Shown here: positions 1-64,000 of the stretch, piece by piece
Numbering within the stretch: position 1 is the stretch's first letter
Layout: every line of letters begins with the position of its first letter
IMG/VR virus record: IMGVR_UViG_3300043399_000587
Span: 1 to 64,000 of that record
Reading direction: 5' to 3' (one strand)
From: a virus
Length of the DNA: 64,000 nt
The notes under the pieces: model-generated
What the model was told of the DNA's origin: nothing
Database searches by the model: none
What the model saw: only the letters and a program-made list of their open reading frames with translations
Made by a program: the position numbers and the translations under genes

Positions 1-1
1 G

Positions 2-886
2 GAAGCTGAAAAGAATCCTCATACAAGCGCATTAGGTAAAGCATTGTATCGTGACTTAAGCAAAGAGAAGAAGGCAAGCCCGCAACAAGTTCAACGCAAC
101 AAAGAGCGGTGGGCACAGCGCCAGGCAGATAAAGAGCAAGGTGTGGCGGAAGGTACTCCGACATCGCTGATGAGACAATACCGTTCAAATGAAAATAATA
201 ATAATCATTCAGAAAATATAGTGCTATTGGCAAAACATTTTGGTACACCAGGAGAACTGTCAGTCGCTCGACGGGCACTAAAATACAGAGATGAGAAGGG
301 TGGATTTGATTATAGTGATCCTAAAGCTAAAAAGTACACAGATTTTCAACTAATGATTCATGAAAAATATTTCCCTCTTCTTAGATTAAAGCAAGGTGTG
401 GCGGAAGGCTCCCTTAACGAGATTAGTCAAGACACTGCTATGTCATACATAAGCAAACGTAAGAACACTGATGTATCTGGCAAAACCCCACAACAGATAG
501 GAAAAATGATCAAGGGTCTCAAAGGTGCCGTAGCAAGAGCGTACGGTGAAAAGCCAACAAGCCCTGCTAAAAACAAAGAGCAAGGTGTGGCGGAAGGATA
601 CCATAACAATATAATGCATGCCTGGAACTCTGGAATGAGTGATGATGAATTAGTAAGAAAATTCGGGCAAGGTGCATTTAATCAATTAAAACGAAAATAC
701 GGTGCCGGTGCCATTCCAGTTCCTGATTTAGTAGGGTATAAGCCAAAAGAACCAGAAGATAAAAAAGTGAGATTGCATAGAGGTTTGGAAGGGCCCGGAA
801 AGGTACTTAAATCAATTATAAAACAGCAAGATGTGAAGGAGGGTCAAGAAGACCTTGATGCCATCAAGAAATTAATGGGTAAATAA
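2..886 (+). CDS. Modular protein with QGVAEG repeats (5' end outside the window)
   Basis: The frame is open to the left edge, so the N-terminus is missing. A TTG at 44 is in frame but there is no reason to start there. The visible protein is a chain of unrelated, basic, hydrophilic segments separated by near-identical linkers (KEQGVAEG, LKQGVAEG, KEQGVAEG, then a degenerate QDVKEG near the C-terminus). The same linker occurs in the 979-residue protein at 47963-50902, with the DNA conserved as well as the protein. V-A-E followed by G fits the (L/I)-x-E cleavage preference of T4-type prohead proteases, so I infer a precursor of internal head proteins. The segments themselves are not recognised. 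A perfect palindrome follows the stop codon. Confidence 0.75.
   Translation, partial: EAEKNPHTSALGKALYRDLSKEKKASPQQVQRNKERWAQRQADKEQGVAEGTPTSLMRQYRSNENNNNHSENIVLLAKHFGTPGELSVARRALKYRDEKGGFDYSDPKAKKYTDFQLMIHEKYFPLLRLKQGVAEGSLNEISQDTAMSYISKRKNTDVSGKTPQQIGKMIKGLKGAVARAYGEKPTSPAKNKEQGVAEGYHNNIMHAWNSGMSDDELVRKFGQGAFNQLKRKYGAGAIPVPDLVGYKPKEPEDKKVRLHRGLEGPGKVLKSIIKQQDVKEGQEDLDAIKKLMGK
131..153 (+). repeat. QGVAEG-encoding dispersed repeat, copy 1
   Basis: Contains the 17-mer GCAAGGTGTGGCGGAAG, read in frame as QGVAE. The same 17-mer is found at 391, 580 and 49141, and with one mismatch at 48823. This copy also shares the upstream AAAGA with the copies near 575 and 49136. Confidence 0.9.
388..409 (+). 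repeat. QGVAEG-encoding dispersed repeat, copy 2
   Basis: Exact copy of the 17-base core at 391-407, in the same reading phase (LKQGVAEG). It joins two segments of the left-edge gene that have no similarity to each other. Confidence 0.9.
575..598 (+). repeat. QGVAEG-encoding dispersed repeat, copy 3
   Basis: Exact copy of the core at 580-596, again read as KEQGVAEG. With copy 2 it brackets a module of about 60 residues. Confidence 0.9.
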
Positions 887-895
887 AATCATAAA

Positions 896-921
896 AAACC
901 TCACTTTATAAAGTGAGGTTT
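896..921 (+). terminator. Perfect palindrome after the modular gene
   Basis: A 26-bp perfect palindrome with arms AAACCTCACTTTA and TAAAGTGAGGTTT starts 10 bp after the stop codon. It has no long T-run beyond the arm, so it could be a weak intrinsic terminator or an RNA-stabilising hairpin. Confidence 0.6.
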
Positions 922-932
922 GCCATATCTGG

Positions 933-940
933 AATAAATA
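933..940 (+). promoter_or_regulatory. Late promoter box upstream of gp32
   Basis: AATAAATA, matching the NATAAATA form seen before many virion genes in this window and the T4 late consensus TATAAATA. Confidence 0.5.
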
Positions 941-942
941 CA

Positions 943-971
943 TTGACGGCAGTAAGAAGATATGCTAAACT
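943..971 (+). promoter_or_regulatory. Sigma70-type promoter for gp32
   Basis: TTGACG (943-948) and TAAACT (966-971) are separated by exactly 17 bp, with TG one base upstream of the -10. It lies just after a late box, so gp32 may be transcribed in both phases. Confidence 0.5.
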
Positions 972-1049
972 TCATTCTGACGTTAGTTACACATAATGTG
1001 TAGCGACATTAAAAAACGAGACCATCTCAATTTTATAAGGAAATTAAAA

Positions 1050-2048
1050 ATGACGACATTAGCGGAAATAAGGGCTAGGATTAAAGCCCAAGAAAACAAA
1101 TCACAACAAAGTTCATCTGGTCCTAGCGACAATTCAATATATCCCCACTGGAACATGGACGAAGGTGCAACAGCTACCGTACGTTTTCTCCCAGACGCAG
1201 ATTCTAATAATACGTTCTTTTGGGTTGAACGACAAATCATCAAACTTGCTTTTAATGGAGTTAAGGGCGATCCTAATATCAAACAAACTGTTGTTCAAGT
1301 TCCATGCATGGAGATGTATGGTGACTCTTGTCCTATTCTTGCTGAAGTTCGTCCTTGGTATAAAGACGAAACTCTCAAAGAAATGGCAAACAAATATTGG
1401 AAAAAGCGTAGTTATCTATTCCAAGCCTTTGTTCGTCAAAATCCTCTTGGCGATGATAAGACTCCCGCAAATCCAATTCGCCGACTAATCATCAGTCCGC
1501 AAATCATTCCTATCATCCGTACAGGTTTGATGGATCCTGAACTGGTTGAACTACCAACTCATTATATGCGAGGTCTTGACTTCAACATTCGTAAGACCAG
1601 CAAGGGTGGCTATGCTGATTACAGCACAAGTACTTGGGCACGCCGTGAATCAGCATTAACGGAGGCAGAACAGGCTGCTATTGAAGCACATGGACTTTTC
1701 AATCTTGCTGATTTTCTTCCTAAGAAGCCGAATGAGGCTGAATTGCGCATCATCAAGGAAATGTTTGAAGCCTCAGTAGAAGGTAAGCCCTACGACAATG
1801 AACGTTGGGGTCAATATTATCGTCCATATGGACTTGAAGCTCCTACAGGTTCTACAACGGCAGAACAACCTGCGTCTACCACGAATAGCGCATCCGTTGC
1901 TCAGTCTGCAATTGATTCTTCACCCCCATGGGAAGATGAACCAACTGCATCGACACAACCTGTCAAGGTTCCAACTACTCCGCCAAGTGATAAGGCTCAG
2001 GACATTTTGGCACTAATTCGTTCTCGTCAAAATAAAACTAACTCTTAA
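1050..2048 (+). CDS. gp32: Single-stranded DNA binding protein gp32
   Basis: T4 gp32-type protein that coats single-stranded DNA in replication and recombination. The N-terminus is basic (MTTLAEIRARIKAQ). A Cys pair (PCMEMYGDSCP) followed by KKRSYLFQAFV lies where the gp32 zinc-binding OB core is expected. The C-terminal part is Pro/Thr/Ser-rich with an acidic SPPWEDEP stretch, like the acidic tail that recruits replication partners. The ATG at 1050 is preferred over an in-frame ATG at 996 because an AAGGA site sits before it and family members begin close to this motif. uvsX and uvsY lie just downstream. Confidence 0.93.
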   Translation: MTTLAEIRARIKAQENKSQQSSSGPSDNSIYPHWNMDEGATATVRFLPDADSNNTFFWVERQIIKLAFNGVKGDPNIKQTVVQVPCMEMYGDSCPILAEVRPWYKDETLKEMANKYWKKRSYLFQAFVRQNPLGDDKTPANPIRRLIISPQIIPIIRTGLMDPELVELPTHYMRGLDFNIRKTSKGGYADYSTSTWARRESALTEAEQAAIEAHGLFNLADFLPKKPNEAELRIIKEMFEASVEGKPYDNERWGQYYRPYGLEAPTGSTTAEQPASTTNSASVAQSAIDSSPPWEDEPTASTQPVKVPTTPPSDKAQDILALIRSRQNKTNS

Positions 2049-2063
2049 TTACAATAGGGCACG

Positions 2064-2636
2064 GTGACAACTATAGCCTACTTATACAAATGGACTCATA
2101 TGCCTACAGGTATGTGGTATGTGGGTTCTCGGTCGGCAAAAGGTTGTCATCCTGATGATGGGTATTTGTGCTCAAGTGGTGTAGTTAAACCATTAATTTT
2201 AGAAAACCAAAATGAGTGGAAAAGAGATATTTTAATATTGGGTGATCCCGAATATATTATTAATTTAGAAAATAATTATTTACAAAAATTAGATGCCAAA
2301 AATGATCCAATGTCTTTTAACAAGCACAATGGAGATGGCATTTATGTAACATTGGGTGATAAGAATCCAATGAAAAATCCGTTAATTGCTAAAAAAGTTG
2401 CAAACGCAATACGAGGGGAAAATCATTGGACAAATCATTTAAATGGGGCTACTCATCCTCAGCAAGGTCAAAAAAGACCCAGTATTACTGGCGATAATCA
2501 TCCAAACAAGAAGAAAGAAAACGCATTAAAAATTAGTGATTCTCATAAAGGAAAAAAACATGAGTATGCGTTAGGTGATAAAAATGTAATGCGTGATCCC
2601 AAAATTGCTGCTAAACTTTCAGGTGAAAATCATTAG
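2064..2636 (+). CDS. GIY-YIG homing endonuclease, stopped by an amber codon
   Basis: Seg-like mobile endonuclease inserted between gp32 and the next gene. The GIY-YIG core is near the N-terminus (AYLYKWTHMPTGMWYVGSRS), with a conserved ENNYLQK helix. It is followed by several NUMOD3-like DNA-binding repeats of the form GDKNPMKNP, GENHWTNH and GDNHPNKK. Translation starts at a GTG (2064). The frame hits TAG at 2634-2636, but in the same frame it continues into a typical zinc-finger tail (see 2637-2759). Either the gene is a recent nonsense mutant or the amber codon is read through or suppressed. Confidence 0.85.
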   Translation: MTTIAYLYKWTHMPTGMWYVGSRSAKGCHPDDGYLCSSGVVKPLILENQNEWKRDILILGDPEYIINLENNYLQKLDAKNDPMSFNKHNGDGIYVTLGDKNPMKNPLIAKKVANAIRGENHWTNHLNGATHPQQGQKRPSITGDNHPNKKKENALKISDSHKGKKHEYALGDKNVMRDPKIAAKLSGENH

Positions 2637-2759
2637 ACAGTTAAAAAACAAAAATATCAATGCCCGCATTGCGGAATTTTATGTATTAAAAGTAACTACA
2701 CACGATGGCACGGCAAAAGTTGCAAAAAACAAAAAGGAGTCATATATGACATTACCTGA
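2637..2759 (+). pseudogene. In-frame zinc-finger tail of the GIY-YIG gene beyond the amber stop
   Basis: Directly after the TAG the same frame encodes QCPHCG, then SNYTRWHG and CKKQKG. This is the CxxC...H...C zinc finger that commonly ends phage GIY-YIG endonucleases of this type. The frame closes at TGA 2757-2759 and overlaps the start of the next gene (2746) by 14 bp. One base change would restore a full-length enzyme of 231 residues. Confidence 0.75.
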
Positions 2760-2982
2760 CGAACGCTACCGTGCTTTAAAGCAAGGTAAAAAACTGTTGG
2801 AAGAATTATGTGACCCGGGTAGAACTCCTCGGGTTCCTGCATTAGTAAGAGACAGAGCAAGGGGTGTTTTACGACATTATCCAAGTGATTATGAACTGGA
2901 AAGGATCGCCGACAACTGTCCAGAGTTCCTTGACAAAATCTCATTTGTCGATAAAATGTATATGAACATTCCACACAAATAA
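2746..2982 (+). CDS. BPSL0761-like small protein
   Basis: A 78-residue protein with the pattern MTLPDERYRALKQGKKLLEEL, then RTPRVPALVRDRARGVLRHYPSDYELE. This resembles the BPSL0761 family of uncharacterised small proteins found in Proteobacteria and their phages; its function is unknown. The ATG at 2746 has a clear AAGGAG six bases before it. Longer reading upstream runs into the endonuclease tail and is not credible. It sits 12 bp before uvsX and is probably co-transcribed with it. Confidence 0.8.
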   Translation: MTLPDERYRALKQGKKLLEELCDPGRTPRVPALVRDRARGVLRHYPSDYELERIADNCPEFLDKISFVDKMYMNIPHK

Positions 2983-2994
2983 TAGGAGAATAAA

Positions 2995-4050
2995 TTGGGG
3001 AAACCATTCGATGTTAGCAAATTTAGAAAAGATATTACCAAATCCATTGAAGGACTTAGTATCGGATTTAACGACCCTACTGACTGGGTTAGTACAGGAA
3101 ATCACGCCCTTAATTATCTCATTAGCGGTGATTTTAATAAAGGTGTCCCTCTTGGTAAAGTTACTGTCTTTGCCGGAGAATCAGGATCAGGAAAATCATA
3201 TATCTGTTCCGGAAACCTTGTCCGACACGCACAACAACAGGGAATCTTTGTTGTCCTCATTGATTCAGAAAATGCCTTGGACGAAGATTGGCTAAAGGCA
3301 TTAGGTGTTGATACCAGTGAAGATAAGCTTCTTAAACTCAACATGGCAATGATTGATGACGTTGCCAAAACAATTAGTGAGTTTATGAAAAGTTACAAGG
3401 CACTCCCACCAGAAGATAAGCCTAAAGTTCTATTCATTATCGATTCACTAGGTATGCTATTAACACCTACCGATGTTAATCAGTTCGAAGCAGGCGACAT
3501 GAAAGGTGACATGGGTCGCAAGCCCAAAGCATTGACTAGTCTTGTTCGTAACTGTGTCAACATGTTCGGTAGTCATAACGTTGGATTAGTTGCTACTAAT
3601 CATACATACGCAAGCCAAGATATGTTTGATCCTGATGACAAAATTTCAGGTGGTCAAGGCTTCATTTATGCTTCAAGTATTGTTGTTGCTATGAAAAAAC
3701 TAAAACTTAAAGAAGATGAAGATGGTAACAAAGTAAGTAATGTACGTGGTATTCGTAGTGCATGCAAGGTTATGAAAACACGTTACGCTAAACCTTTTGA
3801 AAGTGTACAGGTTAAGATCCCGTATGATCAGGGAATGAGTCCATTCTCCGGTCTTACTGACTTGATTGAAGGAAAGGGTTTACTTTCAAAAGAAGGTAAT
3901 AGTTTGGTCTATACTACAAAAGACGGAGAAATTATCAAAAAGTTTCGCAAAGGTTGGGAACGAAATGACGATGAATGTCTGAATATTGTAATGAAAGATA
4001 TCATGCTTTCACCGAAAGAAGTTCAATCAGAACCTACTGACGAAAAATAA
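2995..4050 (+). CDS. uvsX: RecA-like recombinase UvsX
   Basis: RecA/RAD51-family ATPase that forms filaments on single-stranded DNA, replaces gp32 and performs strand exchange in T4-type recombination-dependent replication. Walker A is GESGSGKS (residues 61-68) and Walker B is KVLFIIDS (about 144-151). The length (351 aa) fits the family. The start is TTG at 2995 with AGGAG seven bases upstream; no ATG is suitably placed. It lies in the order gp32, uvsX, uvsY, and UvsY is the mediator that loads it. Confidence 0.95.
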   Translation: MGKPFDVSKFRKDITKSIEGLSIGFNDPTDWVSTGNHALNYLISGDFNKGVPLGKVTVFAGESGSGKSYICSGNLVRHAQQQGIFVVLIDSENALDEDWLKALGVDTSEDKLLKLNMAMIDDVAKTISEFMKSYKALPPEDKPKVLFIIDSLGMLLTPTDVNQFEAGDMKGDMGRKPKALTSLVRNCVNMFGSHNVGLVATNHTYASQDMFDPDDKISGGQGFIYASSIVVAMKKLKLKEDEDGNKVSNVRGIRSACKVMKTRYAKPFESVQVKIPYDQGMSPFSGLTDLIEGKGLLSKEGNSLVYTTKDGEIIKKFRKGWERNDDECLNIVMKDIMLSPKEVQSEPTDEK

Positions 4051-4064
4051 AAATTGTACCTACC

Positions 4065-4181
4065 ATGGAAAAGATTATGAGAAATAAAAAGATACCAACA
4101 CGCGGTTCATGTAAAGGCTGGTTTGTTGAAAAATCAGAAACTAAGCTAAGTACTCTATCAACTGAGGAGGAACATGAATAA
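4065..4181 (+). CDS. Small protein of 38 residues, unknown
   Basis: A short frame between uvsX and the next gene begins MEKIMRNKKIPTRGSCKG and ends in an acidic STEEEHE. The stop TAA overlaps the next ATG (TAATG), and the next gene's GAGGAGG ribosome site lies inside it, suggesting translational coupling. No strong ribosome site precedes it. It fills an otherwise unexplained gap in a tightly packed operon, but it could be a chance frame. Confidence 0.5.
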   Translation: MEKIMRNKKIPTRGSCKGWFVEKSETKLSTLSTEEEHE

Positions 4182-4426
4182 TGACATTGAATTTTGTTGC
4201 AGAAGTTTGGGACGCATTACGCAACCATATTGATTTCAACGAACGTAAAGAGGCAGCAGATTCACTAGTGAATCTGCTAATCGAAAACAATTATGAAGCC
4301 GATGAAATTAAAGAATCGTTTCGTGGTGAAAAAGAAATCCTTACAGCATTGAAAGATTATGTAAGTGAACACGAACAAGAAGAATTCGAAGATGACGAAG
4401 AAGAATCGGATGACGATGAATGGTGA
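4181..4426 (+). CDS. Small acidic protein, unknown
   Basis: An 81-residue protein with an amphipathic N-terminal part (NFVAEVWDALRNHIDF) and a strongly acidic C-terminus rich in Asp and Glu. The start has an excellent ribosome site (GAGGAGG, 4164-4170). It lies between uvsX and uvsY, so a role in recombination or replication is possible. No catalytic motif is visible. Confidence 0.8.
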   Translation: MTLNFVAEVWDALRNHIDFNERKEAADSLVNLLIENNYEADEIKESFRGEKEILTALKDYVSEHEQEEFEDDEEESDDDEW

Positions 4427-4429
4427 TAA

Positions 4430-4888
4430 ATGAATTGGTATAGCAGAATAACGCAAAACCTTACAATCATACCTGATTTTATTACACACTATGAAAACGA
4501 ATTAGCAGCGGCAAAGAACGAGGTGAAAATTTATGGCAATGTTGAAAAGAACATTGCCAATTTACCTGGTGTTACCGAACATCGTTTCAACCAATTACAA
4601 GAGATTGAGGCAGTATTAAATTATCTCAATATTCAATTACGGAAAATTCGCCGAAAACATTTTCAAAAATATTTAGAAGCGTATAATAGAGCACTGACCA
4701 GCCGTGACGCAGAAAAATATGTTGATGGTGAAGATGAGGTAATTGACTTTGAAACCATCATTAACGAAGTTGCATTGTTACGCAATCGTTGGTTAGGGAT
4801 TATGAAGGGTCTTGAAGCCAAACAATGGCAGATGGGTCATATTGTTCGCCTGCGTACAGCAGGTATGGAAGACATTACTATAGGATGA
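4430..4888 (+). CDS. uvsY: Recombination mediator UvsY
   Basis: UvsY helps load UvsX onto gp32-coated single-stranded DNA. The 152-residue length, the N-terminal NWYSRITQNLTIIPDFI, the HRFNQLQEIEAVL helix, the basic KIRRKHFQKYLEAYNRALTS region and the LLRNRWLGIMKGLEAKQWQ segment match cyanophage-type UvsY. It follows the acidic protein gene by 3 bp in the same operon. Confidence 0.9.
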   Translation: MNWYSRITQNLTIIPDFITHYENELAAAKNEVKIYGNVEKNIANLPGVTEHRFNQLQEIEAVLNYLNIQLRKIRRKHFQKYLEAYNRALTSRDAEKYVDGEDEVIDFETIINEVALLRNRWLGIMKGLEAKQWQMGHIVRLRTAGMEDITIG

Positions 4889-4891
4889 TTT

Positions 4892-5695
4892 ATGAAATCA
4901 CAAGGATCAAAAGTTTTTAATTTACCGAAAATTCCAAAAATGAACGGTGCTATAGCTCCGTGGGCAGTAAAGTCAATACTAGGGGAATCTGATATATTTT
5001 CAGAAAAAAACATAATCATTAAGAAATATGAAATCGTAGAGATTCCCGAAGATTTGTTAGCGTTGAGTTGTGCATGGCATCGTATTCGCCAAAAAATTAA
5101 AAGTGGGGCCGATCACAATTATCATAGGATCACCTCTTTACTCGATGATAAATTATTTGATTTAGTCCAACAAGAGGATAAAGAGAAAGCAGATTCTATT
5201 AGAAATTATTATAGTAAAAAACTGATGATGCTGACTCTATTGGAAATTAAATTTACCCAATTCAGAGAAGACCTTAACGAATTTTTACAAGGTAACGGTA
5301 AGAAATTTAAAGAACAGTTTTTACCTATGGTATATAGGTTACCTGAATTCTACGAAACAGATTTGCAATTTGAAAATATCAAGTCCAATTTCGAATTGGA
5401 TATCAAAGAAGATAGCAGAAAATTTTTGAGGTCACGTGGAGTTGAAACTACCTTTGAATTTATGCCTATCGCATCTCTCAAAAAAGAAAATAAAAGTATG
5501 AAGCGTACAGAATACTGGTTAAAAACAAAATCAAATAAGTTTGGTTATGTGTTAGTATTAGATGACGTTAATCCACTAAAGTCATTATGGGAGCGTGAGT
5601 TTAAAAAACAAACAATTGTCATGGATGCGACAATGGTCCCAAAAATTCGTGATGGTCTATATTACTATGTATTGTATAATTATACCGTAATTTGA
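4892..5695 (+). CDS. Unknown protein downstream of uvsY
   Basis: A 267-residue hydrophilic, mostly helical protein without a recognised motif. It is rich in Lys, Glu and aromatic residues, with a long charged helix around residues 90-130. It starts 3 bp after uvsY and probably ends the recombination operon. Its TGA stop (5693-5695) is embedded in the -35 element of the first early promoter, so transcription of the two units is tightly abutted. Confidence 0.8.
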   Translation: MKSQGSKVFNLPKIPKMNGAIAPWAVKSILGESDIFSEKNIIIKKYEIVEIPEDLLALSCAWHRIRQKIKSGADHNYHRITSLLDDKLFDLVQQEDKEKADSIRNYYSKKLMMLTLLEIKFTQFREDLNEFLQGNGKKFKEQFLPMVYRLPEFYETDLQFENIKSNFELDIKEDSRKFLRSRGVETTFEFMPIASLKKENKSMKRTEYWLKTKSNKFGYVLVLDDVNPLKSLWEREFKKQTIVMDATMVPKIRDGLYYYVLYNYTVI

Positions 5696-5720
5696 CAATA
5701 AATCCACAGTGTTATATACT
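5692..5720 (+). promoter_or_regulatory. Early promoter P1
   Basis: TTGACA (5692-5697), a 17-bp spacer beginning ATAAAT, and TATACT (5715-5720). The -10 lies inside a dyad with arms CCACAGT (5704) and ACTGTGG (5718). First of eight near-identical promoters. Confidence 0.85.
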
Positions 5721-5744
5721 GTGGGCACAGTAAGGAAAACAGTC

Positions 5745-5939
5745 ATGAAGACTTATCAAGAAGTGATTGAACGTGCTGCCCGCAGGATCTATGATGCTTA
5801 CATGGGCGGCACCTATGACTATTACAATGTGGTCCCCTGCAGTGAGATTGCTTTCATTTTTGAAAAGACCAGTGATGAAGTCCATGAGGATAGTGTAGAG
5901 GCCTTCAAGGCTATTAGCCTTCAAGGTTATTCTAGATAA
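5745..5939 (+). CDS. Early orphan protein, 64 residues
   Basis: First gene behind P1, start ATG 5745 with AAGGAAA upstream. The product begins MKTYQEVIERAARRIYDAY and is acidic toward its end. No family is recognised. It is GC-richer than the virion genes. Its position behind a strong host-type promoter suggests expression at once after infection, as for host-takeover genes. Confidence 0.75.
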   Translation: MKTYQEVIERAARRIYDAYMGGTYDYYNVVPCSEIAFIFEKTSDEVHEDSVEAFKAISLQGYSR

Positions 5940-5986
5940 CCCTGCATGGCGCTAGGTAAGCTTTCCGAGAAGTAAGGAGCACAGTT

Positions 5987-6154
5987 ATGAAGACCAACTT
6001 GTTCAACTCCCGTCATCACGCCCGCGTGGGCCCCGGCGGCTGGTTCTGCACTTGCTGCGGTCCGGCTCCTAAGAATCGCAAGGTTGTTGTCCGGCAGCAC
6101 AAGCGTAGGATCACCCGTATTTTGGATAAGCTTGAGCATGATGTTCAGGCTTGA
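5987..6154 (+). CDS. Early orphan protein, 55 residues, basic with Cys motif
   Basis: ATG 5987 is preceded by TAAGGAG. The product has a GGWFCTCCGPAP segment followed by a strongly basic KNRKVVVRQHKRRITR stretch. A small metal site or nucleic-acid binding is possible but unproven. The gene is GC-rich relative to the genome. Its stop TGA is part of the TTGACA of promoter P2. It shares a transcript with the gene at 5745. Confidence 0.7.
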   Translation: MKTNLFNSRHHARVGPGGWFCTCCGPAPKNRKVVVRQHKRRITRILDKLEHDVQA

Positions 6155-6179
6155 CAATAAATGGGTTTGGGAATACAAT
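6151..6179 (+). promoter_or_regulatory. Early promoter P2
   Basis: TTGACA (6151-6156), 17-bp spacer beginning ATAAAT, TACAAT (6174-6179). A dyad CAATAC-TT-GTATTG spans 6176-6189, over the -10 and the expected start site. Confidence 0.85.
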
Positions 6180-6208
6180 ACTTGTATTGATTGATCAAGG
6201 AGTCTGAT

Positions 6209-6451
6209 ATGACTATCAAGCGTTTCAAGCAATCCCAACGTTTTCGTGTTATTGTCGGTCCTGCGTGTTTCTATGCTACTGCCAAACAGATTCGCAATGG
6301 GGTTGGTGGTTTCATCAAGTGCAACGCCGCAACCCAAAAGGCTCTCGACGCCCTAGAATTTACCCGTTCGGGTAAAGGTCTTGCTGACCAGTGCGCCGTG
6401 GGTCTTGCTGGTACTTGGGAAGGTCTGCAAGTCCAGTTAGATTTGGCTTGA
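6209..6451 (+). CDS. Early orphan protein, 80 residues
   Basis: ATG 6209 follows AAGGAGT. The product begins MTIKRFKQSQRFRVIVG and is basic at the N-terminus, with a small Ala/Gly-rich middle. It is unrecognised. It is the sole gene between P2 and P3, and its stop TGA overlaps the -35 element of P3. Confidence 0.75.
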   Translation: MTIKRFKQSQRFRVIVGPACFYATAKQIRNGVGGFIKCNAATQKALDALEFTRSGKGLADQCAVGLAGTWEGLQVQLDLA

Positions 6452-6476
6452 CAATAAATCCATAAGGCTCTATAAT
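6448..6476 (+). promoter_or_regulatory. Early promoter P3
   Basis: TTGACA (6448-6453), 17-bp spacer beginning ATAAAT, perfect TATAAT (6471-6476). A dyad CTCTA-TAA-TAGAG (6468-6480) is centred on the -10. Confidence 0.88.
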
Positions 6477-6507
6477 AGAGTCTTATTCAGTCAGAAGGAG
6501 TCCTGTG

Positions 6508-6720
6508 ATGGGCTACAAGGTTCTTGGTCGTACTGATGAACTGCTCAAGGGGTACGGACCTCGTAAGGGCCTCGAAGGCCCCTTCATTTATATCAACGGT
6601 AGGATTCTGTACTACGATCCCAAAGCTGGTAAGTATTGGGACCCTCGCACCGACTTCTACGTTGAGCAGGACGAAATGGACCTGCTTAACAAAGAACTTG
6701 CTAGATTCCTTTCTCGGTAA
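6508..6720 (+). CDS. Early orphan protein, 70 residues
   Basis: ATG 6508 is seven bases after AAGGAG; a GTG directly before it is less well spaced. The product contains GPFIYINGRILYYDPKAGKY, a beta-rich stretch, followed by an acidic helix. It is unrecognised. It is the only gene behind P3. Confidence 0.75.
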   Translation: MGYKVLGRTDELLKGYGPRKGLEGPFIYINGRILYYDPKAGKYWDPRTDFYVEQDEMDLLNKELARFLSR

Positions 6721-6722
6721 AT

Positions 6723-6751
6723 TTGACAATAAATCAGTTTGGGCATACAAT
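6723..6751 (+). promoter_or_regulatory. Early promoter P4
   Basis: TTGACA (6723-6728), 17-bp spacer beginning ATAAAT, TACAAT (6746-6751). The 12-bp palindrome AATACATGTATT (6749-6760) covers the -10 edge and start region. Confidence 0.85.
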
Positions 6752-6777
6752 ACATGTATTCGTTAACAGGAGCATGT

Positions 6778-6963
6778 ATGCTTAATACACTTAATGATTT
6801 TATTCGTAAAGTAGAAAGTCTGAAAAACATTTCAGATGCCTACGATGTTTTTGAAGATGAATGCACGGACCAACTCCGTGATGAAATCTATAATTTTGCT
6901 GATCCTGAGGATTACGAACCTTTCCGCGCTGCCATGCACAATTTAGGTTTTGACACTTACTAA
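6778..6963 (+). CDS. Early orphan protein, 61 residues, acidic
   Basis: ATG 6778 follows AGGAG; a nearby ATG at 6774 is out of frame. The product is acidic and helical (DAYDVFEDECTDQLRDEIY). Small acidic early phage proteins can be DNA mimics or inhibitors, but nothing specific supports that here. It is the sole gene behind P4. Confidence 0.75.
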   Translation: MLNTLNDFIRKVESLKNISDAYDVFEDECTDQLRDEIYNFADPEDYEPFRAAMHNLGFDTY

Positions 6964-6981
6964 TTTGTTACATACCCGAAT

Positions 6982-7010
6982 TTGACAATAAATGGATTCG
7001 GGTATATAAT
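6982..7010 (+). promoter_or_regulatory. Early promoter P5 with the -35 in the loop of a dyad
   Basis: TTGACA (6982-6987), 17-bp spacer, TATAAT (7005-7010). A perfect 10-bp inverted repeat, ATACCCGAAT (6972-6981) and ATTCGGGTAT (6996-7005), flanks the -35 element. Confidence 0.88.
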
Positions 7011-7040
7011 AGAATCTTAGACAGTTGATTAACGGATTTT

Positions 7041-7208
7041 ATGTATCAAGTCGTTGTAAAGAAACTTATTGATGTTGGTATCAAAAAAGTCCGTTTTATC
7101 GGTACTAACGAAGAATGTGTGCGTTGGATGACCAATCATCGTTGGGGGTACTATGAACTCCTTGGGCCTGATGGGCGTCTTCGCTCTTATGTGCTTGGTA
7201 AAATCTAA
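7041..7208 (+). CDS. Early orphan protein, 55 residues
   Basis: ATG 7041, behind P5, with only a weak ribosome site (ACGGA). The product begins MYQVVVKKLIDVGIKKVRF and has a WMTNHRWGYYELLG segment. It is basic, probably a compact alpha-beta fold, and unrecognised. Confidence 0.7.
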   Translation: MYQVVVKKLIDVGIKKVRFIGTNEECVRWMTNHRWGYYELLGPDGRLRSYVLGKI

Positions 7209-7216
7209 CCCAGAAT

Positions 7217-7245
7217 TTGACAATAAATCCCAATCCTGATATACT
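7217..7245 (+). promoter_or_regulatory. Early promoter P6
   Basis: TTGACA (7217-7222), 17-bp spacer beginning ATAAAT, TATACT (7240-7245). A short dyad ATAC-T-GTAT lies at 7241-7249. Confidence 0.85.
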
Positions 7246-7274
7246 GTATTCATAGTCAAGAAACGGAGCGAAAT

Positions 7275-7763
7275 ATGAAGATCGTCATCAGCACCCAGAT
7301 CCGCGAAAACTATGGCATCCACGATTGGGACGGTAAGGGCACTTGCCCGCAATACTGGAGGTGCAAGGGCGGTGACACCTACGTTGTCCCGAACCTGACG
7401 GTTGCTCAGGTCCTCAAGGTCAAGGATCAGGGCATCCCGACCCTGAAGGCTCTGATCGAATCCCGCAATGAGGGTTTCGAGGAGTACGTTGTTGATTGGT
7501 CGATCCTGGATGATGACGCCACTGTGTGTGAGCCGTGGGAAACCCCGTTCGAACTGTTCTGGGAACAGGGTCGCTGGGTCGCTCGGCGCACCGTCGAGAA
7601 CGGTGAGTACGGCTACATGCGCCGTGAGGTTGCTAGCAAGTCCGAGCAGTATGACATGCTGATGGCGGCCGGTCGTGAGAACTACCGTGTGGTCTATACG
7701 ATGCGTAACGGTGATTCGGTCACCGGTGAGCAGGTCTCGGAATATCTTTCGAAGGCTGCTTAA
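7275..7763 (+). CDS. Early GC-rich protein, 162 residues
   Basis: The most GC-rich gene in the window (many GCC, GGC, CTG and ATC codons), start ATG 7275 after ACGGAG. The product begins MKIVISTQIRENYGIHDWDG and is rich in Trp, Gly and charged residues. I recall similar proteins from other phages but know no function. The codon use is unlike the late genes and suggests recent transfer or strong host adaptation. It is followed by the gene at 7811 on the same transcript. Confidence 0.8.
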   Translation: MKIVISTQIRENYGIHDWDGKGTCPQYWRCKGGDTYVVPNLTVAQVLKVKDQGIPTLKALIESRNEGFEEYVVDWSILDDDATVCEPWETPFELFWEQGRWVARRTVENGEYGYMRREVASKSEQYDMLMAAGRENYRVVYTMRNGDSVTGEQVSEYLSKAA

Positions 7764-7810
7764 GGTGTTGATCGCCGCAGCGAATACGGAATGGCATAAG
7801 GATTTATAAA

Positions 7811-7993
7811 ATGTCTGTCAACCAACTACTTATCACTGTCACTGATTTTGTAGACGAACACGCCAATGAGGCGATCTTTTGGCGCGATTACATTACGTTG
7901 CGACAAACCTACGACATTCGAACCAGTCTTGAAATGGCACTATCCAATCAAGGGTTCTCCCTTCCGGATGTAGAATCTAGCAATAATTCATGA
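7811..7993 (+). CDS. Early orphan protein, 60 residues
   Basis: ATG 7811 follows AAGGATT. The product is an acidic, helical protein (LITVTDFVDEHANEAIFW) ending in SSNNS. It is unrecognised. It has no promoter of its own and is probably read from P6 with the GC-rich gene. Confidence 0.7.
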   Translation: MSVNQLLITVTDFVDEHANEAIFWRDYITLRQTYDIRTSLEMALSNQGFSLPDVESSNNS

Positions 7994-8000
7994 AAATTGT

Positions 8001-8029
8001 TTGACAATAAATGGATTTGGGTATATAAT
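8001..8029 (+). promoter_or_regulatory. Early promoter P7
   Basis: TTGACA (8001-8006), 17-bp spacer beginning ATAAAT, TATAAT (8024-8029). It drives the AAA+ ATPase gene. Confidence 0.88.
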
Positions 8030-8061
8030 ACATACATAGACAGTTGAGACACGGAGCAAAT

Positions 8062-9078
8062 ATGTCAACGATTCGCATTCTTTCTGGTTCTTATCGCAAC
8101 CAAGCCGTCAAGGGCGAGGTGTTTACTCTTGTCAAGGGTTTTCAGACTGGCAAGAAGGGCAATTATGTCACTGTTCAAAACGACGGTCAGTTTTCTGTTG
8201 ATATCCCTGTCGTCAAGGTCAAGGTCAACGGCATGTCTGACATCGAATTTCTGAACGGTGCCCCTGTGGCCCCGCAAGTGTCCGCGCCCGTGACCGCGAC
8301 CGAGACCGATGAACAGGCTATGAATCGCATCAAGGAGCGTTTTGACATTCTTGATGAAATGAGTCGTGCTTGCATCGCTGGTGACATCCGTTCAATGATT
8401 GTCACTGGACCTCCTGGAGTCGGCAAGTCGCATGGTGTTCACACCCAGCTGCAAAAGGCTGTCATGTTTGACAAGATTGCTGGCAATCAACCTCGCTTTG
8501 AAGTTGTCAAGGGTACTATGTCGGCTATCGGGCTGTTCGCCCTCTTGTACAAGTACTCCGACGCTAAGAACGTCCTGGTGTTTGATGACTGCGACATTTG
8601 GGAAGATCAGGATGCTATCAATATTCTGAAGGGTGCGTTGGATTCTGGCAAGACTCGTCGGATCTCTTACAACAAGGATTCTCGACTCCTGCGTGATGAA
8701 GGTGTCCCCAACACTTTCAACTTCAACGGTTCTATCATTTTCATCACCAACAAGACCTTCGACAACAAGCGTGCTACCAAGATTCAGCCTCACCTGGATG
8801 CTCTGCAGTCTCGCAGTCACTTTCTGGATCTGACTATCAACACCGAACGTGACAAGATGCTACGCATCCGTCAAGTGCATCGTGATGCTGATCCGGGTCT
8901 GTTTGTTGACTATGGCTTTAGCACGGAGCAGGAAGGTATGATTCTGACTCATATGTGGGATAACCATACTAAGATGCGTGAAATCAGTCTCCGTATGACT
9001 CTTAAGATTGCGGATCTGGTTAAGATCAGCCCGAACAACTGGCATAATCTGGCACGTGCTACTTGCATGAAGGATTGA
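8062..9078 (+). CDS. AAA+ ATPase, early expressed
   Basis: A 338-residue protein. The N-terminal about 80 residues look like a small beta domain (RILSGSYRNQAVKGEVF). The AAA+ core follows, with Walker A GPPGVGKS and Walker B VLVFDDCD, and a sensor-like SIIFITNK segment. The start is ATG 8062 after ACGGAG. It is the last gene of the early array and is closed by a strong terminator. AAA+ proteins of this size in phages remodel DNA or protein complexes; the target here is unknown. Confidence 0.85.
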   Translation: MSTIRILSGSYRNQAVKGEVFTLVKGFQTGKKGNYVTVQNDGQFSVDIPVVKVKVNGMSDIEFLNGAPVAPQVSAPVTATETDEQAMNRIKERFDILDEMSRACIAGDIRSMIVTGPPGVGKSHGVHTQLQKAVMFDKIAGNQPRFEVVKGTMSAIGLFALLYKYSDAKNVLVFDDCDIWEDQDAINILKGALDSGKTRRISYNKDSRLLRDEGVPNTFNFNGSIIFITNKTFDNKRATKIQPHLDALQSRSHFLDLTINTERDKMLRIRQVHRDADPGLFVDYGFSTEQEGMILTHMWDNHTKMREISLRMTLKIADLVKISPNNWHNLARATCMKD

Positions 9079-9093
9079 TACTTCTCACACAAT

Positions 9094-9119
9094 AAAGGGG
9101 ACTTCGGTCCCCTTTTTTT
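9094..9119 (+). terminator. Intrinsic terminator after the early ATPase
   Basis: Stem AAAGGGGAC / GTCCCCTTT closed by a TTCG tetraloop and followed by a T-run. A textbook rho-independent terminator that ends the early block. Confidence 0.92.
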
Positions 9120-9165
9120 GCCTTTATATTTGTATACTAGGTATCAGATATGCTATTATGTAGAA

Positions 9166-10170
9166 ATGATACCGATTCAAAATAAAGAACACCTTGTATA
9201 CTTCATGCAATGCGGCATGCTGCGTTTAAGTAGATATGACCTTAGGTTCATACAAAACTTACAAACACTTTCGAATCAGAATAGAAGTCTTACTACAAAC
9301 CAGATAGACCTTTTCAATAAATTAGTGAGTAAATATCAACGTCAATTAGCAAAGCATGGATTGACGATGGAAAAAATTAATGCACTTAAATGGGAAACAA
9401 ATATCATAGCCAGCGATAGACAATTTACAGAAGCATATATTTCTATCATTGATGATACCATCACTTTCAAAAGTCCATTCAATAAAAAGTTTTTAACCGA
9501 ATTTTCTAAGTTAGAGGTAAATAGTTATAAATGGAATAAGGAAGAAAAGGTATATCGTTCACCATTTTCAATTTATGCGCTCAAATACCTCAATGATTTG
9601 GCTAAAGGATTTTATCCTAAGATAAATTATTGCCCCGTAACAACAGACCTAATAAATAAACTAGAATCATATAGAGCCAAATATTGGAATCCTACGTTGG
9701 TGAAAATTAATGATCGCTATCTGATAGCGTGTACCAACCAATACCTCGATCTAGCACTAAAAGATATTGAGTTATCGGCTGATCCCGTGTGCTTATCAAA
9801 ATTAACTGAATTAGGAATAGAAATAGACAAAGATATTATTAACGACGATCCTTTATTGGAATTTTGTTCTAAGTACTATATTGATGCTGACACTAAAAAC
9901 TTAGATAAAATTATTGAATACCTTCTTGCTATTGGTTGTAAAAATGTTTTGATATACCCTGCTCCGTTGAACGTAAACATTAAGGAAAAGTTTTCTGTAT
10001 TCAACATCAATAAAAGTAAACTGTTTGGTACCGTTGATCCTGTGCAACAAGATATCGTTTACATATCAATGAGGTCAGCTGGTATGCTTAACACAGCAAA
10101 AAAAGGCAATTATATGAAAGTCATCAGAATGAACAACACATCACCTGTAATTTTTAATCTCAAACAATGA
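9166..10170 (+). CDS. Unknown protein paired with UvsW
   Basis: A 334-residue basic protein translated just ahead of UvsW, with an ATGA overlap. The segment around LEVNSYKWNKEEKVYRSP resembles the short HARP-like motif found before some SNF2-type helicases, but this is weak. The N-terminal part is helical; the C-terminal part has repeated beta-type segments. The start at ATG 9166 is chosen over a TTG inside the preceding terminator. The coupling suggests a partner of the helicase. Confidence 0.8.
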   Translation: MIPIQNKEHLVYFMQCGMLRLSRYDLRFIQNLQTLSNQNRSLTTNQIDLFNKLVSKYQRQLAKHGLTMEKINALKWETNIIASDRQFTEAYISIIDDTITFKSPFNKKFLTEFSKLEVNSYKWNKEEKVYRSPFSIYALKYLNDLAKGFYPKINYCPVTTDLINKLESYRAKYWNPTLVKINDRYLIACTNQYLDLALKDIELSADPVCLSKLTELGIEIDKDIINDDPLLEFCSKYYIDADTKNLDKIIEYLLAIGCKNVLIYPAPLNVNIKEKFSVFNINKSKLFGTVDPVQQDIVYISMRSAGMLNTAKKGNYMKVIRMNNTSPVIFNLKQ

Positions 10171-11624
10171 AGCAGTGCAAATTGATTATCAAAGATGAAG
10201 TCAACGTCAAGCTAGAAGGTCTTGACCTAGGCGACCGCAAAACATTGATGAAAATGTTTGAATATGAAAAGCCAGGTGCACGATATCAGCCTTCAGTGAG
10301 ATTAGGTAGATGGAGTGGTAAGATCAGTTATTTTAGTTTGGGTGGCACGACGTACATCAATTTATTACCTGAGATTCTTCCTTTACTTGATCAGGCAGGA
10401 TATGATATAGAACTGGATGATCAACGTACTTACAGGCAAACGTTCAACTTCACGCAAGTGTCCGAAGATACGTTTTCTGAGTACTCATGGCCCAAAGGTC
10501 ATCCTAAACAAGGAGAACAAATTGTATTGCGAGATTACCAAGTAGAGGTGATCAATCGATTTTTACAGAATCCGCAGTCAATACAAGAAGTAGCCACTGG
10601 CGCCGGCAAAACTATTACTACGGCTGCACTAAGTTATAGTGTAGAACAATATGGTCGTAGTATTGTTATAGTTCCTAATAAATCATTAGTCACACAAACA
10701 GAAGAAGATTACAAAAATGTAGGTCTTGATGTTGGAGTTTATTTTGGTGATAGAAAAGAATGGGGCAAGAAGCATACGATATGTACTTGGCAAAGTCTAA
10801 ACAATTTACTCAAAGATACACAAGCAGGTAATGCTGATTGTACTATACAAGAATTCATTGAAGATGTTGTTTGTGTAATGGTCGATGAAGTTCATATGGC
10901 AAAGGCAGATGCACTCAAGACTTTGTTAACAGGAGTATTTTCACAGGTTCCCATTCGTTGGGGTCTTACTGGAACAATACCCAAAGAAAAATATAATGCA
11001 CAAGCATTGTATGTTTCATTGGGTAACGTTATTGGAAAACTAAGTGCTAGCGAACTTCAGGAGAAGGGAGTACTTGCACAATGCCATGTTAATGTGATAC
11101 AATTACAAGATAAAGTAGAGTTCACCAACTATCAAAGTGAATTGAAATATCTACTTGAGGACAAACATCGGCTTGACACAGTTAGCGAACTGGTGTTAAA
11201 AATTAAAGAGTCAGGTAATACTTTGATTTTGGTTGATCGTGTAAACGCAGGTAAAGAATTGGTAGATAGATTGCCAGGAGCAGTATTTGTTAGTGGAGAA
11301 ACTAAACTGACAGAACGTAAAGAAGAATATGATGAAGTGGCAACTTCTGATGAAAAGATTATTGTGGCAACGTATGGTGTAGCTAGCGTGGGTATTAATA
11401 TTCCTAGGATTTTTAATTTGGTTCTCTTAGAGCCTGGAAAAAGCTTTGTTAGAGTTATTCAAAGTATCGGAAGGGGTATCCGAAAAGCTGAAGACAAAGA
11501 CTTCGTTCAAATTTGGGACATAACAAGTAGTTGCAAGTTCGCAAAACGACACCTCACACAAAGAAAATTGTTTTACAAAGAAGCCAAATATCCCTTCACA
11601 ATAGAAAAATTGGAATACAAATGA
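10167..11624 (+). CDS. uvsW: DNA helicase UvsW
   Basis: T4 UvsW-type superfamily 2 helicase that unwinds branched DNA and R-loops and helps switch from origin-dependent to recombination-dependent replication. The N-terminal substrate-binding domain (residues 1-110) precedes LRDYQ. Walker A is ATGAGKT (143-149), motif II is DEVH (240-243), then GLTGT, and the C-terminal RecA-like domain carries motif VI as QSIGRGIRK. The length of 485 fits. It overlaps its neighbours by 4 bp on both sides, so translation is coupled. Confidence 0.95.
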   Translation: MKQCKLIIKDEVNVKLEGLDLGDRKTLMKMFEYEKPGARYQPSVRLGRWSGKISYFSLGGTTYINLLPEILPLLDQAGYDIELDDQRTYRQTFNFTQVSEDTFSEYSWPKGHPKQGEQIVLRDYQVEVINRFLQNPQSIQEVATGAGKTITTAALSYSVEQYGRSIVIVPNKSLVTQTEEDYKNVGLDVGVYFGDRKEWGKKHTICTWQSLNNLLKDTQAGNADCTIQEFIEDVVCVMVDEVHMAKADALKTLLTGVFSQVPIRWGLTGTIPKEKYNAQALYVSLGNVIGKLSASELQEKGVLAQCHVNVIQLQDKVEFTNYQSELKYLLEDKHRLDTVSELVLKIKESGNTLILVDRVNAGKELVDRLPGAVFVSGETKLTERKEEYDEVATSDEKIIVATYGVASVGINIPRIFNLVLLEPGKSFVRVIQSIGRGIRKAEDKDFVQIWDITSSCKFAKRHLTQRKLFYKEAKYPFTIEKLEYK

Positions 11625-12121
11625 ATATTCTATTATTAGATAATACAAAATACAATTTAGAAAATCTTCCAGATGAAGTAGATGACATTAGGTTTGCTAT
11701 TTTAGACAATAGCAATCCGTCTAATGTAGATTACCATTACATACCATTGATTTTTTTAGAATCATTTAGCTCACCTGCATTGGTATTGCGAGTCGGTGAC
11801 ACGACTATTAAAATGCCAGTCGATTGGCAAATCTTAATTGGTGAAAAAGAACACGGTGATTTAGAAACGCTACCACTAACTAGTATTAACGACAGAGGGT
11901 TTAGTGCGTTTGAATTTAATCCATTGACAGGTTTTAGACCTGACTTTTTGCCTATTGAAATTTTAGATATTTACCATGATGTAACTTGGTACGCACCTAG
12001 ATTGAAGAACGGACAATTTTTGTGTGTACCCATTGATGATGGTCCTAAGCCCAGATGTGTTTACTTTGTGAAAGAAATTAGTAGAAACTGTGAATTAGTA
12101 GATTACAATCAAGTGTTTTAA
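11621..12121 (+). CDS. Unknown protein between uvsW and probable gp62
   Basis: A 166-residue acidic protein beginning MNILLLDNTKYNLENLPDE, start ATG 11621 overlapping the uvsW stop. It is mostly beta by appearance (WYAPRLKNGQFLCVPIDDGP). No motif is recognised. Its place in an operon of replication genes suggests a role there. Confidence 0.8.
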   Translation: MNILLLDNTKYNLENLPDEVDDIRFAILDNSNPSNVDYHYIPLIFLESFSSPALVLRVGDTTIKMPVDWQILIGEKEHGDLETLPLTSINDRGFSAFEFNPLTGFRPDFLPIEILDIYHDVTWYAPRLKNGQFLCVPIDDGPKPRCVYFVKEISRNCELVDYNQVF

Positions 12122-12122
12122 T

Positions 12123-12719
12123 ATGGCAACTAAAAAACCACAGCTAGCTAAAGATGAAAAGTTTGAGAAGATTGATCTAGACCTTTTCGAAATTCTAACC
12201 GCGCTGGATAAAAAAGACTATGTGTACTACGATAGGCTTACGGAAGAACAAAAGAAAAAAGTTGTTCCTTTTATGCTCACACATTGGATGAGTGCTATAA
12301 AAGGTAGTGAAGGACTTTCTAGATATTATGTGATGAGTACAAACGAATATGCCAACAAGTATTTGTTTGCAGAGTTTGTACAAAAGCATCCTAAACTTCA
12401 ATGGCTAATGTTGTGTAGTGCTAGTCCAGGCTTAGGAAAACAATTTCATCAATGGATACCGCATATCCGTGATAAAGTAGGTAAATACAAAGAAGCAGCG
12501 ACAGTAAAAGAAATAAAAGAGTATTACACAAAAATATATCCTAAGGCAAATTCAAAAGACATTGAAGAACTATCAAAAGAATTTGTGAGCCAACAAAAGA
12601 GAAAAATGCATTTGGGTGAAATTTATCCCAATATGAAGATATCTGATCTTGAAACGTTAAATCAAATTATAACCGATAGTGATATAGAACAATATGAAAA
12701 AGACAGAGGAAACGGATAA
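12123..12719 (+). CDS. gp62: Probable clamp loader small subunit gp62
   Basis: A 198-residue helical protein with DLFEILTALDKKDYVYYD, then PFMLTHWMSAIKGSEGLSRY, and KHPKLQWLMLCSASPG. Its size, its helical make-up and its location in the replication operon fit the gp62 subunit that assembles with gp44 (61294-62220) to load the sliding clamp. The assignment rests on overall pattern and context rather than on a signature motif. The last 26 bp overlap the next gene. Confidence 0.6.
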   Translation: MATKKPQLAKDEKFEKIDLDLFEILTALDKKDYVYYDRLTEEQKKKVVPFMLTHWMSAIKGSEGLSRYYVMSTNEYANKYLFAEFVQKHPKLQWLMLCSASPGLGKQFHQWIPHIRDKVGKYKEAATVKEIKEYYTKIYPKANSKDIEELSKEFVSQQKRKMHLGEIYPNMKISDLETLNQIITDSDIEQYEKDRGNG

Positions 12720-13395
12720 CAACAAATATGGATGTGAATTTTGTGGCAGAACATTCATACGTGAGTCTACCATACTAAAACATATCTGTGAATATAAACA
12801 CCGTTGGTTAGAAAAAGATAGACCATGCAATCGCATAGGGTTTCAAACATGGGTAGAATTCTATAAAAAGAATTCTGCAAGCAAAAAAACAAAAACATAC
12901 GATGAGTTTATCAAATCGGTATACTATTCAGCTTTTATTAAGTTCGGGCTATATTGTGTTGAGGTTGGGGTGATCAATGTACCTAGATATGCAGACTGGT
13001 TAGTCAAAAATCAGATAAAGATTGACACATGGAATACAGATAGTAATTACACAAAATTTCTTATTGAATATTTACGTATAGAAAATCCAATGGATGCTAT
13101 TGCAAGAAGTATAGAAACTACAATAGTCTTATCTGAAAAAGAAAAAATACTATCCAAAGATGTGCTGAGATTTGGTAACAAAAATAAAATCTGTTATGAA
13201 ATAACTAAAGGAAAAATAAGCCCATGGATGTTGTATCATAGTGCAAGTGGTCGAGAATTTTTAGACAGCTTAGATGAAACACAGGTTAAAATAATCTTAG
13301 ACTACATTAATCCTGAGCAATGGGCATTAAAACTACATAGGAATCCAGAAGATGTAAAAGAAGTGCAGAAACTTTTACTACTTGGCGGATATTAA
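12694..13395 (+). CDS. C2H2-type zinc-finger protein
   Basis: A 233-residue basic protein with an N-terminal finger CEFCGRTFIRESTILKHIC (Cys-x2-Cys ... His). The rest is helical and basic, with TWVEFYKKN and YADWLVKNQ segments, and is not recognised. The start lies inside the preceding gene, indicating translational coupling to the probable gp62. DNA or RNA binding is likely from the finger; the partner is unknown. Confidence 0.75.
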   Translation: MKKTEETDNNKYGCEFCGRTFIRESTILKHICEYKHRWLEKDRPCNRIGFQTWVEFYKKNSASKKTKTYDEFIKSVYYSAFIKFGLYCVEVGVINVPRYADWLVKNQIKIDTWNTDSNYTKFLIEYLRIENPMDAIARSIETTIVLSEKEKILSKDVLRFGNKNKICYEITKGKISPWMLYHSASGREFLDSLDETQVKIILDYINPEQWALKLHRNPEDVKEVQKLLLLGGY

Positions 13396-13641
13396 ATGGC
13401 ATATGTCAGTAATCATTATGATTATGTTAAAGGTTGGAATGATTCAACCCGATGGTTCGAATGTGTAATTACACCTTCAACTCAAACAAAGCACGAACAA
13501 ATGGTAGCATGGTTATACGAAAAACTTGATAATTGCGAAAGGCATTGCAGGTGGATAAAGAATTATGGTTTTGAAAACGAATCTAGATTTAAATTTAGAT
13601 ACGAACGTGATTACATACTTTTTACGTTGAGATGGTCCTGA
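13396..13641 (+). CDS. Unknown small protein, 81 residues
   Basis: It abuts the zinc-finger gene with no gap. It is rich in Trp, Tyr and charged residues (VKGWNDSTRWFECVI). It is unrecognised, and co-directional and tightly packed with its neighbours. Confidence 0.7.
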   Translation: MAYVSNHYDYVKGWNDSTRWFECVITPSTQTKHEQMVAWLYEKLDNCERHCRWIKNYGFENESRFKFRYERDYILFTLRWS

Positions 13642-13983
13642 ATGCTTACAAAATCAAAACGCAGTAATGGGGAAGTTATTGTAGAATGGTCTAGACAAGG
13701 TCCATATCAACCAATGATAGATAAATTGCAGTTACTAAAAATTTTGTTTAATGAGATAAAATGCTATGACCAGGTTGGTATGTTGATACATTCTGTAGGA
13801 TCGCGTTATGATATACTCTGGGTCACAGCAAGTTTTTATTATCAGGATACTAAAAAATTATACTCAAACTACATACAAGATGAATACAACATAACAGGCA
13901 TAGTATTTGTTAATGAAGTAGATGCAGATAAATTTATAGAAATTTTAAATAAGAGGTATGTATGGCATCTTTTGCAGAACTAA
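13642..13983 (+). CDS. Unknown protein, 113 residues
   Basis: It starts directly after the previous stop. It contains a run of basic residues at the N-terminus and alternating hydrophobic segments. There is no recognised motif. Its last 22 bp overlap the next gene. Confidence 0.7.
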   Translation: MLTKSKRSNGEVIVEWSRQGPYQPMIDKLQLLKILFNEIKCYDQVGMLIHSVGSRYDILWVTASFYYQDTKKLYSNYIQDEYNITGIVFVNEVDADKFIEILNKRYVWHLLQN

Positions 13984-14204
13984 GTCCTTATATAGAAATT
14001 ATTGAATCTCAAGTTGTAAATCCTAGAGACACAGACAAAGTAACCTTTAGGTGCAAAGATGATCCACACAGGGTCATTAAATGGTGTCGAAGAAATTTCG
14101 GTCCTCGCGGAGATGGTTGGGATTTCTCAGGCTCCGATAAGTCCGTAGACATTACGATATGGTCTACTAAATTAATAATGATGTATGAATTATGGCAAAA
14201 TTAA
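13962..14204 (+). CDS. Unknown small protein, 80 residues
   Basis: It has VTFRCKDDPHRVIKWCRRNFG followed by a Gly-rich turn and a beta-type end. The ribosome site AAGAGG lies just upstream, inside the preceding gene. It is unrecognised and overlaps the oxygenase start by 13 bp. Confidence 0.7.
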   Translation: MASFAELSPYIEIIESQVVNPRDTDKVTFRCKDDPHRVIKWCRRNFGPRGDGWDFSGSDKSVDITIWSTKLIMMYELWQN

Positions 14205-14896
14205 TTAAACCAGAATTAACAGAAGGGCAAGGATATATCATACTAGAAAAGATTATACCTGAACCACTTATTGATTCGATAGTTGAAAAACTAACAACAT
14301 TGTATCCAGTACGAGCATCCAGTGCAAATAAAAAGTACGCCGAACGTGATGACATAAAAAAATTACCAGATATATCTGTATGGTGGAGTCAATTGGTTAT
14401 GGATTGGCCTGAAGTAAAGGAAATCAATAACATACTGGCATCAAAAATTTCAGATTACCTTACAGATCCTGTTTGGTATTCAAGTGATGTTGTTACCATC
14501 AACCCACACAGTAAATGGATCAATCCACATGTGGATACCCCTCATCGTTTCAAAAAATATAATTATGATAAACGTTTGTTGGGAATTCAAGCTATTTGTT
14601 CATTGTTTGCTTTAGATAAAGCAAATGGTGTTACTGGAATGGTCCCAAATAGTCAACGCATGGATTTTAATATCAATCTTTGTTATCAGGGGTTTTATAA
14701 TTCATGGTTTGAAAAAAATTGCATACAACCCATACTACCTAAAGGTAGTATACTATTCTATAACTGTAGAGTATTACATAGTAGTATGCCCAATACACTA
14801 ACAAAACCTAGACAGGCTCTATTGTTTAACTACCTGACAGGCAGTATAATAGATGATGTAAAGTCATTGGACAATATTTGGCAAAGTAACAATTGA
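14192..14896 (+). CDS. 2-oxoglutarate/Fe(II)-dependent oxygenase
   Basis: A 234-residue protein of the PhyH-like or prolyl-hydroxylase-like superfamily. The iron-binding facial triad is visible as H113-x-D115 (NPHVDTPHRF) and H196 (RVLHSSMPN), with R207 (KPRQALL) placed to bind 2-oxoglutarate. Such enzymes are common accessory genes in marine T4-like phages. The substrate, whether a nucleotide base, a virion protein or a host protein, cannot be told from the sequence. It lies directly upstream of dexA. Confidence 0.85.
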   Translation: MAKLIKPELTEGQGYIILEKIIPEPLIDSIVEKLTTLYPVRASSANKKYAERDDIKKLPDISVWWSQLVMDWPEVKEINNILASKISDYLTDPVWYSSDVVTINPHSKWINPHVDTPHRFKKYNYDKRLLGIQAICSLFALDKANGVTGMVPNSQRMDFNINLCYQGFYNSWFEKNCIQPILPKGSILFYNCRVLHSSMPNTLTKPRQALLFNYLTGSIIDDVKSLDNIWQSNN

Positions 14897-14921
14897 ATTG
14901 AGTTTTTAATAAAGGATTAAA

Positions 14922-15485
14922 ATGGCAAATGATATAATGATTGACTTGGAAACATTAGATACAAGTCCGAATTGTGTGATACTTACAATAGGTGCAGTTA
15001 GATTCGATCCTAAAGGAATGGGTATTGTAGAAAAGTTAGAACTACGTCCGACAATTGAAGATCAAACTGAAATACACAACAGGATTATAAATGAAGATAC
15101 ATTACGATGGTGGTCTACACAGAGCACTGCTGCACTTGAAGAAGCATTGGGAGACAGGGGACGAGAATCATTTAAGTCTTGCATGGAGACCCTTTACAAG
15201 TTTTGTTGGAACCGTCGTGCTATTTGGAGTAATGGTGCTAGCTTTGACGTAGTAGCATGTGAATCGGGATTCAGACAGACATTAACCGAATATCCCAATG
15301 CCATTCCTTGGCCATATTATACTGTACGTGATACACGAACTTTATATGAAATTGCAGGAGTTAGTCTTAAAGATAAGAAATATGGTAGTAAAACTACACA
15401 CAAAGCAGTAGAAGATGCAGAACATCAAGCAATAGTGGTCCAAGATGCGTACAAAAAATTAATCAAAGTAGGTTTGATAGCATGA
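14922..15485 (+). CDS. dexA: DexA-like 3'-5' exonuclease
   Basis: A DnaQ-superfamily exonuclease of 187 residues. The first catalytic motif D8-L-E10 is in IMIDLETLD, and the last is H160 with D165 (HKAVEDAEHQ). The WSNGASFDV segment carries a further conserved Asp. T4 DexA degrades single-stranded DNA. It overlaps by 4 bp the DnaE-like gene, an interesting pairing of a proofreading-type fold with a polymerase fragment. Confidence 0.85.
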   Translation: MANDIMIDLETLDTSPNCVILTIGAVRFDPKGMGIVEKLELRPTIEDQTEIHNRIINEDTLRWWSTQSTAALEEALGDRGRESFKSCMETLYKFCWNRRAIWSNGASFDVVACESGFRQTLTEYPNAIPWPYYTVRDTRTLYEIAGVSLKDKKYGSKTTHKAVEDAEHQAIVVQDAYKKLIKVGLIA

Positions 15486-16063
15486 GATTTAATTCTGATA
15501 TAGATATTGATTTTGGTGACAGAGAAAAAATATTATCATTAATTGAACATATCCCTGCTGCCATGAGAAACGTACATCCAATACGTAAACATGCAACAGG
15601 AGTTTATGTCACTGAAATTCCATATGATCCCGTGAATGATATGGCATCAATTGACTATACAGTAGCAGAATCTCGTGGTTATCTTAAACTTGATATGTTA
15701 AATGTCCATGTTTATAACCAAGTTAGAAACGAACATCATCTAGTAGAATTAATGCGTGAGCCTAATTGGGACAATTTAAAAAACAAAGAGTTTGTAGAAA
15801 AATTAATTCATTTAGGAAATCATTATTCTACAATAAGAAGCATGCCCGAACCTGTCAATAGTATACCTAGATTAGCTATGCTACTAGCGATCATTAGGCC
15901 AGGCAAGAAACATTTGATAGGTAAGAGTTGGAAAGAGGTAGCTGAGACTGTGTGGGACAAAGATAACACAGGGTACTCGTTCAAGCGGTCGCATGCTTGC
16001 GCCTACGCACATCTAGTAGTAGTACATATGAATCTATTAGAAGAAACTACGGTAATCGTTTAA
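15482..16063 (+). CDS. DnaE-like polymerase, catalytic palm portion (split gene, C part)
   Basis: A 193-residue protein matching, in order, motifs of bacterial DNA polymerase III alpha: SDIDIDF at residues 5-11 (the PDFDVDF motif with two catalytic Asp), RKHATGVYV (like GKHAGGVVI), GYLKLDMLNV with D71 (like LVKFDFLGL, third catalytic Asp), IPRLAMLLAIIRPGK (like FEDMIALVALFRPGP) and FKRSHACAYAHLV (like FNKSHSAAYALV). The spacing is much shorter than in DnaE, so this is a minimal core. The part normally just before it, with GRGS, is encoded at 59036-59542. No intein sequence is seen. Confidence 0.85.
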   Translation: MRFNSDIDIDFGDREKILSLIEHIPAAMRNVHPIRKHATGVYVTEIPYDPVNDMASIDYTVAESRGYLKLDMLNVHVYNQVRNEHHLVELMREPNWDNLKNKEFVEKLIHLGNHYSTIRSMPEPVNSIPRLAMLLAIIRPGKKHLIGKSWKEVAETVWDKDNTGYSFKRSHACAYAHLVVVHMNLLEETTVIV

Positions 16064-16427
16064 CTAGTGTTATACTACGTCTTTTTGACCTACGTTTATG
16101 AAGTTCATTCATACTTGTTATAGGTCCGTGCAGGATTACCAAACTTTTATTAGCAAAAGTTTTCAGATAAGGTCTAAACTGAACCCATTCATCCTTTAAG
16201 AACAAATTAATAGGTATCAATCTATTACTTTCCCACCACCATATATCTCCTAATTCTAAAAATCTAGTTCGAACGTCTGATTCTACGATAGCCCCGTAAT
16301 CGTAAATAGTGGTAACATTGTCATCTCGATTTTGAATTATGCCTACATAGTCTTGATTAGCGTAGGAACAAACCGTTATGAACGGGTGATTTTCGCTAAG
16401 TTTTTTGAAAAACTCATTTTGTATCAT
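16047..16427 (-). CDS. Unknown phage protein, minus strand
   Basis: A 126-residue protein with YVGIIQNRDDNVTTIYDYG and LELGDIWWWESNRLIPINLF, a pattern I associate with conserved T4-like phage proteins of unknown function. It is read against its neighbours and overlaps the end of the DnaE-like gene tail to tail by 17 bp. Confidence 0.75.
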   Translation of the reverse strand: MIQNEFFKKLSENHPFITVCSYANQDYVGIIQNRDDNVTTIYDYGAIVESDVRTRFLELGDIWWWESNRLIPINLFLKDEWVQFRPYLKTFANKSLVILHGPITSMNELHKRRSKRRSITLVKRLP

Positions 16428-16600
16428 GTAATTTATGTAAAATAATGATATATTTAATCGGTGTGACCCGAACTTAATAATTTAATATTTTCGGTACTAA
16501 ATACGTTAAAGGATTACATATTGTGTACTCAACCCCAGTTTTTATTTATACCCAAAGACAAATCGTTGTTTTGTTATTTGGTAACTCAGCGAGGAGATAT

Positions 16601-17305
16601 ATGCCAGTTTACGCCAAACCTTTAACTCTACATAAAGGTGTAGATAATCAAATACAGTTTCAATTTTTGGATCAAGAACAAAAACCGGTCAACATCACAG
16701 GTAAAGAAATTACATGTAGAATTATCAGTTATGATGGAACTGAAGTCTTATTAAGAAAAGCATTAACACCGACTTATGCACTGAATGGTCTTGCCGTGTT
16801 AACATTGAATGCAGCAGAAATAGAAAACATTCCTGCGCAGAAAGCACATTATTCATTAGAAATTCCCGTAGGAGAGTTTGGATTCCCTGTATTCGTAGAT
16901 CAAAACGCGGGAGCCCGTGGGGATATGAACATCGTTAATTCTGTATTACCTGCTTTTATACCTTCAGCTAACATATCCATCCCCACAGGGCAACCGTTCC
17001 CTAACTTAGATTCTAATAATAGCATTGCCAACGTATTACCTAATGCAAACGTTTATTATAGTAGCGTCATCAACACTGAAGACAATCCAATATTGACGTT
17101 GCAAACCTCATTCGTTGAATATAATGGATATGTAGGGATCGAAGGTTCTACTATTGTCAACGGTGATTGGTATCCTATTTTTACTTCTGATGAATATGCC
17201 AATAATAGCGATACTCAGGGTTATACTATACATGGGTTCCATCCCTACGTAAGAATGGTATTTACCAGCAATACAGGCGCTGTTACCAATATATTAGCTA
17301 GATAA
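16601..17305 (+). CDS. Virion protein with BppU-like N-terminal domain
   Basis: A 234-residue protein. The N-terminal region (KPLTLHKGVDNQIQFQFLD, then GKEITCRIISYDG) resembles the beta-sandwich found at the N-terminus of phage upper baseplate proteins. The rest is Asn/Pro/Thr-rich beta structure typical of tail-fibre parts. The ATG at 16601 has a strong GAGGAG; an in-frame GTG at 16523 would add a hydrophobic stretch but is less convincing. The 170 bp before it hold only a weak late-like box (ACTAAATA, 16496). Confidence 0.7.
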   Translation: MPVYAKPLTLHKGVDNQIQFQFLDQEQKPVNITGKEITCRIISYDGTEVLLRKALTPTYALNGLAVLTLNAAEIENIPAQKAHYSLEIPVGEFGFPVFVDQNAGARGDMNIVNSVLPAFIPSANISIPTGQPFPNLDSNNSIANVLPNANVYYSSVINTEDNPILTLQTSFVEYNGYVGIEGSTIVNGDWYPIFTSDEYANNSDTQGYTIHGFHPYVRMVFTSNTGAVTNILAR

Positions 17306-17353
17306 AAGTCCGACTTACTTGTACTCTGATACATACTATGTTAAACTTATAGT

Positions 17354-18325
17354 ATGTTTGATATCCTAACTGTTGTACCAGGCAAGAAAAAGCTGACCCA
17401 AAGTGGGTGGTACAGTTTCAATGCAATATGCTGTCAGCATCGAGGTCACAAGCCTGACAGAAGGGCTAGGGGCGGCATACGCATGGACGGGGATAACTGG
17501 AGCTTTCATTGTTTTAATTGTGGCTTCAAGTGCGGATTCACGATAGGCAAAAGTTTAACAAAAAACACAAAACAATTCTTAAAATGGTCAGGAATAGACG
17601 AACAGCAGATTAGTAAATGGAACTTAGAAAGTCTGCAAAATAAAGATTTGTTGAACTATGTGCAGGTTAAAAAAGCTAAAAAGAAAATCAAGTTCAAAGA
17701 CCATGAATTGCCTTTGGGAGAATTGCTTGACGTAAACAACATAGAACACAAAATATATGTTGATTACGTGCAATCTAGGGGAATAAATGTTAGTGATTAT
17801 CCCTTTATGATTACCCCTCATGAAAAAGGTCGACAAGGCAATAGGATAATTATTCCATATACTTATCACAATAAAATTGTAGGACATACCAGCCGATTTC
17901 TAGACAATAAAATACCTAAATACATAAAAGAGCAACAGCAAGGATATGTATTTGGTATAGATTTTCAAAAACCAAATTGGGAAGTATGTATTCTGGTAGA
18001 AGGAATATTTGATGCACTTAGTCTTAATGCATGTGCATTAACTCATAACACAATAAATGATGAGCAAGTTGAATTGCTAAGCCAATTAAACAGAAAAATA
18101 ATTTTTGTGCCTGATCATGATACAGCTGGTTTAGAAACTATAGATAGAGCATTAGAGTTGGGGTATAGTGTTAGTATACCTGATTGGGATCATGGTATAA
18201 AAGATGTGAATGATGCAGTTGTAAAATATGGAAAATTAACTACACTACTAAGTATTTTGCAAAGTGCTACAACTAGTAAAGTAAAGATAGAAATGCAAAG
18301 GAGAAAAATTGATAAAAGAATATAA
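17354..18325 (+). CDS. gp61: DNA primase gp61
   Basis: Makes RNA primers for lagging-strand synthesis and works with the gp41 helicase. The N-terminal zinc-binding motif has Cys26/Cys27/His29 and Cys53/Cys56 (HCFNCGF). The TOPRIM domain shows ILVEGIFDALSL (catalytic Glu) and FVPDHDTAG (DxD). The length is 323 residues. The helicase gene overlaps its end by 17 bp, so the two are translated together. Confidence 0.93.
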   Translation: MFDILTVVPGKKKLTQSGWYSFNAICCQHRGHKPDRRARGGIRMDGDNWSFHCFNCGFKCGFTIGKSLTKNTKQFLKWSGIDEQQISKWNLESLQNKDLLNYVQVKKAKKKIKFKDHELPLGELLDVNNIEHKIYVDYVQSRGINVSDYPFMITPHEKGRQGNRIIIPYTYHNKIVGHTSRFLDNKIPKYIKEQQQGYVFGIDFQKPNWEVCILVEGIFDALSLNACALTHNTINDEQVELLSQLNRKIIFVPDHDTAGLETIDRALELGYSVSIPDWDHGIKDVNDAVVKYGKLTTLLSILQSATTSKVKIEMQRRKIDKRI

Positions 18326-19736
18326 TTCGGATATGCAAATGCTGTTTTTGAGAATGATGGTCACCAACTCAGAGTTGTATACGCGAGTGATGAACATTAT
18401 GAATCCATCGAATTTCGAAAAAAGATTAAAACCTGTAGCAGAATTTATAGTCGAGCATTCAAAAAAATATAATATGATGCCTGAACCTACACAGATAAAG
18501 GCAGTTACTGGCATCGAAGTAGATTCTATTCCCGAACTTGATGATGGACATAATGATTGGTTCTTAGAAGAATTTGAACAATTCACTAAAAGACAGGAAC
18601 TTGAACGTGCTATTCTGAAAAGTGCAGACTTATTAGAAAAGGGAGAATATGGTCCTGTAGAAAAACTGATCAAAGATGCTGTACAAATCAGTCTACAAAA
18701 AGACATGGGTACAGATTACTTTGCTGATCCTAGGGCTAGGCTTATGGCACTAAAGTCTAATAATGGTCAGTTGAGTACAGGTTGGCCTACTATGGATCAA
18801 AAACTCTATGGTGGGTTCAATCGTGGCGAACTACAGATTTTTGCAGGGGGTTCAGGTTCTGGTAAGAGTTTGTTTATGCAAAATCTTGCAGTCAACTGGG
18901 CACAAGCAGGACTAAACGGTGCTTACATTACGCTAGAACTTAGTGAAGGTCTTTGTTCTATGCGTATTGATAGTATGATGACCGATACTAGTAGCAGAGA
19001 AATCTTTAAAGACATTGACAATGTTGAAATGAAGGTTAAACTACATGCAAAGAAAGCAGGTAAGTTGCGTATCAAATACATGCCTGCGCAAAGCACTGTA
19101 AATGACCTACGTGCGTACTGTAAAGAATTGCAAATACAAACAGGAGTCAAAATAGACTTTTTGTGTGTAGATTATCTTGACCTGCTCATGCCTGTTAGCG
19201 CAAAGGTCAGTCCAAGCGATTTGTTTGTTAAAGATAAGTATGTTTCGGAAGAATTGCGTAATCTAGCAAAAGAATTGAACGTACTATTTGTTACTGCTTC
19301 ACAATTGAACCGTTCAGCCGTTGAAGAAATTGAATTCGATCATAGTCACATTTCAGGTGGTATCTCAAAGATTAACACAGCAGATAATGTATTCGGCATT
19401 TTTACAAGCCGTAGTATGCGTGAGCGTGGTCAGTATCAACTGCAATTAATGAAAACACGGTCGAGTTCGGGTGTGGGGCAAAAGATAGAATTAGAATTTA
19501 ATGTAGAAACGTTGAGGATTACAGATCCAAATCCCGAAGGTGATAGCCAAAGTTATCAACCAACCAAACCTCAGCCTAGTCCAAATGATTTAATGAGTAA
19601 ATTAAAACCACAATCCACTGTGACGGAAAAAATCGATCCTATAACAGGGGAAATTGAACCGACTGAGAAAAGAGTAGTAGCCAACGTACAAAATACAAAA
19701 TTAAAGACTCTACTCAATTCACTAAGAAGTAATTAA
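18309..19736 (+). CDS. gp41: Replicative helicase gp41
   Basis: DnaB-family hexameric 5'-3' helicase of 475 residues. The helical N-terminal domain is followed by the RecA-type core, with Walker A GGSGSGKS (180-187), Walker B as FLCVDYLDLL, and an HISGGISK segment. The C-terminus is a flexible Pro/Thr-rich tail. The start is TTG 18309 with AAAGGAG upstream, inside the primase gene. Confidence 0.93.
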   Translation: MIKEYNSDMQMLFLRMMVTNSELYTRVMNIMNPSNFEKRLKPVAEFIVEHSKKYNMMPEPTQIKAVTGIEVDSIPELDDGHNDWFLEEFEQFTKRQELERAILKSADLLEKGEYGPVEKLIKDAVQISLQKDMGTDYFADPRARLMALKSNNGQLSTGWPTMDQKLYGGFNRGELQIFAGGSGSGKSLFMQNLAVNWAQAGLNGAYITLELSEGLCSMRIDSMMTDTSSREIFKDIDNVEMKVKLHAKKAGKLRIKYMPAQSTVNDLRAYCKELQIQTGVKIDFLCVDYLDLLMPVSAKVSPSDLFVKDKYVSEELRNLAKELNVLFVTASQLNRSAVEEIEFDHSHISGGISKINTADNVFGIFTSRSMRERGQYQLQLMKTRSSSGVGQKIELEFNVETLRITDPNPEGDSQSYQPTKPQPSPNDLMSKLKPQSTVTEKIDPITGEIEPTEKRVVANVQNTKLKTLLNSLRSN

Positions 19737-19746
19737 CTGAAATCAG

Positions 19747-19754
19747 CATAAATA
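19747..19754 (+). promoter_or_regulatory. Late promoter box, 6 nt before a start codon
   Basis: CATAAATA followed by CAGATT and ATG 19761. By T4 spacing the transcript would begin at or one base before the start codon. Confidence 0.65.
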
Positions 19755-19760
19755 CAGATT

Positions 19761-20006
19761 ATGCAAAAGAAAACACGATCCCTTTTGGAAGAATTAGAGG
19801 CTATTGGAAATAACCGTGATATTACTCACGTTATTGAAAGCAGAGCCCACAATATCATTACAAGTGCTATAAATTTATTAGAATTAATAAACAAGCATTA
19901 TGATAAAAATACCTCCGAGATATTAGAACGCAAACTTTTGGGAGCCATAAAAGGCCGTGATCAAACTAAATTTGCAAAAAGTATAAGGAAAAATCATGAA
20001 GCGTAA
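19761..20006 (+). CDS. Conserved T4-like phage protein, 81 residues
   Basis: Begins MQKKTRSLLEELEAIGNN with HVIESRAHNIITSAINLLE, a helical protein of the kind found next to head genes in cyanophage-type genomes. Function is unknown. It has no ribosome site and appears leaderless from the late box at 19747. It overlaps the next gene by 11 bp. Confidence 0.8.
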   Translation: MQKKTRSLLEELEAIGNNRDITHVIESRAHNIITSAINLLELINKHYDKNTSEILERKLLGAIKGRDQTKFAKSIRKNHEA

Positions 20007-20952
20007 GCCATTAAAAAATGATATTCCGAAAAAAATAGAAGAACGATTATCTAATTGGACCGGCGACTATGGATCTGCTGTGTTAAAACAACTTGGAAAT
20101 CGTCTCAGGGGTAATCCAGAAGGTTACCTGTCTATATCGGATAAAATGCACAAAGAAAAATTTATTAATAATTTTTTGAGTGCTGCATACAAATCTTTGA
20201 ATAGTGAAATTGCCGCTGGTAGAGTTGATCCCAATTTATCCGGAGTGACTTCAGCACCACAAGAAAAACCAACCGCATCTACACAACAAAGTCAGGGGCA
20301 AGCGTTAGATTTAGACGCATTAAAACAACGCAGAGAGGCTGAAAAAGCTGCAGGTATACAGTCACAGCAAACTGCACAAGCTCAAATGAAAGCAACAGCA
20401 GCTTCAAATGCCGCAACGGCTGCAGCAGATAATCAATTAGTAGCAAGAGTACGTGCTGAAAAGCAAAAACCAGGATTTCAACAAAATAAAGGTTTGATTC
20501 GTCAAGCTGCAGCTAAAGGAATACATGAATCCAAGTATGAAAAATTAAATGCTATATTTGAAAGTATACTACAGGAAGCAGAATCAATAGAGCAATGGTT
20601 AAATAGGTGGTTACCTTCCTATCTTCGTGGTATACCCATGAACGATACACATTCTAAATCACTAATAAAAGCAGTAGGTGATACTTATGCTAGAGATAAA
20701 GGCAAAGCAGCATTAGAAAAATTAGCTATGGCTGCATTTGCAGCTTCACAGAGTCCAGGTTATGGATTAGCCGCAGACAATACAAGAGATACATCTTCAA
20801 CTGTTAATACGCCTGCAGCAGTTTCGAATACAACTACTTCTACTAATAATGCAACTCAAATAGCAGGAAGCATCAAATCTCAAATGGCTAGACTTAAGCA
20901 AGTTGATCCTACAGCATACGCTAACTTAATAAAAGATTTGTCATCGGTGTAA
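19996..20952 (+). CDS. Probable internal or structural head protein with low-complexity centre
   Basis: A 318-residue protein: helical N-terminus, an Ala/Gln-rich middle (about residues 80-170), a segment KLNAIFESILQEAES, then a helical domain and a Thr/Asn-rich tail. The ILQE|A site fits the prohead-protease preference (L/I-x-E), so it may be processed in the head. It lies in the late block. The family is not recognised. Confidence 0.7.
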   Translation: MKRKPLKNDIPKKIEERLSNWTGDYGSAVLKQLGNRLRGNPEGYLSISDKMHKEKFINNFLSAAYKSLNSEIAAGRVDPNLSGVTSAPQEKPTASTQQSQGQALDLDALKQRREAEKAAGIQSQQTAQAQMKATAASNAATAAADNQLVARVRAEKQKPGFQQNKGLIRQAAAKGIHESKYEKLNAIFESILQEAESIEQWLNRWLPSYLRGIPMNDTHSKSLIKAVGDTYARDKGKAALEKLAMAAFAASQSPGYGLAADNTRDTSSTVNTPAAVSNTTTSTNNATQIAGSIKSQMARLKQVDPTAYANLIKDLSSV

Positions 20953-20956
20953 CAAA

Positions 20957-22123
20957 ATGAAATTAAATGAATCATTATCCTATTTAAGAAACGTTTTAAC
21001 TGACATTGAAACGTTTCAGAGACCATCATTAAAAGAAGATAAAGGGCACCTAGACCATCCTGAAGATTTAGTTTTTTTAGGTGGTAGTCAAGGTGCCGCA
21101 CGTGCTGTGCAATCTTCAATGGACACTGTACAAAATCCCGGTAAAGTCACAATCAAATGGGACGGATATCCAGCATTAATATTTGGGCGTGATGATCAGG
21201 GCCGTTTTAGCATTATGGATAAACACATGTTCAATAAAAAAGACGGTTCAGGTCGACAAGTTTATAGCCCTGAGCAATTTGTTCAATACGACCAAGCTCG
21301 GGGTGTTGATAGAACAGAATTACATCAACTAATTGCTAATATTTGGCCCGGGCTAGAAAAATCAGACCGTAATAAAGGTTATTACTGGGGAGATTTGTTG
21401 TTCAGTCAGCCATTACGCCCCGGCAGTGATAAACTATATAGATTTAGAGCTAATCCAAATGGAATTACTTATACAGTAGATCCTAACAGTGAAGTAGGAA
21501 AAGAACTTACAGGAAAAACAGCAGGTATTGTTGTGCATCAATTTATTGATGCTAGCGCAGCGTCAACAGATGATGCAGTTCCGCTAGATGGAACTATAGG
21601 AAAATTGAAGAACAATAGCAACGTCGCAATAGTACCTGCTAAGATGCCAATAACACCCAAATTGAAATTAAACAATGGACTGGTAAGAAAGGCTAATGCA
21701 GCAATAAAACAATATGGTCCTGCTGTAGACCAGATGTTAGATTCTGCGCCTCAGGCACGTAATACATTCAATCAATTGTTTACTACATATATTAACAAAA
21801 AAATTGTTCAAGGTGATTTAAATAATCTATTGCCAGACTTCATGAAATACTTGCAAACTAAACCCATGACTGATTCGATGCGCAGTAAGATAATGACTCA
21901 TTTGGAGCAAAATCCAAACGGACTAAAAGGTGCTTTTGAAATATGGGCTGCAATCTATGCATTGAAAATGTCAATTGTAACACAGTTAAACAAAGCAGCA
22001 GAATCAAGTCCAGTAAAAGGTTATCTGCAAAATGGTACTCAAACTCAAGAAGGTTTTGTCAGTCATGGACTAAAATTTGTGGATCGTATGGGGTTTAGTC
22101 GTCAGAACCTCCAGGGCCGCTAA
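20957..22123 (+). CDS. KxDG-containing protein (DUF6267-like), ligase or nucleotidyltransferase fold suspected
   Basis: A 388-residue conserved phage protein. The segment VTIKWDGYPALIFGR carries K-x-D-G, the nucleotidyl-lysine motif I of ATP-dependent DNA and RNA ligases. It is followed by MDKHMFNKK, GYYWGDLLF (possible motif III-like), VVHQFID and VPAKMPITPKLK (possible motif V-like). The remaining C-terminal half is helical. I recall the family as DUF6267, with no experimental function known to me. The late-gene context would be unusual for a plain DNA ligase. Its last 29 bp overlap the minus-strand endonuclease gene. Confidence 0.75.
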   Translation: MKLNESLSYLRNVLTDIETFQRPSLKEDKGHLDHPEDLVFLGGSQGAARAVQSSMDTVQNPGKVTIKWDGYPALIFGRDDQGRFSIMDKHMFNKKDGSGRQVYSPEQFVQYDQARGVDRTELHQLIANIWPGLEKSDRNKGYYWGDLLFSQPLRPGSDKLYRFRANPNGITYTVDPNSEVGKELTGKTAGIVVHQFIDASAASTDDAVPLDGTIGKLKNNSNVAIVPAKMPITPKLKLNNGLVRKANAAIKQYGPAVDQMLDSAPQARNTFNQLFTTYINKKIVQGDLNNLLPDFMKYLQTKPMTDSMRSKIMTHLEQNPNGLKGAFEIWAAIYALKMSIVTQLNKAAESSPVKGYLQNGTQTQEGFVSHGLKFVDRMGFSRQNLQGR

Positions 22124-22787
22124 ATAATCTCCATCCTTTGTAATTTTTTCTGTCACCTCTTGCCAGTGCAGAAGTATGTCCTTGCCCTAGATTATATTTT
22201 TTCCTTAATTCCCATTGGGTGCAATGTTCTTCAGTTCCGTTAGCGTGGATAAAGTAGTATACAGTGTGATCATATCTGCTACTAGTTTTGCTTTTAAATT
22301 CTTTATAATCTACATCTTTATTTTTATATAACCTCCATCCATTATATACAATCCAATTACCATGAATTAAGGTGTGAAGGTTTCCGGTGGATACCTTAAA
22401 TTCTTTGACGAATTCCTGTCTAGTACATATCCTTTCTATGCCGCTTTCATGAATAAAATGATATTGATTATGGTCATATCCTGGATGCTCAGAACCTAGC
22501 TTAGGTGGTGTCCAACCATGCTTGCCGGATTCTGGTTTTAGATTGGCCCATTCGTCACTTCGTACAACGTTCCATAAGTTAGAATAATATTTCCCCCATT
22601 CTTCTACTTCGGCCATGGAATCGCATTCCCGGAGAATTTCTGTAGTTACATCATATCCGTGTTTAGCAATATGTAATCTCCAATACTTACCTGAGCCTGG
22701 ATACGAGTAGGGATCTTGCTTTTTTGTTTGGCCCAGGTATTTGAGGCCAGTTATATTGTGGGTTTTTTTATATAGATAAATAATCAT
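22095..22787 (-). CDS. GIY-YIG homing endonuclease, minus strand
   Basis: A 230-residue protein with the GIY-YIG core at the N-terminus (IIYLYKKTHNITGLKYLGQT) and two C-terminal repeats of a DNA-binding module, YHFIHESG...WRLYK and YYFIHANG...WRLFS. The start is ATG 22787 with GAGGAG seven bases before it. It opposes the surrounding genes and overlaps the 3' end of the KxDG gene, consistent with insertion of a mobile gene. Confidence 0.9.
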   Translation of the reverse strand: MIIYLYKKTHNITGLKYLGQTKKQDPYSYPGSGKYWRLHIAKHGYDVTTEILRECDSMAEVEEWGKYYSNLWNVVRSDEWANLKPESGKHGWTPPKLGSEHPGYDHNQYHFIHESGIERICTRQEFVKEFKVSTGNLHTLIHGNWIVYNGWRLYKNKDVDYKEFKSKTSSRYDHTVYYFIHANGTEEHCTQWELRKKYNLGQGHTSALARGDRKNYKGWRLFSGPGGSDD

Positions 22788-22882
22788 GCTGATGCTCCTC
22801 AATAGCGTTAGAGTAGTTGGGGACTGCAATCCCGCGAACTACACTAATATTTATACCAAAACCCATGTTTTTTTGTTTCTGG

Positions 22883-22890
22883 AATAAATA
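22883..22890 (+). promoter_or_regulatory. Late promoter box
   Basis: AATAAATA upstream of the small virion protein gene at 22932, which also has an AAAGGAATAAG ribosome site. Confidence 0.6.
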
Positions 22891-22931
22891 AATGTAGAGC
22901 CCTGGCTCATATAACATAAAGGAATAAGAAA

Positions 22932-23306
22932 ATGGCACAATTTACAAGAGTCAATGGTGACTTAAAACCCCTAATCAACTATGATAGTTTTGCTTACACC
23001 AATACAGGTGTAAACGCTGTTACTTCAGCAGCAACAGTTCAACCACAAGGTCCTAAGCTAGATTTCTTCACATACACCGCAGCAGGTGCATTGACAACTA
23101 CAGAAATCGCACAAGGCGTACAGACAATTCAGCAACTTGCTACAATCTACTTGTACGAGTACACAGATGCATCTTCTGATACACTTGCATTCGCAGTATA
23201 TCCAGTTGGTGCATGGACAACTGGTACACTAGACACAGCACTGCAGGCACTAGGTGGCGGTTGGGCAGGTGGTTCTACAGCAGCATCCGCAACATTCACT
23301 GGTTAA
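22932..23306 (+). CDS. Small, probably abundant virion protein
   Basis: A 124-residue Ala/Thr/Gly-rich protein without Lys clusters, beginning MAQFTRVNGDLKPLINYD with a GVNAVTSAATVQPQGPKLDFF region. It has its own late promoter, a good ribosome site and a strong terminator, the mark of a highly expressed structural protein. Its role (decoration protein or other) is not known. Confidence 0.75.
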   Translation: MAQFTRVNGDLKPLINYDSFAYTNTGVNAVTSAATVQPQGPKLDFFTYTAAGALTTTEIAQGVQTIQQLATIYLYEYTDASSDTLAFAVYPVGAWTTGTLDTALQALGGGWAGGSTAASATFTG

Positions 23307-23324
23307 TTTTAAAATTAACTAACG

Positions 23325-23352
23325 AAACCCGAGAATTTTCTCGGGTTTTTTT
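23325..23352 (+). terminator. Intrinsic terminator
   Basis: Stem AAACCCGAGAA / TTCTCGGGTTT with a T-run, isolating the small virion gene from the next late unit. Confidence 0.9.
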
Positions 23353-23356
23353 ACCA

Positions 23357-23364
23357 CATAAATA
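23357..23364 (+). promoter_or_regulatory. Late promoter box, exactly leaderless
   Basis: CATAAATA then five bases (AAGCT) then ATG 23370. By T4 spacing the A of ATG is the first transcribed base. Confidence 0.7.
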
Positions 23365-23369
23365 AAGCT

Positions 23370-23825
23370 ATGAGTTTTAACGTTACATGTTATACATTGT
23401 TTGATATTACACAAACAGGTGTGCTAAACAGGTCCAAACCTATTACAGACATGGATCCAAAAATTTGGGTGTATATGAGAAATACACAATGTAATTTTGA
23501 CACAGTTTTGCAAGTAATATCTCTGAGAGCGCAGCCTGAGGGAATCACTACACCGCAAAAAATTTCAATACGATTTGACACATTTGAAAATTTTGGATTT
23601 TTGTTCACTCAAGAAGAAGATAACACATATCCTTGTTGGAAGTTTACGTTTGAAATAAATCATCCAGCAGTTTTTCATGATGGTATAAATGATTTAGGAA
23701 ATCTATATAAAGATTGCCATAATGTACCAATGATGCTATGTGGTACTGAATGGAACAAGCTACCATCTTTTTTAGACGGGTCTCCAGAATTAAAGAATAT
23801 ATACTTTGAAATCAACCATGCATAA
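23370..23825 (+). CDS. Conserved phage protein, 151 residues
   Basis: Begins MSFNVTCYTLFDITQTGVLN and contains RKPITDMDPK-type loops and an FTFEINHPAVF segment; predicted beta-rich. It has no ribosome site; start at the late box. It overlaps the next gene by 8 bp. Function is unknown, with a structural or assembly role inferred from late expression. Confidence 0.75.
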   Translation: MSFNVTCYTLFDITQTGVLNRSKPITDMDPKIWVYMRNTQCNFDTVLQVISLRAQPEGITTPQKISIRFDTFENFGFLFTQEEDNTYPCWKFTFEINHPAVFHDGINDLGNLYKDCHNVPMMLCGTEWNKLPSFLDGSPELKNIYFEINHA

Positions 23826-24282
23826 TAAATTATTAACAAAAATCGACCAATTTTTGAATCAAGAGTTTATTCAAAATATAAATGATATTGCTATCTTTCA
23901 GAATGAAGATGGCAGTTATGAACTCTTTAACAGGTACCGTATTGTTAAGGATAGTTTAGGTTATAAAGTTACGACAAACACTTCAGTTGAGGTGTTATTT
24001 TCTTCATTAAAATTTGCTGTATCTTGGTGCATTCTCGAAACCAGAAACAAATACGTTAAAGCAAAAAGAATAGAGTATTTGGATCAAATGTTAGCAGGAG
24101 TTGATGTTTCTATAGAAATGCATAAACATCTTATTAAAAAATCTAAAGAAACTGAAACTAAACTCATTTATATTGCTAAGCTTAGTGAGGAACAGTCTAA
24201 GAGAAAGAAAATACTGGGTGAACTACATACCTACATCAATGAATCTAAATCGCTTCAAATTCAAAAGTTTGCAGCTAAATGA
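23818..24282 (+). CDS. Conserved phage protein, coiled-coil type
   Basis: A 154-residue protein beginning MHNKLLTKIDQFLNQEF. Its second half is a long charged helix rich in Lys and Glu. The ATG at 23818 lies inside the previous gene. Its stop codon overlaps the next late promoter box. Function is unknown. Confidence 0.75.
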   Translation: MHNKLLTKIDQFLNQEFIQNINDIAIFQNEDGSYELFNRYRIVKDSLGYKVTTNTSVEVLFSSLKFAVSWCILETRNKYVKAKRIEYLDQMLAGVDVSIEMHKHLIKKSKETETKLIYIAKLSEEQSKRKKILGELHTYINESKSLQIQKFAAK

Positions 24283-24288
24283 TAAATA
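24281..24288 (+). promoter_or_regulatory. Late promoter box
   Basis: GATAAATA overlapping the preceding TGA stop and 24 bp upstream of ATG 24313. Confidence 0.65.
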
Positions 24289-24312
24289 ATAGATAACGTT
24301 TGGAATAAACCT

Positions 24313-25041
24313 ATGAAACTTACCGATTTTGACAAAAAAAATTTTGCCCCTAAAGCTTTGGCAGAAACCTATAAAGTAAATTTTGATGTATCCAGTTTGA
24401 ATAAAATTGCTACTCAAAATATGCTTAGAAAAATTAGAACACTAGCAATGGAAGCAAAAGAAGCTCCTGATTTTCAACGAAATCAAACTAGTCCATCTTA
24501 TATGAAACTAGTGTTTATGGAACAAGCTTTAGTAGAACATTATAACTATTTGCTATCCAAACCATCTTCACGAATCGTTTTTGAAAACGAGGAAGTTGAA
24601 AAGTCGCAAGTAGTGCTTGCAGCACAAGATATGGTAGACACTATACAAAAGATGCTTGAAGATATTGGACAGATGCAAGTTAAAGAATTACCTGCGTTAG
24701 TCGATTCTATCGAATCTGAAATAGGAGTCAATGAAGCAGAATCATACAACGACCAAGTTTCATCTCAACTAGATACACTAAGTGGTGCATTGAAAGCTGC
24801 ATTTGCTGCAATGAAAGCAGCAAGAAATTCTATAACAGGTCAGGGAAGTAGTAGCTTTACTGAACCAGAAGTTGATACAGCAATGGGTGATGAAATGGAT
24901 GGTATGGGTGATGAAATGGCTGGTATGGATGCAGGCGCTGATGCAGCGGCTGATGCTGACATGGCTGCACCAGCATTAGACATGCCCCCGGAAGAACCTG
25001 AAGCAGAACCTACAGGTGGAGTTGGTAGATCAAAGAGGTAA
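24313..25041 (+). CDS. Virion-associated protein with acidic Met/Asp/Ala-rich tail
   Basis: A 242-residue protein: MKLTDFDKKNFAPKALAET at the N-terminus, a helical central part (SQVVLAAQDMVDTIQKMLED) seen in T4-like cyanophage virion proteins, and a repetitive acidic tail with GDEMDGMGDEMAGMD. LAE|T near residue 18 would fit prohead-protease trimming. The function is not known. Confidence 0.75.
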   Translation: MKLTDFDKKNFAPKALAETYKVNFDVSSLNKIATQNMLRKIRTLAMEAKEAPDFQRNQTSPSYMKLVFMEQALVEHYNYLLSKPSSRIVFENEEVEKSQVVLAAQDMVDTIQKMLEDIGQMQVKELPALVDSIESEIGVNEAESYNDQVSSQLDTLSGALKAAFAAMKAARNSITGQGSSSFTEPEVDTAMGDEMDGMGDEMAGMDAGADAAADADMAAPALDMPPEEPEAEPTGGVGRSKR

Positions 25042-25045
25042 TTCA

Positions 25046-25375
25046 ATGAGACTCTACGAGTTCGCTGGTCCTGATCCAATGGTTACGAAACTCGTAGCAG
25101 TCACGGATCAGTTTAAAACAGATTTAGAAAAGGGGAAAGCTAATTCCAATATGTCGATTCCCGATTTCTTGCAATATCTAAAGAAATTTGATATTATAAT
25201 TGATAAGACAGACCTGTACGACATGATCAAAAAAATGCCTTTAAAAAATCTCATTTCCAATATTCAAGGGGATAAGATTACATTTAAAGGCTTAGAAAAT
25301 CCAGAGACTCCACCGGATGAAGAAAGTAAAAAAATTGTTGCAGGTATGGCTAAAAAAGCTGTAGGTCAACAATAA
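25046..25375 (+). CDS. Unknown phage protein, 109 residues
   Basis: Begins MRLYEFAGPDPMVTKLVAV. It is helical and charged, with a MSIPDFLQYLKKFDI segment. It sits between the acidic virion-associated protein and the Fe-S carrier; the next ATG follows its stop directly. Unrecognised. Confidence 0.75.
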   Translation: MRLYEFAGPDPMVTKLVAVTDQFKTDLEKGKANSNMSIPDFLQYLKKFDIIIDKTDLYDMIKKMPLKNLISNIQGDKITFKGLENPETPPDEESKKIVAGMAKKAVGQQ

Positions 25376-25696
25376 ATGTTAACTGCTACTGAATCCGCAA
25401 TCAAAAAAATAAAACAACAGTTAGAACGACGAGGCAAAGGTCTAGGCATACGTATTGGTGTCAAAACTACCGGTTGCTCCGGCTTAGCATATGTGTTAGA
25501 ATATGTTGATAATCCATCCGAAATAGATTATGCTATTGATTGTAATGGATGCTACATTTATGTAAATCCAAAAAGTTGTCCCTACATTCAAGGACTTACT
25601 ATTGATTACGTTAAGAATGGGCTTAATGAAGGCTTCGAATTTATCAATCCCAACGAAAAAGATAGATGTGGATGCGGAGAAAGTTTTAGAGTTTAA
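25376..25696 (+). CDS. A-type iron-sulfur carrier (IscA/HesB family)
   Basis: A 106-residue protein with all three ligand cysteines of the family: C34 in TTGCSGLAY and C98, C100 in DRCGCGESF. IscA-type proteins accept and deliver Fe-S clusters in the cytoplasm. Phage copies are thought to support host Fe-S supply or maturation of a phage Fe-S enzyme. It lies just ahead of a RecB-like nuclease, a family in which some members carry a 4Fe-4S cluster, though this one shows no obvious Cys set. Confidence 0.9.
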   Translation: MLTATESAIKKIKQQLERRGKGLGIRIGVKTTGCSGLAYVLEYVDNPSEIDYAIDCNGCYIYVNPKSCPYIQGLTIDYVKNGLNEGFEFINPNEKDRCGCGESFRV

Positions 25697-25732
25697 AACC
25701 TAATTTAGATACCAAAATCAAATTTTTAAATA

Positions 25733-26416
25733 ATGCTAATTAAGAAATACATATATACTCCAATTAATCGAATCGACACCGCCGAAGGACGTAGATATGT
25801 TACACCTGATGGAGAAAAATTACCTAGTGTAACAACAATCTTAGATGCAACTAAAACAGAAGAATCTAAAAAAGCGTTGCAAGAATGGCGTAAACGTGTA
25901 GGTCCACAAAAAGCGCAAGAAATTACGACTGAGGCTGCGGGACGAGGCACACGAATGCATAAGTGGCTTGAGAACTATATAAAGACGGGTGAAACAGGAG
26001 AACCCGGTACTAATCCATATAGTATTCAGAGCCATGACATGGCACAGTCTATTATTACTCACGGGCTTAGTAAATGCAACGAATATTGGGGTACAGAAAT
26101 CCCATTATATTTTCCTAAAGTGTATGCAGGAACCACAGACCTAGTAGGTGTACATGATGGTGTTCCTGCCATCATGGATCACAAGCAATCTAACAAGCTT
26201 AAAAAGCGTGAATGGATTGATGATTATTTCATTCAGCTAGCCGCATATGCTACTGCACATAATGAAGTATATGGAACAAATATACGAAAAGGTGTAATTT
26301 TTATGTGTACTCAGGATAATATCTATCAAGAATTTATCATTGAGGGAACCGAATTTGACAATTGGGTAAACAGGTGGTTCAGTCGAATTGAACAATATTA
26401 CATGAAGTTCCTATAA
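25733..26416 (+). CDS. PD-(D/E)XK exonuclease, RecB/MGME1-like
   Basis: A 227-residue nuclease. The N-terminal SVTTILDATK and GTRMHKWLE segments precede AGTTDLVGVHDG and MDHKQSNK, which supply the catalytic D...(D/E)xK. The QLAAYATAHNEVYG helix follows, as in the RecB-like family. It probably acts in DNA processing or recombination. It is transcribed with the Fe-S carrier. Confidence 0.85.
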   Translation: MLIKKYIYTPINRIDTAEGRRYVTPDGEKLPSVTTILDATKTEESKKALQEWRKRVGPQKAQEITTEAAGRGTRMHKWLENYIKTGETGEPGTNPYSIQSHDMAQSIITHGLSKCNEYWGTEIPLYFPKVYAGTTDLVGVHDGVPAIMDHKQSNKLKKREWIDDYFIQLAAYATAHNEVYGTNIRKGVIFMCTQDNIYQEFIIEGTEFDNWVNRWFSRIEQYYMKFL

Positions 26417-26425
26417 TGGTTTAGT

Positions 26426-26433
26426 GATAAATA
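26426..26433 (+). promoter_or_regulatory. Late promoter box
   Basis: GATAAATA 28 bp before the GIY-YIG gene at 26462. The spacer carries an imperfect inverted repeat around AAGTGTATT and AATACACTT that would form a hairpin at the start codon. Confidence 0.6.
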
Positions 26434-26461
26434 AGTGTATTACTGTTAAAAGAATACACTT

Positions 26462-27157
26462 ATGGTCATATATAAAACGGTCAACCAAATCAACGGCAAA
26501 TGGTATATTGGCAAAGATGCAAGAAATAGGTCTTACTATTTAGGATCAGGAAAAGCATTGGTCAATGCTTTGAGAAAGTACGGAAAACAAAACTTTATAA
26601 AAATCATTCTTGAAGAATGCAATGATCTTTCGCATCTCGCATTACGAGAAAAACATTGGATAGAATATACTTCTGCTACTAATGATCCAATGAGTTATAA
26701 TATTGCTCCCGGTGGAGAAGGCGGGGCCCGTAATGGATTAGTTGACTATGAAAAAATAGATTACAGCAATCATAAAATGACTGAAGCTATTAAATGGTTC
26801 AATTCTCTTACTGAATCTGAAAAAAAATCCTTTCATGCTAAACAAGCGGAAAGTAGATGTAAAGGTTGGTATGTTAGCAGAGTTGACGATTCCGCAGAAA
26901 CATACATACTTAATATTTCCCAATGGTGCAAAGACAACAATATAGACACCGGAATAGTATCAAGACTAACAAATCCCAAACATGCACTATTCCAAAAACA
27001 AGTCAAGGGATGGAGGTTCAAAAAAGAAAGGCAAAATCCTTTACCTAAATACATCAATCGCCAAAAAATAGGGCATCCTAATATTGCCTGCCAGGGTAAA
27101 TCATGGAAAATGGTTAACGGCAAACGAGTTTGGGTAAGTAAGGAGAATGCACAATGA
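26462..27157 (+). CDS. GIY-YIG homing endonuclease
   Basis: A 231-residue protein with GIY-YIG core MVIYKTVNQINGKWYIGKD, a REKHWIEYT helix with the catalytic-type Glu, and a C-terminal WKMVNGKRVWV module often found in phage GIY-YIG proteins. A hairpin over its start may keep it silent in late transcripts, a known device for free-standing phage homing genes. It overlaps the tail-fibre start by 4 bp. Confidence 0.9.
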   Translation: MVIYKTVNQINGKWYIGKDARNRSYYLGSGKALVNALRKYGKQNFIKIILEECNDLSHLALREKHWIEYTSATNDPMSYNIAPGGEGGARNGLVDYEKIDYSNHKMTEAIKWFNSLTESEKKSFHAKQAESRCKGWYVSRVDDSAETYILNISQWCKDNNIDTGIVSRLTNPKHALFQKQVKGWRFKKERQNPLPKYINRQKIGHPNIACQGKSWKMVNGKRVWVSKENAQ

Positions 27158-30100
27158 GTATCATCCAGATTTCAAAAATACAACAAAGATCAGGAAACAT
27201 CGTTGACTTACCTCAACTTGATGAGGCTGAATTTGGATTTGCGTCTGATGCTAAGAGACTTTACATTGGTAAAGTCTCTCCCAATGAGAATATTGAAGTT
27301 CTTACTTCTTATTCTAACATTTCTTTTAGCCAAATTGAAGGAGCTGTAGGTAACTTAGACATTTCTGCGATATCCGCAGATAACGGTCAAGTATTAACCT
27401 ATGATGGAACTAATTGGGTTAATCGTGGCGGAGATGCAGGTGGTGTAATAGATTTAGGAGATGTTTCAAACGTTAGAATAGACGGCGGCGCAATTGGATA
27501 TGTATTAGAAACTGACGGTACCGGTAATTTATCATGGACACCCAAATCTACAATCGTAGCTTATATTGCAAATATTTCCAATGCAAGCCCTGCAGTAGTT
27601 ACAACAACCGAAGATAATTTCTTTACAGACGGTGCAGCAGTAACATTTACAAATTTGCCTGGAATTTCAGGAAGTGTTGGTTTTAATTTAAATGGTGATA
27701 CACTTTATGCTAACGTATTAACATCCAATACTTTTTCTTTGTATACTGATTCAGGATTAACCACCCCATATAACGCTTCAGGTGATACAGCGTTTCCTAA
27801 TACAACAGTAACAGATACATCTGCTTCTAACAATAGAGTAACTGTAGGTTCATCTACACCATTTTCTTTGAATGATCCTATAAAATTTATAGGAACAATG
27901 TTTGGTGTTTTAGATTCTAACACTACTTATTATGTTAAAGCTAAACCAACCTCTACTACGATTACTTTATCATTAGAACCCGGTGGCACTACATTAATAC
28001 TTACAACTGCATCTGGTTCTTGTAGGGTTTATGCTACCGGTGGCAGAGTAATTACTGATGTCGGTGGATCAGGTACTACTTTAATTGCAGCCGGCGCCTC
28101 TCAAACGGTGCAATTTAATAATTCAGGGGTCCTAACAGGATCTAGTGATTTTACATTCACATCAGGTGCTACAAGCATTTTGGCATTAAATGGTAATGCA
28201 AACGTAGGTAATTTGAATGCAACAAGTTCAGTCATCGCATCCACCTTAACTTCAAATATAAGCACGGGTACAGCTCCATTAACAGTCACAAGCACTACAC
28301 GTGTTGCTAATTTAAATGTTTCATACTCAAACGTTAGTGATTTTGGTGTAGTAACTGCGCAAACTACAGGTACATTTTTTCCAGTTTTTGTTAATGGAAG
28401 TTCAACAGCAAATAGAGCACTCGGTGCAAATGCTAATTTAGGGTTTAATGCAGCTACCGGCAATCTTTCTGCTACAGTACTCTATGCAAATAGTACAATT
28501 ACCGCAGTTGGTAATATAGTTGGTGCTAATGTAAATACTGCAGGAAATGTTACAGCAAGTAGATTAATTTCAAATGTAGCTACAGGTACAGCTCCATTAA
28601 CAGTCACTAGTACTACACGTGTTGCTAATTTGAATGTTGCTCATGCTAACGTAGCAGATTTTGTAAATATCGCAGATGTAACAACTGGTACATTTTATCC
28701 AATATTAGCAAATGCTGCAACAGGTAATATTTCTGAAGGATCAAATGCGAATTTAACATTTAACGCAGCGACAGGAGCATTAAATGCCACTTTATTAGGT
28801 GGTACATTGACAACTGCTGCACAACCAAACATTACTAGTTTAGGAACATTAACATCATTAACAGTATCGGGCACGATGACTGCTAATGACATTGCAACAT
28901 TTGGTACTGCAGGTGATACATTAAACATCACAGGCGCCGGCAACACCAACGTTAATGGTGCTGGCGGCATCATTAATATTGCTGCAGCGCAAGGTAATGG
29001 TACAGGTCAGGGTGGTAATTTAACGTTAGCAGGCGGAAGTGCAAATAGTTCAGGTAATGCAGCAGGTGGTTTGGCAACTTTAACTGCAGGAAATGGTTAT
29101 GGACAAGGACAGGGCGGCACAGTAGGTATCTATTCTGGAGCCTCAGCAAATACATACGGTGCTAAAGGAGGTAACATTGTCATAACCGGTGGTACTTATG
29201 ACGGTGCCGGCGGCGACATGGAATTATCCGGTGGCGAAGCCGCTGGTCAAAATCATGTTGGTGGCGATATAACAATCAAGTCCGGCGCAAGTACAGGAAG
29301 TGCAGCAGTTGGTAGAATTATATTCCAAACTTCCACTGTAGGTAGTACAGGAAATACAGTACAAACATTGTCGGATAGAATCATAATAGATGATACCCAA
29401 ATGAATGTACGATTTACTACCGCATCTTCATCAACTACTACAGGTGCATTAGAAGTTGCAGGTGGAGTAGGTGTTGGTGGTAACGTTTATGCATTAGCAT
29501 TTTATGGTGCAGCGACTGGACTAACTTCTATACCAGGCGCAAATGTTTCAGGAACTGTTGCAAATGCAACTCATGCTTCGACTGCAAATACGGTAACCAA
29601 CTCTACACAATCGAACATCACTAGTGTAGGTACGTTATTAGGATTAAATGTAAGTACAGGGTCATTAACAGCAACTACACCTATTTTAATTGAACAAACA
29701 TGGAATAATTCTAGTGTTGCATTTACCGGCATCAGAGAAAACATCACTGATACTTCAAGTGCGGCAGGTAGTTTTTTACTTGATTTGCAAGTGGGTGGGA
29801 CCAGTCAGTTTGTTGTATATAAAAACGGTAATCTAAACGTCGGGCCTAGTAGCACCGGTAATATCGCAGCAGCCTCTATACAAGTTACAACATTAACAAC
29901 AGGTGCAAATACTACAGCAGGAAGTGTTACTGGTAATTGGACATTAACAGCAGGTTCACGATTCAATGCTACATATGCTGACTTGGCTGAATATTATGAA
30001 GCCGATCGTGAGTATGAAGCAGGTACTGTATTAGAGTTTGGTGGAGATAAGGAAGTTACATTGGCTGAAGATGCAACTACAAGAGTCGCTGGAGTTGTAT

Positions 30101-30345
30101 CTACTGATCCAGCATTTGCAATGAACGCTAAATGTCAAGGCATGGCTGTTCCTATAGCTCTACAAGGTCGTGTGCCTGTAAAAGTTAGAGGTAACATACG
30201 AAAAGGCGATATGATGATAAGTGGTGGAAATGGGTATGCAAGACCTGCTCCATCAAATCCAATAATTGGAACAATTATTGGTAAAGCACTAGAAAACTTT
30301 AATGGCGCCGATGGTGTCATAGAAATAGCAATAGGAAGATTATAA
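27154..30345 (+). CDS. Large tail-fibre protein
   Basis: A 1063-residue protein. The N-terminal IQISKIQQRSGNIVDLPQLD, then EAEFGFASDAKRLYIGK, matches the Mtd-type fibre attachment domain. The middle is Thr/Ala/Asn/Gly-rich with an internal duplication (TGTAPLTVTSTTRVANLNV at about 28260 and 28580). A TTYYVK module (near 27870-28030) is shared with three other virion proteins. The C-terminus (YADLAEYYEADREYEAGTV ... GTIIGKALENF) resembles the self-cleaving G2-type chaperone/peptidase domain of phage fibres. It likely forms a host-binding trimer. Confidence 0.85.
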   Translation: MSIIQISKIQQRSGNIVDLPQLDEAEFGFASDAKRLYIGKVSPNENIEVLTSYSNISFSQIEGAVGNLDISAISADNGQVLTYDGTNWVNRGGDAGGVIDLGDVSNVRIDGGAIGYVLETDGTGNLSWTPKSTIVAYIANISNASPAVVTTTEDNFFTDGAAVTFTNLPGISGSVGFNLNGDTLYANVLTSNTFSLYTDSGLTTPYNASGDTAFPNTTVTDTSASNNRVTVGSSTPFSLNDPIKFIGTMFGVLDSNTTYYVKAKPTSTTITLSLEPGGTTLILTTASGSCRVYATGGRVITDVGGSGTTLIAAGASQTVQFNNSGVLTGSSDFTFTSGATSILALNGNANVGNLNATSSVIASTLTSNISTGTAPLTVTSTTRVANLNVSYSNVSDFGVVTAQTTGTFFPVFVNGSSTANRALGANANLGFNAATGNLSATVLYANSTITAVGNIVGANVNTAGNVTASRLISNVATGTAPLTVTSTTRVANLNVAHANVADFVNIADVTTGTFYPILANAATGNISEGSNANLTFNAATGALNATLLGGTLTTAAQPNITSLGTLTSLTVSGTMTANDIATFGTAGDTLNITGAGNTNVNGAGGIINIAAAQGNGTGQGGNLTLAGGSANSSGNAAGGLATLTAGNGYGQGQGGTVGIYSGASANTYGAKGGNIVITGGTYDGAGGDMELSGGEAAGQNHVGGDITIKSGASTGSAAVGRIIFQTSTVGSTGNTVQTLSDRIIIDDTQMNVRFTTASSSTTTGALEVAGGVGVGGNVYALAFYGAATGLTSIPGANVSGTVANATHASTANTVTNSTQSNITSVGTLLGLNVSTGSLTATTPILIEQTWNNSSVAFTGIRENITDTSSAAGSFLLDLQVGGTSQFVVYKNGNLNVGPSSTGNIAAASIQVTTLTTGANTTAGSVTGNWTLTAGSRFNATYADLAEYYEADREYEAGTVLEFGGDKEVTLAEDATTRVAGVVSTDPAFAMNAKCQGMAVPIALQGRVPVKVRGNIRKGDMMISGGNGYARPAPSNPIIGTIIGKALENFNGADGVIEIAIGRL

Positions 30346-30632
30346 TGGCAGCATACATCTATACAGCAACAGGATCAAGTCAAAAATCAGCAGCTATACA
30401 AACAGACAAAGTAAGAATTTCTACTACAACATCTGCGATAGCAATTGCTGTTGGTGACGCTAATGTTACTGCAAACACAACAGCATGTGAAATTATTCCT
30501 GCAAATACAGTAATGAATAGCTTTATTGTGGGGCAGGATAATTACATTGCCTTTATAAATGTCGCAGGTACAGCCGGGGCCTTTAGTATAACAGAATTAG
30601 GAATGCCTCACGAAAACACTGGCACTGAATAA
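30345..30632 (+). CDS. Small virion protein
   Basis: A 95-residue Ala/Thr-rich beta-type protein beginning MAAYIYTATGSSQKSAAI. It overlaps the fibre stop by 1 bp. Probably a fibre- or head-associated structural component; unrecognised. Confidence 0.7.
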   Translation: MAAYIYTATGSSQKSAAIQTDKVRISTTTSAIAIAVGDANVTANTTACEIIPANTVMNSFIVGQDNYIAFINVAGTAGAFSITELGMPHENTGTE

Positions 30633-30659
30633 AACCCCATGTTGTTTTTTCAAAAAAAA

Positions 30660-30667
30660 TATAAATA
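30660..30667 (+). promoter_or_regulatory. Late promoter box, perfect T4 consensus
   Basis: TATAAATA preceded by an A-run. It serves the virion protein at 30752 through a leader of about 80 nt that contains a GC-rich patch (30697-30714). Confidence 0.75.
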
Positions 30668-30751
30668 CTTTGTTCAATATGAATCTATATTGACTTATGC
30701 GGTCCCCGCCGCGTAGTGGCTAAAACCCACAAATTATAAAGGAGAAAACAA

Positions 30752-32002
30752 ATGGGAAGACCTCTTAAAATAGCAAAAGCACAGGCAGTTATTACATTAA
30801 CTGCTACCAATGGTACTACCGAAGTGGTAACTACTAGTGCAAACTTTACAAATTTAGGCATAATTGCAGGAATGAGTTTTATACCTGCAAGCAGCGTAGG
30901 TAACTTGGTAGCTGGCACAACATATTGGATTCTTGAAGTAATAAATTCTGGAAACAATAGCACGTTTACTGTGTCGGAAACACAATTATCAGCTAATCCA
31001 AATTATACAAAATTTAATTTAGGTACAACTGCAGCACAATCTGTTGCATTGACAGTTAATGTAGTAGATGGATATTTCAATAATCCATTAGGTGGTGATG
31101 GATATCCAGCAACTAATTCTAATACATATAGCGTAGTAGGCGGTAACACTGCAATATATGGCAATCAAGTGTTATGCAATGTAGCTATAGGTATCACTGG
31201 AACAGGTACATTATATGGAACTAATACTAGTAATGTAGTAGGTGGATTGGGAACTGATTTGGCAAACATAGCAGCAGATTCAGTTATTCAATACATTGAT
31301 TCAACTGGCACTGCAGTCACACTAGGATATGTAGATACTGCAACAGGTACTGCTAATATTGAAATTTCAAATGCAACTGCAACTGGCAATTTCTTGACAA
31401 CAGTAGGTAATGCACAAACACTATACGCAAATCTACCTGTTGTATTGACAGATGATATAGGTGGTTTGACTGCAGGAACAACATATTTCGTTAAGGCAAT
31501 TCCTAACGCTGCTGCGTTTACTGTTTCATTAGCACCAGGTGGCGCAAACGTTGCTCTATCAGATGAAGACGCAGAATCATATGCACTTCAAGATACTACA
31601 TTGTTGACTGCTAATGCATCAGCTAACATTTCAGGTGCATCATTCATTTATGCTACACCAGAATCCGGATATATTGTTCGTCAAAAAGGCAAACAAAAAT
31701 ATCTAGTTAAAGGAGCTTCATCAGGATTAGTAGGAGCATGTTATACAGCAAACGTGGCTAATACAGCGATGTTACCTAATACAATGACTATTACTGCAAC
31801 ATATGCAAATGCAGCAACTGTTTTAGTACAATCATTGAGTGACCATACTGCTGAATTGTTTACATCTACTTCAGGTCCAGTAGCTACAGGTAATATTGTT
31901 CTTTCTAATGCTGATCCGGCATTTGGCACGTTCAATACTGCTTATGCTGCTAATACATATGGTGGCCAACCTTACCCAATCGTTACTATCGCAGGATCTT
32001 AA
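30752..32002 (+). CDS. Virion structural protein
   Basis: A 416-residue Ala/Thr/Asn-rich beta protein beginning MGRPLKIAKAQAVITL. It holds one copy of the TTYYVK-type module (AGTTYFVKAIPNAAAFTVS, near 31425-31560) and a YIVRQKGKQKYLVKG segment that I associate with structural proteins of T4-like marine phages. It has a ribosome site AAGGAG and its own perfect late promoter, implying high expression. Confidence 0.75.
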   Translation: MGRPLKIAKAQAVITLTATNGTTEVVTTSANFTNLGIIAGMSFIPASSVGNLVAGTTYWILEVINSGNNSTFTVSETQLSANPNYTKFNLGTTAAQSVALTVNVVDGYFNNPLGGDGYPATNSNTYSVVGGNTAIYGNQVLCNVAIGITGTGTLYGTNTSNVVGGLGTDLANIAADSVIQYIDSTGTAVTLGYVDTATGTANIEISNATATGNFLTTVGNAQTLYANLPVVLTDDIGGLTAGTTYFVKAIPNAAAFTVSLAPGGANVALSDEDAESYALQDTTLLTANASANISGASFIYATPESGYIVRQKGKQKYLVKGASSGLVGACYTANVANTAMLPNTMTITATYANAATVLVQSLSDHTAELFTSTSGPVATGNIVLSNADPAFGTFNTAYAANTYGGQPYPIVTIAGS

Positions 32003-32007
32003 TAATC

Positions 32008-32316
32008 ATGACGGCTGTTCCTATTAAAACGCAGAAAACTGAAACTGATATCGCAGTCCTACAAGTTAAAGTTGAAACTATTGAAGATAAATTGGGTGAC
32101 CTAAAATCTGATATAAAGGACGTGCGTGAAGCTTTGGATAAACATTCTCAAGATCACAGCCTTATGATTAAAAATATGCAGGATTCCAATTCAAGTGCCC
32201 ACAAGTCAATGGCCGAAAAAATCTCTAGTTTAGAAAAATGGCGTTGGATGATGATGGGAGCAGGAATAGTGATAGGTTCGTTAGGGTACGATACAATTGC
32301 AAAACTACTAAAATAA
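32008..32316 (+). CDS. Holin-like or XhlA-like membrane protein
   Basis: A 102-residue protein with a long coiled coil (about residues 12-75) and one C-terminal membrane segment (WMMMGAGIVIGSLGYDTIA). This layout fits XhlA-type haemolysin or holin-accessory proteins involved in lysis. The endolysin itself is at 53736-54359, so the lysis genes are not adjacent. Confidence 0.65.
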   Translation: MTAVPIKTQKTETDIAVLQVKVETIEDKLGDLKSDIKDVREALDKHSQDHSLMIKNMQDSNSSAHKSMAEKISSLEKWRWMMMGAGIVIGSLGYDTIAKLLK

Positions 32317-32338
32317 AAGGGGCTTAGGCCCCTTTTTT
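32315..32338. terminator. Bidirectional terminator between converging genes
   Basis: Stem AAAAGGGGC / GCCCCTTTT with a TTAG loop, with T-runs on both strands. It separates the holin-like gene (+) from the Nudix gene (-). Confidence 0.9.
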
Positions 32339-32737
32339 AATCAGTGATTTGATCTTTTCTTGAACTACGTCAAAATTGATAGTGTTAAATAAACCCGGAT
32401 GTAGTGGCTTAGGATACACCGAACTATCGATCCAAGAATAACCTAAATGTTCATCATTTAATATAGGAATAAATTCTTCTTTTACTGTACAAAAAAATGT
32501 ATGATACACGAAAGAATTATTTACAAACTTCTGAATGGGTATCAGCTTGGCATCAGTGGGAAAGAATCCTATTTCTTCTGTACATTCTCTGTATAGACCT
32601 TCTAACAAGGTTTCTTCTTTCTCTATTTTCCCACCCGGAATACCCCAAGAACCAAAATTCTTTTCATCACTACGTAATAGGTACAAGAATCTTTTGGTGT
32701 TTTCTGTATAAAAGAATATGCCGGCTGAAACACTCAT
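32324..32737 (-). CDS. Nudix hydrolase
   Basis: A 137-residue protein with a complete Nudix box: G36, E42, R50-E51, E54-E55 and G57 (in GGKIEKEETLLEGLYRECTE). Nudix enzymes hydrolyse nucleoside diphosphate-linked compounds. T4 NudE acts on ADP-ribose and dinucleoside polyphosphates; the substrate here is unknown. It is the last gene of the minus-strand neck operon. Confidence 0.9.
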   Translation of the reverse strand: MSVSAGIFFYTENTKRFLYLLRSDEKNFGSWGIPGGKIEKEETLLEGLYRECTEEIGFFPTDAKLIPIQKFVNNSFVYHTFFCTVKEEFIPILNDEHLGYSWIDSSVYPKPLHPGLFNTINFDVVQEKIKSLIKKGA

Positions 32738-32761
32738 GATGAAATAATATAGGAATTTGAA

Positions 32762-34129
32762 TCAAATGACAATACTATAGTCACCCTGTTCGTACCATCC
32801 TTCATATGACTTCATCCAAGCACCTTCTTCATTGGCGTATCTGTATTGTACATTTGTAGTAAGGTTGGTAACATATTCCACTGTTGTTGCTTCCGATGCG
32901 TCAAATGCTACTTCCCATTCTGTTCCATTGAATTCTATAATATCATTTGCTTTGGCTACTAGACTGCCCCATGCTACAGTAGGTGCTGTTCCTCCTATGC
33001 TTTCTGCGATTAGATATCTACGACCAGTGACTGGTGGAGGCAATCCATAATTAGGAGCAGACGTTAACGGATTAATAACACTGTCTACAGGGTCTAGCGT
33101 GTTCTGTGGAAGTGTGTCAGGATCAATGTTATAAATTAGTATCCTATCGTCTAATGGATCTATAACAATAGTTCCTACGATTTCAGTATCCATATATGGA
33201 TTCTGCAACCAAATCTGAGAGACGCCAGGTTTATATGCACCATATGCATTCAACAATGCAGACCAATACAATGATGTGTTAGGAGGATTTGGTAGATTTA
33301 ATTCTGAATTAGGTGGTTGAAATGTTTGATTAGCAGGTAATAATTGCAAGGTGTTATTCAACAACAATAATTTGTATCCATATGGAGTAATTTTTTGCCT
33401 AGTGCCTAGTAATAAATCATCGTTTGCAGTTGATTGTAGCGATACCTCAGTGAAAATACTAGAAATAATTTTTTGAATGACACCATATTTCTTTAATTTA
33501 CTTGCCGTACTTAACCATATAGGCATATAGAATTTCCATGTCATAACATCAATAGGATTACCTGTACCTTGTGGAATACTTCTACTGCTGAATGTCAATC
33601 CATCTTGATATACTACTGACAGGCTAGTCCAATCGATAAAGTTATCTGTACTTTGAATTTCTAGTGCAGGATTAAAAAGCGTACCCAACTGTTCAATTAA
33701 TTCTAATTTTTGATTATAGTTTGTAGTCCAAAAATCTACTGTAATTCTCAACGTGTAAGGAACAGGCATTAATCGCTCGACAGTAAATGCTTGTCCTTGA
33801 GTCGTTTCATAACTTTGAGTAGATGCATTGTAAGCTCGCTGTCTTACATTTAATTTGTCAACGAAGGTTGGATCTTGTGTTCTCTGTTGATTATATTCTA
33901 ACCCACTAATGTAATACGTGATTAATGGTGCACTTGGTAAATTACTCGCACTATTGTTTGCAATGATTGTACTTGCTTGTCTGGAACTGTCACCATACAT
34001 GATAGGAACACGTACTAAAATTTCGTTACCTGCAGGGTCTTTGCCCTTTGTAACATACCAATTACTAAAAATCTTTGCGAACTGTAACAGAAATCTACGT
34101 ATCTGTCCGTCATAAAAAAATTGTGCCAT
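32762..34129 (-). CDS. gp15: Tail sheath stabiliser or tail terminator, gp15-like
   Basis: A 455-residue protein whose N-terminus FFYDGQIRRFLLQFAKIFSN, then VRVPIMYGDSSRQ, and the central MPVPYTLRITVDFWTTN with LIEQLGTLFNPALEIQ follow the pattern of T4 gp15, which caps the tail and holds the sheath. T4 gp15 is 272 residues; the extra length here is a C-terminal Pro/Asn-rich extension. It lies next to the gp14-like gene on the minus strand. Confidence 0.75.
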   Translation of the reverse strand: MAQFFYDGQIRRFLLQFAKIFSNWYVTKGKDPAGNEILVRVPIMYGDSSRQASTIIANNSASNLPSAPLITYYISGLEYNQQRTQDPTFVDKLNVRQRAYNASTQSYETTQGQAFTVERLMPVPYTLRITVDFWTTNYNQKLELIEQLGTLFNPALEIQSTDNFIDWTSLSVVYQDGLTFSSRSIPQGTGNPIDVMTWKFYMPIWLSTASKLKKYGVIQKIISSIFTEVSLQSTANDDLLLGTRQKITPYGYKLLLLNNTLQLLPANQTFQPPNSELNLPNPPNTSLYWSALLNAYGAYKPGVSQIWLQNPYMDTEIVGTIVIDPLDDRILIYNIDPDTLPQNTLDPVDSVINPLTSAPNYGLPPPVTGRRYLIAESIGGTAPTVAWGSLVAKANDIIEFNGTEWEVAFDASEATTVEYVTNLTTNVQYRYANEEGAWMKSYEGWYEQGDYSIVI

Positions 34130-34131
34130 AA

Positions 34132-36249
34132 TTATTCAACCGGTGGTAAAGAATCTGGTTCTATCGTTAATATTTTTGATAGTGGTTGTGCTTCGGGAAT
34201 CAATTCGCCCTGAGCCTCGCTATAAATTTCATTAGTATCATTGATGAACGTCGATAATAATGATTTATCATTTTCTGTATACCCCGTTTCCGTTCTTACA
34301 TTTTCTGATATTTTAACCCAAATTTCTCCGTCCCAACGGAATAAAATTTGCGGTGAATAGTCAGTTCTCAAAAAGAAATTACCTACTTCAGGTGTAAGCG
34401 GGAATGAAATACCTGCTGCTGCTGGGAATCCATTTGGTGCCGTGCCATCACCAGTCATGTAACCATTAGTATAACTAGTGCTTCTAGGTGTGTATGCCGG
34501 GATGTAGATGTATTCAGTATCTCCTTCGACAGTGATAACTTGTTGGTGTACTAATCCTACAGAAATAGTTCCAGGTTCTAAATCTAAAATACTAGATAAA
34601 GGCTGAGATTCTGGTACTAATTTATTCTCTTGCTGCAAGAATATTTCTTGTTTATCATTAATAAAACTTGACAACAAAGACTTGTTATCTTCGCCGAATC
34701 CAGTATCTGTTCTAACATCAGATGACATGCGAACCCAAATAGTTCCGTCCCAGCGAAATAAAACATTAGGGAGATAATCTATGCGTAAAAAATAATCACC
34801 AACTTGTGGGTTTTGTGGAAAGGCTATTCCCGTCCCAGTTGGTAATCCATTTGGTGCTGTACCATCTCCTGTTAAATAACCATTTGTATATGAAAAACTT
34901 CTAGGGGTGTATCTTCGGATATATTGGAATCTAGGATCACAATCTGCACGATAGTCCATTTGTGGTGTTATCGTACCTGTAAATCCAGATTGTTCTGGGT
35001 CTTGATCCGCAGTAGCATACGTATTATCTGCTGTTCCATATGGCCCGGTGATTACTCCTAAATTTTTTATCGTTAATATTGTGTCACCTTTAACAGGACC
35101 TGAATTGGTTGCAGTTCGTTGTGGGGCAGTTTCTATAAGCTGTAAGCTAGCTTGTACGAATTTATCTAACAATGTATGATCTGCATCTATTGTAGTGTCC
35201 CATATACTTTGTACAGAAGCTTTAGGAATACGAATATATGGGCTAGAATTTTTATATTTCTTATCTCGTAACATGCCGACACTACCGGGTAATCCACTGC
35301 TAGAAATAATGATATTTTCAGGCGGCGCCGGCTGATCTATCTTGTTAGACAATACACCGTTTTCTTCCCAAACTCCATACGTTGGAACAACATATAAATT
35401 ACTAGTGTCATACCCTGATTTAGGTACAATACGTTTTGCTTCTTGTAACTGTGCATCATTGATTTGAATATTTTTATTGTACGTTGCAAGAATATCCTTA
35501 AGATTATCAGCAGTATCCAATTCCCAGTATGTTTCATTGGGAGGAGTTGTTCCTATAGGTACATCTGTCTTAGCAACATAATTTTTATCACCATAAGTAA
35601 TTACGTATCCTGCAGGATACGTTTTATCTTTATCCCAAAAGCCAAGATAGGTATCTTTGTTAATTGGTTCTTGTAATATCTGACTGAATTCTTCACTATC
35701 TACTAGTGGTTCGCACTTAATACGCCACAGATGCGGGAACCAAGTTTGACTGAACCCTTCACTTGCATAGTTTGCATCAGTAATTTGCATAAACCTTTTT
35801 AATGCAACAGGAATAGTTTCTTTCAATGGGTTATAATCTAATAAGTGCGGTAATTCAATAACGTCACCGACCATCAATTTTCTTCCCAAAATTTCAATCA
35901 TGTCATTATAGTGAACTGTTATAAAAACAATATCGTTGTTTAAGAACAATCCAAACTGACTCAAATCAAAATCTAGATTCTGTACGTTGTAATGTCCCCT
36001 CAATCGATAAATATTAGGATCGTATGTCCTATCTCTGTTTTCTAAAAACAGTAAATCCTGTATATTCGTAGGATCTAATTTATCATACTGAGGTTGTGTG
36101 TAATCAATACTTGGACCCTGATCAGTTGGACCTAAATATTTGTGAATATACAAATCAGTACCGCCTACCGTCAATTGTTCAGAAATGGTTCTGTCCAAAA
36201 ATCGGTAGTCGTTTTGCTTATTTTCTCGGTAAAGGCTTAATCTTGGCAT
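34132..36249 (-). CDS. gp14: Neck protein gp14-like, with carbohydrate-binding module and tandem duplication
   Basis: A 705-residue protein starting MPRLSLYRENKQNDYRFLD. The first about 210 residues keep the gp14-like pattern (FGLFLNNDIVFITVHYND, VGDVIELPHL, then a WRIK segment). A CBM5/12-like module follows (FWDKDKTYPAGYVITYGDKN). The C-terminal third is two tandem copies of about 135 residues, each starting TPRS(F/T)SYTNGY. An ATG ten codons upstream (36279) is in frame, but a late box (GATAAATA, minus strand) ends four bases before the chosen ATG. In T4, gp14 joins head and tail. Confidence 0.7.
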   Translation of the reverse strand: MPRLSLYRENKQNDYRFLDRTISEQLTVGGTDLYIHKYLGPTDQGPSIDYTQPQYDKLDPTNIQDLLFLENRDRTYDPNIYRLRGHYNVQNLDFDLSQFGLFLNNDIVFITVHYNDMIEILGRKLMVGDVIELPHLLDYNPLKETIPVALKRFMQITDANYASEGFSQTWFPHLWRIKCEPLVDSEEFSQILQEPINKDTYLGFWDKDKTYPAGYVITYGDKNYVAKTDVPIGTTPPNETYWELDTADNLKDILATYNKNIQINDAQLQEAKRIVPKSGYDTSNLYVVPTYGVWEENGVLSNKIDQPAPPENIIISSSGLPGSVGMLRDKKYKNSSPYIRIPKASVQSIWDTTIDADHTLLDKFVQASLQLIETAPQRTATNSGPVKGDTILTIKNLGVITGPYGTADNTYATADQDPEQSGFTGTITPQMDYRADCDPRFQYIRRYTPRSFSYTNGYLTGDGTAPNGLPTGTGIAFPQNPQVGDYFLRIDYLPNVLFRWDGTIWVRMSSDVRTDTGFGEDNKSLLSSFINDKQEIFLQQENKLVPESQPLSSILDLEPGTISVGLVHQQVITVEGDTEYIYIPAYTPRSTSYTNGYMTGDGTAPNGFPAAAGISFPLTPEVGNFFLRTDYSPQILFRWDGEIWVKISENVRTETGYTENDKSLLSTFINDTNEIYSEAQGELIPEAQPLSKILTIEPDSLPPVE

Positions 36250-36253
36250 AAAG

Positions 36254-36261
36254 TATTTATC
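36254..36261 (-). promoter_or_regulatory. Late promoter box on the minus strand, leaderless for gp14-like
   Basis: GATAAATA on the minus strand, then CTTT and the ATG at 36249. Same geometry as at 40241-40248 and 63572-63579. Confidence 0.6.
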
Positions 36262-36272
36262 GTGGATGAGGC

Positions 36273-36301
36273 TTGACATTAAATGGTTTTTAATATAGAA
36301 T
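36273..36301 (+). promoter_or_regulatory. Early promoter P8
   Basis: TTGACA (36273-36278), 17-bp spacer beginning TTAAAT, TAGAAT (36296-36301), with a dyad AGAATG-TG-CATTCT at 36297-36310. A distant member of the P1-P7 set, placed inside the late region. Confidence 0.75.
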
Positions 36302-36332
36302 GTGCATTCTCGTTACTTTAAGGATTGGATCA

Positions 36333-36512
36333 ATGCTGTTCGACGTCGGAAACATCTTTCTGTCTATGATCAACGAACTTGAGCGTCGGGTGAAGATCGA
36401 GAAGCAGGGCGACTTGTTCGCAGTCATCATCGACGGGGAAACTGTCACTTGGTCAGTGTCTGACCAGCGTGCCCGTGAAGTTGCGATCAAGCTTATTGAC
36501 GCAGGATTTTAA
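36333..36512 (+). CDS. Early orphan protein, 59 residues, GC-rich
   Basis: ATG 36333 follows AAGGATT downstream of P8. Begins MLFDVGNIFLSMINELERRV and contains GDLFAVIIDGETVTWSVS. Its GC-rich codon use is like the 5.7-9 kb early block. Function is unknown. Confidence 0.75.
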   Translation: MLFDVGNIFLSMINELERRVKIEKQGDLFAVIIDGETVTWSVSDQRAREVAIKLIDAGF

Positions 36513-36525
36513 AAAGGATAAGTAT

Positions 36526-37731
36526 ATGGTGACTCGTAAATCTTCTAAAACGGCTAAATCGAAGAATCTTGTTGATACTTCTATGGTCAAAGCACTTGAC
36601 CCTCGGGACATTGATACTAAATATGTCGGTCCCGAGCCACTTTTTATGGAAGAGTCTAAGAATCGAAATTCGGACATGATTGCTGCCTTTAACTGGTACA
36701 GTCGATTTTATGGACGAAAAAAAGCCAAAGAGATGATGATCCAATATTTGGATCTGTCTGGAAATCAGGGACTAGCTAAAGTTATTCGTAAGGTTGAGGA
36801 AAGCAACCTCAACCCAACTATGTGCTGGCTCGCACGTATGACCCTACGTGGGTTCAAACTGAATCCAACTGAACAAAAGCGATTGACTGACGAAATTAAT
36901 CGTTTGGTTATGACTGTTCAAAACCCCAAAATTAAAGAATCTACTACGGGTAAGAAAGCCGTGGTCAAGAAAGAAACGAACCGCCCCAACGTGCAAGAAA
37001 TCATGAAGGAAAAAGCACGTGAGGCTGCAGGTGAAATTGAAGGTATGTACGATGACTACATACTAGCAGGTGCCAAATCTTCGTTCAATTTCAAACCTGT
37101 TGATTTGCTTGCAAAATATAACGTTTTGCCACAACATATTAACATCGTCACCGATGCATGGAAACGCAAACGTAATGAAATTGAGGAAGTTATTAAAGGT
37201 AAAGATGCCCAGCTTGTTCAGAGTTACAACCATTACACCAAAACTCAACTCAAGAACATCCTTAAATTTATTGATCAATTCCTCAGCGACTTTAATAGCT
37301 ATGTAAGTGTCAAGAAAGCAACCAAGGCACCCCGCAAGCGTAAGGTTGTTCCTGTAGAAAAGCAGGTTGCTAAAATGAAGTTCCTGAAGGAATTTAAAGA
37401 TACTGCAACAAAGTTGGATCTTGTTAGTTTGCATCCTGTCAAACTTCATGGGGCCAGTGAATGTTATCTGTACGATACGGCTAAGCGTAAATTGATTTAC
37501 ATGGTAGCAGATGAGTACAGCAAAACCTTTTCAGTTAAAGGCACTACATTGCTTGGCTTCGACAACGTTAAAAGTCAGACCAAAACGCTTCGCAAGCCTG
37601 CTGAGCAGATTGCTCAAATTTTGAAATTGGGTAAACCAGCTGGAAGAAAATACTTCAACGAGATTCGTGCAGTAGCAACTACGCCAAATGGACGAACTAA
37701 TGACAATATGATTATCCTTAAAGCTTGGTAA
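36526..37731 (+). CDS. Basic protein, 401 residues, unknown
   Basis: A Lys/Arg-rich protein starting MVTRKSSKTAKSKNLVD. It contains FNWYSRFYGRKKAKEMM, a long Lys-rich linker in the middle, and a C-terminal domain with SECYLYDTAKRKLIYMVAD. Basic charge suggests nucleic-acid binding. Conserved-looking but not recognised. It is expressed behind P8 with the small gene before it and ends at a terminator. Confidence 0.75.
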   Translation: MVTRKSSKTAKSKNLVDTSMVKALDPRDIDTKYVGPEPLFMEESKNRNSDMIAAFNWYSRFYGRKKAKEMMIQYLDLSGNQGLAKVIRKVEESNLNPTMCWLARMTLRGFKLNPTEQKRLTDEINRLVMTVQNPKIKESTTGKKAVVKKETNRPNVQEIMKEKAREAAGEIEGMYDDYILAGAKSSFNFKPVDLLAKYNVLPQHINIVTDAWKRKRNEIEEVIKGKDAQLVQSYNHYTKTQLKNILKFIDQFLSDFNSYVSVKKATKAPRKRKVVPVEKQVAKMKFLKEFKDTATKLDLVSLHPVKLHGASECYLYDTAKRKLIYMVADEYSKTFSVKGTTLLGFDNVKSQTKTLRKPAEQIAQILKLGKPAGRKYFNEIRAVATTPNGRTNDNMIILKAW

Positions 37732-37737
37732 TCATTA

Positions 37738-37770
37738 AACCCCTATAGTAAAATATAGGGGTTAATTTTT
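37738..37770 (+). terminator. Intrinsic terminator
   Basis: Stem AACCCCTATA / TATAGGGGTT, a 6-nt loop, then a T-rich run. It ends the P8 transcript. Confidence 0.88.
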
Positions 37771-37783
37771 TTATGGAGAAAAT

Positions 37784-38218
37784 ATGCAAATTGACTTAAA
37801 TAAGTACCAATCTTTTGTAAAGGCAGTAACTAGTGAACCTAGCAACGATTTAACAACATTTATAAATCGCTGTGATACATTAGACGGCAACTATGATTTC
37901 ACAAACAATCAGCATGGGCCTGATATTAACGTTCCATTATTGCTTACTGCATGTCTGGGACTTGCCGCAGAAAGCGGGGAATTCATTGAGATACCCAAGA
38001 AGATTTTCTTTCAGGGTAAGCCTCTTAATGAAGAAAATCGTTTCCATATGAAGCGTGAGTTGGGTGACATTATTTGGTATTGGATCAATGCTTGTAGGGC
38101 ACTTGGATACGATCCAAATGATGTCATTGCCGAGAATGTTAAAAAGTTAGAATCAAGGTATCCGGGAGGTCACTTTGATCCTCACTATTCAGAGAATCGT
38201 AAAGTAGGGGACCTCTGA
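37784..38218 (+). CDS. MazG-like nucleotide pyrophosphohydrolase
   Basis: A 144-residue protein with the MazG helical signature LGLAAESGEFIEIPKK (ExxE) and KRELGDIIWYW (ExxD), followed by NVKKLESRYPGG. MazG enzymes hydrolyse (d)NTPs to monophosphates; phage copies are thought to affect nucleotide pools. The start has a GGAGAA ribosome site. Confidence 0.88.
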   Translation: MQIDLNKYQSFVKAVTSEPSNDLTTFINRCDTLDGNYDFTNNQHGPDINVPLLLTACLGLAAESGEFIEIPKKIFFQGKPLNEENRFHMKRELGDIIWYWINACRALGYDPNDVIAENVKKLESRYPGGHFDPHYSENRKVGDL

Positions 38219-38219
38219 T

Positions 38220-38438
38220 ATGGTTTTTTGGGAAGACGGACTTTATTTGTTTACTCCCGAAGAGTTTGATCAGCTTCCCGATGGGATAGAGTTATTTTCT
38301 ATTAATGGACATTCTGCAATTAAGGGAAAAGACTACATTGATCAAGATGTTAGATATGGGCATCTTGCTTTTGGGGTAAAAGATCCCTGGAATCATGAAT
38401 TAAAAAACCTGTTCTTGCTTTTCAAACTAAAGCAGTAA
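38220..38438 (+). CDS. Unknown small protein, 72 residues
   Basis: An acidic, Trp/Leu-rich protein beginning MVFWEDGLYLFTPEEFDQL, one base after the MazG stop. It is probably co-translated with it. Unrecognised. Confidence 0.7.
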   Translation: MVFWEDGLYLFTPEEFDQLPDGIELFSINGHSAIKGKDYIDQDVRYGHLAFGVKDPWNHELKNLFLLFKLKQ

Positions 38439-38450
38439 GAACAGATTCCT

Positions 38451-38458
38451 GATAAATA
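38451..38458 (+). promoter_or_regulatory. Late promoter box for gp13-like
   Basis: GATAAATA 20 bp before ATG 38479, with a normal leader containing AGGAATT. Confidence 0.7.
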
Positions 38459-38478
38459 CTCGATATTAGGAATTAATC

Positions 38479-39276
38479 ATGACTGTCAGTTCAATAGCAA
38501 CCCCAATGAGTACTCCTTCTAGTCTAACACTAGATGAGTTAAAAGAAGCACTATTCAATAATATTCGCCTACGTTTAGGTGGCGATATTATTGACCTAGA
38601 ACTTGACCCCCAGCACTATGAAGCAGCGTTTAATTATGCAATAAAAATTTATCGCCAAAGAGCGCAAAATGCTACAGTCGAATCGTATACGTTGATGACA
38701 GTTAATAAAAACGTAGATACTTATACGTTACCTAGCGAATTTATCAATGTTAGATGTCTGTATCGTAGAACAGTTGGATTAGAAACAGGTCCTAGTTCTA
38801 CCTCATTTGATCCATTTAGTAGTGCTATTCTTAATACCTATTTGTTGAACTATAATTATACTGGTGGTATGGCTACATACGATTTCTACGCAGGGTATGT
38901 AGAATTAGCAGCACGTATGTTTGGTGGATATGTCAATTATACATTTAATCCAGTAACCAAAGTACTAAGAGTTGTTCGTGATTTTAAGGGTAGCGGAGAA
39001 CGAATATTAATTTGGGCAGACGTTCAAAGACCTATAGAAGAATTGTTGCAGGATCCAGGCGCTGGCGTTTGGATTGGTGATTTCACATTAGCAGTACTTA
39101 AAGGTATCATTGGTGAAGCGCGTGAAAAGTTTGGTAGTATTGCAGGCCCGGGCGGAGGTACCACATTAAATGGCACTGCTATGAAGAATGAATCAAAAAC
39201 ACTACAAGACGCACTTATAGAAGATTTACGAAGATATCAGGATTATTCACAACCATTGACATGGATACAAGGTTAA
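38479..39276 (+). CDS. gp13: Neck protein gp13-like
   Basis: A 265-residue protein with the family layout: N-terminal LDELKEALFNNIRLRLGG, then YEAAFNYAIKIYRQRA, a beta region (VDTYTLPSEFINVRCLYRR), and a C-terminal EAREKFGSIAGPGGG with TTLNG. T4 gp13 sits at the head-tail joint with gp14. Here the two genes are separated and on opposite strands. Confidence 0.8.
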   Translation: MTVSSIATPMSTPSSLTLDELKEALFNNIRLRLGGDIIDLELDPQHYEAAFNYAIKIYRQRAQNATVESYTLMTVNKNVDTYTLPSEFINVRCLYRRTVGLETGPSSTSFDPFSSAILNTYLLNYNYTGGMATYDFYAGYVELAARMFGGYVNYTFNPVTKVLRVVRDFKGSGERILIWADVQRPIEELLQDPGAGVWIGDFTLAVLKGIIGEAREKFGSIAGPGGGTTLNGTAMKNESKTLQDALIEDLRRYQDYSQPLTWIQG

Positions 39277-39288
39277 TTTAAGAGGATT

Positions 39289-39900
39289 ATGATAATAGGT
39301 TTATCTGGAAGAATAGGTTCCGGCAAAGACACTGTTGCTGATTACTTAGAAAAACAACACGGCTTTAACCGATACAGTTATGCAAATGCAGTAAAAGATT
39401 GCCTTTCATTATTATTTGGATGGGACCGTGAATTATTAAATGGGTACACAAAAGAAAGTAGAACTTTTAGAGAACAACCTGATGTATGGTGGTCTAAACG
39501 TCTGGGCATAGAAAATTTTTCACCTAGATTTGCAATGCAATATATTGCCACTGATGTATTTAGGAAACATTTTCATGATCAAATTTGGGTAGCCAGCTTA
39601 GAAAAGAAACTTCAAAGCGAAACAAAAAACTGTGTTGTTACTGATTGTAGGTTTGTAAATGAATTTTATAGCATCAAAAGTTTGAATGGATTGACAATTA
39701 GAATTGAACGCGGTGAAAATCCAGACTGGTATCAATATGCCAAAGATTTAACAAATTCATATAATTTAGAAAAGCTACGTGAATTTAATGTACATGCTAG
39801 TGAATATGAAAGTGTTTATTTACCTTATGATCATATTATTAATAATGACGAAACACTTGAAGATTTGTATAAAAAAATAGAATCAGTGATCAACAATTAA
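39289..39900 (+). CDS. gp1: Deoxynucleoside monophosphate kinase, T4 gp1-like
   Basis: A 203-residue P-loop kinase with Walker A GRIGSGKDT (residues 7-15) and a VVTDCRFVNEF segment. The gp1 family phosphorylates dNMPs for phage DNA synthesis. It follows gp13 by 12 bp. Its stop overlaps the end of the minus-strand HNH gene by 18 bp. Confidence 0.88.
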   Translation: MIIGLSGRIGSGKDTVADYLEKQHGFNRYSYANAVKDCLSLLFGWDRELLNGYTKESRTFREQPDVWWSKRLGIENFSPRFAMQYIATDVFRKHFHDQIWVASLEKKLQSETKNCVVTDCRFVNEFYSIKSLNGLTIRIERGENPDWYQYAKDLTNSYNLEKLREFNVHASEYESVYLPYDHIINNDETLEDLYKKIESVINN

Positions 39901-40236
39901 ATCACCACGTTTCCAAGTAACCTCATTTTTCTTAACGACTTCTACACAATTGAGGCATATGCTACGAAGATTACTTGGAGCTATGTTTTCTAATTGCCCA
40001 TCTACATGAAAAACTATTATTTGTGATTGCAGTAAACTTCTGAAACCGCACAAATCACAGTTAGTTTTCTTTTTATAGCCCCCTTTCGACCACAAGGATT
40101 TACGGGGCTTTAATTTTTTTTTCTTACGGCCGCACTCATCACAGATACTTCTGTAATGAGTAACTCCTTCACGGATGTAGTTTATTGCTTTGTAATTTTT
40201 ATTACATTCGTTGCACATAGGACGTTTGGTAGGCAT
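39883..40236 (-). CDS. HNH endonuclease
   Basis: A 117-residue protein starting MPTKRPMCNECNKNYKAIN. Four CxxC pairs are visible (CNEC, CDEC, CDLC, CLNC) with a FHVDGQLENIAPSNLRSICLNC-like HNH centre. The ATG at 40236 is chosen because a perfect late box (TATAAATA, minus strand) lies four bases upstream; an in-frame ATG at 40299 would add 21 residues. A free-standing homing gene between gp1-like and the sheath. Confidence 0.8.
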   Translation of the reverse strand: MPTKRPMCNECNKNYKAINYIREGVTHYRSICDECGRKKKKLKPRKSLWSKGGYKKKTNCDLCGFRSLLQSQIIVFHVDGQLENIAPSNLRSICLNCVEVVKKNEVTWKRGDLIVDH

Positions 40237-40240
40237 ATAG

Positions 40241-40248
40241 TATTTATA
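40241..40248 (-). promoter_or_regulatory. Late promoter box on the minus strand, leaderless for HNH
   Basis: TATAAATA on the minus strand, then CTAT and ATG at 40236. Perfect T4 late consensus. Confidence 0.65.
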
Positions 40249-40296
40249 GCAGCTAACCTTCGAAGGTACATCAACTCCATATTTTTTTGTTTTTTT

Positions 40297-40304
40297 CATA
40301 AATA
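40297..40304 (+). promoter_or_regulatory. Late promoter box for the tail sheath
   Basis: CATAAATA 53 bp before ATG 40358. The leader contains AAAGGAAAAC as ribosome site. Confidence 0.65.
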
Positions 40305-40357
40305 ATAGTATGCATTTTAGGTGGTAAACCTCATAATTTTACATAAAGGAAAACAAA

Positions 40358-43300
40358 ATGGCATTAACATCTCCAGGCGTAGAAGTTACAGTAATTGATC
40401 AGAGTCAGTATCTTCCAGCCGCACCAGGTTCCGTACCGTTCGTTCTATTAGCTACAGCACAAAATAAAGCCGATCCAAATGGCGCAGGCATAGCTCAAGG
40501 AACGACCGCAGCAAACGCAAATAAATTATACCAAGTTACAAGTCAACGTGATCTTGTAACTCTATTTGGAAATCCAACGTTCTATACTACCAGTAATGGT
40601 ACACCTATTCAAGGATATGAACTCAATGAATATGGTCTTTTAGCTGCTTACTCTGTATTAGGCGTTACAAATCGTTGCTATGTATTAAGAGCAGATATTG
40701 ATTTAGCAAGTCTTGTTGGACAAACAGGTCGTCCAGTTGGATCTCCTACAAATGGCACATATTGGTTAGACACTACCTCATCTCAATGGGGCATTTATGA
40801 ATTCAATGCTACTACTGGAAACTTCACACTACAAGATCCTATCGTCATTACAGATGCTGCAGATTTATCCGGTGGTGTTCCTTTAGCATCAATTGGAAAC
40901 ATAGGCGATTATGCAGTAGTTGCAAGTTCATTATATAACTTAACCCCTTTAGCTGCACAACAATTTTTTTATAAAACAACCAACAATGGTTGGGTAGAAA
41001 TAGGAACCGCTAATTGGAGAGATGATTGGCCTACAGCACAAGGAACAGAATCTAATCCAACATTGACAGCAGGTGATTCCTTCGACTTGAACATAACAGG
41101 ACAAGCAACAGTAACAATTACTGTTCCTGACGCTGGTGGAGGTGTTGGTACTGTTGCTGGAGTAGCCAACGAAATAAATTCTTTGAGTTGGGGATATTTA
41201 TCTGCTGCAGTGCGCGATGGCAAATTATGTATCTTCTTAGATTTTCCAGAAGGACAGGCTGCACCACCGAGGTATGTTGGTTTAACTAACAACACTAATT
41301 CTCCATTGGATGACATGGGAATCGACGAGGGTAATTATTACCAACCAATACTTGTTTGGGGAACAGGTGCTCAACAACCAACATGGCAGCAAGGTCAGAC
41401 TTTTCCTAGACCTACTGGTTCTGTTTGGATGAAAGCAGGTGGCACAGGGTTGGCTCCTGTAGTAGAAGAATGGGATAGCACACTGCAAGATTGGGTAACT
41501 AAAGAAGTACAGCTCTACACTTCTGATGCTGCTGCAAATGCGGGATTAGATCCAACCGGTGGGCAAGCAATACCTGCAGGCACAATTTATGGACAGTACA
41601 ATTTTAACAATAACTTAAGAAATTCTCCTGTGTATTTATGGAAACGTGCAGCTACTGGACCTACAGTAGTAACTGGAACTAACACAAGCCCAGATTTTTC
41701 AAGTTTAGCTCCATTAGGAACAGGGCCATATACATTGCGAGTTTCAGTAACCCAGCCAAACTCACCTACGTTATCACCTGCATATACGGTGACAATTCCT
41801 GAAGGTTCGGATGCAACAGATTTTGTTACGGCATGGATCGGAGCAGGTATTCCTTATACTTCGGCTTCAGTGGCTTCGTCTGGTGCTATACAATTGACTC
41901 ATAATTTAGGTGGATCAATTTTAATAACAGATCAGATACAATCAGGACCTAATTTTGGATATTCTAATGGGGTATTAGTAGAAGCAGGATTCATTGCCGG
42001 AACAACTGAAGGTGTAAAATATTATAACTCTTTGTTAACTAATTTTACAGGTATTGCACAGTCTTCAACTTCAGGCAGTGGAACAGGATGCACTTTTTCT
42101 GTAACTACTTCATACGATGTATACGTACCAGTACAAACATTCGGTGGAGGAGGTGGCTCAGGTTATGCAGTGGGCGACGTCGTAACTATTGATGGTACAG
42201 ATTTGGGCGGTGCATCCCCAGCTAATGATTTAGAATTAATAGTTGCTCAAGTTGGTGTGGGTGGCGCAATTCAGGCTGTGCAATACAGCACAGGTGTATC
42301 AAGCACTTTATATTTGATTGAATTGAGTAACTGGAGAGAGTTTGATTATACTGCAAACGAAGGTGCACCAGTAGCAAATCCAGCAAATAACACCAATTGG
42401 TTCTATAGCGTTGTCGATGAAGTTGATATTATGGTCAACTACAATGGTAACTGGAAAGGTTATAAGAATCAGAATTATGACTTAAATGGATTCCCAACAC
42501 CAAGTGGTGTTAACGCAACTGATCCTAATGGTCCTATCGTAAGTGCTAGTGCTCCGGAAACTCAAAGTGATGGTACTGCATTAGTATATGGTGACTTATG
42601 GATTGATACAAGCAACCTAGAAAATTATCCTGTGATTTACCGTTGGCAATCAGTAAATGGTGAAAATCAGTGGGTATTAATTGATAATTCAGATCAATTA
42701 AATCCAAATGGTGTTGTGTTTGCAGATGCACGCTGGGCTACAAATGGAACAACCAGTGTTACAAATGATCCTATCCCAACAATTCAAAGCCTACTAACAA
42801 GTAATTATCTAGATTTAGATGCTCCAGAATCAAGCTTATATCCAACTGGCATGTTGTTATTCAACACACGCCGTTCAGGGTACAATGTCAAGCAATTCAA
42901 ACAGAATTACTTCAACAGTACTAATTTCCCAGGTGCATCTCTACCAACAGAAAGAAATGCTTGGGTATCAGTAAGTGGTCTACAAAGCAACGGTGCACCA
43001 TATATGGGTCGTAAGGCACAACGTGCAATGGTAGTAGAAGCATTGCGTAGTGCAATTGACACTAACACAGACATCCGTGATGAAGATAACTTCTTCAACC
43101 TAATGGCAACTCCTAACTATCCAGAACTACAACCTAACATGGTTGTATTGAATGCAGATCGTGGCGAAACTGGATATATCTTAGGTGACACTCCAATGGG
43201 TCTAAGTGATAGTGCTACTGCAATTCAAGCATGGGCTACTAACGCAGCAGGTGCAGCAAGCACTGGTGAAGATGGGTGTGTTACACGTAACACATACTTA

Positions 43301-43945
43301 GGTCTATTCTATCCAAGTGGAATTACAAATGACTTAAGTGGAAACTTAGTTGCAGTTCCTGCGTCACACATGATGCTAAGAACATTCATTAGAAACGATA
43401 CAATCGCTTATCCTTGGTTAGCTGCTGCTGGTACTCGTCGTGGTATCATCGACAATGCTGCAAACATTGGTTATGTAAATCGTCAAACTGGTGAATTCCA
43501 AGTTATCAAAACACGTATAGGCATTCGTGATGTGTTGTATGTAAACTTCATTAACCCATTAGTGTTCTTCACTGGTCAGGGTCTATTGAACTACGGTAAC
43601 AAGACTAGCTTCAACTCTCAAAGTGCGTTAGACAGAACTAACGTTGCACGTTTAGTTGCTTACATTCGTAGACAATTAACTCTTGCCGGCAGACCATACG
43701 TCTTTGAACCTAACGATGCATTTACACGTGGTCAGATTAAGAATACATGTGAATCTCTAATGTTAGATTTGGTTGCTAAACGCGGTGTTTATGACTTCTT
43801 GGTAGTTTGTGATGAGAGTAATAACACCCCTGCTAGAATTGACAGAAATGAACTTTGGGTTGATATTGCAATTGAACCTGTTAAGGCAGTTGAATTTATC
43901 TACATCCCAGTTCGTATCTTGAACACAGGAGAACTAGGAGCCTAA
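40358..43945 (+). CDS. gp18: Tail sheath protein gp18, enlarged
   Basis: A contractile sheath subunit of 1195 residues, against 659 in T4. The N-terminus SPGVEVTVIDQSQYLPA is typical. The C-terminal about 350 residues keep the conserved core: TGLGRNTYLG-like VTRNTYLGLFYPSG, then NKTSFNSQSALDRTNVARL, FEPNDAFTRGQI and a final VEFIYIPVRI. The extra length lies in the middle (about residues 120-800), which is Thr/Gly/Asn-rich and looks like surface beta domains. Highly expressed; terminator-like hairpin follows. Confidence 0.93.
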   Translation: MALTSPGVEVTVIDQSQYLPAAPGSVPFVLLATAQNKADPNGAGIAQGTTAANANKLYQVTSQRDLVTLFGNPTFYTTSNGTPIQGYELNEYGLLAAYSVLGVTNRCYVLRADIDLASLVGQTGRPVGSPTNGTYWLDTTSSQWGIYEFNATTGNFTLQDPIVITDAADLSGGVPLASIGNIGDYAVVASSLYNLTPLAAQQFFYKTTNNGWVEIGTANWRDDWPTAQGTESNPTLTAGDSFDLNITGQATVTITVPDAGGGVGTVAGVANEINSLSWGYLSAAVRDGKLCIFLDFPEGQAAPPRYVGLTNNTNSPLDDMGIDEGNYYQPILVWGTGAQQPTWQQGQTFPRPTGSVWMKAGGTGLAPVVEEWDSTLQDWVTKEVQLYTSDAAANAGLDPTGGQAIPAGTIYGQYNFNNNLRNSPVYLWKRAATGPTVVTGTNTSPDFSSLAPLGTGPYTLRVSVTQPNSPTLSPAYTVTIPEGSDATDFVTAWIGAGIPYTSASVASSGAIQLTHNLGGSILITDQIQSGPNFGYSNGVLVEAGFIAGTTEGVKYYNSLLTNFTGIAQSSTSGSGTGCTFSVTTSYDVYVPVQTFGGGGGSGYAVGDVVTIDGTDLGGASPANDLELIVAQVGVGGAIQAVQYSTGVSSTLYLIELSNWREFDYTANEGAPVANPANNTNWFYSVVDEVDIMVNYNGNWKGYKNQNYDLNGFPTPSGVNATDPNGPIVSASAPETQSDGTALVYGDLWIDTSNLENYPVIYRWQSVNGENQWVLIDNSDQLNPNGVVFADARWATNGTTSVTNDPIPTIQSLLTSNYLDLDAPESSLYPTGMLLFNTRRSGYNVKQFKQNYFNSTNFPGASLPTERNAWVSVSGLQSNGAPYMGRKAQRAMVVEALRSAIDTNTDIRDEDNFFNLMATPNYPELQPNMVVLNADRGETGYILGDTPMGLSDSATAIQAWATNAAGAASTGEDGCVTRNTYLGLFYPSGITNDLSGNLVAVPASHMMLRTFIRNDTIAYPWLAAAGTRRGIIDNAANIGYVNRQTGEFQVIKTRIGIRDVLYVNFINPLVFFTGQGLLNYGNKTSFNSQSALDRTNVARLVAYIRRQLTLAGRPYVFEPNDAFTRGQIKNTCESLMLDLVAKRGVYDFLVVCDESNNTPARIDRNELWVDIAIEPVKAVEFIYIPVRILNTGELGA

Positions 43946-43948
43946 TTT

Positions 43949-43970
43949 AGAAGGGGATTCTTCCCCTTCT
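43949..43970 (+). terminator. Hairpin after the sheath gene
   Basis: Stem AGAAGGGGA / TCCCCTTCT with loop TTCT and a short T-poor tail. Terminator-like, probably leaky. Confidence 0.65.
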
Positions 43971-43988
43971 ATCTTAACTTTAGTTAGA

Positions 43989-43996
43989 GATAAATA
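43989..43996 (+). promoter_or_regulatory. Late promoter box for the tail tube
   Basis: GATAAATA 21 bp before ATG 44018, with AGGAGAA between them. Confidence 0.75.
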
Positions 43997-44017
43997 ATAT
44001 AAACAGGAGAAATAAAA

Positions 44018-44710
44018 ATGGCAGCAGCCTCATATTCATTAAGTAACTTATCGGTAAAGCCAGATGGTCAAGAGAACCAAGGCTTATTGATGCCGAAGTT
44101 ACAATTCAGATTTAGAATGACATTTTTTAACTTTGGTTTGGGTGATAATGACTTGCAACTAACAAGACAAGTCATCGATCTTTCTCGTCCAAACTTGTCA
44201 TTTGCTAAAATCACATTACCTGTATACAACTCAACATTGTATATGGCTGGTAAACACACATGGCAACCGATGACAGTTAACTTACGTGATGACGCGGGTG
44301 GCAACGTTTCTAGATTGGTTGGCGAACAACTACAAAAACAATTAGACTTCGTAGAACAAGCAAGCGCATCAGCAGCAAGTGATTATAAGTTTTCTGCTTA
44401 TATTGACATTCTTGACGGTGGAAACGGTGCATATGAAGCAAACATCCTAGAACGTTGGGAACTATATGGATGCTACCTTGAATCCGTAAACTGGAATACA
44501 TTGAACTACGGCACTTCAGAAGATGTAAGAATTGCATTAACAATTCAATTTGATAATGCTGTTCAATCCGATGGTTCTGATGGATTAGATGGAGCTCCAG
44601 CAGGTGTTGGTATCGGTGCAGGTGGAATTAATGGTCGTCAACCTACAGTAGGTGACGTTGGTTTGACAACTGGCGTGGGTGAAGGCGGCACAGCCGGCGC
44701 ACTAGGATAA
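44018..44710 (+). CDS. gp19: Tail tube protein gp19
   Basis: A 230-residue protein directly after the sheath, with LQFRFRMTFFNFGLGD, VIDLSRPNLSFAKITLPVYN and a LERWELYGCYLESVNWNTLNY segment, the pattern of the T4-type inner tube. The C-terminus is a Gly-rich extension (GVGIGAGGINGRQ) not needed for the tube fold. It forms stacked hexamers inside the sheath. Confidence 0.88.
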   Translation: MAAASYSLSNLSVKPDGQENQGLLMPKLQFRFRMTFFNFGLGDNDLQLTRQVIDLSRPNLSFAKITLPVYNSTLYMAGKHTWQPMTVNLRDDAGGNVSRLVGEQLQKQLDFVEQASASAASDYKFSAYIDILDGGNGAYEANILERWELYGCYLESVNWNTLNYGTSEDVRIALTIQFDNAVQSDGSDGLDGAPAGVGIGAGGINGRQPTVGDVGLTTGVGEGGTAGALG

Positions 44711-44743
44711 TTTCAGGTTGATAATCGGCCGAGTTTATAATCA

Positions 44744-45706
44744 ATGGCATATTACGGTGACAATATTCAAAAGCCGAACTTAGGTTCGGCTTATTTGAGA
44801 GACTTTACACATGCTGCTAAGATATTTAGGCCAGGGTCGTATGACGTTGCGCCTAAATTTAAATTCCTGTTTCATACGTTTTTTGATATAAATCCCGTAG
44901 CTTATAATCGAAATGCTAACACCGGAGATAACTTCGGTGTGTTAGTTAAGAGTGTTAGGTTACCTTCTTTTAGTATAAAAACTCAAGAGTTAAATCAATA
45001 CAATCGAAAACGAATTATTCAAACTAAAATAAATTACGAACCCATAAACATCACGTTTCATGATGACAACATTAACATGATTACGAAATTATGGGATGCA
45101 TATTATACATATTATTACAAAGATGCTACCAATTTTAATGGATTAATTAATGGAAGCAGAACTAACAATACAGAAAATGCACAAGTTAATAATAATGCCA
45201 ATTGGAATACTCGAAATATATATGATGGTGATTTGACTGGGGAAAACAATTGGGGTTACATTGGTGAAAATTTTGGCGCCGGTGGTATTACCAAAGCACC
45301 TTTTTTTAGAAACATTACGATATTCGGATTTAATAGGCATAACTTTACTGCATACACTTTGATTAATCCTATGATTACAAAAATGGATCATGATACATAT
45401 AATTATAGTGAAGCGGCAGGAACTATGGAAATTAAAATGGATATAAACTATGAAACCGTAGTTTATAATGAAGGTGCTATGGATGGTAAAACACCAGATA
45501 ATATTGTTCAAAGTTTCGGATTAGATGCATTCTATGATAAAACACTAAGTACTATAACTCCAGCTGGTGCCAATTCCGCAGAAACAGGTCCTGGTGGGTA
45601 TAAAGATGCAAACGGTGGTTCTATTAGAACTATGAATCCTAGAAATCAAAATAGATCAGGTAACCTACCAAGTAATTATCCTTATAGCATATACGGAAGG
45701 GGATGA
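44744..45706 (+). CDS. Second tube-fold protein, possibly baseplate tube initiator
   Basis: A 320-residue protein: YLRDFTHAAKIFRPGSYD, then KFKFLFHTFFDINP, LVKSVRLPSFSIKTQELNQY and INITFHDDN, the beta pattern of the tail-tube family. A large Asn-rich insertion lies near residues 130-185. Its position after gp19 and its single-copy look (no own late box) fit a gp54- or gp48-like tube initiator, but the exact T4 counterpart is uncertain. A terminator-like hairpin lies within its first codons. Confidence 0.65.
   Translation: MAYYGDNIQKPNLGSAYLRDFTHAAKIFRPGSYDVAPKFKFLFHTFFDINPVAYNRNANTGDNFGVLVKSVRLPSFSIKTQELNQYNRKRIIQTKINYEPINITFHDDNINMITKLWDAYYTYYYKDATNFNGLINGSRTNNTENAQVNNNANWNTRNIYDGDLTGENNWGYIGENFGAGGITKAPFFRNITIFGFNRHNFTAYTLINPMITKMDHDTYNYSEAAGTMEIKMDINYETVVYNEGAMDGKTPDNIVQSFGLDAFYDKTLSTITPAGANSAETGPGGYKDANGGSIRTMNPRNQNRSGNLPSNYPYSIYGRG
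44771..44792 (+). terminator. Hairpin inside the start of the second tube gene
   Basis: Stem AAGCCGAAC / GTTCGGCTT (9 bp, perfect) with loop TTAG, followed by ATTT. It lies at codons 10-17 of the gene, 60 bp after the gp19 stop. Could attenuate transcription after gp19. Confidence 0.5.
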
Positions 45707-45707
45707 T

Positions 45708-45980
45708 ATGTCATCAATCAATACAGCCAACAATCCTAACGTATCATATAACTATCAAAAGAATCCTAATTTAACTGCATCAAATTTTGCACAATCACAA
45801 GCAGGATTGATTATATCTAATAGAGATAGACCTAATGTAAATAGAAATGCAAGATTCATTTTTCCAGCAAACATGAGTACTCCTAATTATGGTGCAGGTT
45901 CACCGACTCTTTTAGCAAGAACAGGCCCCGCTACAATTGATGGAGAATTTTTATACGCAGGACGTCAGGTGACAGCATAA
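45708..45980 (+). CDS. Unknown small virion-region protein
   Basis: A 90-residue Asn/Ser-rich protein beginning MSSINTANNPNVSYNY; no hydrophobic core is obvious. It is packed tightly between tail and head completion genes. Unrecognised. Confidence 0.7.
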   Translation: MSSINTANNPNVSYNYQKNPNLTASNFAQSQAGLIISNRDRPNVNRNARFIFPANMSTPNYGAGSPTLLARTGPATIDGEFLYAGRQVTA

Positions 45981-45981
45981 T

Positions 45982-46350
45982 ATGGCAAGAATTATTGATG
46001 ATCGATCAACCTCACTAGATAGAACTGTACAAATCTTTGATTCATTCTATCAAACCGATTTAAAAGTTGGCGCAAGCCAATTTGACATTGTGCATGGCTA
46101 CTTTACTAGTGTATGTGGCACAAAAAACATAGCGGATAACTTTACTACCGTATTATTTAGAATATCTACGCAAACGGGTGTTGATGTCTTAACTCTACTT
46201 GATGAGTTAAAAGGCAAAAACACAAACAAATTACAAATGAATCAGCAAATTTGTTACTGGTTGAACAGTTTAAAATCTAAAACTTCATTATACGGAATCG
46301 CAGTGATTCCTCAGCCAGTAGTTCCTGTTGCAAGAAACGTAGTTTTATGA
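45982..46350 (+). CDS. Conserved virion-region protein, 122 residues
   Basis: Helical protein with FDSFYQTDLKVGASQFDIV, ADNFTTVLFRISTQTG and QQICYWLNSLKSKTSLYG. I associate this pattern with conserved proteins upstream of gp4 in T4-like marine phages. Role unknown, probably baseplate or tail assembly. Confidence 0.75.
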   Translation: MARIIDDRSTSLDRTVQIFDSFYQTDLKVGASQFDIVHGYFTSVCGTKNIADNFTTVLFRISTQTGVDVLTLLDELKGKNTNKLQMNQQICYWLNSLKSKTSLYGIAVIPQPVVPVARNVVL

Positions 46351-46351
46351 T

Positions 46352-46789
46352 ATGGCAAAATGGGCGCAAGGCATCTACACTCCCAAAAACCCTCAAAAAT
46401 ATATAGGGAATCATAATCCCAAATATAGATCGGGTTGGGAACTTACGTTTATGACGTTTTGTGATAGTCATAAAAATGTGTTGTATTGGGCCAGTGAAGC
46501 ATTAAGAATCCCCTACAAAAATCCCCTAACAGGAAAACAAACTATATATGTTCCTGATTTCTTCGTTGTTTATCAAAACAAGTACGGCAAGCAAATTGCT
46601 GAAGTCGTAGAAATAAAACCTAAAAAACAAAGTCTAATTGAAAGTAAAGTTTCTAACGCCAAAGATAGAGCGATTGTAGCTATTAATCATGCTAAGTGGG
46701 CTTCGGCTATGGCATATTGTAAAAGTCAAGGTTATACTTTTAGAGTAATTACAGAAGACGACCTTTTCTATAATGGACGCAACCGTTAA
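46352..46789 (+). CDS. gp4: Head completion protein gp4
   Basis: A 145-residue protein with YRSGWELTFMTFCDSHKN, LYWASEALRIPYKNP, VPDFFVVY and AEVVEIKPKKQ, matching T4 gp4 (also called gp50). The fold is nuclease-like (the D...ExK arrangement is visible). It completes heads after DNA packaging. Its stop codon overlaps the late box for gp16. Confidence 0.88.
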   Translation: MAKWAQGIYTPKNPQKYIGNHNPKYRSGWELTFMTFCDSHKNVLYWASEALRIPYKNPLTGKQTIYVPDFFVVYQNKYGKQIAEVVEIKPKKQSLIESKVSNAKDRAIVAINHAKWASAMAYCKSQGYTFRVITEDDLFYNGRNR

Positions 46790-46795
46790 TAAATA
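46788..46795 (+). promoter_or_regulatory. Late promoter box, exactly leaderless for gp16
   Basis: AATAAATA then CGGGT then ATG 46801; the start codon is at the expected +1. It overlaps the gp4 stop. Confidence 0.65.
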
Positions 46796-46800
46796 CGGGT

Positions 46801-47283
46801 ATGACTAAGAAACTTGAAGAACTGTTTGAATTTCCTTCTGACGATAAGGAAGCCAACGAATCTATATTAGAAAAGGTAGCTGCTGATTCTATAACTCAGG
46901 ATGCACTTTCAAACATTGAGAAGATAGAAAACGCATTACCTCAGGTCCGCGGTTTAGAAGCCACAGATACTGAGATGGATGATCTAGCTGAATTAGCAAA
47001 GAATAGTTATAAAGATTTGATGGATTTGGGTATGCAAGTCGATAGCAGGTTTAGTGCTGAAATTTTTGGAATAGCTGGCAACATGTTAGGTCATGCTATA
47101 ACTGCTAAGACAGCAAAAGTCAATAAAAAGCTTAAAATGATTGAGCTACAACTTAAAAAAGCAGCATTAGATCACAAGCTAGCAGTTAAGAATGAAGAAG
47201 TAGAAGCTACACCATTAGGCGACGGACAACTTTTAGACCGAAACGAACTGCTTAAAATATTGGCTAACAAAAAAGACAAATAA
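46801..47283 (+). CDS. gp16: Small terminase subunit gp16
   Basis: A 160-residue helical protein with AELAKNSYKDLMDLGMQVDS, SAEIFGIAGNMLGHAITAKT and KKLKMIELQLKKAAL, the conserved core of T4-type gp16, which regulates packaging by the large terminase. It has no ribosome site and is expected to be leaderless. The large subunit gp17, usually next to gp16, does not follow here. Confidence 0.88.
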   Translation: MTKKLEELFEFPSDDKEANESILEKVAADSITQDALSNIEKIENALPQVRGLEATDTEMDDLAELAKNSYKDLMDLGMQVDSRFSAEIFGIAGNMLGHAITAKTAKVNKKLKMIELQLKKAALDHKLAVKNEEVEATPLGDGQLLDRNELLKILANKKDK

Positions 47284-47284
47284 T

Positions 47285-47292
47285 GATAAATA
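47285..47292 (+). promoter_or_regulatory. Late promoter box
   Basis: GATAAATA right after the gp16 stop, 20 bp before ATG 47313; the leader contains GAGGA. Confidence 0.7.
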
Positions 47293-47312
47293 TAAGATAA
47301 TTGAGGAATAAT

Positions 47313-47948
47313 ATGATCAAGCATAGTTTAAAACACTATATAACCGAAAGTGTAAAGCTTTACGATTATACTATCAAAATCGCCGGAGAAGTAGATAAAA
47401 ACTTCTGTGATTTGTTTTGTCATAATCTTAAAGAGAAATTTGATGCGGTTGAAATAAGTAAACCTGTAACTACACCTATACAAAAAGATCCATATGGATT
47501 TCCTGATTTGCGTAATCAATCTATAACTATAATCAAAGCAAATTTCAGATACCCTGCTACTGAACCAATGATTCAACAAATCGCACAATTGTTAGGTTAT
47601 AACGTAAATTTGGTTCGTGCTGTGCAAACTAATTACAACGACAGCATCAATAGCGAGGCAGAAGGTTATGCTAATGAAGGTAGCCACAGTCCTCTATTAA
47701 ATCATACTGAACTAGAAGAACAGCCAGGCGCTAAAGAAGCAAATAAAGCATACGGCGACTCATATCGCCAAAGCATCAAAGATCAAATGAAGGGTAATGA
47801 AATACAAATGCAATATGCAGGTAAGCAAACACCCAATGCATTTGATCCTTTCAAGGCTATTCCACAAGATCCAAAAGGTGGCAATAGCCCTATGAGTAAA
47901 ATTACAAGACCAGCCAAACCAAAAACTGGGGCTGCTTTTAACAAATAA
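47313..47948 (+). CDS. Probable internal head or structural protein
   Basis: A 211-residue protein beginning MIKHSLKHYITESVKLYDYT. The YITE|S site resembles the capsid-targeting peptide cut by T4 gp21. A compact alpha-beta domain follows (YTIKIAGEVDKNFCDLF), then a hydrophilic tail rich in Gly, Pro and Lys. It lies just before the 979-residue modular protein. ATG 47313 is better placed after GAGGA than a TTG at 47301. Confidence 0.7.
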   Translation: MIKHSLKHYITESVKLYDYTIKIAGEVDKNFCDLFCHNLKEKFDAVEISKPVTTPIQKDPYGFPDLRNQSITIIKANFRYPATEPMIQQIAQLLGYNVNLVRAVQTNYNDSINSEAEGYANEGSHSPLLNHTELEEQPGAKEANKAYGDSYRQSIKDQMKGNEIQMQYAGKQTPNAFDPFKAIPQDPKGGNSPMSKITRPAKPKTGAAFNK

Positions 47949-47962
47949 TAAGGAAATAAAAA

Positions 47963-50902
47963 ATGGATTTCAAATCAATGTTACAACAGTTGAGCCAGTT
48001 AAGTGAGGCTACTAAAGAAACTGAAAAAGGTCGCATACACAAAGCTGATCCAGGTGGGTACGGTCGTAAGTTTGACACTGATGAAGAAGGTGATGAAAAT
48101 AAAGACGACAAGAAAAAAGAACCAGCAGTAAAGCGTGGGCGCGGTCGTCCTAAAAAGGGTGCTGATAGCGAAACTGGTCAAGTTGCAAAATATGATAATG
48201 CAAAGGCATTGCAAAGTTTTATGGTTGGTAATTTACCTAAAGGTAAATTGCCGGGTAAGCCAGGTAAAAAACACACGTTAAAGGACTGGGTCGAACAAAT
48301 AGAAGCAGAGTATGTTGCTGAAGCAGCTCCTGGACAGCAATTAACAGTTAAGCCAATGCCAGGAGCTGCTCAACTAGTAGATCCTTCAACACAAAGAGTT
48401 ATGGCAACAGGTGATGCGGCAGCCGTTAAGAATATACAAGGTGCAGTAGCACAGGGTAAAGTTCAAATGCGAGGCCCCGGTCCACAAGAAATGGCTGAAG
48501 AAGGTGATTATTCTGCTAAAAAAGCAAGAGCAGGAAAAGATATCGGTAAGCCAGGTAAGCAATTCAGTAAGATCGCTAAAAGCGCAGGTGAACGTTATGG
48601 TTCAAAGGCAGCAGGCGAACGTGTTGCAGGCGCTGTTCTTAAAAATCTAAGAAAAGCGGATGAAGGCGTTTCAGAAGCCTCAAAGAAGATTCCGGCAAGC
48701 AACAAACCAGTTAAGCCAGAAGATTTATATGTTTCACTAAAAGATATTCCAGCCAAAAAGCCGCGTGGACATACCCAATATGATCCCGCTAAAGAGTTTC
48801 CTGGGGTAAAAGCATTTAAAAAGCAAGGTGTGGCTGAAGGCTATTCACTGAAGAAAACTAATGTTGAAAAAACATTTCATCCAGGTGACCCAGAGGATTA
48901 CGGCAGTGTTGATATGACACGAAAAGATACGGATTACGAAATTATCAACAACAAAACAGGTCAAGTAGTAGGTACTGCGAGTTGGACTACTAATGATTAT
49001 TTTGGTCCAGGCGCACTAAAGATTACTATGAAGAATGGTGCCACACGCTGGATAGATATTTGGGAGCGTGAAAAAGGCAACCCACAAAGTGCTTTCAATC
49101 GCTTTGTGAAAGACCCAAAAACAGCCAAAAAATATAAAGAGCAAGGTGTGGCGGAAGCATCAAATGGTTTATATCAAAAAGCCATTCGCAAGTATGCCCA
49201 ACAAGTAGCAAATGATTATCTAGGCGGCGGAGACGAACATCTTTATGGTGCCAACAAGTTTGATGCTGAAATGTTTGGTGTAAGCCGAGAACAAGCAAAT
49301 AAAGACTTTAAGACATTGTTTAACATAATTGTACGTGCTCAAGCAGTAAAACAACGACAAGGTATGAAAGAGTCAGACACGGCAGAAAAAAAGAAAAATC
49401 CATGGAATGAAGGATATTGGGCAGGACATAGACAGGAAGATAGAGATTGCCCATATCCACCTGAGTCATCTGCCGCAGAATTCTGGGAACTTGGTTATTA
49501 TCAAGGCAACAAAGACAGAAAAGATGAGATGACAGGTCGTGTGATAGAAGCTGATATTCCATCTGATCAAATGGACATGGGTGCAGGCCTAGGTGCTGGA
49601 CGTAGTTCTAAAACTTTCGAAAGTACAAAAGCAAAACCAGATTTCTTAGATTTAGATAAAGATAAGAATAGAAAAGAGTCTATGAAAGATGCTGCTGCTC
49701 ACGCAAAACAAGGAAAGAAAAAGAAAATGAATGAAAGTTCACATAGACATTCTGCTGCTAGACTTATGGGCAAATCACATGCACTAGCAAAAGAAGGATA
49801 TAATTGCCGTTATGAAGATATGGATGAGGCAAGAGAATATCATGAAGGTTTCAAAGAAGGTTTGGACGAATGCTATGGACAAGGTGTGTATGAAATGGCA
49901 CCTTCGACCCCACCCATGACTATGGGCGGAATGGCAAATCAAGCTATGCCTGCAATGGAAGATGACATGGAAGAAGGTAATGCATTTACTGCTGCACTTG
50001 CAAGAACACCACGTGGCGGTGAGTTCAGTGTAGGCGGTAGATCATTTACTGATAGATCAGGATATGATGCAAAATTAGATGAATTAGCATTTGAAAGTTT
50101 AGATAACCAATTGAATGCATTATTAAATGAAGATGCTGTAGCAGAAGGCATGACTGTTTCTATAAGTAAAGGTCAACAAGGAATGCCTGATAGTGTTACA
50201 GTGTCAGCACAAGATAATGAAGCAGATGCATTGTTAGGTTTAATTAAACAAGCTGGTTTGGGTTTGTTCGGGGACGACCAACCCAATGGATATGAAGCTT
50301 CAGACGGGGATCAAGTTACATCTCATGGAGACATAAAAGTTGTAGGTGATCATGATGGTATGATGTCTTTGATTAAGAAAGTATCAGGTGGATCACAAGG
50401 TGATAGTGAAGACTATGCTGATGAAGAAGGTCACGAAGGTCATGATCACGCAGAAGATGAAGTATGCGATGACTGTGGTTCCGCAGACTGCCAATGTGAT
50501 GAAAAGGTAGATGAGGTTGAATCTTACGATCAAGAAGAAGAACAAGTAGCTGAAAATAATCCACCGGACAGTGACGCAGCCGAAACTACTGCAGATGAAA
50601 ATGCTGAAGCAGAAGAAGATATGGCTCTTGCCGCTACCAATGAAGGTGGTGATGGAAGTGAAGCCAGTGAAGAGGGCGAAGAACAAGTAACTGAATGGGC
50701 AAATGATGCAGGGAAAAGAGCAGAAGACTTTGATGATGAATCATTTAACACTGATATAGATTTTATTACAAAGGTAATTTCTGGTGGTTTAAACAAGCCA
50801 AAATCAACTGGTCAAACGACAGTACCCGTGGTTGCTAGTCAACATGATAGAATGGTAACACACGAATCTATTGCTGATTGGAAAAAATTAGCAGGATTGT
50901 GA
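47963..50902 (+). CDS. Large modular protein with QGVAEG sites; candidate internal-head polyprotein
   Basis: A 979-residue hydrophilic protein. The N-terminus MDFKSMLQQLSQLSEATKE looks like a capsid-targeting peptide ending in LSE|A. A basic KRGRGRPKKG AT-hook-like motif follows. Candidate prohead-protease sites recur: YVAE|A, GVSE|A, QGVAE|G (about residue 294), QGVAE|A (about 397), DAVAE|G. A module at residues 479-520 resembles ribosome modulation factor (GYWAG, CPY, WELGYYQG). Then come acidic, Glu/Asp-rich parts and a Cys cluster (CDDCGSADCQC). Late promoter upstream region, terminator downstream. Processing is inferred, not shown. Confidence 0.8.
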   Translation: MDFKSMLQQLSQLSEATKETEKGRIHKADPGGYGRKFDTDEEGDENKDDKKKEPAVKRGRGRPKKGADSETGQVAKYDNAKALQSFMVGNLPKGKLPGKPGKKHTLKDWVEQIEAEYVAEAAPGQQLTVKPMPGAAQLVDPSTQRVMATGDAAAVKNIQGAVAQGKVQMRGPGPQEMAEEGDYSAKKARAGKDIGKPGKQFSKIAKSAGERYGSKAAGERVAGAVLKNLRKADEGVSEASKKIPASNKPVKPEDLYVSLKDIPAKKPRGHTQYDPAKEFPGVKAFKKQGVAEGYSLKKTNVEKTFHPGDPEDYGSVDMTRKDTDYEIINNKTGQVVGTASWTTNDYFGPGALKITMKNGATRWIDIWEREKGNPQSAFNRFVKDPKTAKKYKEQGVAEASNGLYQKAIRKYAQQVANDYLGGGDEHLYGANKFDAEMFGVSREQANKDFKTLFNIIVRAQAVKQRQGMKESDTAEKKKNPWNEGYWAGHRQEDRDCPYPPESSAAEFWELGYYQGNKDRKDEMTGRVIEADIPSDQMDMGAGLGAGRSSKTFESTKAKPDFLDLDKDKNRKESMKDAAAHAKQGKKKKMNESSHRHSAARLMGKSHALAKEGYNCRYEDMDEAREYHEGFKEGLDECYGQGVYEMAPSTPPMTMGGMANQAMPAMEDDMEEGNAFTAALARTPRGGEFSVGGRSFTDRSGYDAKLDELAFESLDNQLNALLNEDAVAEGMTVSISKGQQGMPDSVTVSAQDNEADALLGLIKQAGLGLFGDDQPNGYEASDGDQVTSHGDIKVVGDHDGMMSLIKKVSGGSQGDSEDYADEEGHEGHDHAEDEVCDDCGSADCQCDEKVDEVESYDQEEEQVAENNPPDSDAAETTADENAEAEEDMALAATNEGGDGSEASEEGEEQVTEWANDAGKRAEDFDDESFNTDIDFITKVISGGLNKPKSTGQTTVPVVASQHDRMVTHESIADWKKLAGL
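48821..48841 (+). repeat. QGVAEG-encoding dispersed repeat, copy 4 (one mismatch)
   Basis: GCAAGGTGTGGCTGAAG at 48823, one base different from the core, encoding KQGVAEG. Confidence 0.88.
49136..49158 (+). repeat. QGVAEG-encoding dispersed repeat, copy 5
   Basis: Exact 17-base core at 49141 with the same AAAGA lead as copies 1 and 3, encoding KEQGVAEA. It lies 48 kb from copies 1-3. Confidence 0.9.
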
Positions 50903-50918
50903 TATTCTAATATCATTT

Positions 50919-50947
50919 TAGCCCGACTATAGTCGGGCTATTTTTTT
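50919..50947 (+). terminator. Intrinsic terminator
   Basis: A 22-bp perfect palindrome (arms TAGCCCGACTA / TAGTCGGGCTA) followed by seven T. Confidence 0.92.
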
Positions 50948-50970
50948 GGCTATATCGTTTACGTTAAAAC

Positions 50971-50978
50971 GATAAATA
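50971..50978 (+). promoter_or_regulatory. Late promoter box
   Basis: GATAAATA 22 bp before ATG 51000; leader with AAGGTGA. Confidence 0.75.
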
Positions 50979-50999
50979 CTTAATAAGGTGACATAAAAC

Positions 51000-53723
51000 A
51001 TGGCGCAACAAAATATAGACTTCGGTACCTTTCCTGATGATCCAGATGCAGATGCGATACGAACGGCATTTCAGAAAGTACAACAAAACTTTACAGAAAT
51101 TTATAATGGTTTCGCCGGGGGATCCGTCGTATCTGTTAACAGGACTCCGGGCGCAGGCATAACGGTAAGTTCACCAACCGGTAACGTTATCATTACAGCA
51201 AATATAGCTTGTGTTCAAGTGCACACAAGTACGTTAAGTATTGGCCGTGATTCTAATGGATCACAAGATACATCTATTACTTCTAGCTCACAAACACTTT
51301 GGATAGATTTACCAGCTACAATTGCAAACGTCACAAATATTAATATAACCGGACAATTAGCCGCATCCGGTATTTCAGGGTACACCGGTGTATTAGGTAA
51401 TTTAACAGTTTCAGGTACTATTAATACAGGTAATCTAAGCGCCACAAGTAATATTAGTGGCGGTAGTGGAGTATTTGGTAATTTAACAATAACAGGTAAT
51501 GTAACATCATCTGGTAATCTTGTTGTAACAGGTGTTGCAAACTTAATCAACGCCAGCAACGTTTCATTAGGTGCTGTAGGTAACGTGCGTATTACTGGTG
51601 GTTCTGCCAATCAATTCTTAAAAACAAATGGTGCAGGTACTTTAGTTTGGGATGATCCAGGAAACTTTTCGGGATTTAGCGGATATAGTGGTTGGAGTGG
51701 TATATCGGGATTCACCGGCGTAAGTGGATTTAGTGGAACATCAGGAGTAAGTGGTTGGAGTGGTGCAAGTGGTAGGTCAGGATGGAGTGGCACTAGTGGT
51801 TGGAGTGGTACTTCAGGTATATCCGGATGGAGTGGTGTTACTGGTGTAAGTGGATTCAGCGGTACAACAGGTATATCAGGTACTACTGGTGTAAGTGGTT
51901 TTAGTGGCATAAGCGGATGGAGTGGTGTTACTGGTGTAAGTGGCTTTAGTGGCACAACTGGTGTTTCTGGAACTACCGGTGTAAGTGGCTTTAGTGGCAT
52001 AAGCGGATGGAGTGGTGTTACTGGTAGATCAGGATGGAGCGGTACTTCAGGATTCACCGGTGTAAGTGGATTTAGTGGCACTTCAGGATGGTCAGGTACC
52101 ACTGGTGTAAGTGGTTTAAGCGGCACATCGGGTATTAGTGGTTGGAGTGGTGTATCAGGTATCAGTGGAACTTCCGGTACCACAGGGGTGAGTGGATTTA
52201 GTGGTATATCAGGTACAAGTGGTATATCAGGTACATCTGGATTCACCGGGGTATCAGGTTGGAGCGGTATATCAGGTATATCAGGTACTACTGGAGTATC
52301 CGGAACTTCTGGCTGGAGCGGTATAAGTGGACAATCAGGCACATCAGGATGGTCAGGTGCTACAGGTATATCAGGATGGAGTGGTACAACTGGTATAAGT
52401 GGTACTACAGGTGTAAGTGGTAGATCAGGATGGAGTGGCTTTAGTGGCTTTAGTGGTATTAGCGGATTCAGTGGTATTAGCGGATTTAGTGGTATATCAG
52501 GAACAACAGGTATTAGTGGATTTAGTGGTACTAGTGGCCGTTCAGGATATTCAGGTCAGTCAGTATTACTTTCGGGCTCTGTTGCTAATTCAACCTTATT
52601 ACCAACAGGTACTCCGTCAGGTACGTTATATCTCGTATTAAATGCAGGTGGTGGATATAATGCAGGAGACGGAGCTATCTCAGATGGTGCAAATAACTGG
52701 ACTAACGTAGGACCTATTCAAGGGCCATCTGGATTTAGCGGAGCCTCAGGAAGTTCAGGTGTAAGCGGATGGTCGGGTACTAGTGGAACATCAGGTACTA
52801 CAGGCGTAAGTGGATTCAGTGGTACTTCAGGCACAACCGGTGTAAGTGGATTTAGTGGTAGATCAGGATTTAGCGGTTCAGGAGTAAGTGGTTGGAGTGG
52901 CTTTAGTGGTTGGAGTGGCAGTGGTATAAGTGGATTTAGTGGCACTTCAGGATGGTCAGGTACTACAGGCGTAAGTGGATTTAGTGGCACTTTAGGCACA
53001 ACCGGTGTAAGTGGATTTAGTGGTACTTCAGGTACTACTGGTGTAAGTGGCTTTAGTGGCACAACTGGTGTTTCTGGAACTACTGGTGTAAGTGGATTTA
53101 GTGGCACAACTGGTGTTTCTGGAACTACTGGTGTAAGTGGATTTAGTGGTTCAAGTGGTACTACAGGTGTAAGCGGATTTAGTGGTAGATCAGGATTTAG
53201 CGGTTCAGGAGTAAGTGGTTGGAGTGGCTTTAGTGGTTGGAGTGGCTGGTCTGGAACTAGTGGTGCTTCAGGAGCAAGCCCAACTAGTATAAGTAACGGT
53301 ACAAGTAATGTATCAGTCGCACTGAATAGTATTGTTACCGTTGGTATTAGTGGCATCGCTAATGTAACTTCATTTGGACCTAGTGGTTTAACGATTAACG
53401 AATATGTCATGTACTCTGTACAAACAGGTATATCAGCAGCAGGCACAACACAAGGCACAGCCACACCATTAGGAAACATAATGAATATTGTTAATACTGT
53501 ATCCTCAGGAGCCAATGGAGTTGTGTTGCCAGCAGCTTCAGCAGGTATGATACTATATATTACGAACTCTAGTGCCAACACATTAAATGTATTCCCTGCT
53601 AGCGGCGCAGCAATTAATTCTGGAGCAACTAATTCTGCCCTATCACAGGGTCCCGGCGCAACTCTACAATTTATAGCACCAACTACAACACAATGGTACT
53701 CAGTTGGTGCTACATATGCATAA
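51000..53723 (+). CDS. Tail fibre with long SGx repeats
   Basis: A 907-residue protein. The N-terminal domain (FPDDPDADAIRTAFQKVQQN) resembles virion-attachment domains of phage fibres. A beta region follows. From about residue 222 to 520, and again 576 to 760, the chain is almost pure SGx/TGx triplets (SGFSGTSGWSG), where every third residue is Gly as in collagen but Ser or Thr replaces Pro. The two tracts are separated by a short globular part. The C-terminal domain (about 150 residues) is a compact beta fold likely to trimerise or bind the host. Confidence 0.85.
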   Translation: MAQQNIDFGTFPDDPDADAIRTAFQKVQQNFTEIYNGFAGGSVVSVNRTPGAGITVSSPTGNVIITANIACVQVHTSTLSIGRDSNGSQDTSITSSSQTLWIDLPATIANVTNINITGQLAASGISGYTGVLGNLTVSGTINTGNLSATSNISGGSGVFGNLTITGNVTSSGNLVVTGVANLINASNVSLGAVGNVRITGGSANQFLKTNGAGTLVWDDPGNFSGFSGYSGWSGISGFTGVSGFSGTSGVSGWSGASGRSGWSGTSGWSGTSGISGWSGVTGVSGFSGTTGISGTTGVSGFSGISGWSGVTGVSGFSGTTGVSGTTGVSGFSGISGWSGVTGRSGWSGTSGFTGVSGFSGTSGWSGTTGVSGLSGTSGISGWSGVSGISGTSGTTGVSGFSGISGTSGISGTSGFTGVSGWSGISGISGTTGVSGTSGWSGISGQSGTSGWSGATGISGWSGTTGISGTTGVSGRSGWSGFSGFSGISGFSGISGFSGISGTTGISGFSGTSGRSGYSGQSVLLSGSVANSTLLPTGTPSGTLYLVLNAGGGYNAGDGAISDGANNWTNVGPIQGPSGFSGASGSSGVSGWSGTSGTSGTTGVSGFSGTSGTTGVSGFSGRSGFSGSGVSGWSGFSGWSGSGISGFSGTSGWSGTTGVSGFSGTLGTTGVSGFSGTSGTTGVSGFSGTTGVSGTTGVSGFSGTTGVSGTTGVSGFSGSSGTTGVSGFSGRSGFSGSGVSGWSGFSGWSGWSGTSGASGASPTSISNGTSNVSVALNSIVTVGISGIANVTSFGPSGLTINEYVMYSVQTGISAAGTTQGTATPLGNIMNIVNTVSSGANGVVLPAASAGMILYITNSSANTLNVFPASGAAINSGATNSALSQGPGATLQFIAPTTTQWYSVGATYA
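51664..52558 (+). repeat. SGx triplet-repeat tract 1
   Basis: Nine-base units coding for (SGx)n with many near-identical longer blocks, for example two almost identical copies around 51895-52020. Slippage or recombination is expected to change its length. Confidence 0.85.
52727..53278 (+). repeat. SGx triplet-repeat tract 2
   Basis: Second tract of the same kind; two copies of a block reading GRSGFSGSGVSGWSGFSG occur near 52855 and 53185. Confidence 0.85.
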
Positions 53724-53735
53724 GAAAGGTGATAT

Positions 53736-54359
53736 ATGGTAACATTAGAATTATTACAAACAATATGCCCTAAAACTAAGAAAACAATCTTAGAAGGGTA
53801 TGTAGAACCATTAAACACAGTGGGACGATATTATGAAATGTTTGACAATCCTAAACGAATTGCAGGTTTTTTGGCACAAATAGCACATGAGTCAGGTGGT
53901 TTCAACGCAACTATCGAAAATTTAAATTACAGTGCTAAAGGACTAATGACGACATTTAGAAAATATTTCCCTACAGAAGAACTAGCAAAACAGTATGAGC
54001 GTAAACCGCAAATGATTGCTAATCGAGTATACGCAAACCGTATGAAAAACGGAGATGAAGCTAGCGGAGATGGGTGGAAGTTTCGTGGTCGAGGATTAAT
54101 ACAATTGACCGGGCGTGATAATTATACAAAATTTGCTGCCTCACTTGATATGGATATAGAAAGTACTATTGCATATTTAGAAACACCAAACGGTGCAGTT
54201 GCAAGTGCTGGCTGGTTTTGGGACAACAACAAGTTAAACCAATACTGTGATCGTGATGATTTTGTAACATTAACAAAAAGAATTAATGGTGGTACAATTG
54301 GATTGGCAGACAGACAACATCATTATCATTTAGCATTGAAACATTTGGGCATACATTAA
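53736..54359 (+). CDS. Endolysin, GH19 chitinase-like
   Basis: A 207-residue glycoside hydrolase family 19 protein, a fold used by phages as peptidoglycan-cleaving endolysin. The catalytic Glu lies in AQIAHESGGF and the second conserved segment is GRGLIQLTGRDNY. NGGTIGLADR near the C-terminus is also typical. No signal peptide is seen, so export needs a holin; the candidate is at 32008-32316. Confidence 0.9.
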   Translation: MVTLELLQTICPKTKKTILEGYVEPLNTVGRYYEMFDNPKRIAGFLAQIAHESGGFNATIENLNYSAKGLMTTFRKYFPTEELAKQYERKPQMIANRVYANRMKNGDEASGDGWKFRGRGLIQLTGRDNYTKFAASLDMDIESTIAYLETPNGAVASAGWFWDNNKLNQYCDRDDFVTLTKRINGGTIGLADRQHHYHLALKHLGIH

Positions 54360-54360
54360 C

Positions 54361-56874
54361 ATGGCGCAACCTATATGGAATACCCCTGCAGGTTCTATAG
54401 GCACCTTTCCATCAGAAGTGCCTGTGTTGTTTGCTTTATCTGCTACAGCAGTTTTACCGGCCGTATCACTAACATATGCTATTATTAGTGGTAATCTACC
54501 AGCCGGTTTACTAATGAATGAAAATGGTATTATAAATGGAACTCCTTTGTTAGTAACTGGGGAAACCAATTCAACGTTTGTGGTTCGTATTACTGATAAT
54601 TATGGTAACATACGGGATAGAACATTTAGTATGACTGTAACAGGGTATGCAATCCCTTCATTTACTACATCTCCGGGAACTATATTAAGTACAAACGATA
54701 GTGTTTGGGTGAGTACACAAATAGCATATGACAATCCTAGTCCTAATAATCCCGTTACTATAACAGTATTAGAAGGATCATTACCTCCTGGATTAGAAAT
54801 AAATGAAAATGGATTAATCAGAGGATATGCTGACCCACCTACAGTAACTGTAACAGTTCCTGCAGTATCTACTGCAGCTACTGTCACAGAAACAACCAAT
54901 ATTATAACTTGCTTAAGCACTACCGGGTTTACGGTAGGTCGTCCTGTTACATTTAGCGGTACTGTTATGTTTGGTGGATTAGAAGAAAATGTAACATATT
55001 ACATAAAATCTGTAATTAACAGCACTAGTTTTACGATAAGTTCTACCCCCAATGGTTCTACATTTATATTAAGCAGTGGTACTGGATTTATGACTATTAA
55101 TTTACCCGCAATTTCTACGGGTCAACCAACAATAAGAACGTATAATTTCACACTACAACTCAATAGCCCATTAGGAGGAGGAATCGGCACATATTCAATA
55201 ACCGTAATAAATCAAAATACTCCCGCAAGTCAAGGTGGACCTGGTTTTCCAGCAAATACTAGGGTACCCGCAATATTGAATACACGTCCTGAAACTTTTA
55301 CTATTAACAACGATAATTCATATTATGGATATTATGTGCTACCACCTAATGATAGTAATTATAACACATATCCACCATCAATTCCAGCATTCATAGGAAC
55401 AATTCAAAGTGATAATTATTTTGCTTTTAAAATAATAGGTAAAGATTTTGACAATAACGGACTAACATATCAATATGCCGGACTGCCATTAGGTTTAACA
55501 GGTGATCCTTCGACAGGTTGGATAACTGGGACACCTTTTATATCTACTGAAGGTATAAATCAATATTCGTTCAGTGCATCAGTGTATAAAACTGCTAACC
55601 CATCTATAGCATCTCCGTTTATCAATTTTTCATTTAATTTGGCTAATACCATTACAGGCTTAATCACTTGGGTTACCCCTAACAATTTAGGTACACTTTT
55701 CAACGGTACTATAAGTACTAAAAGCGTTTTAGCCACATCTGATGTTTCACTACGTTATAGGGTAACTAGTGGTTTATTACCTCCCAATTTAACATTGTTA
55801 GATAGTGGTGAAATAACAGGATATGTTGCCAATCAACCCACATCAGAGCTTTTACCGCTGAATGCAGAAACAACCTTCAAATTTACAATTCAAGCGTACT
55901 CTCCTGAGTATCCCATTATTGTTTCAGAAAAAGAATTTACACTTACTATAATTCAAGCCTATACACAACCAACTGACATTTTGTATATCAAAGCAACTCC
56001 TAGTATTGCTGATAGAGAAATTATTAATACTTTGTTAAATAACGAAACATTAATACCTTATAATTATCTATATAGACCAAACGATGTTTATTTCGGTAAA
56101 GCAACCGAAGTAATTTACGAACACGCATTTGGAATATATGCAAGTGATATTGATGAATATATCGCAGCAGTGACAAAAAATCATTACTGGAGAAATATTA
56201 CTTTAGGTGAGTTAAAAACAGCACAAGCAAGAGATGAAAATGGTCAAATTATCTATGAAGTTGTTTACAGTCAAGTAATTGACAATTTACAGAATCCCCA
56301 AGGAGTCAGTGTAGCTCAAGAAATCACTTGGCCAAGACCGATTAATTTGTTTTTAGGTCCATGGTATACGAGTGTAACCAATATCTATACAAGTTATGAA
56401 GACATATTAGGACAAGAATATTATACTAGTTTATCTTCTGGCTTTGTAAGACAACTATATCCTAACAGTCTATTCAATATGCGTAAAAGAGTAGGTCAAG
56501 TATTGGGGCAAGAGTTTGATAGTACACTATTACCAAAATGGATGACTAGCCAACAAGAAAACGGTAGTACCTTAGGATATACTCAGGCTTGGGTAATTTG
56601 TTATACTAAACCAGGATATGCGGAAATTATTAAAAACAACATAAACACATTATGGTTAAAACCAGAAGGTACACCGTATACACTCAATCAAATTAACTTT
56701 AAGATTGATAGGTTTTCAGTTAACAAGAGTATTACATATAACTATGATAAAAATACAAGTCCTCCTGCTTGGACAGGGTTACCTAGTGCTACACCCGTGC
56801 CAAATCCGTTAGATAGTAAAAATTTCTATGTACTGTTTCCTAGAAAAACTATTTTGCCCAATGAAACAGAATAA
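54361..56874 (+). CDS. Large virion protein with Ig-like (He_PIG) repeats
   Basis: An 837-residue protein. Putative-Ig repeats show as LPAGLLMNENGIINGTP and LPPGLEINENGLIRGYA, plus later degenerate copies. A TTYYVK-type module (NVTYYIKSVINSTSFTIS, near 54930-55090) is inserted in the N-terminal third. The C-terminal about 280 residues, with YLYRPNDVYFGKATEVIYEH, form a different domain, probably for attachment to the tail. Start one base after the endolysin stop region. Likely baseplate- or fibre-associated. Confidence 0.75.
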   Translation: MAQPIWNTPAGSIGTFPSEVPVLFALSATAVLPAVSLTYAIISGNLPAGLLMNENGIINGTPLLVTGETNSTFVVRITDNYGNIRDRTFSMTVTGYAIPSFTTSPGTILSTNDSVWVSTQIAYDNPSPNNPVTITVLEGSLPPGLEINENGLIRGYADPPTVTVTVPAVSTAATVTETTNIITCLSTTGFTVGRPVTFSGTVMFGGLEENVTYYIKSVINSTSFTISSTPNGSTFILSSGTGFMTINLPAISTGQPTIRTYNFTLQLNSPLGGGIGTYSITVINQNTPASQGGPGFPANTRVPAILNTRPETFTINNDNSYYGYYVLPPNDSNYNTYPPSIPAFIGTIQSDNYFAFKIIGKDFDNNGLTYQYAGLPLGLTGDPSTGWITGTPFISTEGINQYSFSASVYKTANPSIASPFINFSFNLANTITGLITWVTPNNLGTLFNGTISTKSVLATSDVSLRYRVTSGLLPPNLTLLDSGEITGYVANQPTSELLPLNAETTFKFTIQAYSPEYPIIVSEKEFTLTIIQAYTQPTDILYIKATPSIADREIINTLLNNETLIPYNYLYRPNDVYFGKATEVIYEHAFGIYASDIDEYIAAVTKNHYWRNITLGELKTAQARDENGQIIYEVVYSQVIDNLQNPQGVSVAQEITWPRPINLFLGPWYTSVTNIYTSYEDILGQEYYTSLSSGFVRQLYPNSLFNMRKRVGQVLGQEFDSTLLPKWMTSQQENGSTLGYTQAWVICYTKPGYAEIIKNNINTLWLKPEGTPYTLNQINFKIDRFSVNKSITYNYDKNTSPPAWTGLPSATPVPNPLDSKNFYVLFPRKTILPNETE

Positions 56875-56880
56875 TAAATA
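56873..56880 (+). promoter_or_regulatory. Late promoter box
   Basis: AATAAATA overlapping the preceding stop, 18 bp before ATG 56899. Confidence 0.65.
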
Positions 56881-56898
56881 CTATATGGAAATTAATTT

Positions 56899-58182
56899 AT
56901 GAGCGCAATTAATACTAACGGAATAGATGTCAATTATCCTATCCCAGGACAAAATAACAGTTCGCAGGGATTTAGAGATAATTTTGCCAGTATAAAAACA
57001 AATTTGAATACTGCCGGCGACGAAATCTCTGACCTTCAAAATAAAGTAGTTGTCAAATCAGCACTAGATAACACAGTCATTAATAATGACATGGGAAATA
57101 CTTTAATTAGCAACTGTGCTACTAGAAGTTTCAGAGCAACAACATACAATCTTGGAAATGCACTTTCTGGCACTGTTGCGGTCGACGTAAGTTTAGGTGA
57201 TGTGCAATATGGCACTGTTGCGGGAAATGTTCAATTTACATTTGGTAATTGGGCACCTTACGGAACTCAAAGTAATGTCGAGTTACAGTTAGCAGTTAGT
57301 AATTCATCAGCAGTTGTTAGTTGGCCTGCAGAAGTTGTATCTTCCAATAATAATTTTGGATTGACCACTTTAGAAAATTATGGAGGATCAGCTGGGTCTG
57401 GTAATATAAGTGTACCATATGGTGTCACGCAACTAAATTATAGACTCAGTTCTACAGACTGTGGAAACACTATTATCATAGAGCCCATCAACAGGCCTAG
57501 ACAATCAACTCAACTACAACAACGCAATCCTGCTCCTACCGGCTATCAAGGTGATGTGGCAGGAACTGTAGCGTTAGGTGATACGTATGCTCAATTAGAT
57601 ATATCTAGTACAAATTCATCTGATTATTTTACTACAGGAAATACCTCACAGTTATACACTGATTTACCTATAGTATTTACAGGTGTGAGTATGGAAGCCA
57701 ACATTACTATTGGCACTACTTATTACGTTCGTAACGTGGTTTCTAGTACAAATTTTACAGTTTCATCTACCTTAGGCGGAGCCAACGTTAATTTAGCCGG
57801 CAATTCTAGCCCAACAAGTTCAATGTATGGAAATCCAGTATCATATGCGTATGTATGCACAGACACATATAACTCCACAGCATACAGTAAAACTGTTACT
57901 GATACTACAACAAGTACTAATGTAATAACCCTTAATAATACTACGAGTTTGACATTAAATTCTCCTATCGTATTTTCAGGAACTACGTTTGGTGGAATTG
58001 TTGCAGGGGTAGTTTATTACATAAAATCTATTCCAAGCGGTACTACAATAACTGTTAGTCGTTCTAGAACAAATGGTGTTGCAGATTCCACAGTACTCTT
58101 GACTACTGCTAGTGGTAGTTGTTCAGCTACATCATATGTTGGTTCGGACATATGGAAAAGACTAACACTAAATGCATGGTGA
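56899..58182 (+). CDS. Virion protein with two TTYYVK modules
   Basis: A 427-residue protein. The N-terminus (INTNGIDVNYPIPGQNNSSQ, then GFRDNFASIKTNLN) is a virion-attachment type domain akin to that of the SGx fibre. A beta domain follows. Two copies of the shared module (IGTTYYVRNVVSSTNFTVS and AGVVYYIKSIPSGTTITVS, near 57640-57790 and 57940-58120) make up the C-terminal half. Probably a short fibre or decoration. Confidence 0.75.
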   Translation: MSAINTNGIDVNYPIPGQNNSSQGFRDNFASIKTNLNTAGDEISDLQNKVVVKSALDNTVINNDMGNTLISNCATRSFRATTYNLGNALSGTVAVDVSLGDVQYGTVAGNVQFTFGNWAPYGTQSNVELQLAVSNSSAVVSWPAEVVSSNNNFGLTTLENYGGSAGSGNISVPYGVTQLNYRLSSTDCGNTIIIEPINRPRQSTQLQQRNPAPTGYQGDVAGTVALGDTYAQLDISSTNSSDYFTTGNTSQLYTDLPIVFTGVSMEANITIGTTYYVRNVVSSTNFTVSSTLGGANVNLAGNSSPTSSMYGNPVSYAYVCTDTYNSTAYSKTVTDTTTSTNVITLNNTTSLTLNSPIVFSGTTFGGIVAGVVYYIKSIPSGTTITVSRSRTNGVADSTVLLTTASGSCSATSYVGSDIWKRLTLNAW

Positions 58183-58188
58183 TAAATA
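58181..58188 (+). promoter_or_regulatory. Late promoter box, exactly leaderless (GTG start)
   Basis: GATAAATA then TTTAG then GTG 58194 at the expected +1. It overlaps the previous stop codon. Confidence 0.65.
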
Positions 58189-58193
58189 TTTAG

Positions 58194-58424
58194 GTGCAAC
58201 ATCCATTTATATCAAACTTATCAGATAAGAGTTTAGAAGAACTTCAAAAAACTTTATCTGAACTTACAACCAAATTAAATTTTGCCTATCGTATGGGCAA
58301 TGGGCCTCTAATCCACCAAATCAATATGGTTATTGAAAGCTATAGGGACGCATATAACAAAAAAATGGATGAAATGGTTAAAGCACAAAAAATAAACACC
58401 AAAATAAACATAGACAAAAAATGA
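58194..58424 (+). CDS. Conserved phage protein, 76 residues
   Basis: Helical protein beginning MQHPFISNLSDKSLEELQKT with KLNFAYRMGNGPLIHQINM, a pattern I know from many T4-like marine phages; function unknown. GTG start without ribosome site, directly after a late box. It overlaps the next gene by 4 bp. Confidence 0.8.
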   Translation: MQHPFISNLSDKSLEELQKTLSELTTKLNFAYRMGNGPLIHQINMVIESYRDAYNKKMDEMVKAQKINTKINIDKK

Positions 58425-59011
58425 GTGCTAGGATCTCTAAAAAATTCTTTTTTCAAGCTGCCGTACATCACGAAAAAATATTTTTGATAAATGACTATGA
58501 AGTAGAATTGCATATGACAGTTCAAACAGATGATATGTATGAACAAAATATAGCAATGGATAGAATCAAATATCTATTTGAATTCAAATTTGACAATGCG
58601 TTATTTATAAATGCTAATGAACACAAGTCGTTGGATTTGTATTCAAAAGCAAATATCAGAGTATGTCCACTACCAGAAGATCCTTATGATCAAATCATAG
58701 GGATTCTTATTATGAATAAATGCAATGTCATTACTGAAAATAGATTAGCGATAACATCAGTACAAATTAAATCAAAACTATGTGATGATGTTATTTTTGA
58801 TATTTTTGCCGATGAGGAAACCGAGTTCCTACGACAAACAAACGTTTGGTGGAATGAAAATAATCTAAATATTGGAAATAAAACACATAAAAAAGAAAAA
58901 ATCGTAGAACTCAAAAAAGAACATAAGGATTGGAATAGTGTTGGATTGAGTTGGAAAAAAGAAAAAAAATGTGATACGGGAGAAATTCTTTTTATTCCTA
59001 TTGACAAATGA
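58421..59011 (+). CDS. Unknown phage protein, 196 residues
   Basis: Begins MSARISKKFFFQAAVHHEKI; alpha-beta by appearance with a Lys-rich C-terminal part. ATGA overlap with the gene before. The last codons contain the TTGACA of the promoter for the DnaE-like N part. Unrecognised. Confidence 0.75.
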   Translation: MSARISKKFFFQAAVHHEKIFLINDYEVELHMTVQTDDMYEQNIAMDRIKYLFEFKFDNALFINANEHKSLDLYSKANIRVCPLPEDPYDQIIGILIMNKCNVITENRLAITSVQIKSKLCDDVIFDIFADEETEFLRQTNVWWNENNLNIGNKTHKKEKIVELKKEHKDWNSVGLSWKKEKKCDTGEILFIPIDK

Positions 59012-59029
59012 CAACGTTTGTACTATCAT
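59001..59029 (+). promoter_or_regulatory. Sigma70-type promoter for the DnaE-like N part
   Basis: TTGACA (59001-59006), 17-bp spacer, TATCAT (59024-59029). The expected start of transcription coincides with ATG 59036, so this mRNA may be leaderless. Confidence 0.6.
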
Positions 59030-59035
59030 GTCGTT

Positions 59036-59542
59036 ATGAAGATAGATAATTATGGACAACATATATATTCAGAAGACGACATCTGTGGACTTTATATGTC
59101 CGATACTAACATCAAACTTAAAAAGGTCATTGTTGACCGAGAGATAAAAATATCGGATATAATTGACACTAGTTCTCTCCCAAAATTTATATTGAATACC
59201 CATAATGGTTGTTCTATAAAAGAATTTGATAGCAATTTACAATCAAAATGGTTTTTGCCTGAATCTTACAAAAACTTTGATATTGCCAAATACATATTAG
59301 ACAAGTGCAACACTGATGCTGAACTGCAGCGCGCCGGAGAAGAACTTTTACTCTTTCAAGAAAGAGATATGTTTCCGTTACTAATATATTTAAAATTTTT
59401 GGTAGATACATTACGGAATAACAATATTGTTTGGGGTGTAGGAAGAGGAAGTTCTGTGGCGAGCTTTGTGCTTTTTCTTTTGGGAGTACATAAAATTAAT
59501 TCGTTGTATTATGATCTAAATATTGATGAATTCTTGAAATAA
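59036..59542 (+). CDS. DnaE-like polymerase, N part with GRGS motif (split gene)
   Basis: A 168-residue protein. Residues about 70-168 follow bacterial DNA polymerase III alpha just before the catalytic Asp motif: WFLPESYKNFDIAKYILDKC, ELQRAGEELLLFQERDMFPL, then LVDTLRNNNIVWGVGRGSS (GRGS binds the incoming nucleotide) and LLGVHKINSLYYDLNIDEFL (like LDPLEFDLLFERFL). It stops exactly where DnaE would continue into PDFDVDF; that part is at 15482-16063. The PHP domain is absent. ATG 59036 is chosen over a TTG at 59018. Confidence 0.85.
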   Translation: MKIDNYGQHIYSEDDICGLYMSDTNIKLKKVIVDREIKISDIIDTSSLPKFILNTHNGCSIKEFDSNLQSKWFLPESYKNFDIAKYILDKCNTDAELQRAGEELLLFQERDMFPLLIYLKFLVDTLRNNNIVWGVGRGSSVASFVLFLLGVHKINSLYYDLNIDEFLK

Positions 59543-59556
59543 TTAAGGAGAAGAAT

Positions 59557-59955
59557 ATGGGAAAATACCGCACTGCAATGGGCAGGACTGTAGATATGAC
59601 AGAACTTATGGCTAAGAATGAACGAACTAGAGCTGTAGGTAATATGAAGGTAAATGCACGTGGAGATACTATTGATGCTCACGGAAAAATTATAGAACCA
59701 ATAACAAGTAAAGTTAATAACCAATATGCAAAAACTGTCGGGAATAAAACAGCGCAACCTATTAAAGGTCAACGAGTAGTCAAACCACCTAGAAAAGGAA
59801 ATGATCCTTTACCTGAAGTGCAAAAACAAGCATCAGTAAAAACACCTACACCTGAACCAGAACTTACTAAATACGAACGTGAATTAGAAGAAGACATGCA
59901 GGATGATTTAGAAATAGAACAAATTAAAGCAAAGGGAAACAAAAATGGAATCTAA
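59557..59955 (+). CDS. Conserved T4-like phage protein, 132 residues
   Basis: Begins MGKYRTAMGRTVDMTELMAK and contains NMKVNARGDTIDAHGKII, a pattern I recall from T4-like marine phages. The C-terminal half is Lys/Pro/Glu-rich and probably disordered. Good ribosome site (AAGGAGAAG). Function unknown. It overlaps gp31 by 11 bp. Confidence 0.8.
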   Translation: MGKYRTAMGRTVDMTELMAKNERTRAVGNMKVNARGDTIDAHGKIIEPITSKVNNQYAKTVGNKTAQPIKGQRVVKPPRKGNDPLPEVQKQASVKTPTPEPELTKYERELEEDMQDDLEIEQIKAKGNKNGI

Positions 59956-60310
59956 AGCAGCTTTTGCTCCTTATAAAATAAAAGGGTTACATCCATTACG
60001 TGATACTATCATTGTTTCTGATATGTTGTTTGATGAACGTATCAGCAGTGGCGGAATAGTTCTTATTAATGACGATATGAAAAGTTCTGGAATTCGTCCA
60101 CGTTGGGCAAAAGTATTTGCAGTAGGACCTGAACAAAAGGACGTAAAGGTAGGGCAATATATCCTAATTAGTCACGGTCGTTGGACTAGAGGCATTAGAA
60201 TAGAAGACGAACACGGTGAACACACAATACGTAAAGTTGACAACAATGATGTATTGATGGTAAGTGATGAACCTGTTAACGATCAAACAATGAGTGATAA
60301 AGTATATTAA
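59945..60310 (+). CDS. gp31: Co-chaperonin gp31 (GroES-like)
   Basis: A 121-residue protein with GroES-type HPLRDTIIVSDMLFDERISS followed by GGIVLINDDM (mobile-loop region) and VKVGQYILISHG. T4 gp31 replaces GroES so that GroEL can fold the major capsid protein. The RWTRGIRIEDEHGEHTI end is family-typical for phage versions. Confidence 0.88.
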   Translation: MESKAAFAPYKIKGLHPLRDTIIVSDMLFDERISSGGIVLINDDMKSSGIRPRWAKVFAVGPEQKDVKVGQYILISHGRWTRGIRIEDEHGEHTIRKVDNNDVLMVSDEPVNDQTMSDKVY

Positions 60311-60319
60311 GGTAAAAAA

Positions 60320-60610
60320 ATGAAATGGTTTAATAAATGGTTTGCTAAGAAATGCAAACAAGCATGGGAAGATTCACGTGCGGAGGAGCCAATTAGAGAT
60401 CCTTCTTCATCACTAGGTTCAACTAAGGTTATTCACAGCCATGGCATGAATTTTACAATCTATCGTGCAAACGGTGGTTATGTAATTGAGACTAGAACAT
60501 ATGATAAGAAGCGTGATTCTATTGATCACAATCTTCACATCATCACTGACGATAAAGAGTTAGGTGAGGAACTGGGTAAAATAATCGCATATCAATCATT
60601 AAGGAGTTAA
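60320..60610 (+). CDS. Conserved phage protein, 96 residues
   Basis: Begins MKWFNKWFAKKCKQAWED, then MNFTIYRANGGYVIETRTYD and LGEELGKIIAYQSL. A basic amphipathic N-terminus and a beta-type core. Found next to gp31 and gp44 here; function unknown. Confidence 0.78.
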   Translation: MKWFNKWFAKKCKQAWEDSRAEEPIRDPSSSLGSTKVIHSHGMNFTIYRANGGYVIETRTYDKKRDSIDHNLHIITDDKELGEELGKIIAYQSLRS

Positions 60611-60613
60611 TAT

Positions 60614-61297
60614 ATGGAAGCAACAATCAACACATATCGAAGTGCAAGTGCCATTAACACTAGTATGGCAAGGGTGTATAAACATACCGGGCTAGCAATT
60701 TTAGTCAGTATGCTAGTTAGTTATTTTGTAGGTAATAGTCCAGAACTACTACGATTTTTCTTTACTGGTATTACTAAATGGATTGTAATTTTTGCCCCAT
60801 TAGTAGCAGTATTTGGAATTTCAATGGCATTGAATGCAAATCCTCCAAAGTCTATTGCGCAATTGATGTTATATGGATTTGCGGCACTTATGGGTTTAAG
60901 TTTTTCTACTATCTTTGCGGTATACCAACTAGGTAGTATTTTTACAGCATTTATGGGTGCAGCCGTTTTATTTGGCGTAATGAGCATTTACGGATACTTT
61001 ACTAAAACTAGTTTGGATAGTATTGGTAAATTCATGTTTGTAGGTCTTATTGCTATAATCATTGCAAGTATTATCAACATTTTTATCGGCAGTAGCGTAT
61101 TTGCTATGGTAATTAGCGCATTGGCTATTATCATTTTCTTGGGATTAACTGCATATGACACACAAAGGATTCGTGAAATGGTTAGTATAGATAGAGAATC
61201 CGGGTCAATTGAAATCCAAGGTGCCTTGTCATTGTATATTAATTTCATTAATATATTCCTATCTCTACTACAACTATTTGGTGATAAAAAAGAATGA
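60614..61297 (+). CDS. Bax inhibitor-1 family membrane protein
   Basis: A 227-residue protein with about seven membrane segments, matching the BI-1/YbhL family: LMGLSFSTIFAVYQLGSI, YGYFTKTSLDSIGKFMF and the C-terminal GLTAYDTQRIREM with ALSLYINFINIFLSLLQLF. The bacterial members are calcium-leak type channels of the inner membrane. In a phage it may alter host membrane physiology. Ribosome site AAGGAG. It overlaps gp44 by 4 bp. Confidence 0.9.
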   Translation: MEATINTYRSASAINTSMARVYKHTGLAILVSMLVSYFVGNSPELLRFFFTGITKWIVIFAPLVAVFGISMALNANPPKSIAQLMLYGFAALMGLSFSTIFAVYQLGSIFTAFMGAAVLFGVMSIYGYFTKTSLDSIGKFMFVGLIAIIIASIINIFIGSSVFAMVISALAIIIFLGLTAYDTQRIREMVSIDRESGSIEIQGALSLYINFINIFLSLLQLFGDKKE

Positions 61298-62220
61298 AGA
61301 ACACACTTTGGGTTGAATCGTACCGTCCGAAAACAATAGATGAATATGTTTTCGTGGATGAACGTCAAAAGCAACAAGTCCAACAATGGATTCGTGATGA
61401 AAGTATCCCGCATCTATTACTCAGTGGTGACCCGGGTACGGGAAAAACAACTTTGGCTAAAGTTCTTATCAATGAACTTAAAGTTGAAGATTACGATGTA
61501 CTTGAAATTAATGCGTCACGTGAAAACGGCATTGATAATTTGCGTGAAAAAATCAATGGATTCGTGCAAACTATGCCGTTTGGGCAATTCAAGATTGTAT
61601 TGTTGGACGAGGCTGATTATCTAACTCAACCTGCACAAGCAGCATTGCGTAATGATATGGAAGCATATCATCAGACAGTTAGGTACATTCTTACTTGTAA
61701 TTATCAATACAAGATTATCCCTGCACTTAAGAGTCGTTGTCATGAATTCCATATCAGTAAAACAGATATGACAGAATTTACAGCACGTGCAGCTACAGTA
61801 TTGGTAAGTGAGAATGTAGAGTTTGATTTAGATACATTGGATACATATGTTCGTGGAACATATCCCGATTTACGTAAATGTTTGAACCAACTACAAGTAA
61901 ACAGTAATACTGGTAAACTATTGCCACCAAAAACGCAAGAATCAGGTGAGAATTCGTTCTTGCTAGATGCGACTGCATTATTCAAACAAGGTAAAATCCT
62001 AGAAGGTCGTCAGCAATTGATGCAATATCTGTCACTATATCCAACACGTATTGAAGAAGTGTATCGTTGGATGTATGACAATCTAGACCTTTGGGGTAAA
62101 GAACAAGAAAAGAAAGATGCAGCTATCATTACTATTAGAAATGGTTTAGCGAATCTACCATTGGTAGGTATTCCTGAAATCTGTTTGGCAGCAACATTGT
62201 GTGAACTCACTACACCTTAA
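61294..62220 (+). CDS. gp44: Clamp loader large subunit gp44
   Basis: AAA+ ATPase of 308 residues that with gp62 loads the sliding clamp gp45. WVESYRPKTIDEYV at the N-terminus is the typical start. Walker A GDPGTGKT (45-52), Walker B LLDEAD (103-108), the SRC arginine-finger motif in LKSRCHEF. The C-terminal helical collar follows. Confidence 0.95.
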   Translation: MKNTLWVESYRPKTIDEYVFVDERQKQQVQQWIRDESIPHLLLSGDPGTGKTTLAKVLINELKVEDYDVLEINASRENGIDNLREKINGFVQTMPFGQFKIVLLDEADYLTQPAQAALRNDMEAYHQTVRYILTCNYQYKIIPALKSRCHEFHISKTDMTEFTARAATVLVSENVEFDLDTLDTYVRGTYPDLRKCLNQLQVNSNTGKLLPPKTQESGENSFLLDATALFKQGKILEGRQQLMQYLSLYPTRIEEVYRWMYDNLDLWGKEQEKKDAAIITIRNGLANLPLVGIPEICLAATLCELTTP

Positions 62221-62242
62221 CTGCTACTTTTCAGTGGAAACT

Positions 62243-62356
62243 ATGTCCATACTAGAAAATTTACAAATAATGCCTTGGAAAGACAACTTGCACAAGTCCA
62301 ATAAACATTCAGAAAATGAAGAAATATTAAACATGTTACTAGAAGGAAATAAATAA
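62243..62356 (+). CDS. Small protein of 37 residues, unknown
   Basis: A short frame between gp44 and the next gene: begins MSILENLQIMPWKDNL and ends MLLEGNK. Acidic and helical. No strong ribosome site, but the gap would otherwise be empty in a packed operon. Tentative. Confidence 0.45.
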   Translation: MSILENLQIMPWKDNLHKSNKHSENEEILNMLLEGNK

Positions 62357-62360
62357 ACGC

Positions 62361-62612
62361 ATGAGATATTTATTAATAACTTTTTTAAGAAAGCCTGGCG
62401 GGCAGATTGATGAGCAAGTGCAAGTATCTAAACGTGTCAGAGCTAGTGACAATCAAATGTGTAATGTCATTTTAGATTTTGCAAACAAAAAAGTAGAAAA
62501 GTGTGTTATTGAGGGTAAAGTAGTAGAAACTGATTTTTATCGAATGGTAGAATATTACAAAAAGATTTATCCTAACTTGGTAGCACAGTTAGAACAAGAA
62601 AACAACAAATAA
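62361..62612 (+). CDS. Conserved phage protein, 83 residues
   Basis: Begins MRYLLITFLRKPGGQIDEQV, then ASDNQMCNVILDFANKKVEK and a C-terminal YYKKIYPNLVAQLEQE helix; I recall this pattern from T4-like marine phages. Function unknown. It ends at a shared terminator. Confidence 0.8.
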   Translation: MRYLLITFLRKPGGQIDEQVQVSKRVRASDNQMCNVILDFANKKVEKCVIEGKVVETDFYRMVEYYKKIYPNLVAQLEQENNK

Positions 62613-62632
62613 ATGGGGCTTAAGCCCCATTT
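62611..62632. terminator. Bidirectional terminator between converging genes
   Basis: A 22-bp perfect palindrome with arms AAATGGGGCTT / AAGCCCCATTT between the 62361 gene (+) and phoH (-). Confidence 0.88.
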
Positions 62633-62633
62633 A

Positions 62634-63416
62634 TTAGCCATACAATTTTAGTATGTGTTCAATGATCTTATGTCTTTGGACATCTTTTACCTCAAATTTG
62701 CATAGGCTTAGCCCCGGAACTTGATAATGATTTAATTTCTCTATAAGATCCATTAAACCGTTTTGTGCAGTTTTTCTATCTGTTTGTTCGATATCCCCTG
62801 TAATAATTAATTTACTACCCTCACCTATCCTAGTCATGATCATTTTTAGTTGACTTGGGGTGCAGTTTTGTGACTCATCAAGAATAATCCAGCTATGCTT
62901 GAAATTCCTTCCTCGGCAAAATGCTAGGGGTGCAATTTCAATAATTTGTTCTTCTAGCATTGTTTGTATTTCTTTAACTGAGTAATATTCTTTGAGTACA
63001 TCTAATAATGGACGAGTCCATGGTTCCATTTTGGCATTTAAATCGCCAGGTAAAAATCCATGCTTCTCATCATCGACACCCACTGCAGGTCTGGTCAAAA
63101 TAATCTGATTACATTCTCCTGTTCTTAGAGCCTTAATAGCGGCCTGCATAGCCAAATACGTTTTTCCCGTACCTGCAGGCCCTGAAACTACGACAATATC
63201 GGTTTCATCGTCTAGAAGGGAAATAATGTATTTTTCTTGGTTGATCGATTTAGGAATAAGTTCGATCGGCTTTCTCAATTTTTTCGGCTGTGCTTGGCTG
63301 AAATCTATTGTTTTCGACTGATTAATATAGAAGGTTTTCGCTTCATTTCTCGGGAACTCTGTATATCTAGATGAATTTTCTTTACTGCGTAATGCGCCGG
63401 TTTTACGTTTGCTCAA
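62634..63416 (-). CDS. phoH: PhoH-like ATPase
   Basis: A 260-residue P-loop protein. The PhoH domain shows Walker A GPAGTGKT, LTRPAVGVDDEKHGFLPG and Walker B WIILDESQN. PhoH is widespread in marine phages; bacterial PhoH proteins can be RNA helicase/RNase type, but the phage role is unsettled. Start TTG 63416 with AAGGAG upstream (minus strand). A longer in-frame start at 63557 adds 47 residues without a ribosome site. A 5' leader hairpin (TGAATGC / GCATTCA) lies at 63439-63455. Confidence 0.88.
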   Translation of the reverse strand: MSKRKTGALRSKENSSRYTEFPRNEAKTFYINQSKTIDFSQAQPKKLRKPIELIPKSINQEKYIISLLDDETDIVVVSGPAGTGKTYLAMQAAIKALRTGECNQIILTRPAVGVDDEKHGFLPGDLNAKMEPWTRPLLDVLKEYYSVKEIQTMLEEQIIEIAPLAFCRGRNFKHSWIILDESQNCTPSQLKMIMTRIGEGSKLIITGDIEQTDRKTAQNGLMDLIEKLNHYQVPGLSLCKFEVKDVQRHKIIEHILKLYG

Positions 63417-63438
63417 GTTGTTCTCCTTTTCTAGAGCT

Positions 63439-63455
63439 ATGAATGCTTTGCATTC
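63439..63455 (-). other. Leader hairpin upstream of phoH
   Basis: Perfect inverted repeat TGAATGC-TTT-GCATTCA, 23 bp upstream of the TTG start on the minus strand. It could form a small RNA hairpin before the ribosome site. Confidence 0.5.
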
Positions 63456-63515
63456 AAAAATATTTAAACTACTTGTAGTGCAGGATACTAGCATACTTAA
63501 AACGCAACGATCATA

Positions 63516-63523
63516 GATAAATA
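63516..63523 (+). promoter_or_regulatory. Late promoter-like box
   Basis: GATAAATA on the plus strand, 60 bp before the 63584 gene, which has a second box closer by. May be redundant or chance. Confidence 0.4.
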
Positions 63524-63571
63524 TTAGGCTATCCTCTAATTTTTTTGATTTCAACAAATAATCTCTTTAGT

Positions 63572-63579
63572 GATAAATA
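63572..63579 (+). promoter_or_regulatory. Late promoter box, leaderless
   Basis: GATAAATA then CTAG then ATG 63584; same four-base spacing as the two minus-strand cases. Confidence 0.65.
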
Positions 63580-63583
63580 CTAG

Positions 63584-64000
63584 ATGAAGAATAAAACCGC
63601 AGACAATTTTTTTGACGATATTGACTTTGTAAGTATTATAAGCAACGTCAAGGGTATCATGACCAGTGATGGTTCTATGTCTACATTATTGGATTTTGAG
63701 CGTGTGCTAGACGAAGCAGATTTATACGCTTTTAAGAATTGGATCTATGGGGAACTAGTTCAAGGTCCGGATTCAGGTAGATATTCAGTAACATGCACAT
63801 TCATGTGGCCATATAAATTAATGCCTGATCCTAGTGGTGTGAAACGTCTAGCATCAATTGGATGTAGCATATCTTTTGCTAAAGGTAAAATAAAAGTTCC
63901 CATTGAAGTTAAAAACTATGATGACTTTGTGCAAGGAACTAGATATCCTAAAGGTGTTGAGAAAAAAGTTTGGTTTGTACAGATTGAAGTGCCCAAGGCA
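63584..64000 (+). CDS. Conserved phage protein, partial (runs off the right edge)
   Basis: The first 139 residues are visible: MKNKTADNFFDDIDFVSII, then LYAFKNWIYGELVQGPDSGR, VTCTFMWPYKLMPDPSG and KKVWFVQIEVPKA. I recall this pattern as a conserved T4-like cyanophage protein in the structural region. Function unknown. Late box directly upstream, no ribosome site. The end is outside the window. Confidence 0.78.
   Translation, partial: MKNKTADNFFDDIDFVSIISNVKGIMTSDGSMSTLLDFERVLDEADLYAFKNWIYGELVQGPDSGRYSVTCTFMWPYKLMPDPSGVKRLASIGCSISFAKGKIKVPIEVKNYDDFVQGTRYPKGVEKKVWFVQIEVPKA

What the first reader, a model, noticed from the sequence alone, without database searches (positions are those of the whole stretch)
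47963..50902. Candidate internal-head polyprotein cut by the prohead protease
T4 prohead protease gp21 cuts after Glu in (L/I)-x-E. This late protein begins with a capsid-targeting-like peptide ending LSE|A and has repeated V-A-E|G/A sites that separate unrelated small modules, as if it were a string of internal proteins packed in the head and released by cleavage. It lies beside gp16 and another protein with a YITE|S start. A polyprotein of internal proteins would differ from T4, where each internal protein is a separate gene.
Basis: inference. Interest (0 to 1): 0.85.

Follow-up and report, generated by a model that had tools for sequence, protein, structure and literature searches.

The report
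Cassette-built phage head cargo polyprotein
This phage gene, like many in related uncultured phages, is a chain of swappable protein cassettes joined at one 18-letter DNA repeat that also spells a likely cut site for the phage's own head protease, which suggests a mix-and-match set of proteins packed in the head and delivered on infection.

Summary
The 979-residue ORF is a conserved prohead-core-like protein (N-terminal MDFKSMLQQLSQLSE|A; the C-terminal KKLAGL tail is shared with the gp22 scaffolds of relatives). Its middle carries a cassette block bounded by (V/I)xE|(G/A) joints. The joints are not only a protein motif. They come from an 18-nt repeat, CAAGGTGTGGCGGAAGGC, conserved at synonymous positions. 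All 156 exact core copies in 127 loci read in the GVAEG frame. Cassettes move between genes and phages as joint-to-joint units. The same slot is filled differently in L125 and is empty in L002 and L003.

A head-protease role has indirect support. Repeat-bearing ORFs start with T4-like targeting peptides ending (L/I)xE|small. One cargo protein shares the 12 residues after that Glu with the predicted cut of the major capsid protein. Decayed joints keep P3 and P1 Glu. Intact [LI]xE|small sites are about tenfold depleted inside cassettes. Relatives carry gp21, gp22 and gp23. Cleavage itself was not observed, and the joint's P3 Val differs from the L/I of N-terminal sites. I read it as a mix-and-match, prohead-processed cargo polyprotein, a new variant of the T4 internal-protein system.

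The parts
47963..50902 (+). 979-aa ORF: prohead-core-like protein with an inserted cassette block
   Evidence: homologs L002, L003, L004, L005, L125 share residues 1-~240 and 529-979
47963..48007 (+). capsid-targeting-like N-terminal peptide MDFKSMLQQLSQLSE, predicted cut E15|A16
   Evidence: (conserved in L002, L003, L125)
48311..48322 (+). predicted cut site YVAE|A (residues 117-120)
48485..48499 (+). degenerate joint CAAGAAATGGCTGAA (QEMAE|E); left edge of the block recently exchanged with L125
48498..48841 (+). 344-nt block (EGDYSAKK...KKQGVAE) 95% identical to L125 while the flanks are 68% identical; ends in the joint at 48824
48665..48676 (+). GVSE|A site (residues 235-238)
48824..48841 (+). 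joint CAAGGTGTGGCTGAAGGC = QGVAE|G (residues 288-293)
48839..49156 (+). cassette A (residues 293-398); also in L006 residues 1060-1175 and in L117
49142..49159 (+). joint CAAGGTGTGGCGGAAGCA = QGVAE|A (residues 394-399)
49157..49372 (+). cassette B (residues 399-470); also in L006, L007, L008 in another order
49358..49375 (+). decayed joint CAAGGTATGAAAGAGTCA = QGMKE|S (homologous to RGVAE|G at the end of module B in L006)
49397..49549 (+). cassette C, weakly RMF-like (residues 479-529), ending RVIE|A (RVAE|G in L006)
50135..50146 (+). AVAE|G site in the C-terminal core (residues 725-728)
50876..50899 (+). C-terminal tail DWKKLAGL, shared with gp22 scaffolds of relatives (IKRLAGL, DIRKLAGL)
47301..47948 (+). 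neighbour with CTS-like start KHYITE|S; weak match to a virion structural PHROG; syntenic in the homologous loci
2..886 (+). second cassette ORF of this phage (cut by the record start) with three exact joints at 140, 395 and 584

Best explanation
The ORF belongs to a family of T4-type prohead-core and cargo proteins that large uncultured phages assemble from interchangeable in-frame cassettes. Shown by sequence: (1) an 18-nt joint, CAAGGTGTGGCGGAAGGC, coding QGVAE|G, separates cassettes of about 50-260 aa, and its nucleotides are conserved beyond what the amino acids require; (2) cassettes are exchanged between genes and phages as joint-to-joint blocks, while the carrier gene keeps its targeting N-terminus and its C-terminus. 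Inferred: (3) the joints work as DNA recombination seams through short-homology recombination, which T4-type phages perform readily, and keep every exchange in frame; (4) the N-terminal peptide, and in this ORF the scaffold-like KKLAGL tail, bring the precursor into the prohead core; (5) the gp21-type protease cuts after Glu at (L/I)xE and at the VxE joints during maturation, freeing the cassettes; (6) they are delivered with the DNA as early host-takeover or counter-defence proteins, like T4 Alt and IPI-III. Likelihood: cassette system about 0.95, head cargo about 0.8, cutting at the joints about 0.65.
For: Joint: 19 of 20 GVAEG copies in loci found without using the motif have the exact 14-nt core. 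At positions left free by the search pattern, GGT is 98%, GCG 95% and GAA 93%, against 46, 11 and 79% codon usage. All 156 exact cores are in one frame. With up to 4 mismatches, copies by frame are 270/0/1 and none on the reverse strand. Cassettes diverged to 54% third-position identity still have 93% in the joint. The repeat is present in 15 of 16 searched phage records against 0 for the reversed control; GTDB holds 26 single matches, mostly in GC-rich genomes, read as chance. Exchange: shuffled orders in L006, L007/L008 and this ORF; the same slot filled differently in L125 and empty in L002/L003; own gene 80080 is an empty version of L014/L066; 79.5% of the ends of >=90% identity blocks lie within 25 nt of a joint against 22% expected. 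Head targeting and protease: N-terminal [LIVFM]xE in 42 of 63 repeat ORFs against 23% of internal windows; P3 at these sites is L 24, I 17, M 1, and P1' is small in 33 of 42. Cargo L123 MKIRDILE|SATAGATSAGNIA matches the capsid protein HLAE|SATAGATSAGNIA. [LI]xE|small occurs 3 times in cassettes against 31 in size-matched control. Decayed joints keep P1 Glu 94% and hydrophobic P3 98%. LAGL tails occur in this family and gp22, plus two other ORFs. gp21 and gp23 in relatives; the repeat ORF lies downstream of gp23 in L029, L059 and L083. Cargo functions: T7 gp0.7-like kinase and GNAT in the L107 polyprotein; CTS-led kinases and an ADP-ribosyltransferase in this phage.
Against: No cleavage or virion data. 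Joints have Val at P3, whereas N-terminal sites have L/I (41 of 42). VxE|small is not depleted in cassettes (9 observed, 9.1 expected; several look like decayed joints). The own record lacks gp21 and gp23 (a fragment), and only 6 of roughly 30 records tested show gp21; the 343-kb record G012 shows neither gp21 nor gp23. An N-terminal [LIVFM]xE occurs in 20% of all own ORFs. Most cassettes have no family match. The recombination seam is inferred from the conservation, and no recombinase was identified. The depletion and decay statistics treat related sequences as independent.
Confidence: 0.68

Rival explanations
1. The joints are only flexible linkers and recombination seams. The modules stay in one chain, a polyvalent multidomain protein that may be packed in the head but is not cut at the joints.
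For: Joint P3 is Val, not the L/I seen at N-terminal sites. VxE|small is not avoided in cassettes. The model shows low confidence, as expected of a linker, at residues 393-399. Polyvalent proteins are a known phage theme.
Against: Decayed joints keep P1 Glu (94%) and a hydrophobic P3 (98%) while Q, A and the last G drift; a linker would not need this. Other cassette edges also end in xE|small (RVIE|A in this ORF; HLRE|S at the resumption point in L014 and L066).
Confidence: 0.2
2. A site-specific element (recombinase, or homing-type endonuclease cutting at the repeat) actively moves the cassettes; the coded GVAEG is only a tolerated by-product.
For: Nucleotide conservation of the joint beyond the amino acids, sharp joint-bounded exchange, many GIY-YIG-like genes in this record, and a GIY-YIG-like gene between gp23 and the repeat ORF in L029, L059 and L083.
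Against: No dyad symmetry is evident in the joint, which lies only in one frame and one orientation inside ORFs. Protein-level selection on P3 and P1 is seen in decayed copies. No common recombinase was looked for or found.
Confidence: 0.12
3. Assembly chimeras: metagenome assemblers joined unrelated genes at a short shared repeat.
For: Contigs end near joints more often than expected (13 of 28 against 3.8).
Against: The shared stretch is about 18-21 nt, shorter than usual assembly overlaps. Frames stay open through every joint, decayed joints persist, and the same cassette orders recur in independent samples.
Confidence: 0.03
4. The ORF is an ordinary scaffold-like core protein degraded to peptides by the protease; the cassettes are disposable filler.
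For: Scaffold-like KKLAGL tail, acidic C-terminal region and several [LIV]xE sites in the core part. T4 gp22, gp67 and gp68 are degraded to peptides (PMC9958956).
Against: Cassettes A-C hold one internal [LIV]xE (IWE|R at 368) against many sites in the core. Cassettes avoid [LI]xE|small and elsewhere include enzymes such as kinases and acetyltransferases.
Confidence: 0.15

Closest known systems
T4 internal proteins IPI-III and Alt (capsid targeting sequence, gp21 processing)
   Same: Short N-terminal targeting peptide ending in an (L/I)xE cut; packed in the prohead core and processed by gp21. Alt is cut at both ends (ITE-6, LTE-619; PMC5694885). IPs are diverse counter-defence proteins sharing only the CTS (PMC3012670).
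   Different: In T4 each is a separate gene. Here several modules are joined in one ORF by a repeated in-frame DNA joint, and cassettes are exchanged.
Polyvalent proteins of phages and conjugative elements (PMC5512222)
   Same: Multidomain, often virion-packed proteins that combine unrelated effector domains, including ARTs.
   Different: Processing there is attributed to built-in peptidase domains. The passages read mention no DNA repeat at domain junctions and no prohead-protease joints.
Mobile regulatory cassettes (PeSL) of T4-type genomes (Arbiol et al. 2010; title seen in the reference list of PMC4177764, content from memory)
   Same: Short repeated DNA that promotes modular shuffling in T4-type genomes.
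   Different: PeSLs are intergenic promoter-stem-loops (from memory). This repeat is coding, in frame and inside polyprotein genes.
phiKZ/SPN3US head proteins with multiply cut propeptides (PMC10052503, PMC5694885)
   Same: Prohead protease cuts after Glu (AxE) at several sites in ejected head proteins.
   Different: Cuts remove propeptides; there is no cassette array and no repeat at DNA level. P3 is Ala.
Integron gene cassettes
   Same: Arrays of exchangeable units bounded by a recurring DNA site.
   Different: From general knowledge: integron cassettes are whole genes with long attC sites and an integrase, not in-frame protein modules.

Membership tests
T4-type internal (IP/Alt) head proteins | N-terminal capsid targeting peptide ending (L/I)xE before a small residue | tested here: met
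   MDFKSMLQQLSQLSE|A, conserved in homologs; 42 of 63 repeat ORFs have such a start
T4-type internal (IP/Alt) head proteins | A gp21-type protease encoded by the same phage | tested here: inconclusive
   Absent from the own 125-kb fragment; present in repeat-bearing relatives G008, G010, G013, G014, L029 and L059
T4-type internal (IP/Alt) head proteins | Cleaved by the protease and present in virions | not testable with these tools
   Needs virion mass spectrometry
T4-type internal (IP/Alt) head proteins | One separate gene per internal protein | tested here: not met
   Several unrelated modules per ORF
gp22-type scaffold | C-terminal (K/R)LAGL tail as in the scaffolds of relatives | tested here: met
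   Shared tail
gp22-type scaffold | Encoded between the protease and the major capsid protein, with gp22 sequence | tested here: not met
   The ORF lies after tail-tube and head-closure genes; no gp22 match
Polyvalent proteins (PMC5512222) | Several unrelated effector domains in one polypeptide of a phage | tested here: met
   For relatives: kinase and GNAT domains in the L107 ORF; modules A-C here are mostly of unknown function
Polyvalent proteins (PMC5512222) | Built-in peptidase or hallmark domains of that class | tested here: not met
   No such Pfam or NCBIfam domain in P0001 or the seven repeat ORFs scanned with both libraries
Ribosome modulation factor (module C) | Pfam RMF score above the curated cut-off | tested here: not met
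   17.6-20.7 bits against a 27.9 cut-off; no PDB sequence match

The most novel reading that the evidence does not exclude
A genetic platform shared by many large phages in which one 18-nt sequence serves twice: as the DNA seam where protein cassettes are swapped in frame between genes and phages, and as the peptide cut by the head protease. Any captured cassette is thereby at once translated in frame, carried into the head by the host gene's targeting peptide and set free, a plug-in system for virion-delivered effectors.
Probability: 0.5. Interest if true: 0.93.

Novelty: new variant of a known kind. Interest (0 to 1): 0.86.

Why it matters
It would show how phages build and swap arsenals of proteins delivered with their DNA, and would give a sequence tag (the joint) for finding hundreds of unknown host-takeover and counter-defence modules in metagenomes. 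It would also be a case in which a protease site and a recombination seam are coded by the same nucleotides. The cassettes come with known edges, so they can be cloned and tested one by one.

Tried and rejected
Pfam, PHROGs and NCBIfam on the ORF: only a sub-threshold RMF-like match in module C and a weak hit to a PHROG of unknown function; no PDB sequence match for module C. AlphaFold of the cassette block is of low confidence (mean pLDDT 61) and its fold search gave nothing below E 0.08, so no fold is claimed. PF03420 and PF07068 are absent from the own record, so relatives were used. Cultured phages: no homolog of the ORF except a 55-residue match in a 595-kb metagenomic phage, and no cultured phage shows a full match to a 30-nt joint query. 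GTDB hits to the joint were read as chance: single copies, mostly in GC-rich genomes. Literature searches with the motif and with concept words found no description, but most subscription papers are not held. The assembly-artefact explanation was considered and rejected.

Full report
The observation. The ORF at 47963-50902 (+, 979 aa) is real and open. It begins MDFKSMLQQLSQLSE|A and has VxE|(G/A) sites at residues 120, 238, 292, 398, 529 and 728. Database searches find no named family apart from a sub-threshold RMF-like stretch at 480-519. The record (G000, 124,789 bases) is a T4-type phage fragment: its tail sheath is closest to Sinorhizobium phage Phosso, Agrobacterium phage Atu_ph07 and Pseudomonas phage PA5oct.

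The joint is a DNA repeat. The codons behind QGVAE|G are nearly invariant: CAAGGTGTGGCGGAAGGC. In records found by protein homology alone (L006, L008) plus the own record, 19 of 20 GVAEG copies carry the exact 14-nt core. Across 123 copies from ORFs with two or more copies, positions that the scan pattern left free are GGT 98%, GCG 95% and GAA 93%, against background 46%, 11% and 79%; conservation ends abruptly outside the joint. All 156 exact cores lie in the GVAEG frame of an ORF, none elsewhere or out of frame. Allowing four mismatches, the counts by frame are 270, 0 and 1, with 0 on the reverse strand. Homologous cassettes that have drifted to 54% third-position identity still share 93% of third positions in the joint. 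The core is present in 15 of 16 phage records against 0 for the reversed control. GTDB shows only single matches in mostly GC-rich genomes, read as chance. Cultured phages show no full match.

Cassettes are exchanged. Split at joints, 96 ORFs give 304 segments, 112 of them internal (median 77 aa); many clusters recur with different neighbours. In the target, residues 1-~240 and 529-979 are a conserved carrier found in L002-L005 and L125. Cassettes A (293-398), B (399-470) and C (479-529) occur in a different order in the L006 polyprotein (residues 1060, 895 and 368), and B and C in L007/L008. L125 carries an unrelated cassette in the same slot, between KKQGVAE|G and VAE|ADIPSDQ; in L002 and L003 the slot is empty. 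A 344-nt block of the target is 95% identical to L125 while the flanks are 68%; it runs from a degenerate joint (48485) to the joint at 48824. Over all ORFs, 79.5% of ends of >=90% identity blocks fall within 25 nt of a joint, against 22% expected. Own gene 80080 (191 aa) is the empty version of L014 and L066, which hold several hundred residues of cassettes in its middle. Contigs, including this record, tend to end near joints (13 of 28 against 3.8 expected), as expected if populations hold alternative cassettes.

Head targeting. Of 63 repeat ORFs with a closed 5' end, 42 have [LIVFM]xE with Glu at residue 6-16, against 23% of internal windows and 26 of 129 own ORFs. This resembles the T4 rule: Alt is processed at ITE and LTE (PMC5694885), and T4 IPs share a ~10-residue targeting peptide (PMC9958956). 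Relatives carry gp21 and gp23. By alignment with gp23 (T4 cut site from memory) the predicted capsid-protein cut is LLE|N, LAE|S or LKE|N before ATAGATSAGN or its variant. Cargo protein L123 starts MKIRDILE|SATAGATSAGNIA, the same stretch as HLAE|SATAGATSAGNIA of the capsid protein. In L029, L059 and L083 the repeat ORF follows gp23 directly, with one GIY-YIG-like gene between. The target's KKLAGL tail is found otherwise almost only on gp22 scaffolds.

Signs of a protease. Inside cassettes [LI]xE before a small residue occurs 3 times, against 21.5 expected from shuffles and 31 in size-matched control segments (minimum 16 in 1000 draws). [LI]xE before other residues, and [LI]xD, xQ or xK before small ones, are not depleted to a comparable degree. 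Joints that have drifted by 3-4 bases (65 observed, about 1 by chance) keep P1 Glu in 94% and V/L/I/M at P3 in 98%. My neutral estimates, from mismatch rates and the genetic code, are about 57% and 81%; Q and the last G drift freely. So the joint looks selected at two levels: nucleotides while young, P3 and P1 when old. Against this, joints use Val at P3 where N-terminal sites use Leu or Ile, and VxE|small is not depleted in cassettes (9 against 9.1; several look like decayed joints).

What the cargo may do. The L107 polyprotein contains a T7 gp0.7-like kinase (PHROG E 1.9e-21) and GNAT acetyltransferases. The own record has CTS-led gp0.7-like kinases (76134, 78345) and an ADP-ribosyltransferase (77709, PF03496 E 1e-13) in one cluster. 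These are host-takeover functions like that of T4 Alt. A model of the target's cassette block has low-confidence breaks at residues 393-399 (the joint) and 463-485, consistent with separate domains, but overall confidence is low.

Mechanism and rivals. I infer that short-homology recombination, documented in T4 (PMC9391042), swaps cassettes at the joints in frame, and that gp21 cuts the precursor during maturation. Shown: the repeat, the exchange, the N-terminal signature and the site avoidance. Inferred: packaging, cutting at joints, delivery. Rivals (uncut multidomain protein; dedicated recombinase; degraded scaffold; assembly artefact) are weighed in their field.

Novelty. Each half has a known relative (T4 internal proteins and Alt; shuffling cassettes of T4-type genomes; polyvalent proteins). 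The coding joint that links them was not found in the papers searched, a limited library. I file it as a new variant of a known kind and give the categorically new reading as the novel case.

Noticed in passing
window 2-886: Second cassette ORF with three exact joints, cut by the start of the record; its modules have no family match.
   Followed up: partly
own record 69852-80655 (L009): Cluster of short-CTS genes: nucleotidyltransferase/DUF5661, DUF5872-like basic module, two gp0.7-like kinases, an ADP-ribosyltransferase (PF03496) and an HExxH protein; looks like a virion-delivered arsenal.
   Followed up: partly
window 49397-49549; L006 5974-6162: Sub-threshold ribosome-modulation-factor-like module (GYWxGHRxEDRDCPYPP...WELGYxxGNKDR); a head-delivered ribosome factor would be of interest.
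   Followed up: partly
L123 (ORF starting MKIRDILESATAGATSAGNIA); L136-L139: A cargo protein shares the 12 residues after its predicted cut with the mature N-terminus predicted for the major capsid protein.
   Followed up: partly
L029 3241-3987, L059 7870-8592, L083 1956-2678: A GIY-YIG-like gene sits between gp23 and the repeat ORF in three contigs; other GIY-YIG-like genes lie in the own record (2064, 22095, 26462).
   Followed up: no
window 51000-53723: 907-aa protein made largely of GxSGxSG/TTGVSGFSG repeats, collagen-like or fibre-like, just downstream of the finding.
   Followed up: no
G012 (record of L076, 342,865 bases): Large record with four joints but no detectable gp21 or gp23; either a diverged head or a gap.
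   Followed up: no
L006 residues 200-237 and other cassettes; MW202722.1, Synechococcus S-RIP2, Pelagibacter HTVC168P: The DACYYKVKSRYKVWPSAYASGALVKCRKKG module (DUF5872-like) also occurs in marine podoviruses, so cassette content crosses phage types.
   Followed up: partly
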